From a bacterium (lineage in GTDB: Bacteria > Zhuqueibacterota > Zhuqueibacteria > Zhuqueibacterales > Geothermadaptataceae), in contig JAJRYV010000056.1 in NCBI GenBank assembly GCA_024275575.1, positions 1 to 35,895 on the forward strand: a stretch of DNA of 35,895 nucleotides. The letters are read 5' to 3'. Positions 1 to 35,895 of the stretch are shown in pieces. Every line of letters starts with the position of its first letter. Within the stretch, counting starts at the first letter, position 1. Both the position numbers and the translations under genes were made by a program. The notes beneath the pieces are model-generated. The model was not told the DNA's origin. It did not search any database and saw only the letters and a list, made by a program, of their open reading frames with translations.

Positions 1-26
1 AGCATGACCACAAAAGATTTCTTCAT
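1..26 (-). CDS. Start of a third tandem cytochrome c paralogue (partial, cut by window edge)
   Basis: The minus strand reads MKKSFVVML from an ATG at 26-24, and the window ends in the ninth codon. A perfect Shine-Dalgarno (AAAGGAGGT, 34-42) lies 7 nt upstream. The residues match the start of the pentahaem cytochrome next door (MKKSYMIML). The 340-nt gap before it also resembles the gap before that neighbour. I infer a third copy of the same exported cytochrome, with a signal peptide at this end. The haem-bearing part lies outside the window, so the product is inferred from the start, RBS and leader only. Confidence 0.6.
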
Positions 27-367
27 GTTAGTTACCTCCTTTAGGTAAGTGAATGGTTTTGAAAAGTGATGGATAAGTTAGTTAATTAATTTATGATTTA
101 GTTCACTCTGTGATTGGGAAAACTGACAACCAACACGAGCTTTTAAACAAAATTAAAAGAATCCTGCCGGAAGCTGCAAACCTGTCAAGCCAGAGCAAAA
201 AGTGCCAAATAATTATGTACAATATCCAACCAAATTGATTTCAGTTTTGAAGTATCAGCACATAAATTGTCCGTCACTTTTGCCCAACTCCTTTTGGATG
301 CAAAAAAAGGATTTTCGACAGGCTGGCTACTTCCGAACACGATTATTTACCCTCACTGGTAAACAAA
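27..367 (-). promoter_or_regulatory. Leader region between two cytochrome genes
   Basis: This 341-nt gap holds no credible gene. It is homologous along much of its length to the gap at 1079-1427: a near-identical 36-nt block (171-206), a shared GTGATTG(A/G)GA stretch nearer the gene, and a shared CCATCACTTTT...CTGGCTA stretch close to the upstream gene's stop. The gene unit and its leader were therefore duplicated together. I found no -24/-12 promoter with correct spacing and no strong terminator. Confidence 0.5.
171..206 (-). repeat. Duplicated intergenic element, copy 1
   Basis: On the minus strand this begins GGCACTTTTTGCTCTGG and runs on to GGTTTGCAGCTT. It is about 90% identical to 1219-1253 and lies about 145 nt upstream of the cytochrome start at 26 (copy 2 lies about 140 nt upstream of 1078). 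It contains GGCAC and TTTTTGCT, which resemble sigma-54 half-elements, but the spacing is two bases too short. It may be a regulator site or a processing/promoter element; its role is unknown. Confidence 0.6.
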
Positions 368-1078
368 TTAAATATCATGACAAGTCAGGCACATCGCGCT
401 ATTAGCATTCGACATGCGCAGGAACGGACGGTTTGAATTATCATGCGGATTGTGACAGGAAGCACATTCCACCTGATCGTTATTCGTACCGTAGAGTTGC
501 AAGACGCCCACTTTGCCGTTAGTGGCCGGGTGGAATTTTGCGTCCTGCCCCGGATCATAAGTAATTGAAATCGGGTGATCGTTGGTCAGATCAGTTCCGA
601 TGTTGGTTCCCTCAAAATTCAGGCCATCTTCAGGGTTTGCGCCAACATGACAGCTCCCAGCACAACTGGAAATTGTGGTACCAGATGGCGTCACATTGCC
701 AAACTGCGAGGTTGGAATATTGATAACCTGATCGAGACCGATTGAGTTGTCATGGCAAGACAAGCACGCCAGCGAAACACCCTGTGCGCTACCGGCGACC
801 GTCATATCGATGGTCGGACTGTCATACATAGAATAAGGGCCGGCTGGTGTCGAACGATTCCACAACGGCGCATCAATAGCAGTGTTGTTGTTGTGCGGAG
901 TGTGGCAATAAACACAAACTTCGCCCAAATCCGTGACTGTCATCCCATCGCCATTAGCTTTGCGCAGGTTGTGTGGTGTATCACTAACTTTGTTACCAAA
1001 CTGCGCATAGACATTACCGGAAACTGTGAAGCACATTACCAACGCCAGAATGAGCATGATCATATAAGACTTCTTCAT
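368..1078 (-). CDS. Exported pentahaem c-type cytochrome (OmcE-like style)
   Basis: A 236-residue protein with a signal peptide (hydrophobic residues 5-20, likely cleavage after VYA at about 25). It has five haem-binding motifs: CVYCH (55-59), CLSCH (105-109), a three-spacer CAGSCH (139-144), CASCH (205-209) and CLTCH (230-234). The CVYCHTPHN...PLWNR...CLSCHD pattern resembles small extracellular cytochromes of the OmcE type that polymerise into filaments; this is from memory of the family, not a search. The start has a GGAGG 10 nt upstream. It is 58% or more identical by eye to the paralogue at 1428 and probably belongs to the operon led by the NHL lipoprotein. The protein should be periplasmic or extracellular and carry electrons. 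Function in filaments is inference. Confidence 0.85.
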   Translation of the reverse strand: MKKSYMIMLILALVMCFTVSGNVYAQFGNKVSDTPHNLRKANGDGMTVTDLGEVCVYCHTPHNNNTAIDAPLWNRSTPAGPYSMYDSPTIDMTVAGSAQGVSLACLSCHDNSIGLDQVINIPTSQFGNVTPSGTTISSCAGSCHVGANPEDGLNFEGTNIGTDLTNDHPISITYDPGQDAKFHPATNGKVGVLQLYGTNNDQVECASCHNPHDNSNRPFLRMSNANSAMCLTCHDI

Positions 1079-1427
1079 GAAACTACTTCCTCCGATCGAT
1101 GTTGAGTTGTTATTATTACTTGAGTAGTAATTTGGGTTGATTAATTATTTCATGCACTCCGTGATTGAGATGATTTACAACCGATTGAGTCTCTTGAACA
1201 GACAACAACTCATTGAGAAAGCTGCAAACCGTCAAACCAGAGCAAAAAGTGCCTAAACTGTTGTGTACAAAATTCAAATTCGTTTTCAATTGTTTTCCTA
1301 TGAGAAATACCGAGATCGATTGTCGTCCATCACTTTTTCCAATTCCTATGGGTTGAGAACGGCTGGCTAACTTTACTTCCTTTTGTTAAATCCGATCGTT
1401 GATCTTCCTTTCTTTAAAAAACAATGA
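1079..1427 (-). promoter_or_regulatory. Leader region between cytochrome paralogues
   Basis: A 349-nt gap without a gene, homologous to the gap at 27-367. It carries the duplicated element at 1219-1253. Just past the stop of the cytochrome at 1428 there is a small ATGAT/ATCAT stem followed by TGTTTTTT, a weak candidate terminator. No correctly spaced sigma-54 promoter was found. Confidence 0.45.
1219..1253 (-). repeat. Duplicated intergenic element, copy 2
   Basis: Minus strand GGCACTTTTTGCTCTGG followed by TTTGACGGTTTGCAGCTT. It matches 171-206 with one deletion and few substitutions, at the same distance from the downstream cytochrome start. Confidence 0.6.
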
Positions 1428-2129
1428 TTAAATATCATGGCAAGTCAAACACATGGCGCTGTTATCATTCGCCATGCGCAGAAAAGGCCGGTTTGAATTG
1501 TCATGTGGATTATGGCATGACGCACATTCCACCTGATCCTTGTTTGCGCCATAGAGGCGCAAAATTCCGATCACGCCATTGGTCGCCGGGTTAAATTTTT
1601 CATCCTTGCTCGGGTCGTAAGTAATTGAAATCGGATGGTCATTGCTTAAATCAGTTCCGATAACCGTGCCTTCGAAAGTTGTCTTGTTGTGAATTGCATG
1701 ACAGAAAGAAGCACATCCGGCGATCGTGCCGCCCTGCAAGGTAATTTGTCCGAATTGCGAAGTGGGTAAATTGATCACTTGGTCGAGAGCGATGCTGTTG
1801 TCGTGACAAGAGAGGCAAGCGAGAGAAACCCCGGTTGCACTGCCGGCAATGATCATGTCAATTGAAGGACTATCGTACATGCTGTAAGGCCCGGCTGGTG
1901 TTTCACGATTCCATAACGGTGCATCAATTTGCAGGTTATTGTTATGAGGTGTATGACAATAAACACAAATTTCGCCCAGATCTGCGACACCCATATTCAG
2001 AGCTTTACGCAGATTGTGTGGGGTATCAGCAACTTTGTTACCGAAGATGCCCTGAGCAGGCAAATCACCAGAACCGCTCACACACATCAAACAGATTGAA
2101 ACCAACATCAGAATGCATGGTTTTTTCAT
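1428..2129 (-). CDS. Exported pentahaem c-type cytochrome, paralogue 2
   Basis: A 233-residue exported cytochrome with the same five-motif layout as its neighbour: CVYCH, CLSCH, the three-spacer CASFCH, CASCH and CLTCH at the extreme C-terminus. An upstream in-frame ATG at 2171 exists, but I chose the ATG at 2129. It is preceded by AGGAG (9 nt) and starts directly with a signal peptide (MKKPCILMLVS...). The Shine-Dalgarno lies inside the last codons of the NHL lipoprotein gene, whose stop is only 4 nt away, so the two are translationally coupled. The coupling suggests that the NHL protein acts on or with this cytochrome. Main differences from paralogue 1 are in the loop around the CX3CH motif. 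Confidence 0.86.
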   Translation of the reverse strand: MKKPCILMLVSICLMCVSGSGDLPAQGIFGNKVADTPHNLRKALNMGVADLGEICVYCHTPHNNNLQIDAPLWNRETPAGPYSMYDSPSIDMIIAGSATGVSLACLSCHDNSIALDQVINLPTSQFGQITLQGGTIAGCASFCHAIHNKTTFEGTVIGTDLSNDHPISITYDPSKDEKFNPATNGVIGILRLYGANKDQVECASCHNPHDNSNRPFLRMANDNSAMCLTCHDI

Positions 2130-2133
2130 TCCC

Positions 2134-3258
2134 CTAATCTCCTGTTTTTGTTGTGATTGTTTCTTCTTCAACGGGCTCTGCTTTTAAATATTGGTAAATT
2201 TGCACGCGGTGGTTGAACTGATCCACCACGTAAATCTTATCATCCTTACTAATGTACATCCCTGCCGGCAAACGCAAGTCTGCAAGGCCGGCACCGAATT
2301 GCCCAAAATTGAGTAAAAGCGTCCCGTCATCCTGAAAGATCTGCACATTGCTGAATGAAGCATCAGCAACATAAACATGACCATCGCTATCCAGCCCGAT
2401 ACCTTTTGGGCGGTATAAATTGCCCGGCAGGTTGCCAATCTTACCGAAAGCATGGTCAAATTCACCATCACCAGTGAACACCTGAACACGAAAGTTCATG
2501 GTGTCGACGACATATATCTTGCCCGTCGGCGAGATCGCGATATATGTCGGAAAACTGAGCTCCCCTTCACCACTGCCACGGTTCTGGACTTGATCGAGGA
2601 CGCCATCTGTTTTTTCTTCAGGCTCAGGTTCATCGCGGCCGACGACTTTGATGACTTTACCTGACTCAAGCTCGAAGATTTTGATCTGGTGCGCCCACGT
2701 ATCAACGACATATGCACGGTTTAATTCTTCATTTATTACGATACCGGCTGGTCGCAGGAGAATCTTTTTGCCACCGAATGCCCTGATGAAAGTCAACGTC
2801 GAGTCATAAACCATAACCCGGCCGCCACCGATATCCGTTACGTAAATATTGCCTTTCTGATCACTGGTTACCGCCAGCGGATTTTTTAAATGCCCGCGTC
2901 CGCGTCCACCAAGTCGCTCCAGCTTGTGATTGTCAAAATCGAAAACCATGACAGAGGTCACACCGGTATCAACGACGTATAAGCGTCCTTTATCATCTAC
3001 ATGCACCGTCAACGGCTTGCGCAGATAACGCAGTGCACTGCGGCCAAAAAACAATTCAAAAATTTTCTGTGTTGTACTTTTTTGGATGCCCACATCCATT
3101 TCAGAATGGACGCTGCCGATGTAACGAATTCGAGGTTGTTGCGGCGGCAACGGCCAGACAAAATCCTCGGCTTTCTTGGCAGTATCCTTTTTTAAACCAC
3201 CGGCACAACCTGCAAGCATGAATGCGAACAAAATCAAAACGATACTATGGAATCTCAT
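2134..3258 (-). CDS. NHL-repeat beta-propeller lipoprotein
   Basis: About 374 residues. It begins MRFHSIVLILFAFMLAGC, a lipoprotein signal with lipobox LAGC (Cys18). About six NHL blades follow, each with a (I/V)YVVDT..(N/H)(H/F)(R/Q)(V/I)(Q/K)(I/V)F-type core, so the protein should fold as a six-bladed propeller anchored to a membrane. No enzyme motif is visible; such propellers usually bind proteins. The reading frame extends upstream to 3357, but the signal peptide argues for the ATG at 3258 or the in-frame ATG at 3270; neither has a strong Shine-Dalgarno. It is the first gene after a good sigma-54 promoter and is coupled to the pentahaem cytochrome. NHL proteins are reported beside extracellular cytochrome-filament genes, which suggests a role in export, assembly or surface attachment (inference). 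Confidence 0.82.
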   Translation of the reverse strand: MRFHSIVLILFAFMLAGCAGGLKKDTAKKAEDFVWPLPPQQPRIRYIGSVHSEMDVGIQKSTTQKIFELFFGRSALRYLRKPLTVHVDDKGRLYVVDTGVTSVMVFDFDNHKLERLGGRGRGHLKNPLAVTSDQKGNIYVTDIGGGRVMVYDSTLTFIRAFGGKKILLRPAGIVINEELNRAYVVDTWAHQIKIFELESGKVIKVVGRDEPEPEEKTDGVLDQVQNRGSGEGELSFPTYIAISPTGKIYVVDTMNFRVQVFTGDGEFDHAFGKIGNLPGNLYRPKGIGLDSDGHVYVADASFSNVQIFQDDGTLLLNFGQFGAGLADLRLPAGMYISKDDKIYVVDQFNHRVQIYQYLKAEPVEEETITTKTGD

Positions 3259-3437
3259 TGTCGAAATCATAAAAACGGCCCTGTTTTTCTGTTCATATCC
3301 GGAGATGATGTCAACACTATTATTTCTGCTAATCAAAAACTCACCATACATAAACAATACATAAAATAATCTAATCTGCAGAAATTCAAATCAGCTGTCC
3401 ATCACAGCTAAGATTCATTGGATATTGTTTACAGAAC

Positions 3438-3452
3438 GCAACAGTAATGCCA
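3438..3452 (-). promoter_or_regulatory. Sigma-54 (-24/-12) promoter of the NHL-cytochrome operon
   Basis: Minus strand TGGCATTACTGTTGC. GG and GC are separated by exactly 10 nt, as in the consensus TGGCACGNNNNTTGC, and the -12 TTGC is perfect. Predicted transcription start is near 3426. The neighbouring NtrC-type regulator fits, because such promoters need an enhancer-binding ATPase. Confidence 0.65.
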
Positions 3453-3580
3453 GAATCGCATTTAGATAAAAAAAGAAAAAAAGAGCACTTTATTTGAAAA
3501 CCAAACGATGAAAAAACAGGCGGTTACAGAAAAGAAATCCAGAGGTGGGGATAAGTGAAAATATAAACAGAACTAATAAA

Positions 3581-3615
3581 GTGCGCTATATCGCACAGCT
3601 AATGCGCTATTTAAC
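3581..3615. promoter_or_regulatory. Paired operator motifs, probable enhancer site
   Basis: Two copies of a TGCG(A/C)TAT motif start 21 bp apart, about two helical turns. The first is near-palindromic, GTGCGCTATATCGCAC (3581-3596); the second is TGCGCTATTTAAC (3603-3615). They lie about 155-190 bp upstream of the predicted start from the -24/-12 promoter at 3438. The same motif pair recurs at 6898-6934. Confidence 0.55.
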
Positions 3616-3670
3616 GCTGACGATAAATTAATTTGATAAAAAACAAAAACATCCCCTTTTTGCAGCAGCT

Positions 3671-5041
3671 TCAATTCAACAAATTATACTTTTTCATTTT
3701 ATATCGCAAGGCATGGCGGGAAATATTCAACAATTTGGCGGCGTGTGATTGGTTTTGGTTGGTGTTTGCCAGTGCTTTAATGACCAGCGATCGCTCTACT
3801 TCGTCAAGCGGCGTACCCTCGGCGGAAAAGGTTAAACTACCTGCTTCATCAGACAGTCCATTATAATACAAGACCTCGGCAGGCAGGTGCTCCGGCAGAA
3901 TAGTATCGCCTGTCTCGAGAATGATGACTCTTTCGATAACATTGCGCAACTCGCGAATATTGCCCGGCCAGCGGTAGCTGCATAATTTCTTCATCGCCGC
4001 TTTGGAGATTTTGTGCAAGCTCTTTTTGAACTTTTTATTAAAATGCTCAACGAAATGAAGCACCAGCAATTCGATATCCTGTTCCCGCTGAAAAAGCGGC
4101 GGTAGTTCGATGGGAATAATATTCAATCGGTAATAAAGGTCTTCACGAAACAGCTCCTCTTTTACCAGTTTCTTCAAATCCTTGTTGGTTGCCGCGATGA
4201 CCCGAATATCTACAGAGATATCCTTGGTTCCACCGACGCGTTTAAATTGCTTTTCTTCGATGAAGCGTAACAGTTTTACCTGAAAAGAGGGGCTCGCATC
4301 ACCAATCTCATCGAGCAGAATCGAACCCCGGTTTGCCAGCTCAAATATACCTTGCTTGCGTCCTTTCGCATCTGTAAAGGCGCCCATTTCATAACCGAAC
4401 AACTCACTTTCAAGCAATGTATCGGGTAGCGCGCCACAATTCACCGCCATAAACGGATAATCCATACGCGGACTCTCATAATGAATGGCTTTGGCGACGA
4501 TATCTTTGCCGGTTCCACTCTCTCCGGTGATGAGTATCGTCTCCGCATCGCTGTGAGCAACCTTGTCGACCAAATTGATCACTTGCTGCATTTGTGGTGA
4601 TTTCCCGATGATTTGATCGATGCCAAATCGTGATTTCAACTGTTTGTTTAAGGTTGAAACCTTCTGACTCAATTCCTGTGTTTTCAATACTTTGTCAATA
4701 TTCAGTTTAAGTTCGTCACAGGTAAATGGTTTTTTAATAAAATCAGCGGCACCGATTTTGATTGCTTCGACTGCGGTTTGTACAGTGGCATAAGCCGTCA
4801 TCATGATGATAATCTGTTCCGCATTTTCAGCAAGAATGGCTTTTAAGACCTGAAGCCCGTCGATATCCGGCAATTTCAAATCGAGCAGCACCAGGTCTGG
4901 GGTATTTCTTGCATACTGCTTGATACCGCTTTTGCCGTTGCTTACCGTTTCTACTTTATAACCCATGCTTGTTAGATCACGCGATAAAGACCAGGTAATC
5001 AATTTGTCATCATCGATAATAAGAATTTTATTTTTTTCCAT
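3671..5041 (-). CDS. NtrC-family sigma-54-dependent response regulator
   Basis: A 456-residue activator in three parts. The receiver domain (1-120) has acidic residues DDD at 10-12, the phospho-acceptor Asp54 in LLDLKLPD, and Lys104 in KKPF. The AAA+ domain (about 142-375) has Walker A GESGTGKD (173-180) and Walker B ILLDEIGD. A Fis-type helix-turn-helix ends the protein (NQSHAAKLLNISRHALRYKM). The sigma-54 contact loop reads GAFTDA instead of GAFTGA. I chose the ATG at 5041 because AGGG lies 5 nt upstream and the receiver starts there; the frame is open to 5074. It lies 163 nt downstream of the haem-motif kinase, its likely partner. It probably drives the two local -24/-12 promoters through the repeated operator motifs (inference). 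Confidence 0.93.
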   Translation of the reverse strand: MEKNKILIIDDDKLITWSLSRDLTSMGYKVETVSNGKSGIKQYARNTPDLVLLDLKLPDIDGLQVLKAILAENAEQIIIMMTAYATVQTAVEAIKIGAADFIKKPFTCDELKLNIDKVLKTQELSQKVSTLNKQLKSRFGIDQIIGKSPQMQQVINLVDKVAHSDAETILITGESGTGKDIVAKAIHYESPRMDYPFMAVNCGALPDTLLESELFGYEMGAFTDAKGRKQGIFELANRGSILLDEIGDASPSFQVKLLRFIEEKQFKRVGGTKDISVDIRVIAATNKDLKKLVKEELFREDLYYRLNIIPIELPPLFQREQDIELLVLHFVEHFNKKFKKSLHKISKAAMKKLCSYRWPGNIRELRNVIERVIILETGDTILPEHLPAEVLYYNGLSDEAGSLTFSAEGTPLDEVERSLVIKALANTNQNQSHAAKLLNISRHALRYKMKKYNLLN

Positions 5042-5204
5042 AGGTACCCTGAAAATAATGAGGCTGAATTTCACCGCAGACCGGTATTATGAAAAAAAAT
5101 GCAATGAAACCAGCGGTAATTCGAATGAGGTTATTCCCCCGGGAAGAATTAATCTGCGCGGTGCTTACATCTGGGTGATCATTCCGGGAGAGGTTGGTTG
5201 ATAA

Positions 5205-6674
5205 TTATAGTTCAGCAATTGAGCCGACCGGAAGCTCGATAATAAATGTTGTTCCACGACCGTCTTCACTTTCAAAATAAATAACGCCTTTATGGCGATT
5301 GATGATCTCTTTGCAGAGAAACAGCCCCAGACCAACACCTTTATCTTTGGTGGTAAAAAACGGTTCGAATACTTTGTGTTTTAAATCGGCAGGGATACCT
5401 TTCCCCGTATCGCTAATTTGAATATTGATATTCTTTTCATCTTCTATAAATTTTACATTTATAGTAAGTTGTCCCCTGTTAGACATCGCCTGGATCGCAT
5501 TGATGATGAGATTCATGAGCACCTGTTCGATCTGGCGGCTATCGGCGAGAATTTCGGGCAGGTTTTCATCGATAAAACTTTTCGTCTTCAACTGCTTCGT
5601 ATCCTGCTGGGAAACGAAAAGGATAATACGTTCGATCATCGGCTTCAGGTTGGTTGGGAACCGTTCAAAACGGCTTTCTCGTGCGATCGTCAGCAGGGCC
5701 TCGAGATTTTGCTCAACGCGATGCGCTTGCCGGACAATCTCCTCAAAAATTTCGCGACGGCTGTCGTCTGCCGGAGTTTCACGCAAAATGGAATTTGCCG
5801 CGAATACAATCCCAGAAATTGGATTTTTAATTTCATGCGCCATACCGGCTGCCAGCTCACCTACTTTTGCGATAGATTCCACTTTCACGAGCTCACGGTT
5901 GTGTAATTCCAATAGTTCATTTCTTGCTGCCTGCAATTTTTCCCCCATTTCGTTCATGCCTTTCGCTAATAAACTGATTTCATCACGCGGGATATTTTTA
6001 ATGCGGTATGAAAAATTCTCTTTTTTCATTTCATCCATGGCTTTTTTTAAATCTTTAATGGGTCCATCCACTGAGCGGTTGAATAAAACATGTGTTGCCA
6101 ACGATAAGGTGACGATGGCGACAAACGTAATTCCGCATAAAATTAGAATGATCGAATTTTGGTCCGCAAAAGAATTTTCTGCGCGCGTTTTGACCAGCGA
6201 AACACCAAGAATTTTGCGCTTCGGGTTGTGACAGCTATTGCAGCGCCCGCGGTTTTTCAGCTTTTTCAGCAAAATCGCCTCAACGAAACCATCGACGGTT
6301 TGCGTTGACAGGCGAACACTGTCCCGACTGGTGATAAAATCGCCCAATTCATGATGATCAGTCGGCTGAAAGAGAGAGTCGACATGTGCTGTTAGCCGAA
6401 CCCTTCCCAGCGTATCCAAAAAACTGACTTCCGTCAGATGGGGCAAGTTTATGAATTCGAGCAAAGTATTACGCAGTAAATCCGGCTCGTTGAGTCCGGA
6501 TTGAGCGAGCACCTTTTCAAAAATCTCAGTAAAAATTGTAACATCGGTAGTCACATGCTCTTTCACTGTGCTCTTGTGCAAAATGAGGCCGAAATAGAAC
6601 GTAACGACCGTAGCCAGGGAAATAATAAAGAATATGTGAGCAACAACCCGGGACCTGAGCTTTCTGAAAACCAT
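5205..6674 (-). CDS. Membrane sensor histidine kinase with a c-type haem motif in its periplasmic domain
   Basis: About 489 residues. Transmembrane helix 1 (about 12-33), a periplasmic domain (about 34-173), helix 2 (about 174-198), HAMP, a HisKA box (AAGMAHEIKNPISG, His at about 280) and an HATPase with N (NLIINAIQAM), DTGKGIP and GVGLGLFLCKEI boxes. The periplasmic domain carries CNSCH (about 145-149), a canonical covalent-haem motif, just before helix 2. I infer sensing of redox state, a ligand such as NO/O2, or electron flow. The ATG at 6674 is preferred over the TTG codon just before it. It is the first gene of a kinase-regulator operon with its own -24/-12 promoter. Haem attachment is inferred from the motif and the periplasmic location. 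Confidence 0.92.
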   Translation of the reverse strand: MVFRKLRSRVVAHIFFIISLATVVTFYFGLILHKSTVKEHVTTDVTIFTEIFEKVLAQSGLNEPDLLRNTLLEFINLPHLTEVSFLDTLGRVRLTAHVDSLFQPTDHHELGDFITSRDSVRLSTQTVDGFVEAILLKKLKNRGRCNSCHNPKRKILGVSLVKTRAENSFADQNSIILILCGITFVAIVTLSLATHVLFNRSVDGPIKDLKKAMDEMKKENFSYRIKNIPRDEISLLAKGMNEMGEKLQAARNELLELHNRELVKVESIAKVGELAAGMAHEIKNPISGIVFAANSILRETPADDSRREIFEEIVRQAHRVEQNLEALLTIARESRFERFPTNLKPMIERIILFVSQQDTKQLKTKSFIDENLPEILADSRQIEQVLMNLIINAIQAMSNRGQLTINVKFIEDEKNINIQISDTGKGIPADLKHKVFEPFFTTKDKGVGLGLFLCKEIINRHKGVIYFESEDGRGTTFIIELPVGSIAEL

Positions 6675-6703
6675 CAATTGTTCTCTAAAATGATAATGAC
6701 CAA

Positions 6704-6719
6704 TGCAAGAGATATGCCT
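6704..6719 (-). promoter_or_regulatory. Sigma-54 (-24/-12) promoter of the kinase-regulator operon
   Basis: Minus strand AGGCATATCTCTTGCA. The GG-to-GC spacing is exact and TTGCA matches the -12 consensus. The predicted start near 6693 gives a 19-nt leader to the kinase ATG. This implies that the two-component system activates itself. Confidence 0.62.
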
Positions 6720-6897
6720 GAAAAGCGGGGATTACCCATGCAATATAAAATTCCAGCGCCTAATTCAAAAGCCCTAATTTTACTTTGAACAATAAATTAC
6801 GAATTCTGATAGCTATAGTTAGAATTAATTAAATTAACTGCAATCAACACGCATCCTGCAGATTTCATCCGTCGACAGCATTAGAAAAAATATTGAA

Positions 6898-6934
6898 TTG
6901 CGCTATTTGACACAGTTTGTGTGCGATATGTAAC
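6898..6934. promoter_or_regulatory. Paired operator motifs, second locus
   Basis: TTGCGCTATTTGACA (6898-6912) and TGTGCGATATGTAAC (6920-6934) are spaced 23 bp apart. They match the pair at 3581-3615. They sit about -205 to -240 relative to the predicted kinase start and could also serve the divergent plus-strand operon. Confidence 0.55.
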
Positions 6935-7083
6935 AATGATTTTCATTGATAGGCGTCTATAGTGCCAACCCTGGTCCATGCCAATTTTTCTTTCTCCTCT
7001 TTCATAGCATAAATCAGGCGAAAAGCAGGAAAAATATTCAACAACTCTTTATTATACAAAATAATTTTATTTTCTGCAAAAAA

Positions 7084-7099
7084 GGGAATGAAAGTTGCG
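7084..7099 (+). promoter_or_regulatory. Possible sigma-54-like promoter of the surface-cytochrome operon
   Basis: GGGAATGAAAGTTGCG has correct GG-N10-GC spacing and a good TTGC, but the -24 half is poor. The predicted start near 7110 would leave a 220-nt leader, and the operator pair would lie about 180-210 bp upstream. Weak on sequence alone; supported mainly by context. Confidence 0.3.
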
Positions 7100-7201
7100 A
7101 TTTCACCCAAAGAAACAGAGTCTCGCATCCTGAATTGTTCAGGATTATAAATTTTTCACAAGGGGGTTAGGTTCAGTTTAAACGTATCTGTTTAGGCCAA
7201 T

Positions 7202-7249
7202 CCCGCCTGAAGGCGGCTCAAATTTCAGCCTGCTCTATCAGGATTGAAT
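7202..7249. repeat. REP-like double-hairpin element, copy A
   Basis: A CCGCC-TGAA-GGCGG hairpin, then CTCAAATTTCAG, then a CCTG-CTCTAT-CAGG hairpin, ending GGATTGAAT. The same plan and much of the same sequence recur at 24765-24813, so this is a dispersed palindromic repeat. Confidence 0.5.
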
Positions 7250-7330
7250 AGTGTTAGTCTGTCGGTTTAGCAGTTGGCTAAATAATCACTTCAGCGCAAA
7301 GCAAACCTCAAAATAAAGTAAGGTTCATCA

Positions 7331-8575
7331 ATGATGAAAACTAGAAAACTGTTTACCTTTCTTTTTGCTGCTTCCGTCTTTTCGCATGCTGCGGGATTGC
7401 CTGCCCCCGCTCAGGCAGCGACTTCAAATATCAAACATATTTTCTCCATTTCGGAAGGTTTACGCAGTCCACTGCGCATCGCTGTCACCACAGATGATTA
7501 TGTTTATGTTGCCGACGTCACCGCCAGAAAAATTTGCAAGTATAACCTGCAGGGCAACTTGATGGCAGAAATCAATCTTCCTTCGGTGCCGCTGGCTTTA
7601 AGTGTCACCCCGGAAAAGCAATTGCTCATCGGTGATCCACAAGGGCGCCTGCAGCTTTTTGACGCCGGCGGGGTACTGCTGAAACCGGCGCCTAATCCCT
7701 ATGGTATCGCCAATTTGCCGGTTGATGCGGCAATGGATGATGATAATAATCTTTACCTTGTCGATAGCAACAACAAATCCGTAAAAGTTTTTAATGCTAC
7801 CGGTGCACTCGTGCGCACTTTCGGCTCAGATATCATGATTTTCCCCACAAGCATCACCATCGACCACCTCAACAACCGGCTTCTCGTTGCGGATCACGGT
7901 GGTTTATTTAGCGAAAACCAGACGAATGGTCTCATTCATATTTATGATTTCCACGGGAATTACCTTTCATCTTTTGCCGAATTCGGCACAAAACCAGGCC
8001 AGTTTTCACGAATTCAGGGCATCACCATCGATCAGTCCGGGCACATCCTTGCCGCGGACCCGTTTCAGGGCAAAGTCACGATTTTAGATAAGAATGGCGC
8101 CTATTTGGGTTCAGTTGGCAGATTTGGAACTGAAGCCGGAGAATTTCAGATGCCGATGGACGTGGCTGTGGATTCAAAAAATCAACTCTGGGTTGCTTCG
8201 ACAAATACCGGCCGGGTCGAAGTTTTTGCTCTCGGTGATCCTGTCTCAGCAGTGACTGAAGCAGAAGCGCCCGCCATGTTTTCGAAAAACATTCTATTGC
8301 AAAACTTTCCCAATCCATTTAAAAAAGGCACCTGGATTCCTTTCATCATCAGTGAAAACAGCCACGTTACGCTGCGCATCTACAGCGGCGTTGGGCGCCT
8401 CGTGCGCACTATCGATGCCGGCGACATGGCAGCAGGCGCTTACGATAGCAAAGCGCGGGCAATTTTCTGGGACGGAACCAGCAATACTGGGGAGCGGCTC
8501 TCTACCGGGCTATATTTCTGCAAGTTTGCCGCCGATGATTTTAGTGCAATGAAACGCCTGATTTTATTAAAATAA
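7331..8575 (+). CDS. Secreted NHL-repeat protein with C-terminal FlgD-like/T9SS sorting domain
   Basis: A 414-residue protein with a signal peptide (to about residue 29, AQAA). The middle (about 35-300) holds NHL-type blades, for example VYVADVTARKICKY, LYLVDSNNKSVKVF and ILAADPFQGKVTIL. The last 85 residues are a FlgD-like sorting domain starting QNFPNPFKKGTWIPF and ending FAADDFSAMKRLILLK. This predicts export through the outer membrane and surface attachment or release. TAAGG lies 6 nt before the first of two adjacent ATGs. It leads the plus-strand operon, 23 nt ahead of a 17-haem cytochrome, and parallels the NHL-plus-cytochrome pairing on the minus strand, so it probably works on or beside the cytochromes at the cell surface (inference). 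Confidence 0.85.
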   Translation: MMKTRKLFTFLFAASVFSHAAGLPAPAQAATSNIKHIFSISEGLRSPLRIAVTTDDYVYVADVTARKICKYNLQGNLMAEINLPSVPLALSVTPEKQLLIGDPQGRLQLFDAGGVLLKPAPNPYGIANLPVDAAMDDDNNLYLVDSNNKSVKVFNATGALVRTFGSDIMIFPTSITIDHLNNRLLVADHGGLFSENQTNGLIHIYDFHGNYLSSFAEFGTKPGQFSRIQGITIDQSGHILAADPFQGKVTILDKNGAYLGSVGRFGTEAGEFQMPMDVAVDSKNQLWVASTNTGRVEVFALGDPVSAVTEAEAPAMFSKNILLQNFPNPFKKGTWIPFIISENSHVTLRIYSGVGRLVRTIDAGDMAAGAYDSKARAIFWDGTSNTGERLSTGLYFCKFAADDFSAMKRLILLK

Positions 8576-8598
8576 ATCGAAACTTTTGAAGGTAGAAA

Positions 8599-10734
8599 AT
8601 GACTGTTAACAAGGAATGTATTGCCGATTATCCGATCCCGGTTACAAGCAGGAGCCTGAAAACAACAGTACAGATCATTTGTTGCTTATTCATATTTTTC
8701 AACATGTTCCGACCCCTTGCAGGGCAGGAAAAAGGCAATCAGCCAAAACTTTTATTCGACGGCAACAACCCGACAATCCAGGCGATCGATGCGCCACACT
8801 GGGGCACAACGATTGAATGTCTCTCCTGCCATGCATTGCATGAAAGTCCGGGTGGCCAATTGACCGCTGTTGCGGGAAATGCCAATTTGTGCATGAGTTG
8901 CCATAACCCAACCGGCCAGGCCGGCGCCAAACCCTTTGTCGCAGCAGACAAAGCAGTGCCCGGGACCAGTGGCACCTCGCACGCCTGGGATGTGGCAGCA
9001 GACAATCCGACGCACGGTGCAGCGCTGCCGGCGAACCCCGATATCAGTAGGCAAATCATCAATGGGCAGATTATTTGTTCCACCTGTCACGACCAGCACA
9101 AACAAACTTTTCAGCCATTTTTGCGGGCGGATAATACTGACGACGCTATGTGCCGCGATTGCCATGCTGAGCGCGATATCGGCAGTTATCGTGACAACCC
9201 TGGAAACAAGGGCAGCCATCCCATCGATCTACAGGGTTCACTCACCTGCTCAAGCTGTCATCAGGTACATTTTGCTTATACCGGCGGCGCCTACCCGCAG
9301 GGCGACGGCTATTTATTAAAACAGGCAAATGACGACAATTTATGCATGAATTGCCACGACACCTATGGCCCACACATGGGCATGGGCTGCCGCAAATGTC
9401 ACAAACCACACGATCCCAACAAACAGAATATTTTGCTTGTCAAAGACCGTATCTGGACGCCCAACAGCGGGCAGAAAAATGTGCGTTTTTACAGCGAAAC
9501 CGGCGCTTTTTCATTTGCCGACGGCGATAATACTTACGACGGCATTTGCGAAATCTGCCACACACAAACCAACCATTTTCGTAACGACGGCAGTGGGCCG
9601 ACACAAAATCATGAAAATTTTGCCGGTGGTTATGCCGGCGCAAACTGTACCGACTGTCACTTACACAAGAACGCATTCCTGCACGGAAGTGGCGGCACAG
9701 GCTGCATCGAATGTCATGGACACGACAAGGATTTCGAGTATGAGCCGGGGCTTTTCAGCGCTGGTGCCGGGACTTCGCAAAGCCATTCGACGCATACCGA
9801 GGATGACGCTGACGATATTCGCGGACCGCTACTCGTTTGCGCCGATTGCCACGATACCAACAATTTTCCGACTTTTGCCGACGGACAAGACCTGACAAAT
9901 ACTACCGTTTGTGACGCTTGCCACAGTGCAGACGGCGCCTTCGACGGATTATCATCTGTCAACGGTTCCATCGGCGCCAAAGATAATTGGAAAACCGGTG
10001 TTTACACTGCAACCGACAGTTTGCAAACAGGCAAAGAAAAATGGTGTGTCGGCTGCCATGACCAGGGCAGTTCCACCATTGAAGGCGTGAGCGCGCCGCC
10101 GGTCGCCGGTGATAATTCAGTTTGGGGCTATTATGCCAAAGGGCACGGCCTGAATAACAAAGCCATCTGCTCCGATTGCCATGATTTGAGCACCGATCAC
10201 CTCGACGGCGAACCGCGCACCTACAGTTCAGGTAGCAATAATTACACTGCCGGGTATCGACTGCGCAGTGACCTGACCCTGCTTGTACCCAATCCACAGG
10301 GGACGAAAAACATCACAGAATCTGACTATAATCTATGCTGGCAAAGTTGTCATACTTTAAATGCGCTGCTCAATAACACCAATTTTTCAAAAGGCATGGG
10401 TGGCAAGAGCCTGCACCAAAAACATCTGAAAGAAAATGCCCGGAATAGAGAAGGCTGGCAATCGGACTGGAGTGTACCGCTCGATTCACCGAACAGCGAT
10501 TCACGGGTGACCTGCCCAGCCTGCCACAATATGCATGGATCAGATAACAATTATCAGGTGCGGGATGGCCGTTTAACCAATGGGAACGGGAATATTGGAT
10601 TTACCGGCGGCGGTGGTAGTGGTACTTGCAGTGGTCAGTATTGCCACGGTAATGAAAGTTACGGTGGTGGCATGGGCGGAGGTATCAATCACAAAGATTT
10701 ACTTTACAGCCCAGCAGATTCATCTCGCCGCTGA
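8599..10734 (+). CDS. Large multihaem c-type cytochrome (about 17 haem sites)
   Basis: A 711-residue exported protein. The hydrophobic signal segment (about 24-42) follows an unusually long polar start; GAAGGT lies 5 nt before the ATG. I count 15 CXXCH motifs (from CLSCH near residue 75 to CPACH near 640), plus one CX3CH (CWQSCH) and one CX4CH (CSGQYCH) near the C-terminus. The last pair resembles the CxxxxCH/CxxCH domain known from Geobacter cytochromes. The N-terminal 370 residues or so are strongly paralogous to the 1285-residue cytochrome downstream (APHWG..IECLSCH, GNANLCMSCHNPTG, MGMGCRKCHKPHDP). The tail is Gly/Ser rich. Likely a periplasmic or extracellular electron conduit; location and partner unknown. 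A strong terminator ends the operon. Confidence 0.92.
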   Translation: MTVNKECIADYPIPVTSRSLKTTVQIICCLFIFFNMFRPLAGQEKGNQPKLLFDGNNPTIQAIDAPHWGTTIECLSCHALHESPGGQLTAVAGNANLCMSCHNPTGQAGAKPFVAADKAVPGTSGTSHAWDVAADNPTHGAALPANPDISRQIINGQIICSTCHDQHKQTFQPFLRADNTDDAMCRDCHAERDIGSYRDNPGNKGSHPIDLQGSLTCSSCHQVHFAYTGGAYPQGDGYLLKQANDDNLCMNCHDTYGPHMGMGCRKCHKPHDPNKQNILLVKDRIWTPNSGQKNVRFYSETGAFSFADGDNTYDGICEICHTQTNHFRNDGSGPTQNHENFAGGYAGANCTDCHLHKNAFLHGSGGTGCIECHGHDKDFEYEPGLFSAGAGTSQSHSTHTEDDADDIRGPLLVCADCHDTNNFPTFADGQDLTNTTVCDACHSADGAFDGLSSVNGSIGAKDNWKTGVYTATDSLQTGKEKWCVGCHDQGSSTIEGVSAPPVAGDNSVWGYYAKGHGLNNKAICSDCHDLSTDHLDGEPRTYSSGSNNYTAGYRLRSDLTLLVPNPQGTKNITESDYNLCWQSCHTLNALLNNTNFSKGMGGKSLHQKHLKENARNREGWQSDWSVPLDSPNSDSRVTCPACHNMHGSDNNYQVRDGRLTNGNGNIGFTGGGGSGTCSGQYCHGNESYGGGMGGGINHKDLLYSPADSSRR

Positions 10735-10742
10735 TTGAATAC

Positions 10743-10771
10743 AAAACCCCGTTTTTTTTAACGGGGTTTTT
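10743..10771 (+). terminator. Intrinsic terminator after the 17-haem cytochrome
   Basis: A perfect 11-bp stem AAAACCCCGTT / AACGGGGTTTT with a T-rich loop and trailing T. It starts about 8 nt after the stop codon and separates this operon from the next cytochrome gene. Confidence 0.88.
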
Positions 10772-10926
10772 ACCATCTGGTAAATGATGTCGGAATTTTG
10801 ATTTCTGTGGCGCCCGTACATCATAAAAACTTTTCATACGGATTCTTCCGCCACTTTCAGGAAAAACATCAATGGGTTTGATCGGGCGGACTATTTTTCA
10901 AAAAAAAGTATCTGTTTACCCTCCCC

Positions 10927-10948
10927 CCGCCGGATGTCGGCGGTTTTT
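10927..10948 (+). terminator. Terminator-shaped hairpin in the leader of the giant cytochrome gene
   Basis: CCGCCG-GATGT-CGGCGG followed by TTTTT lies about 60 nt before the ATG at 11007 and just after the box GTATCTGTTTA (10908-10918). It has the shape of an intrinsic terminator placed inside a leader, so it may act as an attenuator or insulator. The region 10772-10907 before it shows no clear promoter. Confidence 0.55.
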
Positions 10949-11006
10949 AAACTTAAAATAACGAAAATGCAGGACAGGCAACTGTTACCCCCAAAAGGTA
11001 AAAGCC

Positions 11007-14000
11007 ATGAAAATGGGTAAAACAATTGTTTTACTATGCATCACGGTTTTACCGATGCAGCAACAGGGATATGGCCGACAAAGAGGAAAAGTGCCGCTTT
11101 CACGTGTGGAAATGGAGAAAGCGGCAGCGTTGGCCTCGCCGGATGCACCGCACTGGGGCGATTCAATCGAATGCTTATCCTGCCACATGTTGCATGAAAG
11201 CAAAGGCGCCCAACTGACGAATGTCGCCGGCAACGCCAACTTATGCATGAGCTGCCACAACCCCACCGGCCGTGCGAGCGCAAAACCGTTTACCAATGCC
11301 GACAGGGCCATCCCCGGCACTTCCGGGACCTCGCACGCCTGGGACAAACCGGCCACGAAGCCACAGTTCGGCGCAGCGCCACCGACAAACACCGAGATGA
11401 GCAGAAGACTTTTTAATGATAAAATCGTTTGTTCAACCTGTCACAATCAGCACAAACAGACCTTTTCACCCTTTTTGCGGGATTCGAATAACGGCAACGC
11501 CCTGTGCAAGGACTGCCATAGTGTACGCGACGTGCCCAGCTACCGCAGCGATGCCAACAGCAAAGGCAGTCACCCGGCCGGTGTTGTCTACCCGGTTTCC
11601 GACTCGCGATTTTTCAGCAGCCCCCAGAATCCCAATTTACCGCTGATCGATCCCGACAAAGTGGAATGCACAACCTGCCACAAGCCCCACTTTGCCAGCT
11701 CGGGTGACACCAGCAACGGTCAGGGTGACGGTTATATTCTGCGTGATAAAAACGATGATCAACTCTGCATGGATTGCCACACTTACACGGCGCACATGGG
11801 CATGGGCTGCTGCAAATGCCACCAGCCCCACGATCCGGACCAGAACAATATTTTGCTGGTGAAAGAGACCGTCTCAACACCAAATAGCGGTTATAAATCG
11901 GTTGTTTTCATACAGGAATCGGGCGTCAGTTCCTTTGCCGACGGCAACAGTACCTACAATGGGATTTGCGAGGTTTGCCACACACAAACGGCCTACCACC
12001 GTAACAACATCAGCGGTAACCACACACACAACGCCGGTGATAATTGCACCGTTTGCCATAAACACGAGAAAAGTTTTATTCCGCCGCCATGCCACGAATG
12101 CCACGACCAGCCGCAGGACAACGGCGACGGCATCCCCGCCGGCGGCCGCCGCGCTATCGTCGGCGAATTGACCGGCATGAGCCACCACCTGCAAAGCGCC
12201 TCCCTCAAGCCGGATGATTGCCGGATCTGCCACGACATGAGCAAGCATAGCCAGGGCCGCGTGCGACTGAAAGACCGCGACAATTCGGCAATAATTTATG
12301 AACTCATCAACCGCCCGATGGATGATTATACCGAAGCGCTGAAACTCGAACCATTTTGCCTCAATTGCCATGATGGTGATAGCGACACCCCATTTGCCGA
12401 TGGCAAAATATCGCCGCAGGTCGATGCCGGCATGTGGCAGAATTCCGCCCACAAAAAAGGCGGCTCCGGCCTCAAACTAACCTGCATGGGAAAAAACGAT
12501 GAATTCGGTTGCCACGCCACCGGCCACGGATCGGATAATATCAAAATCTTAAATACCGACAATGCTCTGGAAACCCTCGATAAATTCTGTTACAAATGCC
12601 ATACAGCCGGCAAGGTTGAAAATCTCGCCCTGTCCGGCGCCGCAGTCTCGAATGATATCGAAGAAGTATTCATGAAAAGTGAAAAACACAATTTGGGCAC
12701 CCAATTCACCACGGATGGCAAAACTTTCACCCTGCAATGTACTTCCTGCCACAATCCACACATCGTCACCGGGAAGCATTGGGATGTGGCATCCGGAGTT
12801 TCGCCGGTAACGCGACCGGATTTAAATGCTGACCCGGCAACCAATCAGCGCGCTATGGGCAATGCCCTCTGGGGCGCTTCCTCCGGCCAAAAAATGCGGG
12901 ATTTTGCTGCGCAGGGTAGCGGCACCGGTGGTTGGTATTACAGTACGGCGCGCGGCGGCACGATTTCCTGGGATCAACCAGCGGTCTACCAGCCCCCGAA
13001 AAAAGGCTCCGGCTACAATTTCGAATTCAGCAGCAGTGTGCTGCCGGACTATCCTACTCTCTGCCTCGATTGCCATTCACAGCGAGTGAGCCCGAGCAAC
13101 CCACCCGTAAACTGGGGTCAGGGCATCTCCTGCACCGACAACAGCGTCGACCCGCCTAATCAGCGTATCGAATGCGGCGCACAGCATGGCCTCAATGCCG
13201 CGGGCATGCCGAATTATGTCAGTGATCAGGGCAAAGCCGGGTTCTGGGGAAGCAGCGGTAATCCCGATGTACTTTTTCACATGAATTATGTCACCCGCGG
13301 GCGCGGTGTGGGACATTTCATGCGCTGGCCCTATGATTCCGCTGAACGCACGGCAGGAATAAATTTTGTTCTCTCCTGCACCGATTGCCACGAGTCGCAC
13401 GGTTCCAATGCCGCCTCGATGCTGCGCTCGACCATCAACGCTTACGGTGCCGGCACCAGCAACTGGAACACGATGTGCAATAACTGCCACTACTATTACG
13501 GCGGCCAGCATGCAGGAATGAGCTGCGGCAACGCTTCCTGCCACGAAGCCAATTCGATTCACCGGATTATTCATACGACCGATAGCGGCGCCGGTACAAA
13601 GCTGCAGCTTACCGCTTCAGGAAACGAAAGTAATTACCAGCGCCCGGATTTCACGCCGGACATCATCAAAGCGGAAAGTGATATCGGCAGCAATCAAATT
13701 CAATTAATTTTCCGCGGCGGCGTTTACACGAACAGCAACCTCACCGGCAGCGTCAACACCAGTGACTTCTGGTATTTCGACGTCGGCGGCAACAATCCCA
13801 AATATATCACCAATATTTCGCACAGCGCCGGTGCAAGCACGGCCACCGTCCATATGAGCAGCGCGCTTACTTCCGCTGATCTCAACAATGACATCATCGC
13901 CTCGCGCGGCAAAACCATCTGGAACTGGTACGACGGTGGTTATGTCAACTCCGCCACCGGCACTATTCCCGCACAGGCTGTTTCTGCCGGACCCTGGCCG

Positions 14001-14864
14001 GTGACAATTTCGAGGAAATGCCCCACAGGCACGGTTGCATTTCAGCTCAACGAATCTGCCGGCAGCTCCACGGCTTCCGATCAGAACGGCTATTTTGTCG
14101 GCTCCGTCAGTAATCCCTCGGTGGTTTTCCCCGGAGACGGTTATTTTCACGGCGAGGAAAGCCAGGGGACTTATATCGAGTTCAACAGCAATAACGACTG
14201 TCTCATTTCTCCGAGTTCTACCGGTTATCAGCGCGAATTAACCATCGAAGCACGCTTCCGGCCCAGCGTGGTCGACCTTGATTTCACCGACAGCGATGGC
14301 GACAGCATCGACGACAACACACGCACCAGCACACAACTGCGCGTCTTCGAGCGCAAAAGAACGTTTCAACTCACCGTCATGCGCGGCGACTGGATGACAG
14401 ACAATGTACTGGATCGCGCCGGCAAAGCCCGCATCATCTTTAAATTCCGCGCTGCACCGCCCTACCGCCGCGATTGTGGCGCCGATGGCCCGGGTGCATG
14501 GATGAAACAGGTCTATTCCGACATCAACAGCTATCCCATCGTGGCGAACCACTGGTATCGTGTCAAAGTCGTTTTCAATTCCAACGATTCTCAAATTCCG
14601 GTACGAATTTATGGTGATGATTTGGGAACGGACGGCAATGGCGCCGGTGAAAACTGGGGTGGTTTCGTACAAATTTTCTCATCGAACCCCAACGACAGTG
14701 GCGCCTGCAAATGGGTCTCGCAACCAGGGGATGAAATGGCTGTTGAAAGCCAACCGACGATCATCGGAGATAACACCGTACACAATGATGTTCCCGGAGA
14801 CAGCGGCAACCAGTTGTTTAAAGGAGAGATTGACTGGATTACGTGGAAATCGTTCGTTGATTAG
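11007..14864 (+). CDS. Giant multihaem cytochrome with C-terminal LamG-like domain
   Basis: 1285 residues with a short signal peptide (about 1-23); AAAAGGT is 8 nt before the ATG. I count 17 CXXCH motifs (including CCKCH), one CX4CH (CGNASCH near 855) and one possible CX8CH (CMGKNDEFGCH near 505), all in the first 860 residues. The first 370 residues are paralogous to the 711-residue cytochrome upstream; the rest of the haem region is different. From about 870 a haem-free part follows: an Ig-like segment (IQLIFRGGVYTN...SDFWYFDVG), then a concanavalin/LamG-like region (about 1010-1285; VAFQLNESAG..., LTIEARFRPS, HWYRVKVVFNSND, GEIDWITWKSF). LamG folds usually bind glycans or surfaces, so I infer a cell-surface cytochrome that touches polysaccharide, minerals or other cells. 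No sorting domain is visible at its C-terminus. Confidence 0.9.
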   Translation: MKMGKTIVLLCITVLPMQQQGYGRQRGKVPLSRVEMEKAAALASPDAPHWGDSIECLSCHMLHESKGAQLTNVAGNANLCMSCHNPTGRASAKPFTNADRAIPGTSGTSHAWDKPATKPQFGAAPPTNTEMSRRLFNDKIVCSTCHNQHKQTFSPFLRDSNNGNALCKDCHSVRDVPSYRSDANSKGSHPAGVVYPVSDSRFFSSPQNPNLPLIDPDKVECTTCHKPHFASSGDTSNGQGDGYILRDKNDDQLCMDCHTYTAHMGMGCCKCHQPHDPDQNNILLVKETVSTPNSGYKSVVFIQESGVSSFADGNSTYNGICEVCHTQTAYHRNNISGNHTHNAGDNCTVCHKHEKSFIPPPCHECHDQPQDNGDGIPAGGRRAIVGELTGMSHHLQSASLKPDDCRICHDMSKHSQGRVRLKDRDNSAIIYELINRPMDDYTEALKLEPFCLNCHDGDSDTPFADGKISPQVDAGMWQNSAHKKGGSGLKLTCMGKNDEFGCHATGHGSDNIKILNTDNALETLDKFCYKCHTAGKVENLALSGAAVSNDIEEVFMKSEKHNLGTQFTTDGKTFTLQCTSCHNPHIVTGKHWDVASGVSPVTRPDLNADPATNQRAMGNALWGASSGQKMRDFAAQGSGTGGWYYSTARGGTISWDQPAVYQPPKKGSGYNFEFSSSVLPDYPTLCLDCHSQRVSPSNPPVNWGQGISCTDNSVDPPNQRIECGAQHGLNAAGMPNYVSDQGKAGFWGSSGNPDVLFHMNYVTRGRGVGHFMRWPYDSAERTAGINFVLSCTDCHESHGSNAASMLRSTINAYGAGTSNWNTMCNNCHYYYGGQHAGMSCGNASCHEANSIHRIIHTTDSGAGTKLQLTASGNESNYQRPDFTPDIIKAESDIGSNQIQLIFRGGVYTNSNLTGSVNTSDFWYFDVGGNNPKYITNISHSAGASTATVHMSSALTSADLNNDIIASRGKTIWNWYDGGYVNSATGTIPAQAVSAGPWPVTISRKCPTGTVAFQLNESAGSSTASDQNGYFVGSVSNPSVVFPGDGYFHGEESQGTYIEFNSNNDCLISPSSTGYQRELTIEARFRPSVVDLDFTDSDGDSIDDNTRTSTQLRVFERKRTFQLTVMRGDWMTDNVLDRAGKARIIFKFRAAPPYRRDCGADGPGAWMKQVYSDINSYPIVANHWYRVKVVFNSNDSQIPVRIYGDDLGTDGNGAGENWGGFVQIFSSNPNDSGACKWVSQPGDEMAVESQPTIIGDNTVHNDVPGDSGNQLFKGEIDWITWKSFVD

Positions 14865-14886
14865 CGCGCATCCGGAAATGTACTTT

Positions 14887-14919
14887 TTTTCGTCATTCCT
14901 GCTGCGGGAATGACGAAAA
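14887..14919. terminator. Bidirectional hairpin terminator
   Basis: A 13-bp perfect stem (TTTTCGTCATTCC / GGAATGACGAAAA) between two convergent genes. The T and A runs on either side let it serve both strands. The sequence is of the widespread CGTCATTCC...GGAATGACG palindromic type and may be a dispersed repeat used as a terminator. Confidence 0.8.
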
Positions 14920-14948
14920 TTAATGCAGTTTCGGGCGGACACTAAAAG

Positions 14949-15563
14949 TTATGCGCCTACAGGAATTTCCATCAGTTTGATATTGCGAAAATAAACCTCC
15001 ATTTCGCGGTTGGGGTGCAATTGCAAACCGATGGCCCCTTTTTTTTCCGCGGTTTCCGAGATGTAGTGCATCACTTTTTCACCGTTCAACCACACCATAT
15101 AGGCTGCCCCCAGCGCTTTGATGCGCAGATGATTCCAGCCTTTTTGTTTGAGCAAATTGGCAATATTCTCCGCCTCCACCGGATAACCTTTGCCGCTGAT
15201 ATACGGCGAACAGGTCATGTCCCGTTTCAAGCTGCCGGAGATACCGATTTGAATCTGCTCATGTTCGGTACGCAGAAAAACACCGGAATCCACGATGCCG
15301 TCGCCCATTTTAAAATCGAGTTCGAGAACGAAATCCGTATACGCCTTTGCCGTCCACAAAACAGAGCCCTGCCTGGTCGAATCATTTCGTGCTGAAAGTA
15401 CGCCGTTTTTGATTTTCCACCAGACATTGTTTTCCGGCTCGGTCCAGTTGCTGAAATCTTTTCCGTTAAACAAGATTTGTGATTGCTTTTGGGGGTCGGA
15501 TTGCTGCACACAGGCGATAAAGAACAGGCACAGAAAAAACAGATATTTTAGTTTTGACCACAT
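14949..15563 (-). CDS. DUF1080 (3-keto-disaccharide hydrolase-like) lipoprotein
   Basis: 204 residues starting MWSKLKYLFFLCLFFIAC, a lipoprotein signal with Cys18. The mature part is a DUF1080/PF06439 jelly-roll: LFNGKDFSNWTEPENNVWWKIKNGVL at the start (here split by residue type: FNGKDFSNW, then WWKIKNGVL), DSGVFLRTE in the middle, WNHLRIKA, and GAIGLQLHPN near the end. The family includes 3-keto-disaccharide hydrolases and glycan-binding members. The ATG at 15563 is preferred over 15578 because GAGGA lies 8 nt upstream. The gene is alone, convergent with the giant cytochrome. The substrate is unknown. Confidence 0.82.
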   Translation of the reverse strand: MWSKLKYLFFLCLFFIACVQQSDPQKQSQILFNGKDFSNWTEPENNVWWKIKNGVLSARNDSTRQGSVLWTAKAYTDFVLELDFKMGDGIVDSGVFLRTEHEQIQIGISGSLKRDMTCSPYISGKGYPVEAENIANLLKQKGWNHLRIKALGAAYMVWLNGEKVMHYISETAEKKGAIGLQLHPNREMEVYFRNIKLMEIPVGA

Positions 15564-15883
15564 GTTAAACTTCCTCATAAGTTCGATAAAAATCCCGGCG
15601 TCGCTTACCGGAACCGAATTGAAATTGCCCGGGTGAAGTATTCAGCATAAAAAATCAATTCCATTTAAACAGGCAAAACCCAACGAAAACAACGGCATCC
15701 CCGCATGCCGGTAGCGGGGTTCCTCAATGTGTTGTGCTCACCGGATTTTCGTTCAGGCACTTAATATTTTATGCTGTTTTTATCCACACCACTGCGTCGC
15801 CGAAAGAATGATAAAGGATAATTCTTTTCTTCACAAATAATTATTGAAACAATAAAGATGTTCACTTCCTTTTTATTAAAACA
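15564..15883. other. Gap without genes
   Basis: About 320 nt between two minus-strand genes. The only structure seen is a CCCCGC-N9-GCGGGG hairpin (15699-15719). It is followed on the minus strand by a modest T-rich stretch and may terminate the DUF559 gene. Confidence 0.4.
15699..15719 (-). terminator. Possible terminator hairpin
   Basis: A CCCCGC / GCGGGG stem with a 9-nt loop, about 165 nt downstream of the DUF559 gene. The T-run is weak (GTTGTTTTCG). It also resembles the common CCCGC...GCGGG palindromic repeats. Confidence 0.35.
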
Positions 15884-16699
15884 TTAACAATCGAACAAAT
15901 CTCGCTGAAAAGAGCTGCCGGGTAATTTAAGATCGACTCGTCGCCCAAACTGATTGCCCTCATCAACCCCGCCCAGGTTATTAATATTCTCGATAATTTT
16001 GGGGACGCAGTATTCCCGCAGCGCTTCCCGAACACGGTGCCCGGAAAAGCGAAGTCGCTGCCAGCCATCTGATGCCAGGTCATTATCCCGGAAATTGTCC
16101 AGTCGCGCTTGTTCTGGATTATGGTGCCACTTGTCGCCATCGGTTTCAATATTCAGTTTTCCTTTTTGGCAATAAACGGCAAAGTCGAGAAAATAATTGC
16201 GGTTGTTTATCGTAACCAACTCCTGGCGCTCACATTGAATTTTCATGATTTTCATTTCGGCCCAAAGCCTGTCTTCAATTGGACTACCATCGAACAGATC
16301 ATTGATTTCAACGGCATGGCTGAATTTTTCTGCCGTAGTGGGGATGAAAACAATCCGTCGCCAGCGCCGACTGAAAATCGGGTGTTCCCGTTTTTTTAAA
16401 TGGCCAATCAGCAGTTGATAATAATTCCGCTTGCTGTTTTTATCCGCTGGTCTGTCGGGGAACAGTTCATTGCGTGTACGTTTTTTTATTTCAATCACGC
16501 GGGCAAAATATTTGATGGCGTGTGCATCATTTTTAAATGCATTTGTTTGATAGAATGCAATCCAGCCGGGTGGCCAGCATTTTTTCAACCATTTATCCGC
16601 TGCAGTCACGGGAATTCTGTACCAGTGCTGATCTCTGGCAATTTTAAAATCGAGTTCATTATTCAAAATAGCAACGAGTACTTCTCCCCGGCGTGCCAT
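15884..16699 (-). CDS. DUF559 (Vsr-like) endonuclease-domain protein
   Basis: 271 residues from the ATG at 16699, which has GGAGG 6-7 nt upstream; the GTG at 16705 is too close to that site. The C-terminal half matches the DUF559/very-short-patch-repair-like PD-(D/E)XK fold: SPIEDRLWAEM, FLDFAVYC, LNIETDGDKWHHNPEQ, then NDLASDGWQRLRFSGHRV. The candidate metal ligands are Glu in IEDR, Asp in FLDF and Glu in IETDG. The N-terminal half (about 1-130) is not recognised and is rich in basic residues. No methylase or restriction partner is nearby. A nuclease role is likely from the fold; the target is unknown. Confidence 0.72.
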   Translation of the reverse strand: MARRGEVLVAILNNELDFKIARDQHWYRIPVTAADKWLKKCWPPGWIAFYQTNAFKNDAHAIKYFARVIEIKKRTRNELFPDRPADKNSKRNYYQLLIGHLKKREHPIFSRRWRRIVFIPTTAEKFSHAVEINDLFDGSPIEDRLWAEMKIMKIQCERQELVTINNRNYFLDFAVYCQKGKLNIETDGDKWHHNPEQARLDNFRDNDLASDGWQRLRFSGHRVREALREYCVPKIIENINNLGGVDEGNQFGRRVDLKLPGSSFQRDLFDC

Positions 16700-17059
16700 G
16701 GTCACCCTCCTGAATTATAGAATGAATGGATATGTGGTGGAGGACTTGCGGTGTGGCCGGAATAAAACAGTCTAATCCCTCCTGACAATAATAGAATAGG
16801 CGAGATTATCTATTTTGTCAAGTAATTTCGTGCACAATTGGATTCGTTCATGAACTGTCATTTTCCCGAGGTGTCAAATAAAATGGTGTCGAACTATCAG
16901 TTTTTAGTGATTTTTGAGTGGAAATGCTGAAATGAACTGCACATGGTCTCCGGTCTCGATGAGTTTAAAATTGATTCTCGGATATCGCTGACAATATCTC
17001 TATATTCCACACTTCTTTTTTAATTCATCAGGAAATTGAGATTTACATGAAAGCGCCCC
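16700..17059. promoter_or_regulatory. Divergent gap, no structure recognised
   Basis: 360 AT-rich nt between the DUF559 gene (minus) and the MFS gene (plus). It must hold both promoters, but I see no convincing -35/-10, -24/-12 or repeat. Confidence 0.4.
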
Positions 17060-18157
17060 ATGGATAAAGCAAAAAAAGACCCGATGTTTGGTTTTCTCGC
17101 CATTCTCACGATTGCATCGACAGCAGGTTTGCAAGCCTGGCGTACGCTGTTCAATAATTTTGTCGTCGAAATCGTACACCTTGGGGGTGATCACATCGGC
17201 ATGATTCAGTCGGTGCGCGAGATTCCGGGATTTTTAGCATTGCTGGCAATTTTTATCATCATGTTCATCAAAGAGCATCGCCTTTCGGCGTTGTCGATCA
17301 TCATATTGGGCGCCGGTGTCGGCTTGACGGGAATTTTCCCCAGTTACACCGGCGTGATCGCCACAACGCTGATCATGAGTTTCGGCTTTCATTACTACGA
17401 AACCACTAACCAGTCGCTGACATTACAGTATTTTGATATAAAAACCAGCCCCTGGATTTTCGGCAAACTACGCAGCTATGCTGCAGCTTCGAGTATCGCT
17501 GTTGGAGCAGTAATTTTCACCTTGAGCTATTTTCTCAGCTACAAATTGATGTTTGGCCTTTCCGGATGCGGCATCATCGCGATGGGTTTGTGGGGATTGC
17601 TGCAAAATCCAACGCGGGAGAATATAACCCCGCAGCGAAAAAAAATGATCCTGCGAAAAAAGTACTGGCTCTACTATTTTCTCACTTTTATGTCGGGCGC
17701 CCGGCGGCAAATCTTTGTCGCTTTTGCCGTCTTTCTACTGGTGAAAAAATTTGAATTCAGCGTGCAGGAAATTACCGCGCTTTTTATTTTCAACAATGTC
17801 GTTAACTATTTTTTAAGCCCGCTCATCGGCAAAGCGATCATCCGTTTCGGAGAACAGAAAATCCTGTCGCTGGAATATGGCAGCCTGGTTTTTATTTTCA
17901 CAGCCTATGCTTTTGTCGAATCGAAAGCCGTGGTTGCCGGGCTTTATATTCTCGATCATATTTTCTTCAATTTCTCCATCAGCATTCGCACCTATTTTCA
18001 AAAAATCGGCGATCCCAAAGACATAGCGCCGAGCATGGCCGTCGGATTCACCATCAACCATATCGCCGCCGTTGTCATTCCGGCGGCCGGCGGGCTGTTG
18101 TGGCTGTTCGATTATCGCATTCCTTTCTTCGCCGGAGCTGTTTTGAGCTTGATTTAA
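17060..18157 (+). CDS. MFS-type membrane transporter, C-terminus shortened
   Basis: 365 residues with about eleven to twelve hydrophobic helices, an MFS-like GKLRSYAAAS segment near the middle and a cytoplasmic basic loop (PTRENITPQRKKMILRKK) between the two halves. The fold is major facilitator superfamily; the substrate is unknown. The ATG at 17060 is used because an ATG at 17047 runs straight into a stop. The protein stops at ...GAVLSLI, within the last helix. After the TAA the same frame continues LTAVQFISRTLHGHSSNAAP to a second stop, resembling the usual end of such a helix. A point nonsense mutation may therefore have trimmed about 20 residues (inference). Confidence 0.8.
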   Translation: MDKAKKDPMFGFLAILTIASTAGLQAWRTLFNNFVVEIVHLGGDHIGMIQSVREIPGFLALLAIFIIMFIKEHRLSALSIIILGAGVGLTGIFPSYTGVIATTLIMSFGFHYYETTNQSLTLQYFDIKTSPWIFGKLRSYAAASSIAVGAVIFTLSYFLSYKLMFGLSGCGIIAMGLWGLLQNPTRENITPQRKKMILRKKYWLYYFLTFMSGARRQIFVAFAVFLLVKKFEFSVQEITALFIFNNVVNYFLSPLIGKAIIRFGEQKILSLEYGSLVFIFTAYAFVESKAVVAGLYILDHIFFNFSISIRTYFQKIGDPKDIAPSMAVGFTINHIAAVVIPAAGGLLWLFDYRIPFFAGAVLSLI

Positions 18158-18498
18158 CTAACAGCGGTACAATTCATCTCCCGGACTCTGCATGGTCACA
18201 GCAGCAATGCCGCACCCTAATGAATACGAACCGGTGTATCTGAATCGAAAATACTGGGGCGATGGAAAAAATATATCTCCAAGAATCCAGATATCCATTT
18301 ATCAAGCACTATAAATTGCCTCATCTTTATCCCGCATCGCCGCGATTTATCCCGGCAAGACGCTTCTTAACCCATTCTGCAAAATATTTTAAAATTTCCG
18401 GCGTATAGTTGATCAGAAAAGCAGTTCGCTTTGAAAAACAAACAACAAATTAACCGAAGAATCAAAACCTTCGGACGACTAAACAAAAGGAGATTATC
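18158..18498. other. Gap without genes
   Basis: 341 nt between two plus-strand genes. I see no clear hairpin terminator or repeat. It ends with a strong ribosome site (AAAAGGAGATTATC) before the ATG at 18499, so it should hold that gene's promoter. Confidence 0.4.
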
Positions 18499-19626
18499 AT
18501 GAAGAAGAAAATGCAATGGATCGTCATGCTCCTGATAACCTTTGCCATCATCATCGGCAGCACCAGCTTAATGGCGCAACACGATTTCGGTGGCCGCGGC
18601 ATGATGCATTCACAACTAACTGAAGACCAGCGCACCCAACTGCTCGAGACTGTTTCACAACTGCGTGAGAGCAATGCCAGCCGTGAAGAAATCCGCGCAG
18701 CGGTCGCTACCCTGTTTGAAAGCTGGGGGCTTGAAGCACCGCAATTTGGACAGCATGCCGGGTTCAGCCGTGGAATGGGGCAAAAAGGCGCCTTCATCGA
18801 TGCGAACACCACTGCTGAACAGCGTATCGAACTCTACGCTAAACACGATGAAATGTGGAAAAGCGGCGCTACGCATGAAGAAATGCGCACAGCGGCATAT
18901 GCGTTGTTGACTTCATGGGGAATCGAATTGCCGGACACAACTGCCTGCCCCGGCATCGGTATACACAGAGAAAACCACGAGGATGAACTGATGCAGGAAC
19001 AGCGTGTTGCAGTGCGCGCAAAAATTAAAGAAATGCGTATTGCCGGAAAATCCCGCAAAGAAATCCACGATGCCGTTGCAGAAATCCTCAAAGGTTTTGG
19101 CGTTGAACTGCCTGGTAAACCTGAATATTCGCGTTCAGGCCGGGGCCATGGCCGCATGGGCCAAAAACCGCAATTAACCGACGGGCAGCGCGCTGCACTT
19201 TATGCCAAACAGCAGGAATTGCTGGCAACTGGCGCAACCCATACCGAGTTGCGCCAAGCCCGCCTAACGATGTTGCAGGAATGGGGTTTCAGCCGGCCGA
19301 ATACACCTCGCGGCGACCAACCGATGCGTGGCAGAAAACACGGTGAAACCCGCGGTATCCAGGCCTGCAATTATCCCAACCCTTTCAACCCGCAAACCAA
19401 TATCAGCTATACACTGGAAAATGCCGGTCAGGTTAAAGTGAGTATTTTCAACTTGAGGGGACAGGAGTTACGGGTGCTGTTTAGCGGCAGCCAATCGGCC
19501 GGCGAACACACTGTACGCTGGGATGGCAAACTGGCCAACGGCGAGTCGGCAGGTTCAGGAACTTATCTCTATCGTATTGAAACGGTCGGTCAGGTGACGA
19601 CTAATAAGATGATTTTAATGAAATAA
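18499..19626 (+). CDS. Secreted four-repeat helical protein with T9SS/FlgD-like sorting domain
   Basis: 375 residues: signal peptide (1-26, SLMAQ), four repeats of about 45 residues, then a C-terminal sorting domain. Each repeat has the pattern (T)xxQRxxLxxKxxEMxxxGATxxE(M/L)RxAxxxLLxxWGxExP: about 40-82, 104-146, 163-205 and 224-266. The repeats are predicted amphipathic helical pairs, divided by Gly/Arg/His/Met-rich linkers (RGMGQK, GRGHGRMGQK). The C-terminus (NYPNPFNPQTNISYTL ... GSGTYLYRIETV ... KMILMK) is a classic FCB sorting domain. The repeats loosely recall the metal-binding Spy/CpxP LTxxQ helices, so a periplasmic or extracellular metal or chaperone role is possible. I do not recognise a named family. 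Followed by a terminator. Confidence 0.78.
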   Translation: MKKKMQWIVMLLITFAIIIGSTSLMAQHDFGGRGMMHSQLTEDQRTQLLETVSQLRESNASREEIRAAVATLFESWGLEAPQFGQHAGFSRGMGQKGAFIDANTTAEQRIELYAKHDEMWKSGATHEEMRTAAYALLTSWGIELPDTTACPGIGIHRENHEDELMQEQRVAVRAKIKEMRIAGKSRKEIHDAVAEILKGFGVELPGKPEYSRSGRGHGRMGQKPQLTDGQRAALYAKQQELLATGATHTELRQARLTMLQEWGFSRPNTPRGDQPMRGRKHGETRGIQACNYPNPFNPQTNISYTLENAGQVKVSIFNLRGQELRVLFSGSQSAGEHTVRWDGKLANGESAGSGTYLYRIETVGQVTTNKMILMK

Positions 19627-19636
19627 GGATTGAGAT

Positions 19637-19669
19637 AAACCTGCCAAGTTTTAAAAACCTGGCAGGTTT
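19637..19669 (+). terminator. Intrinsic terminator
   Basis: A stem AAACCTGCCA / TGGCAGGTTT, 11 nt after the stop at 19626. Its AACCTG..CAGGTT core is shared in style with the hairpin at 34167-34199, typical of a dispersed palindrome recruited as terminator. Confidence 0.75.
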
Positions 19670-19790
19670 ATACATTATTGGCTCACCATCCCACGTATGA
19701 TTTATTTTGGTTGCTTCCAAACGCCTTGTTGGATATTTTAACAAGAAAGAGAAACGGCAAAAAACGAGCAATATTTAAAAAGGGTCTGGT

Positions 19791-20780
19791 ATGAGTGGTC
19801 GTAGAAATTTCATAAAAACATCGATGCTGGCTAGTGCTGCATTGATTACACCTGCTGCCTACAGAGGCAACAAAAATCAACAACAGGGAAAAAACACAGC
19901 AAAAGGCGCCAAACCTATCGTCGTATCAACATGGCAAGCCGGATTATCTGCAAATAAAACCGCCTGGGCAACGCTTGCCGGCGGCGGCAGCGCACTGGAT
20001 GCTGTCGAATCTGGTGTGCGGGTCACCGAATCAGACGCCGAAAATTCCAGCGTCGGTCTCGGTGGGTTGCCTGACTGCGACGGCAAAGTCACCCTTGACG
20101 CCTGTATCATGGACCACAAAACCCGATGCGGCGCCGTAGCTTTTTTACAACATATCGAAAACCCGGTTTCGGTCGCACGCAAAGTGATGGAAGACACGCC
20201 GCACGTTATGCTTGCCGGTGAAGGTGCGCTGCAATTTGCCCTTGAAAAAGGTTTTGAAAAAACGAATTTGCTGACCACAAGTGCGAAAAAAAAATGGCAA
20301 AAATGGCTGGAGAAATCCCGTTATCAACCAGTTATCAATATTGAAAATCACGATACCATCGGTATGCTGGCCATCGACCAAAACGGCGATCTCTCCGGCG
20401 CCTGCACCACCAGCGGCATGGCCTACAAACTGCACGGCCGTGTCGGTGATTCACCGATTATCGGCGCAGGTCTGTTTGTGGATAACGAGGTCGGCGGCGC
20501 CTGCGCGACCGGCGTCGGAGAGGCGGTTATCCGCATTGCCGGCAGTGCCGTCGTCGTGGAATTGATGCGCAACGGGCATTCTCCGGAAGAGGCATGCAAA
20601 GAGGCGGTGTTGCGCATCATAAAAAAACATCAGAATTTAAAAAACCTGCAGGTCGGTTTTCTGGCGCTCAATAAAAATGGCGAATACGGCGGTTACTGTA
20701 TTTATAAGGGATTTAATTTTGCCCTGAAAACCCGGGCAGAAGAAAAATTGATCGATGCCAAATATGAAATTGATAAATAA
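19791..20780 (+). CDS. Tat-exported N4-(beta-N-acetylglucosaminyl)-L-asparaginase family amidohydrolase
   Basis: 329 residues, an Ntn-hydrolase of the glycosylasparaginase type. The precursor should self-cleave before the Thr in NHDTIGMLA (about 189), making that Thr the nucleophile. Other family landmarks: GGGSALDAVESGVRVTE, SSVGLGGLPD, ACTTSGMAYKLHGRVGDSPIIGAG and GGACATGVGE. The N-terminus GRRNFIKTSMLASAALI is a twin-arginine signal, so the enzyme acts in the periplasm or outside. It would cut the GlcNAc-Asn link in glycopeptides or act as an isoaspartyl/asparagine hydrolase. AAAGGG precedes the ATG. It is followed after 19 nt by the aldo/keto reductase, so the two are probably co-transcribed. 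Confidence 0.88.
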   Translation: MSGRRNFIKTSMLASAALITPAAYRGNKNQQQGKNTAKGAKPIVVSTWQAGLSANKTAWATLAGGGSALDAVESGVRVTESDAENSSVGLGGLPDCDGKVTLDACIMDHKTRCGAVAFLQHIENPVSVARKVMEDTPHVMLAGEGALQFALEKGFEKTNLLTTSAKKKWQKWLEKSRYQPVINIENHDTIGMLAIDQNGDLSGACTTSGMAYKLHGRVGDSPIIGAGLFVDNEVGGACATGVGEAVIRIAGSAVVVELMRNGHSPEEACKEAVLRIIKKHQNLKNLQVGFLALNKNGEYGGYCIYKGFNFALKTRAEEKLIDAKYEIDK

Positions 20781-20799
20781 AACTCACTGAGGAACTCTT

Positions 20800-21756
20800 A
20801 TGCAATACACAAAACTCGGTAAACGCGGCCCGAAAGTTTCGACGATCGGCTTCGGAGCCTGGGCGATCGGGGGCATGAATTGGGGCAAAACGGATGACGA
20901 AACATCATTAAAAGCATTGCATGCCGCCCTCGATCAGGGCGTCACGTTCATCGATACGGCTGATGTTTACGGTTTCGGGCATTCCGAAGAATTGATCGCA
21001 CGTTTAATAAAGGAACGCGGCAAAGGTGAGGTGATCATCGCTACAAAAGCGGGCAATGATTTCTACAATGCCGGCGCTGAAGATGACGAGGGTTACGGCG
21101 CGATAAAACAAACCTATTCCAAAGAATATCTCATTTCTGCAGCGGAAAAAAGCCTGCAACGCCTAGGGCTGGAAACGCTGGACATCCTGCAATTACACAG
21201 CCCGGATCTCGACAAACTCGAGCAAGACGAACCTTGGCTGGCGCTTGAACAGCTCAAAAAGGAAGGCAAAATTCAGCACGCAGGTTTGAGCATTCAGTCG
21301 TTTAAAGAAACGGAACAGGCTTTTTTACTGGATGCACACGCTGATATTCTCGATTGCATTCAGGTGCGTTATAATTTACTGGAAAGGCAAGCGGAAGAAG
21401 TACTTTTTCCGAAAGCGATGCAATACGGCATCGGGGTTATCGTGCGCATTCCCCTGCTCTTCGGCTTACTGACGGGTAAATTTAAAGCGGGCTCAACTTT
21501 TGCCGAGGATGACCACAGGCAGATGAATTTATCGCCGGAAAAACTGGCCGGTTATCTGACAGCACTTAAAAAATTACAACCCCTGTTCGACCACTATCCA
21601 CAACAAAGCATGGCACAGGTGAGTCTGCGTTTCTGCATTTCTCACCCGGCCTGCCACACGGTTATCCCCGGAGCAAAAACTGAGGCACAGGTCATTGATA
21701 ATTGCACTGCTTCCGATTTTGGGCCGATACCCGAGACATTGATTCCATCACTTTGA
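20800..21756 (+). CDS. Aldo/keto reductase
   Basis: 318 residues of the NAD(P)H-dependent aldo/keto reductase TIM-barrel family. The catalytic tetrad is visible: Asp in FIDTADVYG and Tyr of the same motif (about 50-57), Lys in ATKAGN (about 86) and His in LQLHSPD (about 130). The C-terminal cofactor loop VIPGAKTEAQV is also present. Start: GAGGA 7 nt before the ATG. It follows the glycosylasparaginase in an apparent two-gene operon; the substrate cannot be told. The stop codon lies in the loop of a perfect hairpin. Confidence 0.9.
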   Translation: MQYTKLGKRGPKVSTIGFGAWAIGGMNWGKTDDETSLKALHAALDQGVTFIDTADVYGFGHSEELIARLIKERGKGEVIIATKAGNDFYNAGAEDDEGYGAIKQTYSKEYLISAAEKSLQRLGLETLDILQLHSPDLDKLEQDEPWLALEQLKKEGKIQHAGLSIQSFKETEQAFLLDAHADILDCIQVRYNLLERQAEEVLFPKAMQYGIGVIVRIPLLFGLLTGKFKAGSTFAEDDHRQMNLSPEKLAGYLTALKKLQPLFDHYPQQSMAQVSLRFCISHPACHTVIPGAKTEAQVIDNCTASDFGPIPETLIPSL

Positions 21757-21771
21757 AATGATGGAATCAAT
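21738..21771. terminator. Hairpin straddling the aldo/keto reductase stop codon
   Basis: A perfect 13-bp stem ATTGATTCCATCA / TGATGGAATCAAT with an 8-nt loop. The stem's left arm encodes the last residues and the stop codon TGA is in the loop. There is no long T-run, but it lies between convergent genes and could stop or protect transcripts of either strand. Confidence 0.6.
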
Positions 21772-21787
21772 AATTCTGGTCGTCCCG

Positions 21788-24496
21788 CTATTTCAACATG
21801 CTGCGCAGCACCGTTTGCAGAATACCACCATTGCGGTAATAACTGATTTCTACCGGTGTATCGATGCGTACGGTCACGGTGAAACGGCGTTTTGTACCGT
21901 CCGTATTTTCAGCGACGACTTCCACATCCTGTAACGGCTGCAGATTATCATCGATCTCAATACTGAACGTTTCATGCCCTGTCAGGCCGAGGCTCGATGC
22001 CGATTCACCTTCTTTGAACTGCAACGGTAATACGCCCATGCCCACGAGATTGCTGCGGTGGATCCGTTCAAAACTTTCAGCGATCACCGATTTAATCCCC
22101 AACAAAAAAGTGCCTTTGGCCGCCCAATCGCGCGAACTGCCGGTGCCGTATTCCTTGCCGGCAATGACCACAAGCGGGATATTTTCCGCCTTGTATGCCA
22201 TCGCCGCATCATAGATTGAGGTCTGGGTTCCTTCGGGCAGTTTCAATGTCACACCGCCTTCGGTTCCCGGTGCGAGCAGGTTTTTCAGGCGAATATTGCC
22301 GAAAGTGCCGCGCACCATGATGCGATCGTGGCCGCGACGCGAGCCGAATGAATTAAAATCTTTACGCTCAACCCCGTTTTCATTTAGATAACGCGCTGCC
22401 GGGCTATCCGGCGGAATCTGACCGGCCGGTGAAATGTGATCCGTGGTCACCGAATCACCGAGCAGTGCGAGCACCCGTGCGTTTTCGATAGTACTGATGG
22501 GGCCGGGTTGCGGTTGTAAATCAATAAAGAATGGCGGTTCCTGTATGTAGGTCGAATCCGCCTGCCATTGATAAATATCACCTGTCGTGGTCTGCACATC
22601 TTTCCACTCGCTGCTGAACGAATTGACATCGGCATACATACGTTTGAAGTTTTCCGGGTTCGAAGCTGTTTGCAGCAGTTCGCCGATCTCGGCGCTGCCC
22701 GGCCAGATATCTTTGAGAAAGACATCTTCGCCATTTTTTCCTTTGCCCAGGGGTTCACGGGTCAAATCGATATCCACTGTGCCGGCGAGTGCATAAGCCA
22801 CAACGAGCGGTGGCGAGGCGAGATAGTTCGCTTTAACATGAGGATTGACCCGGCCTTCGAAATTGCGGTTGCCGCTCAAAACCGAAGCGGCGACGAGATC
22901 GCTTTCATTGATCGCCTCGACAACGGCTTCATCCAGCGGCCCGCTATTGCCGATGCAGGTCGTGCAGCCATAACCCACCGTGTGAAATCCCAGCTTTTCC
23001 AAATAAGGCGTAAGACCGGTTTGGCGGAGATATTCCGTCACCACGCGGGAGCCGGGAGCCAGACTGGTTTTAACATATTCTGGAACTTGCAAACCTTTTT
23101 CTACTGCTTTTTTGGCAACCAGGCCGGCGCCCAACAGCACCGAGGGATTACTGGTGTTGGTGCAACTGGTGATGGCAGCGATGACCACGGAACCATGTTT
23201 CATTTCGATGCCGCCAGTGGCGTTTTTCATCGTTGCCGAGCGTTTAAGTTCTTCGCCTTTGAGGGCAAAACCGCGTTCATCGAGACCACCGGTGAGTGAT
23301 TTGTGAAAAGCCTCGGCCATCGCCGGCACCGTGATGCGATCCTGCGGCCGTTTCGGCCCCGCCAGGCTCGGTTCTACTGTGCTCAGATCAAGCTCCAGGG
23401 TGTCGGTAAATATAGGGTCCGGGCTATCCGGGGTGCGGAACAAACCCTGCACTTTCAAATAGCTTTCCACCAATTGCACATGTTCCGGCGAGCGGCCGCT
23501 GCGACGCATGTAATCCATCGCTTCGGCATCCATGGGAAAAAAGCCCATGGTTGCGCCATATTCCGGCGCCATATTGGCCAGCATTGCGCGATCGGGCAGG
23601 CTCATTTCATCCAATCCGGGGCCATAAAATTCGACAAATTTACCCACCACACCTTTAGCACGCAGTATCTCAACCGCAGTCAGTGTCATGTCAGTGGCAG
23701 TGACGCCTTCAGGCAGATTACCCGTCAATTTAAATCCGATAACCTGTGGCGCCAGCATGTAGATCGGTTGGCCGAGCATCACCGCTTCCGCTTCGATGCC
23801 GCCGACGCCCCAACCGACAATGCCGAGACCGTTGATCATCGTCGTATGCGAATCGGTGCCGACGAGGCTATCGGGATAAATGACTTGCATGCCGTTTTCT
23901 TCACTGGAAAAAACGCCTTTAGCGAGATATTCCAGATTGACCTGATGGATGATGCCGACGCCCGGGGGTACAACATTAAATTTTTCGAAAGCCTGCTGGC
24001 CCCATTTGAGAAACTGGTAACGTTCGGCGTTGCGCTGAAATTCGATTTGCATATTTTGCGAAAGGGCATCGGCAGTGCCGAATTTGTCGATCTGTACCGA
24101 ATGATCGACGACCAGGTCCGCCGGAATCAGCGGCTCGATTTTCGCTGGATCACCGCCCAAACGCTGCATAGCTGAACGCATGGCTGCGAGATCGACCAGC
24201 GAGGGCACACCGGTAAAATCCTGCAGAACGACACGCGCTGGTTTGAAGGGGATTTCCTGCTGCATTTCGGCGTTTGCATCCCAAGCAGCGAGTTTTTTCA
24301 CATCATCCTGCATCACCTGAAAATCATCACAGTTGCGCAGCAGCGATTCGAGCAAAACTTTTATAGAAAAAGGCAATCGGTTGATCGATCCGAGCCCGTT
24401 TTTTTCGAGGAGCTCGAGGCTATATAGATAAGCTGTTCCGGACGGCGCAGTAAAAGGTAGTCTGGCTCCGAAGATGTTTTTCTTCGTTTGACTCAT
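21788..24496 (-). CDS. acnA: Aconitate hydratase A
   Basis: 902 residues, the normal length of the AcnA/IRP type. It interconverts citrate and isocitrate in the TCA cycle through a [4Fe-4S] cluster. Cluster ligands are visible as Cys in [12 protein letters not shown] (about 437) and the two Cys in [13 protein letters not shown] (about 503-506). Substrate-binding motifs include [42 protein letters not shown] (20 residues) and [13 protein letters not shown]. The ATG has CAGGAG 8 nt upstream. Monocistronic by context, cytoplasmic; nothing odd in the sequence. Confidence 0.97.
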
Positions 24497-24764
24497 GCGA
24501 CTTCTCCTGTAATTATTCTGAATTCTTTATTTAGATTTTTGAGCAATCACGATTAAGTTCATTCCCGGGCAGTGCATCGATGATAAATGCCGGGCACAGC
24601 TGTCAATTATAGAATTATTATTGAGAAGTGGAAGAAAAATTTTGAACAGGTTGCTTAAGATTTCCTCTTAAGCTGATTATTTCTTAGAGAATTGATAAGA
24701 ATGTGAAGTCACAGCACAGTCATATCCACTGTGGAATAAATCCCGCAGTTCTTAAAAAAGTGAA

Positions 24765-24813
24765 CCCGCCTGAAAGCGACTCAATCACAGAGCTCGCTTT
24801 AGCGAGGTTGAAT
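24765..24813. repeat. REP-like double-hairpin element, copy B
   Basis: CCCGCCTGAAAGCGACTCAA, then a CTCGCT-TTAGCGAG-type hairpin and GGTTGAAT. It matches 7202-7249 in order, length and most positions; the hairpin loops differ. Confidence 0.5.
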
Positions 24814-24939
24814 TTACATAGCTGCATGTTTTAATACGCAGCGGACATCTTTTTCTTGTCAAATCAGACTCGGGATTAAAACCACAAGCAAATAATTTAT
24901 TTGCAACAGATACACGTTCACACTTATCTTTATTTCTTT

Positions 24940-25101
24940 AATCTGAATTCAGTGCATTAAGTTAGTGGATGCTAACCCTTGCAAAGATTAGAAAAATCAA
25001 CAATTTAGTCTCAAAGCGTGTTACGAAATCATAACTCCTGTATTTCCAGTAATCTTCGCAAGGGTGCCCACGGCTTAACTTAATGACATTGAATCAGAAT
25101 T
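24940..25101. mobile_element. MITE-like imperfect inverted repeat
   Basis: Two arms of about 51 bp (24940-24990 and 25050-25101) are inverted copies around a 59-bp centre. Shared blocks are CATTAAGTTA and ACCCTTGC(A/G)AAGATTA; the stretch between them has diverged. There is no open reading frame inside. This is the structure of a non-autonomous transposable element or a large RNA hairpin; no target-site duplication is obvious. Confidence 0.5.
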
Positions 25102-25147
25102 GTACGATAGCGCGTAAGCACGTTAAAAAAAATAGCGACATAACTCA

Positions 25148-26308
25148 ATGAAAAAAAAATATACGATCCTCATCATCGGAGCCGGGCCGGCGGGTATGGC
25201 CGCCGCAGCGGCGCTCATCCAAAAACAGCCTTGCCTGCAGGATGAAATTCTCGTGCTGGAAAAAGCCAGCCATCCACGGCCAAAACTCTGTGGCGGCGGG
25301 CTCACCCCCTGGGCAGACGAAATGCTGATCAAGCTCGATTTAAATGTCGAGGTCCCTTCCTTTCGGCTGGAGAATGTCGCTTTCTATTTTCGCGAAAAAC
25401 CGATAAAATTTGCCACGAACAATTTTTTGCGCATTATCCGCCGTGATGAATTTGATGCTGCGCTGGTGCAAAAGAACCGGACCAAAGGTGTGAAAATTCA
25501 GGAAAATGTAAACGTCACGGCAATTCATTATCAAAAAGACGAGATGGCGCTGAAAACCTCAGCAGGCGATTTTCATGCAAAAATCGTCATTGGCGCCGAC
25601 GGTGTGAAAAGCCTGGTGCGCCATCATCTGATGCGTGAAAAGGTTTCGCGTATCTCCCGACTGCTCGAAATGCTCATTCCCGTCGATGCAGAGCGCCTGC
25701 CCATGGAATTCGAAAAAAAAATGGCGGTACTCGATTTTACTCCGATCAGGCAGGGCTTGCAAGGTTATATCTGGGATTTTCCCAGCATTATCGATGGTGC
25801 GCCATATTTAAACTGCGGCATTTACGATTCACGGGTGAATCCCGGCAGCAAAAGGGCTGATCTGCCCGCGCTCCTGCGCGATCATTTGCGTCGACGCGGT
25901 TTGGAAATTCATCACAAAATCGAAGGATGCCCCGAGCGCTGGTATCATCCGGCGCAGAAAATCAGTTGCCCGCGCGTATTGCTCACCGGCGATGCAGCGG
26001 GCATCGAACCCTGGCTCGGCGAAGGCATTTCCACGGCGCTGAGTTTTGGCCCTATCGTCGCCGATGCTGTGATCGAGGCACTCAAATCCGGCGATCATTC
26101 CTTTTCGGATTATGGCCGGCGTGTAAAAAAGAGCAACCTCGGCCGCTATCTGAATCTGAAACGGCAAATCGCCCAGCTCATTTACCGGCCTGGTTTTTAC
26201 CGCTTATTGCCGGCTTTTGGCCATAGCCTCGCATTTTTTATGCAGCGGCAAAAGAAATATCCCATGACCGCATACGTAGAAAAAACCCGGGCACATCCAA
26301 TCGAATAG
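25148..26308 (+). CDS. Geranylgeranyl-reductase family FAD-dependent oxidoreductase
   Basis: 386 residues. An N-terminal Rossmann FAD motif IIGAGPAGMAAAAAL (9-23), a CGGGLTP motif after LEK (about 48-54) that is typical of geranylgeranyl reductases, the second FAD segment VIGADGVKSLVR and the third TGDAAGIEPWLGEGIS. The family reduces isoprenoid double bonds (chlorophyll, menaquinone or archaeal-lipid side chains) or acts as a flavin monooxygenase. No photosynthesis or lipid genes are nearby, so a quinone side-chain role is only a guess. The start lacks a clear ribosome site but fits the domain start. Lies just downstream of the mobile-looking gap. Confidence 0.82.
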   Translation: MKKKYTILIIGAGPAGMAAAAALIQKQPCLQDEILVLEKASHPRPKLCGGGLTPWADEMLIKLDLNVEVPSFRLENVAFYFREKPIKFATNNFLRIIRRDEFDAALVQKNRTKGVKIQENVNVTAIHYQKDEMALKTSAGDFHAKIVIGADGVKSLVRHHLMREKVSRISRLLEMLIPVDAERLPMEFEKKMAVLDFTPIRQGLQGYIWDFPSIIDGAPYLNCGIYDSRVNPGSKRADLPALLRDHLRRRGLEIHHKIEGCPERWYHPAQKISCPRVLLTGDAAGIEPWLGEGISTALSFGPIVADAVIEALKSGDHSFSDYGRRVKKSNLGRYLNLKRQIAQLIYRPGFYRLLPAFGHSLAFFMQRQKKYPMTAYVEKTRAHPIE

Positions 26309-26452
26309 ATCAAAAAGAATCGGCGGCAGCATTTTCTGACCGGGTTCGAGATCAACCTTTCATTTTGCCGCATAATTTTTATATTTTATTGGATGTTGAC
26401 CAAAATACTCCCGCTTATGACGGCTTAAAAATATTTGCAAACGGCAGCAGGA

Positions 26453-27820
26453 ATGAGCAAAAACAATAACGAAGATAGCCTGCAATGGCTGCTGGAGAAT
26501 TATTTTTCCTCACCGGGAAAATGTATTCACATCAAAAAAGGTGACTGTCTTTTTAAAAAAGGGGATGCTAACGACCGCCTCTATCTGGTGAAAAAAGGTC
26601 ATCTGATCGGTTATGTCGATAACCCGGACGGCAGCCGCTATGCCAGGTTTGAAGCGAGTGAAAACATGTTTGTCGGCATCGTCAGTTTTTTTTCGCGCAC
26701 TTATGTGGCGCGGGCAAACGTCATCGCACAGGAAGATTCGCAAATCGCCTATATCAGCAAAGATCAGCCGTTCATTCCCCGGCAAGGTTACCATTCCCTT
26801 TTCGACCAGTTCATGCCCGTCGTCGTCACCGATCTGGCATTCCGGCAACACCGGGAACAGAAAATTTTCCTCGAAAAAGAAGCCGCGACCAGGAAACTGG
26901 CGCATACGGAAAAGATGGCATCGCTGGGTCAGATGGCAGCCGGACTCGCCCATGAACTAAATAATGCCATCGCCGTGCTGGAGCGCAATACAAGCTGGCT
27001 GCGCGAAAATATCACCATGATTTTGCAAAAACGCTATCCCCAGGAGTTTCCATTTTTTCAGCACGGCAATAAAAACGGCCGCCGCCTTTCCAGCAGTGAG
27101 GTGCGCAAGCGTTCCCGTGAATTCATGAAAAAATTTGCCCTGGCGCGGCAAGACGCACAAAAATTGGCACAGACCGGCATCAGCTCCGGCGATGTGCGCC
27201 GCTTTGTTGAATTTCTCGAGGTTGAGGCGGATATCGTACATTACTACTGGGATATCGGCGCCACATTTCATGACATGGCCGTGGCGGCACGGCACGCAGC
27301 CCATGTCGTCCGTTCGGTGAAAGCCCTGGGGGCACAGCGGCATTCACGACAACTCAATCTCGATGTCAATGACAGCATTAAAGAGGCGCTCGCGCTGCTC
27401 GCCGCAAAACTGGATACGGTCAAACTCAAACAGGATTTGGGCAAACTGCCGCCGATAGTCGCCAACATCGGTGAACTGGTACAAATCTGGAGCAATCTGA
27501 TTAAAAACGCTGTAGATGCGATGCAGCAGGCGGGCACAAAAAACCCTGAAGTGCGCATTCGCAGTAAACTTTCAGGAACGGCAATCCATGTTTATATCGA
27601 AGATAACGGCCCGGGAATTCCGAAGAAATTGCAAAACATTATTTTTCAACCCAATGTCACGACAAAAGCACAGGGCTTATCTTTTGGATTAGGCCTGGGG
27701 CTCTCCATCATCGAAAAAATCGTCGACAGTTACAACGGCACGATTTCCGTGGCCAGTGTGCCCGGGAAAACCGTTTTCAAGGTCGAGCTTCCGGCAGGAG
27801 ACCGTGATGACCAAACCTGA
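26453..27820 (+). CDS. Soluble histidine kinase with N-terminal cyclic-nucleotide-binding-like domain
   Basis: 455 residues without membrane segments. Residues about 20-120 form a CRP-like jelly-roll (IKKGDCLFKKGDANDRLYLVKKGHLIGYV), without the full phosphate-binding RxxT box. A coiled linker leads to HisKA with phospho-acceptor in AAGLAHELNNAIA, a long helical insert, then HATPase boxes NLIKNAVDAM, EDNGPGIP and GLGLGLSIIEKI. The start is uncertain: a TTG at 26435 opens the frame, but the ATG at 26453 is likelier, with AGGA very close to it. The next coding frame begins at 27807, overlapping this gene's end by 14 nt with an ideal ribosome site, but it runs only 28 codons. The kinase therefore appears to have lost a coupled partner. 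Confidence 0.88.
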   Translation: MSKNNNEDSLQWLLENYFSSPGKCIHIKKGDCLFKKGDANDRLYLVKKGHLIGYVDNPDGSRYARFEASENMFVGIVSFFSRTYVARANVIAQEDSQIAYISKDQPFIPRQGYHSLFDQFMPVVVTDLAFRQHREQKIFLEKEAATRKLAHTEKMASLGQMAAGLAHELNNAIAVLERNTSWLRENITMILQKRYPQEFPFFQHGNKNGRRLSSSEVRKRSREFMKKFALARQDAQKLAQTGISSGDVRRFVEFLEVEADIVHYYWDIGATFHDMAVAARHAAHVVRSVKALGAQRHSRQLNLDVNDSIKEALALLAAKLDTVKLKQDLGKLPPIVANIGELVQIWSNLIKNAVDAMQQAGTKNPEVRIRSKLSGTAIHVYIEDNGPGIPKKLQNIIFQPNVTTKAQGLSFGLGLGLSIIEKIVDSYNGTISVASVPGKTVFKVELPAGDRDDQT

Positions 27821-27893
27821 GACCATCTTCATGTTAACCTTCAACATGAAATCTTGCTCTATTCATAAACTTTGTTGTTTACCCGCGGGGTGA
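27807..27893 (+). pseudogene. Stub of a coupled partner gene (possible truncated response regulator)
   Basis: ATG at 27807 inside the kinase gene's last codons, with AGGAG six nt upstream. It reads MTKPETIFML... for 28 codons and stops. In known systems, a cNMP-domain kinase of this type is followed by a response regulator fused to thioredoxin-reductase, typically starting MTKP(V/T)IL-VDDD. The stub matches only its first residues, so loss of the partner by deletion is an inference. It could also be a chance small frame. Confidence 0.4.
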
Positions 27894-28155
27894 ATTGCCT
27901 TTATGCAATGCGAGTTGCAGCCCATAAAGGGGTTGCACTCCGACGTTAATAAATTGTTTATTATAATGCAAATTTAAATATTATAAATTCATGGATAATG
28001 CAGGTGAAAGATTACAATATTCAACTTGGCAGAGAAATAATTGCTCAAAATATGAATCGCGATGGAATACATAATGATATACGATCGTTTTTCGAAAAAC
28101 TCAGGTCTTTGAGATTATCATATTTTAGCATCACTCAATTTGAAGGAGACAGGAA
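27821..28155. other. Gap after the orphan kinase
   Basis: 335 AT-rich nt. It holds a small TTCATGTT/AACATGAA hairpin (27828-27850) near the kinase end and an imperfect palindrome around 27889-27945 (CCTTTATG...CATAAAGG). It ends with a strong ribosome site (GAAGGAGACAGG) for the dipeptidase. No intact gene is present. Confidence 0.4.
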
Positions 28156-29394
28156 ATGAAGAAGTGGATTTTATTACCGATAGCGATATTCATCGCTTGT
28201 GACAATGCCGATGAAACAGGCAAACTCGACCCCAAAGCGCCGGATTTCGCTGAAAAGGCGGCAGCCATTCATCGGGATGCAGTGCTCGTCGATACCCACA
28301 TCGATATCCCATACCGCATCACCCATGAAAATGTCAATGTATCCGAACGCCTTGAAGACGGCCATTTCGATTTCGTCCGCGCCCGCGAAGGTGGCCTCAA
28401 TGCACCGTTTTTTGCCGTCTACGTCTCGTCGAAATTCAACAAACCGGGAACTGATGCCGACGCCCGGGGCGGTGCATTCGCCGAGGCGATGCGCGTCATC
28501 GATCTGGTCGATAGCGTTGTCAGCGCAAATGCCGGCGTCGCAGCGCTGGCAAGCAGCCCGGATGAAGTTGAAAGAATTGTTGCTAACGGAAAAATGGCCG
28601 TCTGCATGGGCATGGAAAACGGCGCGCCCATAGAAGGAAGTTTTAAAAAATTGCGCACATTGCATCAAAAAGGCATCCGCTACATCACACTCACCCACGC
28701 CAAAGACAACCATATTTGCGACTCATCCTATGACAAGCGACATACCAACAAAGGCCTGACAGCATTCGGTAAAAAACTGATTCCCGAACTCAATCGCATC
28801 GGTATGATGGTTGACATTTCCCATGTCTCCGATGAAACCTTCTGGCAGGCCATCGAACTGAGCCAGGCGCCGATGATCGCTTCCCATTCCGGTTTGCGCA
28901 CCTTCCGCCACATGGAACGTAACATGTCCGATTCCATGCTGGTGGCGCTGGCGAAAAACGGTGGTGTTTTTCAGTACTGTTTTGGCTCCTTTTTCATCAC
29001 CGACGAGGTCGGCATTCCAGCGCAACTACGCTACGAATTCAAAGATTCAATCGATACCAGATACAAGGATGATCCGCAAAAGGCCGCAGCGCTATACGAG
29101 CACTATCTCGAGGAACATCCGGCACCCAACACCGATATTGATGAGGTAGCGCGGCAAATCGATTACGCTGTTAAACTGGCGGGGATCGACCATATCGGCA
29201 TCGGCAGCGATTTCGACGGCGTCGGGGCTGTGCCGGTGGGGCTGGAAGATGTCTCAAAATATCCGGCTTTGACGAAAAAACTGCTGGCCCTGGGTTATAC
29301 AGCAGCGGATATCAAAAAAATAAACGGCGGCAATTTATTGCGCGTCTGGCGCGAAGTTGAGGCCCATAGTTCACAGCATTCAGCCACCCATTAG
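28156..29394 (+). CDS. Membrane dipeptidase (peptidase M19) lipoprotein
   Basis: 412 residues. Starts MKKWILLPIAIFIAC, a lipoprotein signal with Cys15, so the enzyme is membrane anchored. It is the M19 renal-dipeptidase fold, a di-zinc TIM barrel. Ligands are visible: His/Asp in LVDTHIDIPY (about 46-48), the bridging Glu in GMENGAPIEG (about 154), His in VDISHVSDE and in IASHSG, and Asp in GSDFDGVG. It would hydrolyse dipeptides, including D-configured C-terminal residues from cell-wall or exogenous peptides. It has GAAGGAG about 9 nt before the ATG. Single-gene transcript by context, followed by a tRNA. Confidence 0.93.
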   Translation: MKKWILLPIAIFIACDNADETGKLDPKAPDFAEKAAAIHRDAVLVDTHIDIPYRITHENVNVSERLEDGHFDFVRAREGGLNAPFFAVYVSSKFNKPGTDADARGGAFAEAMRVIDLVDSVVSANAGVAALASSPDEVERIVANGKMAVCMGMENGAPIEGSFKKLRTLHQKGIRYITLTHAKDNHICDSSYDKRHTNKGLTAFGKKLIPELNRIGMMVDISHVSDETFWQAIELSQAPMIASHSGLRTFRHMERNMSDSMLVALAKNGGVFQYCFGSFFITDEVGIPAQLRYEFKDSIDTRYKDDPQKAAALYEHYLEEHPAPNTDIDEVARQIDYAVKLAGIDHIGIGSDFDGVGAVPVGLEDVSKYPALTKKLLALGYTAADIKKINGGNLLRVWREVEAHSSQHSATH

Positions 29395-29472
29395 CTCGTG
29401 TGAAAACATCTTGTGATGACTTAATTTCACTTGCATTATAAGGAAATAATTATAAGTTTAGCAAGCTGTTCC

Positions 29473-29546
29473 GGGCCCTTAGCTCAGTTGGTCAGAGCAA
29501 CGGACTCATAATCCGTGGGTCGAAGGTTCGAGCCCTTCAGGGCCCA
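29473..29546 (+). tRNA. tRNA with CAU anticodon (probably tRNA-Ile2, possibly Met)
   Basis: 74 nt folds as a full cloverleaf: acceptor GGGCCCT/AGGGCCC, D-arm AGCTCAGTTGGTCAGAGC, anticodon loop CTCATAA, T-arm GGTTCGAGCC. The discriminator is A and CCA is not encoded. CAU reads AUG unless C34 is modified to lysidine. The acceptor stem and the ACTCATAATC anticodon arm look more like minor tRNA-Ile (TilS-modified) than elongator Met, by comparison from memory. No intron. Confidence 0.9.
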
Positions 29547-29552
29547 TCATAG

Positions 29553-29594
29553 AAAAAACGGGAGTCACCCGCTTGTCGAGTGCTCCCGTTTTTT
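29553..29594. terminator. Terminator after the tRNA, shared with the convergent gene
   Basis: A stem AAAAAACGGGAG / CTCCCGTTTTTT with an 18-nt loop and T-run. A mirror A-run makes it usable from both strands; it also ends the secreted basic protein gene on the minus strand. Confidence 0.85.
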
Positions 29595-29609
29595 GTATCG
29601 ATCGTTCTA

Positions 29610-30524
29610 TTATCTCTTCTTGCGTGTGCGACTGTGTTTCACTGTTTTGGTTTTTTTGCCGCTTTTGCTTTTTGTTGTCTTGCGCTTGCTGCGTGTCACT
29701 GTGCTTTTGCCGGTTTTGGGATTTTTCTTCTTTGATATTTTTCGCGTGGTGGTCGTCGTTTTTCCCGAGGCCGTGGTTCTTTTCGTTTTTGTGGTGATGC
29801 TCTTTTTGCCGCCTTTATTGGTATAGGTCACCGTTGTTTTCTTTTTTACCCTGGTGGAGGAACGGGGTTTGTAGCGCACCGTTGTACTGTTGCGAACGAC
29901 ACTCGTCCGGCGAACCGTAAACGTCCGGCGCGAGGTATAGTGCACCGTGCGCGTCCGGTAAACATTGATGCGCACCGGTCGCCACGGACGCCACCAACGG
30001 GGATAAACGCCGTAATAATATACCGAACGATAGGGACGATACACCGGGCGGTAGATCCACGGGATGATAGGCCAGGTATGCACGTGCACATGGACCGGAG
30101 CGACGTAATAATCCGGGCCGTAGATCACCTCATTGCCGCGCACCTGCAGATTGTAATCTTCCTCGGCATTTTTTTCCACTTCGATGGTTGCGACATCCTG
30201 AAATTCATTTTCCCCAAGAGGCACCTGCAGGATGATGATATGTGTATCATTTTCGATCTCTTCAACAATGCGAATATAATCCACTTCTCCGTTGTCGTCG
30301 AGATCGAGGTTGTTGATACCGATCTCGGGATCGTTCAGTTGCTTCTCAAATTCCTGCAGGTTTTCCGCTTCTTTAAAAAGCTCACTCACCGCAGTAAGGT
30401 CTAAACCCTCGGCAACTTCCGAAGTCGGTGCGATGATGGTCACATTCTCATCCTGGGCTTTTGCGCTGGAAAAGCCCAGGATCAGCGTCAGGACAACCGT
30501 TAAAAAAAGAGTAGTTCGCTGCAT
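29610..30524 (-). CDS. Secreted acidic-to-basic repeat protein with EF-hand-like motif
   Basis: 304 residues from the ATG at 30524 (AGGAGG 5 nt upstream); the frame is open to 30596, but the signal peptide MQRTTLFLTVVLTLILGFSSAKA starts here. The N-terminal half is acidic, with an EF-hand-like loop DLDDNGEVDYI and Glu-rich segments. The middle is a Tyr/Trp/Pro/Arg-rich stretch (RPVYRPYRSVYYYGVYPRWW). The last 110 residues are Lys/Arg/Thr/Ser-rich with TTTTRK- and KSGKKTK-like tracts, strongly cationic. I know similar secreted FCB proteins only as uncharacterised. Binding to acidic polymer, DNA, cell wall or mineral is a guess. The C-terminal low complexity is not a frameshift artefact, since one frame is open throughout. 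Confidence 0.6.
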   Translation of the reverse strand: MQRTTLFLTVVLTLILGFSSAKAQDENVTIIAPTSEVAEGLDLTAVSELFKEAENLQEFEKQLNDPEIGINNLDLDDNGEVDYIRIVEEIENDTHIIILQVPLGENEFQDVATIEVEKNAEEDYNLQVRGNEVIYGPDYYVAPVHVHVHTWPIIPWIYRPVYRPYRSVYYYGVYPRWWRPWRPVRINVYRTRTVHYTSRRTFTVRRTSVVRNSTTVRYKPRSSTRVKKKTTVTYTNKGGKKSITTKTKRTTASGKTTTTTRKISKKKNPKTGKSTVTRSKRKTTKSKSGKKTKTVKHSRTRKKR

Positions 30525-30615
30525 AATGCCTCCTGTTTTAGTATGTTTAATATCAATAATAAATTTTCTAAAAAGAAAAAATGCTTGCATGATCAATGGA
30601 ACAATGCAGCTAACA

Positions 30616-30768
30616 TTATTTACGAACCACCGGTTCCATTGGCTTCTCGTTGACAGTCAACTGAAAGACGTCCGGGCGGGCGAAATGGCCAATGACGTCG
30701 AAATCGAGTTTTCCGCGGACAATTTCTGCAAAATCGAGTTCAGCGAAAAGTATATCCTCCCAACTCCA
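30616..30768 (-). pseudogene. Decayed C-terminal tail of a nitrilase-family gene
   Basis: The minus strand reads, in one frame without a start codon, ...LFAELDFAEIVRGK, then LDFDVIGHFARPDVFQLTVN and ...PMEPVVRK, to a TAA at 30616-30618. That is the usual C-terminus of carbon-nitrogen hydrolase/nitrilase enzymes (LDL..I.RGK.DFDV.GHYARPDVF). A stop (30769-30771) lies directly upstream, and no catalytic Glu-Lys-Cys part is present, so only about 50 codons survive, squeezed against the PNPOx gene. Clearly a remnant of deletion. Confidence 0.72.
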
Positions 30769-30795
30769 TTAAAACTGACCTGCTAAATGACAAAT

Positions 30796-31350
30796 TCAAG
30801 GCTTTCTCGTCGCCGGGGTGTCGATCAGTTTTCCGTCGATACTGTGGCGGTTTTTCTCAAACCGGTATTGGGCATTGCCCGCTTCGCCGAGATGCAAAGC
30901 CGATTTTTCCAGTGTTTGCCGCTCTGCTTTAAATTCGTAGAGTGGCACGCCATAACCGCAGGAGGTTTGCAGCGATTCGATTTTCATCGTGATGATCTGC
31001 CGCACACCGGCATGATCATCAAACAAACCACATAATTCTTGCCATTTTTGCTCGCCGGGAAAAACCGACGCCCCTTTGCCGTAAAGCCGCAAAATATTCG
31101 GTCGTTTGTCGAAGCTGCAAAACATGATCGTCAGGCGGCCGTTTTCCAGAATATGAGCGCAGGTTTCATTACCGCTGCCGGTAAAATCAAGGTAGGCAAC
31201 GTGGGAAAAATCGAGGCAGCGGAAGGTATCGATGCCTTTGGGGGAAAGATTGATGCGCCCGTTTTCAGGCGCAGAAGCGACGAAAAAAATGTGCTGATCA
31301 CGAATAAATTCAATATGTTTTTCTTCGAGCTGATGAAAAAAGCGGCCCAT
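30796..31350 (-). CDS. Pyridoxamine 5'-phosphate oxidase-family FMN-binding protein
   Basis: 184 residues: split-barrel flavin-binding fold. Motifs HIFFVASAPENGRINLSPKG, YLDFTGSGNETCAHILENG and IMFCSFDKRPNILRLYGKG are typical of the uncharacterised PNPOx-like group, not of PdxH itself. The last 40 residues extend past the barrel. AGGG four nt before the ATG at 31350 supports the start. Lies 7 nt after nth, so it is the second gene of that operon. It probably binds FMN or F420 and reduces an unknown substrate. Confidence 0.85.
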   Translation of the reverse strand: MGRFFHQLEEKHIEFIRDQHIFFVASAPENGRINLSPKGIDTFRCLDFSHVAYLDFTGSGNETCAHILENGRLTIMFCSFDKRPNILRLYGKGASVFPGEQKWQELCGLFDDHAGVRQIITMKIESLQTSCGYGVPLYEFKAERQTLEKSALHLGEAGNAQYRFEKNRHSIDGKLIDTPATRKP

Positions 31351-31357
31351 GTTTCCC

Positions 31358-31996
31358 TCATGATTTTTTCAGATTTTTCCGCCCCACCTGTTTACACAGC
31401 GGGCAGAGTTCGGGATCGTGCCGCCGAGCCGGGCAATGTTCCCGACCAAAATAAATGATCTGCAGGTGCAGCCGGTTCCAGCTTTCGCGCGGGAAAAGCC
31501 GCTTCAAATCTTTCTCTGTCTGCTCGACATTTTTACCGTTTGAAAGCCCCCAGCGGAAAGCCAGCCGGTGAATATGTGTATCCACCGGAAAAGCCGGCTC
31601 GCCAAATGCCTGGCTCATAACGACCGAAGCTGTTTTGTGGCCGACGCCCGGCAATGCCTCGAGATCGGTATAATTCTGCGGCACTTTGCCGCTGTGTTTC
31701 TCGAGCAAAATTTGCGAAAGCCCGGAAATTGCCTGCGCCTTGCGCGGCGCCAGGCCGCATTTTTGAATCAGACGGCGAATGGTCTCCACCTCAAGACGAG
31801 CCATTTTCCCCGGCGTATCAGCGAGGGCGAATAAATCCGGCGTGACGCGATTGACCATGGCGTCGGTTGTCTGCGCCGAAAGTACGACGGAAATAAGCAA
31901 AGTATAAGGGTTTCTGTGTTTTAAAGGGATAGCGGGCGCAGGGTAGAGTTCATTTAATTTATCGAGGATAATTATTACTTTTTCACTTTTTTTCAT
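31358..31996 (-). CDS. nth: Endonuclease III, iron-sulfur cysteine set incomplete
   Basis: 212 residues. Base-excision-repair glycosylase/AP-lyase for oxidised pyrimidines. The helix-hairpin-helix LPGVGHKTASVV holds the catalytic Lys, and the conserved Asp is in VDTHIHR. The LSAQTTD motif (about 40) is canonical. The C-terminal [4Fe-4S] segment normally has four Cys (C-x6-C-x2-C-x5-C); here I see only C-x9-C-x2-C (EHCPARRHDPELCPLC), and the fourth Cys is absent. Start: ATG at 31996. Followed 7 nt later by the PNPOx-like gene. Confidence 0.94.
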   Translation of the reverse strand: MKKSEKVIIILDKLNELYPAPAIPLKHRNPYTLLISVVLSAQTTDAMVNRVTPDLFALADTPGKMARLEVETIRRLIQKCGLAPRKAQAISGLSQILLEKHSGKVPQNYTDLEALPGVGHKTASVVMSQAFGEPAFPVDTHIHRLAFRWGLSNGKNVEQTEKDLKRLFPRESWNRLHLQIIYFGREHCPARRHDPELCPLCKQVGRKNLKKS

Positions 31997-32062
31997 TTTA
32001 AACCTGAATTACGTTTTTGTGGGAAGATGGAGTGCAAGTTTCAGCTTTATTATCCTTTATTA

Positions 32063-32092
32063 TTCTCGCGGAGACGCAGGGACGCAGAGAAA
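32063..32092. repeat. Dispersed GACGCAG-type short repeat
   Basis: TTCTCGCGGAGACGCAGGGA and the following CGCAGAGAAAA contain GACGCAG twice and have inverted ends (TTCTC.../...GAGAA). This phrase is a common interspersed repeat in several bacterial phyla, from memory. Confidence 0.4.
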
Positions 32093-32094
32093 AA

Positions 32095-32218
32095 GTTACT
32101 GTTTAGCCTCACCCTCGATAAATAGCAGCGAAAGCGCCCCCGCTGCGCGTAATGCTCGTGCCGCCCGGCGAGGACGCCTTCGCTCTATCTTTTAAAATTG
32201 TGCAGGCTAAACAGTTAC
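32095..32218. mobile_element. MITE-like element with 18-bp terminal inverted repeats
   Basis: Left end GTTACTGTTTAGCCTCAC and right end GTGCAGGCTAAACAGTTAC are inverted copies apart from one base and a 1-nt indel. The interior extends the palindrome imperfectly (AGCGAAAGCGCC / reverse of GACGCCTTCGCT) and is more GC-rich than its surroundings. No reading frame inside and no certain target duplication. It is separate in sequence from the element at 24940. Confidence 0.55.
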
Positions 32219-32376
32219 AAACAAACAGTTATAAAAACAATTTTAACGTTTTGTGAATAATGCTGGTTATGTTTAATAAATCGAGAAATCATTTTTAAAA
32301 AAACGAACGGGAAAGTGAAAACATGTGGTGCAGATCAGGACCGGGACGCAATTAATTAGTGTATATTTTACAAATT

Positions 32377-33009
32377 CTAAAATTCAATTCCCATTAAAAA
32401 TTCCAGGGACTGGTTTTGCACTGTTACCTCTTCATCGTTAATCGTATCATCAAAAACTTTAACGGATGAGGGACTGTAGCGAAATTCCAAAAGCAGGCGG
32501 GCGCTATAAATTTCTGCGGATTTTATTCCCACGCCGATGGTGGCGCCGAGATCAACGCCCTGCAAATTGTCGTAGATTTGATCGTAGAGCGAGACATCGT
32601 CATTGGCGATTTCAATATCGAGGTGGGGGCCGGCAAGAAAATAGGTTTCCACCGTTTTCGAAAGCACAAATTTTGCTAGCAGAAAAAAGGAAAGATAATC
32701 GAGACGAGGGTTGAACGATTTATTTTTACTGTTCGGATAACCCTGGAAAACCGCTCTTTCCTTAAAACCTTTTTGAATATAAAAGGCTTCCAGGCTTGCC
32801 GATAGTTTGGGCAGCGCGCGTAGTTCGACAAATGTGCCGACAGCCATACCGATACGCGGTTTCTTCTGAAAATCATAAACCTGGTCCCATTTCCAGATTT
32901 GGCTGGCCCGCGTACCGCCGGCTTTTATGCCAAAACTTTTTACAGACTGTGCCTGTAGCGAGACGAATAACGAAAGAATGAGAAGTAGTGCGAAAGCTGT
33001 TTTGACCAT
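32377..33009 (-). CDS. Outer-membrane beta-barrel protein
   Basis: 210 residues with a signal peptide (MVKTAFALLLILSLFVSLQAQ). The mature part alternates polar and hydrophobic residues in about eight strands, with Gly-rich turns and a terminal Phe, matching the small FCB porin-like barrel family (outer membrane protein beta-barrel, PF13568 type). Typical segments are FGIKAGGTRAS, KLSASLEAFYIQKGF, YFLAGPHLDIE and LEFLMGIEF. No pore or ligand can be assigned. It is 11 nt downstream of the MDR gene on the same strand, so probably co-transcribed. Confidence 0.78.
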   Translation of the reverse strand: MVKTAFALLLILSLFVSLQAQSVKSFGIKAGGTRASQIWKWDQVYDFQKKPRIGMAVGTFVELRALPKLSASLEAFYIQKGFKERAVFQGYPNSKNKSFNPRLDYLSFFLLAKFVLSKTVETYFLAGPHLDIEIANDDVSLYDQIYDNLQGVDLGATIGVGIKSAEIYSARLLLEFRYSPSSVKVFDDTINDEEVTVQNQSLEFLMGIEF

Positions 33010-33020
33010 TAAGTTGCGAA

Positions 33021-34064
33021 TTACTTTGCTATTTTGATGAGTATTTTGCCGAACTGTTCTCCATCGAGCATGCGCTGCATGGCTTTGCTGAAACCGGACA
33101 TGGGAAATATCGAATCGACCACGGGATCGAGCTTTTTTTGAAAGATCAACTGCATGACCTGCTGATAATCCTCATGCGTGCCCATGGTACTGCCGAGAAT
33201 TTGCAAATGCTTGTAAAAAATGAGCCCAACGTTGACTTTTGCCTCATAACCCGCAGTTCCACCCACCGTGACCAGGCGGCCGCCGGCACGCAGACTGCGC
33301 AGGCTGTCGCTCCACGTTGCCGCGCCGACATTATCGACGACCATATCGATACCATTTTTGCCGGTCGCCGCAAAAACGGCCTTGCTCCACTTCGGTTCGG
33401 CGCTGCGGTCGTGAACCCAATCCGCGCCCAGCGCGCGGGCTTTTTCGGCTTTTTCCGGCGTGCCGGCGATAACAAAAGCCGTTGCGCCGAATAGTTTTGC
33501 GATCTGCAGAGCGGCCGTATTTACACCCCCGCCCGCCCCGACAATAAGCACATTTTCAGTCGGCGCCAGTTTACCGATGGTCACCAGACTATGCCATGCC
33601 GTCACATAAACCAAAGAAGCGGCGGCCGCTTTTTGCATATTATAATCTACAGGAATCACAACGAGATTGCGTGCCGGAAATTTAATAAACTCTGCGCAGG
33701 TGCCGGAACGGTGTTCCCCGGTGAGATGGGCAAATTTGGAACGATTTTGCATTCCACGCAGGGTAAAGCGGTCTTCACCGCTCCAGATGAGCGGATTGGC
33801 AGTGACTCGATCGCCCGGCTGTAAACCTTCAACACCGGAACCGGTTTTTTCAATCGTGCCGGAAAAGTCAGCGCAGGGAATGTGCGGAAACTGCAAATTC
33901 AAACCAAGCCAACCGATACGAACGAAATTATCGAGTCGGTTAAGAGCAGCGTATTCGACACGGATGAGCACCTCATCGGCTCCAATTTCTGGTGGGGTTG
34001 CATTTTCTACAAGGGAATAAATATCCAGGTTCTTCGAATGTTCGTTTAAATGAATTGCACGCAT
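33021..34064 (-). CDS. MDR-superfamily quinone-oxidoreductase-like protein
   Basis: 347 residues from the ATG at 34064 (GAGG six nt upstream); the frame's ATG at 34076 overlaps that ribosome site. GroES-like N-terminal domain (DEVLIRVEYAALNRLDNFVR, HIPCADFSGTIEKTGSGVEG, LQPGDRV) and Rossmann NAD(P)H site (VGAGGGVNTAALQIAKLFGA). The structural-zinc Cys cluster of alcohol dehydrogenases is missing, so a zinc-free quinone-reductase type is likely. The substrate is unknown. It precedes the barrel-protein gene by 11 nt. Confidence 0.86.
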   Translation of the reverse strand: MRAIHLNEHSKNLDIYSLVENATPPEIGADEVLIRVEYAALNRLDNFVRIGWLGLNLQFPHIPCADFSGTIEKTGSGVEGLQPGDRVTANPLIWSGEDRFTLRGMQNRSKFAHLTGEHRSGTCAEFIKFPARNLVVIPVDYNMQKAAAASLVYVTAWHSLVTIGKLAPTENVLIVGAGGGVNTAALQIAKLFGATAFVIAGTPEKAEKARALGADWVHDRSAEPKWSKAVFAATGKNGIDMVVDNVGAATWSDSLRSLRAGGRLVTVGGTAGYEAKVNVGLIFYKHLQILGSTMGTHEDYQQVMQLIFQKKLDPVVDSIFPMSGFSKAMQRMLDGEQFGKILIKIAK

Positions 34065-34166
34065 ATCTAACCTCATTTTTTAGGATGTCCGCTGCATATC
34101 AAAACATACAGCCACGCAAAACCACCCGCACTATAGCAGGATCAATCTAAAAATAACCGTAGGGTT

Positions 34167-34199
34167 AGAGCTTTCAGGTTTTGGAAACCTGAAAGCTCT
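34167..34199. terminator. Long-stem hairpin terminator
   Basis: Perfect 15-bp stem AGAGCTTTCAGGTTT / AAACCTGAAAGCTCT with a 3-nt loop, between the MDR gene and the YeeE genes. Shares the CAGGTT...AACCTG theme with 19637-19669. Confidence 0.7.
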
Positions 34200-34295
34200 T
34201 AAGTTACTTAAAAGCCAGGAAGTGCTCGTCGGGGAGTCAAGTCGAGCGGAGGTGACTGCCCGGTTACAAAAAGACTCGAGTCGTATTCGTTAAAA

Positions 34296-34703
34296 TCAGT
34301 GCGGCAGTTTTGAACGCACAGTACTGTAAAGATAGACACCGCACAGGGCGCCGCTGAGCGTCACCAGCGCCGGCCAAACCCCGGCGCCGATTTGCGAAAA
34401 AATCGGCCCCGGGCAGGCTCCGGTAATCGCCCAGCCGATGCCGAATAAAAACCCGCCGATGACAAATCCTTTGGTTTCAGTTTTGCCCGCAAAATTGAGC
34501 TTTTCCCGCTGCAGCGAACGCAGTTGCAATTTTTTTAAAATCGCGACGGAAAAGGCGCCGACAGCGATTGCCGAGGCGATAACAAGGTACATGTGCGCTT
34601 CCTGAAAGCGAAACATTTTTTCGATGCGAAACCAACTAACGACTTCTGATTTTGTCAGAATAATACCGAATAAAACACCGGTGATACCATATATAAAATT
34701 CAT
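34296..34703 (-). CDS. YeeE/YedE-family half-transporter, subunit B
   Basis: 135 residues, four predicted helices. GWAITGACPGPIFSQIG carries the conserved Cys (about 97) of the sulfur-handling YeeE/YedE (TsuA-like, DUF6691) family. It is a half-size protein that pairs with the 154-residue one just upstream (18 nt between them). Together they should form a thiosulfate or sulfur-compound uptake pore. The next gene is a sulfhydrylase-like enzyme, which fits sulfur assimilation. The gene starts MNFIYGITGVLFG with weak ribosome signal. Confidence 0.85.
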   Translation of the reverse strand: MNFIYGITGVLFGIILTKSEVVSWFRIEKMFRFQEAHMYLVIASAIAVGAFSVAILKKLQLRSLQREKLNFAGKTETKGFVIGGFLFGIGWAITGACPGPIFSQIGAGVWPALVTLSGALCGVYLYSTVRSKLPH

Positions 34704-34721
34704 GATTAACGTTCACTTTCT

Positions 34722-35186
34722 TTAAAAATACGTATAGGCCAGCCCGCCGGCAAAAAACGCGATGGTGGCTTTTAAGCTCGGCCAGTGCAGCAATGACAGC
34801 CCCATGATTGCGTGACCGGAGGTGCAGCCGTTAGCGTAACGTGTGCCGAATCCGATCAAAATGCCGCCACAAAAAAGAAGCAGCAAACCGGGCATCTCAT
34901 AATATTTCCCCGGCAGAAAAGCGACTTTTTCGCTGGAAAGAAAGTTGGCCGCAATGAATCCGCCCAGGGCGATACCGATAGCGAAATAAAATTTCCAGCG
35001 ATCTTTTTGCCGATCAACTTGCAAAAACTGCTGTGATTTTGCCGGCAAAAAAAGTGAACAAAACTGCATAAACGAAGAGGAAATCCCCAGTTGTCTGTTG
35101 TTGATGAGCAGCAGCAAAGGAACAAATGCACCGAGTAGCGGCCCGGCAACATACCATTCCCAGGTGCCGAAAATTGCATCTGACAT
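34722..35186 (-). CDS. YeeE/YedE-family half-transporter, subunit A
   Basis: 154 residues with about four helices. The signature GTRYANGCTSGHAIMGLS gives the conserved Cys (about 123) of the family. The N-terminal third holds a cytoplasmic loop (PAKSQQFLQVDRQKDRWKF). Pairs with the downstream subunit. Start at 35186 has GGAGAGAGAT in the gap to the sulfhydrylase gene. Subunit order A then B is the usual one. Confidence 0.85.
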   Translation of the reverse strand: MSDAIFGTWEWYVAGPLLGAFVPLLLLINNRQLGISSSFMQFCSLFLPAKSQQFLQVDRQKDRWKFYFAIGIALGGFIAANFLSSEKVAFLPGKYYEMPGLLLLFCGGILIGFGTRYANGCTSGHAIMGLSLLHWPSLKATIAFFAGGLAYTYF

Positions 35187-35207
35187 AAAAATCTCTCTCC
35201 TGATTAG

Positions 35208-35895
35208 TTATAATTTGGAACGACGCAATGCCTGTGTTAAATCTGCGATGATGTCATCACAATTTTCCAGGCCGACTGATATACGCAGAAGCCCCGGCGA
35301 AATGCCGACGGCGGCGCGTTCCTCGTCGCTGAGTTTTGAGTGTGTTGTCGAGGCAGGATGGGTGACGATGGTTCGCGTATCGCCGAGGTTGGCGGAGACA
35401 GTCAGCATTTTTAATGAATCGATAAAACGGGCGGCGCGGTCATAGCCGCCTTTTGCTGCAAAGGTGATCACACCGCCGGCGGCGCGCATCTGCGATTTTG
35501 CCAGATCAATTTGCGGAAACGAAGGCAAAAACGGGTATCGCGTTTGTTCCACTTCAGCATGCCGATCGAGAAACTCCGCCACAATCATCGCATTTTCACA
35601 GTGTTTTTCCAAACGCACAGCGAGAGTTTCCAGGCTTTTCGATAACAGCCAGGCATTAAACGGCGACAGCGAGGGGCCGGTTTGCCGGGCAAAAAACCGT
35701 AAATCCCGCACGTATTCCTTTTTTCCCACGGCAATGCCGCCGAGAACCCTGCCCTGCCCGTCGATATATTTTGTCGCCGAATGTACGACCAGGTCGGCGC
35801 CGAAATCGACAGGGTTTTGCAGCCAGGGAGTGGCAAAAGTATTATCCACCACAAAAATCAAATCGTGTTTCGCGCTTAATTCTGCAGCCCGGGCC
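35208..35895 (-). CDS. metZ: O-succinylhomoserine sulfhydrylase-like PLP enzyme (5' end outside window)
   Basis: The visible 229 codons read in one frame from the window edge (ARAAELSAKHDLIFVVDN...), so the N-terminus is missing; the TTG at 35861 is not the start. Cys/Met-metabolism PLP family: Asp in VVDNTFATP, PLP Lys in HSATKYIDGQGRVLGG, and a C-terminal SLGDTRTIVTHPASTTHS substitute (here NLGDTRTIVTHPASTTHS). The K-Y-I-D-G-Q-G-R pattern is typical of MetZ, which makes homocysteine from O-succinylhomoserine and sulfide. It is followed by the YeeE/YedE pair, which suggests a sulfur-assimilation operon. Confidence 0.88.
   Translation of the reverse strand, partial: ARAAELSAKHDLIFVVDNTFATPWLQNPVDFGADLVVHSATKYIDGQGRVLGGIAVGKKEYVRDLRFFARQTGPSLSPFNAWLLSKSLETLAVRLEKHCENAMIVAEFLDRHAEVEQTRYPFLPSFPQIDLAKSQMRAAGGVITFAAKGGYDRAARFIDSLKMLTVSANLGDTRTIVTHPASTTHSKLSDEERAAVGISPGLLRISVGLENCDDIIADLTQALRRSKL

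Follow-up and report, generated by a model that had tools for sequence, protein, structure and literature searches.

A sigma-54-linked gene cluster for candidate OmcE-type filament cytochromes with a putative fifth haem site in candidate division KSB1

Cytochrome wires of solved structure are known from Geobacter and a few archaeal species. The window analysed here, the first 35,895 bases of a contig (C30) from a bacterial genome for which the nearest relatives with a name carry the label candidate division KSB1 / Calditrichaeota, opens with multihaem cytochrome genes arranged in tandem behind the gene for an NHL lipoprotein, and the original prediction was that this is a candidate cytochrome filament locus. 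Do these genes specify the subunits of a wire, and if so, of what kind?

The three cytochrome copies and their origin

The start of the window is the end of the contig. On the minus strand, from position 3258 down to 1, lie the NHL lipoprotein gene, two complete cytochrome genes (A and B) and the opening 26 bases of a third (C), as expected of the tandem triplication that had been predicted behind the lipoprotein gene. The features discussed below are (position, strand, description):

1..26, minus: cytochrome C, first 26 bp (MKKSFVVM and two bases); the rest is on contig C138 (L007 1-681)
27..367, minus: B-C leader, with a block, GGCACTTTTTGCTCTGG, near-identical to that of the A-B leader
368..1078, minus: cytochrome B, OmcE-type, 236 residues, with a signal peptide, four CXXCH and one CX3CH
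647..664, minus: fifth motif of cytochrome B, CAGSCH (C139-C143-H144)
1079..1427, minus: A-B leader
1428..2129, minus: cytochrome A, OmcE-type paralogue, orthologue of G001_a
1698..1715, minus: fifth motif of cytochrome A, CASFCH, followed by AIH
2134..3258, minus: NHL (6-bladed-propeller-type) lipoprotein, lipobox LAGC, stop at 2134, ATG at 3258 (or 3270)
3437..3452, minus: sigma-54 -24/-12 site, TGGCATTACTGTTGCG, upstream of the NHL gene
3671..5041, minus: NtrC-type response regulator (receiver, sigma-54 activator and Fis HTH)
5205..6677, minus: membrane histidine kinase whose sensor part contains a CXXCH
7331..8575, plus: divergent NHL protein with a T9SS sorting tail, conserved beside the cluster
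8599..10734, plus: divergent multihaem cytochrome, 711 residues, 15 CXXCH
11007..14864, plus: divergent multihaem cytochrome, 1285 residues, 17 CXXCH

Only 4 bp separate the NHL lipoprotein gene from that of cytochrome A, downstream. The expectation that the DNA to the left of position 1 would also prove to be a cytochrome was borne out: copy C resumes at the first base of contig C138, where a single base missing between the two contigs restores its frame and, across this gap, its 17-residue signal start aligns with that of B. We infer from these sequences a C30-C138 junction that runs through copy C with a 1-bp gap. In a genome of the same genus (G001) an NHL gene, two cytochrome genes, a PpiC foldase gene and a barrel gene follow one another on one contig.

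At the protein level, A is 74% and C 81% identical to B, and the A-B and B-C leaders are 72% identical, far above shuffles; the copies thus share leaders as well as signal start, as had been proposed. The dN/dS between copies is about 0.04-0.08, with dS near saturation, which indicates purifying selection. The low dN/dS and the identity of the leaders together indicate that the genes have been maintained, and that leader and gene were duplicated together. The shared leader corresponds to no known RNA, since an Rfam search over positions 1-3700 found neither a riboswitch nor any other RNA; its folding was not clearly better than that of shuffles, except in G001. The leader block GGCACTTTTTGC resembles a sigma-54 site, but was rejected as such because 8 and not 10 bases lie between its GG and GC.

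In the tree, the KSB1 cytochromes with five motifs form one clade (support 100/100), within which copy A pairs with G001_a (100/99), and B, C and G001_b lie close together in a branching order that the tree does not settle. A, on the one hand, and the B/C pair, on the other, are two conserved subunit types, and B/C looks, from the sequences, like the more recent duplication. Eight of the 10 KSB1 genomes show a single cytochrome copy, and the multiplication therefore belongs to the present genus, which has two to three copies in tandem.

Homology to OmcE and linkage to NHL genes

In a phmmer search with B, only two chains of the PDB were matched, 9YUQ (5e-27) and the OmcE nanowire 7TFS (1e-25); a profile built from 67 relatives matched both over their full length (7TFS, 5.7e-54; 9YUQ, 7e-48), the remaining matches being partial or much weaker. 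The value obtained for OmcE, together with the purifying selection, makes it clear that the cytochrome copies are not a product of chance. The AlphaFold2 model of mature B is of moderate confidence (mean pLDDT 62), falling below 50 in residues 1-51 and in the fifth-motif loop (89-133); in a Foldseek search its sole significant match in the PDB was 7TFS (E 1.9e-8, probability 1.00, TM 0.58/0.60), with an identity to OmcE of only about 31% in the fold alignment. An alignment of 26 sequences, OmcE included, showed the four CXXCH motifs and four non-motif His residues (H36, H62, H168 and H212, B numbering) to be invariant; among 67 homologues the four motifs, H168 and H212 were invariant and H36 and H62 were conserved above 90%. 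One of the retained His residues lies some 11 residues into the predicted mature protein, and the order of the CXXCH motifs is that of OmcE. Thus, the likeness to OmcE that had first been noticed in the motif pattern extends to the full length, the ligands and the fold. The KSB1 copies have five motifs, however, and not exactly four haem sites, and are for this reason regarded as an OmcE variant rather than OmcE proper.

The NHL gene is likewise part of this relationship. According to the original prediction, NHL proteins are reported near OmcE-type genes. A Geoalkalibacter OmcE homologue beside two NHL proteins is on record (PMC12016550). In the Geobacter-order loci, whose OmcE orthologues have 38-66% identity to OmcE, we found an NHL gene directly upstream in 19/19 cases, and it is likewise directly upstream in all 10 KSB1 genomes with the cytochrome; NHL adjacency, where it is used here to mark OmcE-type loci, is this observed linkage and not a published definition. 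In other phyla, fused 10-11-haem relatives with enough flanking sequence have an NHL gene directly upstream in 30 of 33 cases, and tetrahaem relatives have one on either side in 39 of 73. The genome studied here has only six ORFs with NHL repeats at E 1e-3, two of which are in this region. The NHL-OmcE gene pair is, then, common to lineages from Geobacter through KSB1. The Geobacter-order loci (L160-L178) also show a recurring cluster: an 8-haem protein, often accompanied by a 9-10(+1)-haem protein, comes first, and NHL and OmcE follow. Several loci add a second NHL gene and a 3-haem protein of PpcA size.

OmcE polymerises into filaments in which haem is ligated by a His of a neighbouring subunit (PMC9473688). 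The KSB1 proteins could instead be monomeric pentahaem cytochromes, extracellular or periplasmic, that act as electron shuttles or pass electrons to a soluble or mineral acceptor and do not polymerise; very few relatives are of known structure, most homologues are uncharacterised, and catalysis could take place at a fifth haem if it were five-coordinate. However, the KSB1 proteins retain every one of the four non-motif His residues of OmcE, that near the mature N-terminus among them, the linkage to NHL is common to OmcE orthologues, and no enzyme family was matched above the cut-off; we consider monomers unlikely. Filament-type cytochromes of the OmcE family are probably the core of what we read as a sigma-54-controlled cluster for extracellular electron transfer (see below).

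A fifth motif in the KSB1 cytochromes

The motif that sets the KSB1 copies apart, C-x3-C-H, is located between haem site II and the NDHP histidine. It is present in every copy (12/12 distinct sequences, in 13 rows from 10 genomes) and absent from the other relatives in the alignment (0/55) and from the Geobacter-order OmcE orthologues (0/19). The term pentahaem, used in the original prediction, consequently holds as a count of motifs, four CXXCH and one C-x3-C-H per copy, of which the fifth is a putative haem site. In the stretch 137-151, C139, C143 and H144 alone are invariant, the loop being otherwise variable. A conserved fifth distal His was sought in the alignments of 26 and 67 sequences and none was found; moreover, the sequences from G003, G005, G019 and G028 have no His besides those of the CXXCH motifs, the four distal ligands and H144. 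Three Met residues are invariant (M46, M84 and M92), and judging from the alignment they are possible partners of the putative fifth haem; M46 is the one with no evident counterpart outside KSB1.

These observations bear on whether the fifth motif binds haem at all. The subunits could form a filament with four haems each, the C-x3-C-H serving as a disulphide or surface staple, and the lack of a conserved fifth distal His, the four genomes with no spare His and the poor prediction of the loop all agree with this. Yet the loop, variable elsewhere, keeps H144 as well as both Cys residues without exception, and for a disulphide the His would be superfluous; in addition, CX3CH was counted as a candidate haem motif in a published survey (PMC10734462), and C-x3-C-H is also conserved at the C-terminus of related 11-haem (UetJ-like) proteins. 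A four-haem filament seems to us a real possibility, if somewhat doubtful. A bolder reading is a pentahaem nanowire of the OmcE type, each subunit of which would bear, on a C-x3-C-H lacking a conserved His partner, a branched surface haem that makes the wire 'leaky' along its length; A and B/C would then give wires that differ in the chemistry of the side haem, or one mixed wire. In this specific form the proposal is possible but not likely.

The gene cluster, its proposed working and comparison with known systems

KSB1 loci with enough flanking sequence share the order CXXCH kinase, sigma-54 regulator, NHL lipoprotein, cytochrome(s), SurA/PpiC foldase, multihaem protein(s) and a barrel of about 655 residues; the cluster also includes large multihaem lipoproteins, and several loci hold the divergent NHL gene, with its T9SS tail, and large cytochromes. 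In several KSB1 genomes the T9SS-sorted NHL gene and two large cytochrome genes (7331-14864 in the window) are kept beside the cluster. The -24/-12 site before the NHL gene has the form TGGCAYN5TTGC; it is conserved in 8/8 KSB1 loci examined, and its score was matched by shuffles in at most 6/500. The sensor part of the kinase, which gave a weak match to PF21563 (Mcp40H-20 sensor), has its CXXCH in all seven kinases checked. Cytochrome c assembly genes (PF01578) are present in the genome. Two further proteins were noted: at 18499-19623 in the window, one with repeats of the type LTxEQRxxLxxxxxxLRxxGATxEEIRxAV whose C-terminus is a sorting-type tail, and elsewhere in the genome (L008 4707-7733, C71) a large cytochrome of 1009 residues with 25 CXXCH and one CX3CH.

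The foldase gene (L007, C138, 799-1794; domains SurA_N and Rotamase) has an in-frame TGA where all eight KSB1 homologues have Gly. The TGA is a nonsense change or an assembly error, and the gene is broken or misassembled in this genome. Selenocysteine at this position, considered because a tRNA-Sec and SelB are encoded nearby, was ruled out by the Gly in all eight homologues. The tRNA-Sec itself (Rfam; L007 9512-9605) lies close to a SelB-like elongation factor (11715-13631), so that the genome probably makes selenoproteins. The barrel (L007 1948-3909) is predicted, from a model with a pLDDT of 89, about 28 long strands and a C-terminal Phe, to be an outer-membrane barrel of about 28 strands. 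Foldseek gave generic outer-membrane barrels with TM below 0.5 and no solved relative specific to it, and hmmsearch found nothing significant. In the model, a beta-rich insertion some 80 residues long (370-450) lies between strands and is possibly a docking piece for the cytochromes.

Our reading of the cluster draws on homology, ligand conservation, the fold match, gene linkage, the promoter motif and the predicted barrel; inferred in it are polymerisation, ligation in trans, a fifth haem, which way electrons flow and what the NHL protein, foldase and barrel do. The membrane kinase, with its haem-c-like sensor, would signal to the sigma-54 activator, which would switch on the -24/-12 promoter before the NHL gene. 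Sec would export the cytochromes and Ccm would attach their haems; the dedicated SurA/PpiC foldase may aid their maturation. At the cell surface they would polymerise in the manner of OmcE, a His of one subunit completing the haem of the next, to give a continuous haem wire; to cross the outer membrane, electrons would travel through the barrel with its multihaem lipoproteins, and the NHL lipoprotein at the surface may anchor, cap or nucleate the wire. In the KSB1 lineage each subunit would have gained a fifth attachment site in the variable loop. As no fifth distal His is conserved, the haem at this site would lie off the main chain, as a side haem (His/Met or five-coordinate) that could be a lateral exit for electrons. 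An uncultivated phylum would then hold a candidate OmcE-type wire whose regulator, foldase, barrel and conduit genes are all clustered with it. The NHL, foldase and barrel genes, which are conserved together, are concrete candidates for the poorly known machinery that exports, anchors and assembles such wires.

The Uet cluster of Gallionella and Tenderia comprises UetA (tetrahaem), UetB (PPIase), UetC (barrel), UetHI (NHL) and UetJ (undecahaem) (PMC10734462). As in Uet of Ca. Tenderia electrophaga and Gallionella, genes for a tetrahaem-type extracellular cytochrome, a PPIase, a beta-barrel and NHL proteins are found together here, a correspondence that counts the PPIase gene with the in-frame TGA. 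Since the list of parts is that of Uet (PMC10734462), electrons could be taken up, from minerals or cathodes, rather than exported. However, the direction cannot be read from sequence, and a UetJ-like protein was found neither in this genome, which has no long match beyond the three cytochromes, nor in the KSB1 five-motif clusters; inward transfer thus appears rather improbable. In place of UetJ the KSB1 clusters have large multihaem lipoproteins and the divergent T9SS-sorted NHL protein, and their cytochrome, unlike that of Uet, carries the fifth motif. The UetJ-like proteins of other phyla (for example, L047 11123-12829, L064 15629-17314 and L085 9808-11529) have an OmcE-like four-haem N-terminal part followed by seven more CXXCH and the C-terminal C-x3-C-H; from this composition they could occupy a terminal or basal position in OmcE-like wires.

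The closest likeness of the proposed KSB1 filament is to that of OmcE from Geobacter sulfurreducens (7TFS), in full-length homology, the four CXXCH, the four distal His residues, the best fold match and, for the Geobacter-order orthologues, the adjoining NHL gene. OmcE differs in having four haems and not five motifs, and the KSB1 side in its tandem copies in this genus, its clustered foldase and outer-membrane barrel and its sigma-54 control. PDB 9YUQ, a putative multihaem cytochrome c of 16 chains, also shares the full-length homology and the four CXXCH, but has no fifth motif. For the fifth site the proposed analogue is the OmcZ filament, also of G. sulfurreducens, a polymer with a branched, solvent-exposed haem (PMC9473688); OmcZ, however, is octahaem and lacks inter-subunit ligation, and no sequence relation to the KSB1 copies was found. 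The fifth site, confined to KSB1, would offer a direct test of an insulated wire becoming leaky, as OmcZ did independently.

Follow-up and report, generated by a model that had tools for sequence, protein, structure and literature searches.

A conserved locus in Zhuqueibacterota probably links a haem-c sensor kinase and a sigma-54 regulator to a neighbouring cytochrome cluster

The window analysed here, a stretch of 35,895 nucleotides of DNA from a bacterium of the Zhuqueibacterota, encodes a histidine kinase with a CNSCH motif in its periplasmic sensor and an NtrC-type response regulator. The reading we favour, with a probability of about 0.68, is that these proteins are a haem-c sensor kinase and a sigma-54 regulator dedicated to the surrounding electron-transfer cytochrome cluster. 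In the mechanism we propose, Cys145 and Cys148 would hold one haem c covalently in a periplasmic single Cache domain, with His149 as the proximal ligand. A change at the haem, most likely in redox state and distal ligand, would shift the last strand of the domain and the second transmembrane helix (TM2), and this shift would pass via the HAMP domain to set kinase autophosphorylation. The kinase would phosphorylate the regulator encoded beside it. Bound to paired palindromes (TGYGYNAWATNRCRCA) that lie 118-151 bp ahead of a sigma-54 box, the regulator would switch on the adjacent NHL/tetrahaem-cytochrome operon. In most genomes it would also activate its own kinase-regulator operon, and the divergent operon of large cytochromes may be a third target. 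The haem-c kinase joins a known class; the conserved local circuit is the new and more useful result.

The kinase gene runs on the minus strand from an ATG at 6674 to a stop codon at 5205 and encodes 489 aa; the plus strand across 5205-6674 is riddled with stops. The longest open reading frame (ORF) starts at TTG 6677, whose following codon is ATG 6674, and the latter was retained as the start because the common N-terminus of the orthologues begins there. HAMP, HisKA and HATPase_c domains all score above their Pfam cut-offs, bearing out the histidine kinase proposed at this place in the initial annotation. Hydropathy predicts transmembrane segments at about residues 8-34 (TM1) and 168-202 (TM2). 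The CNSCH motif lies between them, at residues 145-149 exactly as first numbered (window 6242..6228), some 20 residues ahead of TM2 with one strand (155-166) intervening. When the residues of the protein were shuffled 20,000 times, a CxxCH of any kind arose in 11 cases. The kinase features are as follows.

5205..6674, minus strand: predicted haem-c sensor histidine kinase, 489 aa, stop included (ORF, Pfam, orthologue N-terminus)
6165..6575, minus strand: predicted periplasmic single Cache sensor, residues 34-170 (hydropathy, AlphaFold, structure matches)
6228..6242, minus strand: CNSCH codons, residues 145-149 (sequence, orthologue alignment)
5928..6065, minus strand: HAMP domain (Pfam; coordinates computed from the match)
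5679..5861, minus strand: HisKA domain with the phospho-acceptor His (Pfam)
5226..5543, minus strand: HATPase_c domain (Pfam)

Searching the proteins of 60 genomes, which included that of the window, recovered six full-length kinase orthologues with 42-62% identity, located in a Calditrichaeota MAG (L032) and in five MAGs of candidate division KSB1 (L033-L037). A seventh, from a genome of another class (G069), came from a profile search of 82 genomes of the phylum. In the resulting alignment of eight sequences, window protein included, C145, C148 and H149, the residues whose loss would have told against a haem site in the initial annotation, are invariant (8/8). Other invariant positions include H40, D44, H79, G90, F113, N141, G157 and T163. 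Compared with the window protein, the sensors share 22-36% identity and the kinase cores 48-76%; the invariant CxxCH therefore stands out in a fast-changing sensor.

The CNSCH motif might instead be a thiol switch or a metal site, given that a CxxC by itself can be a thiol pair. This seems very improbable to us: His149 is as invariant as the cysteines (8/8), the place and flanks of the CxxCH agree with those of two crystallised haem-c sensors, and the window genome encodes the proteins for cytochrome c assembly. Sensor domains with haem motifs have been noted in Anaeromyxobacter, according to the part of PMC3831638 available to us.

From wider searches with the sensor profile 24 loci were taken, made up of 23 more distant matches and the G069 orthologue (L068). 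The matched region contains a CxxCH in 23 of the 24, mostly elsewhere in the domain, and the distant matches are a related, larger and non-orthologous group. In a larger set of histidine kinases from the same class (L013, L015-L018, L022, L026, L028-L030), the sensor combines a CxxCH about midway along its length with another motif, CWQADCHAH-like (C-x4-CH), immediately ahead of TM2, and possibly carries two haems.

An AlphaFold model of the sensor, built with the first seven sequences, reached a mean pLDDT of 80 and a pTM of 0.65. From the N-terminus it consists of a long helix continuing from TM1, a second helix, strands at 80-86, 91-95, 120-127 and 130-140, the helix of the CxxCH motif (143-147), a strand at 155-166 and the TM2 helix. 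As modelled, the sensor is a single Cache fold with the CxxCH on a short helix preceding the last strand. A Foldseek search with the model gave 10 matches at E 0.001 or better, to chains of WalK, GSU0935, GSU0582 and CitA, and VIA retrieved WalK (5is1; Z 12.4, rmsd 2.8, 121 aligned). Tll0287 is absent among the 50 VIA matches listed for the sensor, which excludes nothing.

Sequence profiles point in the same direction. A single-sequence search of the PDB gave E values of 0.41 and 0.96 for 3b42 and 3b47, too weak to dispense with an alignment profile; the eight-row sensor profile matched them at E 0.0017 and 0.007, respectively, in an alignment running through the haem motif. Pfam family PF21563 matched seven of the eight rows at E 1 or better (best 4e-06), the window protein scoring 18.3 bits, under the cut-off of 27. 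PF11845 gave weak matches in two of the eight rows (best E 0.065). Pfam alone thus leaves the family placement unsettled, and the window protein is best placed beside GSU0935 and GSU0582. Because of the structure and profile matches to these two proteins, the sensor belongs beside known haem-c Cache sensors; the earlier view that most of it had no recognisable family does not hold, given the Cache fold and the profile-level similarity. The accessible part of a 2026 preprint (PMC12889525) places GSU0935 and GSU0582 in a haem-c Cache family.

Both of these domains bind haem c, with one haem in GSU0935 ligated by His144 and Met60 and the other by His and water, as far as the available part of PMC8396549 goes. 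In our alignment, column 60 holds Met in seven of the eight orthologues, the exception being the window protein; either this protein has another distal ligation or the role falls to a His. The best reading of the sensor, we infer, is that haem chemistry is coupled to kinase activity. The same protein and circuit could nevertheless belong to a gas sensor, the haem responding to nitric oxide and the cytochrome cluster detoxifying NO or being adjusted to it rather than to redox poise, a combined reading that we rate as rather unlikely. Slow-leaving NO on a signalling haem-c Cache protein is described, and the class named NO sensors, in the part of PMC12889525 at hand, while binding of NO and CO by GSU0935 and GSU0582 appears in that of PMC8396549; lacking the Met of column 60, the window protein could also have an open site. 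Against NO, the invariant H40 and H79 could occupy the sixth position, and in all eight loci the neighbouring genes specify electron-carrying cytochromes and a barrel rather than NO enzymes. It is because of these neighbour genes that we prefer redox sensing, which is a judgement.

The genes surrounding the kinase are listed below.

3671..5074, minus strand: NtrC-type response regulator with receiver, sigma-54 activation and Fis-type helix-turn-helix domains (Pfam)
2134..3357, minus strand: NHL-repeat protein, N-terminus lipobox-like; its gene opens the predicted target operon
1428..2171, minus strand: tetrahaem paired-CXXCH cytochrome (Pfam)
368..1078, minus strand: tetrahaem paired-CXXCH cytochrome, second copy (Pfam)
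7331..8575, plus strand: NHL-repeat protein with a secretion-tail domain, divergent operon (possible target)
8599..10734, plus strand: multihaem cytochrome, 15 CxxCH
11007..14864, plus strand: multihaem cytochrome, 17 CxxCH

In all eight loci the regulator gene lies directly downstream of the kinase gene on the same strand, so that a HisKA/HATPase kinase adjoins a receiver/AAA/HTH regulator in the arrangement of an NtrC-type pair. NHL and tetrahaem paired-CxxCH genes adjoin the pair in 8/8 loci as well; they are on the opposite side in L069 and in another order, and more diverged, in L036. Upstream, five of the seven other loci (L032-L035, L037) resemble the window, with an NHL gene in divergent orientation and a large multihaem cytochrome; the arrangement differs in L036 and L069. 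Geobacter offers what is presumably a similar neighbourhood, the regulator BccR adjoining the haem kinase GSU0599, of which no evidential use is made here.

Several further observations concern the window. The tetrahaem genes at 368-1078 and 1428-2171 are similar and in tandem in the window and in L032, and single in L033, L034, L035 and L037. Positions 18499-19626 encode a secreted protein that contains several similar repeats and whose C-terminus resembles a sorting tail; related tails adjoin the cytochromes in L035 and L037. Another histidine kinase, at 26435-27820, has an N-terminus that, judged by eye, resembles a cyclic-nucleotide-binding domain rather than transmembrane helices.

The intergenic regions of the locus contain candidate promoters and regulator sites, the former called by consensus only, with a -24/-12 score of our own weighting of the sigma-54 consensus.

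6704..6720, minus strand: sigma-54 type -24/-12 box before the kinase, CAGGCATATCTCTTGCA (consensus scan)
3437..3453, minus strand: sigma-54 type -24/-12 box before the NHL/cytochrome operon, CTGGCATTACTGTTGCG, between the regulator and the NHL gene (consensus scan)
3582..3597, no strand: palindrome TGYGYNAWATNRCRCA, exact, putative enhancer site (reading of intergenic DNA, scan)
3603..3618, no strand: further copy of the palindrome with 1 mismatch, spaced 21 bp from the exact one (scan)
6899..6914, no strand: palindrome, exact, between the kinase and the divergent operon (scan)
6920..6935, no strand: further copy with 2 mismatches, likewise spaced 21 bp from the exact one (scan)

Ahead of the cytochrome operon, seven of the eight loci have a best box of 0.92-0.946 (Fisher p 1e-11 against dinucleotide shuffles), and that of L036 is weak, at 0.824. 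In L035 the mechanically called ORF start overlapped the box, so the first operon gene was taken to begin at 11470 instead of 11388 before the shuffles were run. Before the kinase, a box of 0.90 or more is present in five of seven loci (p 7e-8; L069 lay outside the test), the consensus scan detecting no such box in L033 or L034. Those ahead of the divergent operon score weakly (p 0.006). The window genome encodes rpoN (PF04552 match, E 2.8e-61).

The palindrome occurs in intergenic regions, often as a pair 21 bp apart. It was spotted by eye ahead of any testing, and the later tests therefore matter. With up to two mismatches the window contains nine matches, eight of which belong to paired sites; the bare count of nine is not unusual, being reached in 37 of 100 shuffles. 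Across the 4.96-Mb window genome the exact palindrome is found at three places, two of them at the kinase locus, and a reversed control palindrome has no exact match. Six of the seven other kinase-bearing genomes have an exact copy at the kinase locus, and a copy within one mismatch occurs at both intergenic regions in all seven tested. The palindrome is upstream of the sigma-54 box in the eight loci, with a gap of 118-151 bp.

The pair also follows the kinase through the phylum. With at most one mismatch, the 21-bp pair is present in 6 of 82 genomes, all of them kinase holders and always at the kinase locus. Two mismatches bring in more kinase-locus matches together with three genomes lacking the kinase (G060, G046, G008). 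At up to three mismatches, where the pair first appears in the kinase holders G019 and G069, it is found in 36 of 82 genomes and the reversed control matches in many too, so that only up to one mismatch was taken as evidence.

The layout of the palindrome, two 5-bp halves six bases apart, resembles that of a CRP site (TGTGA-N6-TCACA); the palindrome could then belong to another factor, for example a CRP/FNR-type protein, and the kinase-regulator pair act elsewhere. We consider this improbable, as the 21-bp pairs stand upstream of the sigma-54 boxes in eight loci in the manner of NtrC-type enhancers, track the kinase holders at the one-mismatch level and accompany a regulator whose C-terminal helix-turn-helix is closely similar across the eight loci. 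The regulator encoded beside the kinase is thus our preferred candidate for binding the palindromes.

No wider regulon was found when the window genome and its seven kinase-bearing relatives were searched for exact palindromes off the locus. All 10 such copies are inside mechanically called ORFs, some short or doubtful, and two of the 10 have a sigma-54 box of 0.85 or more within 450 bp. Further exact palindromes in other genomes of the class were inspected in G002, G004 and G006. In G004, for which no kinase orthologue was found, one lies on a contig with homologues of the NHL (59%) and tetrahaem (70%) proteins, 171 bp from a 0.929 sigma-54 box, and the contig ends where the regulator and kinase would be. 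G004:C374 and G006:C592 each hold two exact palindromes 22 bp apart adjoining unrelated genes and without a box (L095 5726-5763 and L096 1790-1827). Elsewhere, at the end of a G006 contig, about 200 bp separate a palindrome from a 0.936 sigma-54 box (L099 4001 and 4207), and G069 has a further one-mismatch palindrome downstream of the regulator gene, near a contig end (L069 12763).

The window contig begins at window base 1, and the genes described next were seen in the orthologous loci only. Farther along the operon, these loci include more multihaem cytochromes, an isomerase gene (5/7 loci, by position; Pfam PpiC/SurA in both copies run) and a gene for a protein of about 655 aa, without a Pfam match in the four of seven copies run. 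The L035 copy of the latter, modelled together with five others, folds into a barrel of about 30 strands (pLDDT 79.6). Among its VIA matches MtrB ranks first (Z 16.4, rmsd 6.2, 452 aligned), less than one Z unit ahead of PirA (Z 15.5), and Foldseek alone ranks siderophore receptors and LptD at the top. Judged from the model, the protein is clearly a barrel and likely one of the MtrB type. As the operon adds an isomerase, multihaem cytochromes and an MtrB-like barrel, the circuit probably controls a conduit for extracellular electron transfer.

One extension of this picture, which we hold only tentatively, is that the sensor haem swaps electrons with the periplasmic cytochromes made by the circuit, the kinase reading how full the outgoing chain is and adjusting the number of conduits. 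If true, this would be an electrical feedback loop, shared by two classes of the phylum, in which paired sigma-54 enhancers work together with a haem-c two-component system. Sensors of the haem-c Cache type occur widely, and target genes for one were not found in the literature searched; none are given for sCache_heme sensors in the accessible part of PMC12889525. The same literature, which included few subscription papers, yielded no description of the kinase, palindrome or cluster in Calditrichota/KSB1, and we found no mention of NHL, histidine kinase or two-component in the available part of PMC12133095. The locus offers a haem-c Cache sensor with a named regulator, sites and promoters beside electron-transfer genes, and control of extracellular electron transfer by haem redox state or gas is therefore testable in a small system.

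Among known systems, the closest to the sensor are GSU0935 and GSU0582 of Geobacter sulfurreducens (PDB 3b42 and 3b47; related Pfam family PF21563), which share with it a periplasmic domain between two transmembrane helices and a PAS/Cache-like fold with the CxxCH preceding the last strand. They differ in being chemotaxis receptors, whereas the window protein is a histidine kinase with an adjoining sigma-54 regulator, and their Met60 ligand is without a certain counterpart in it. The sCache_heme family (DUF3365/Tll0287, PF11845) resembles the window sensor in its Cache fold with a CXXCH in an added helix, and its fused signalling group includes histidine kinases, following the part of PMC12889525 available; PF11845 itself has no match to the window protein at E 1 or better. 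As in the MtrCAB, Pcc and Oet porin-cytochrome conduits (described in PMC10553843, seen in part), multihaem cytochromes occur in the orthologous loci beside a large predicted outer-membrane barrel; the differences are a barrel without a Pfam match and an operon with NHL proteins and a PpiC/SurA isomerase. Compared finally with the NtrC/AtoC/ZraR two-component systems, the regulator has the same receiver, sigma-54 activation and Fis-type helix-turn-helix domains, and the kinase core is nearest to the AtoS and ZraS models, all proteins here scoring under the cut-offs of those equivalog models. What sets the present pair apart is the GAFTDA motif of the regulator in place of GAFTGA, in 8/8 loci, and the predicted haem-c input domain of the kinase.
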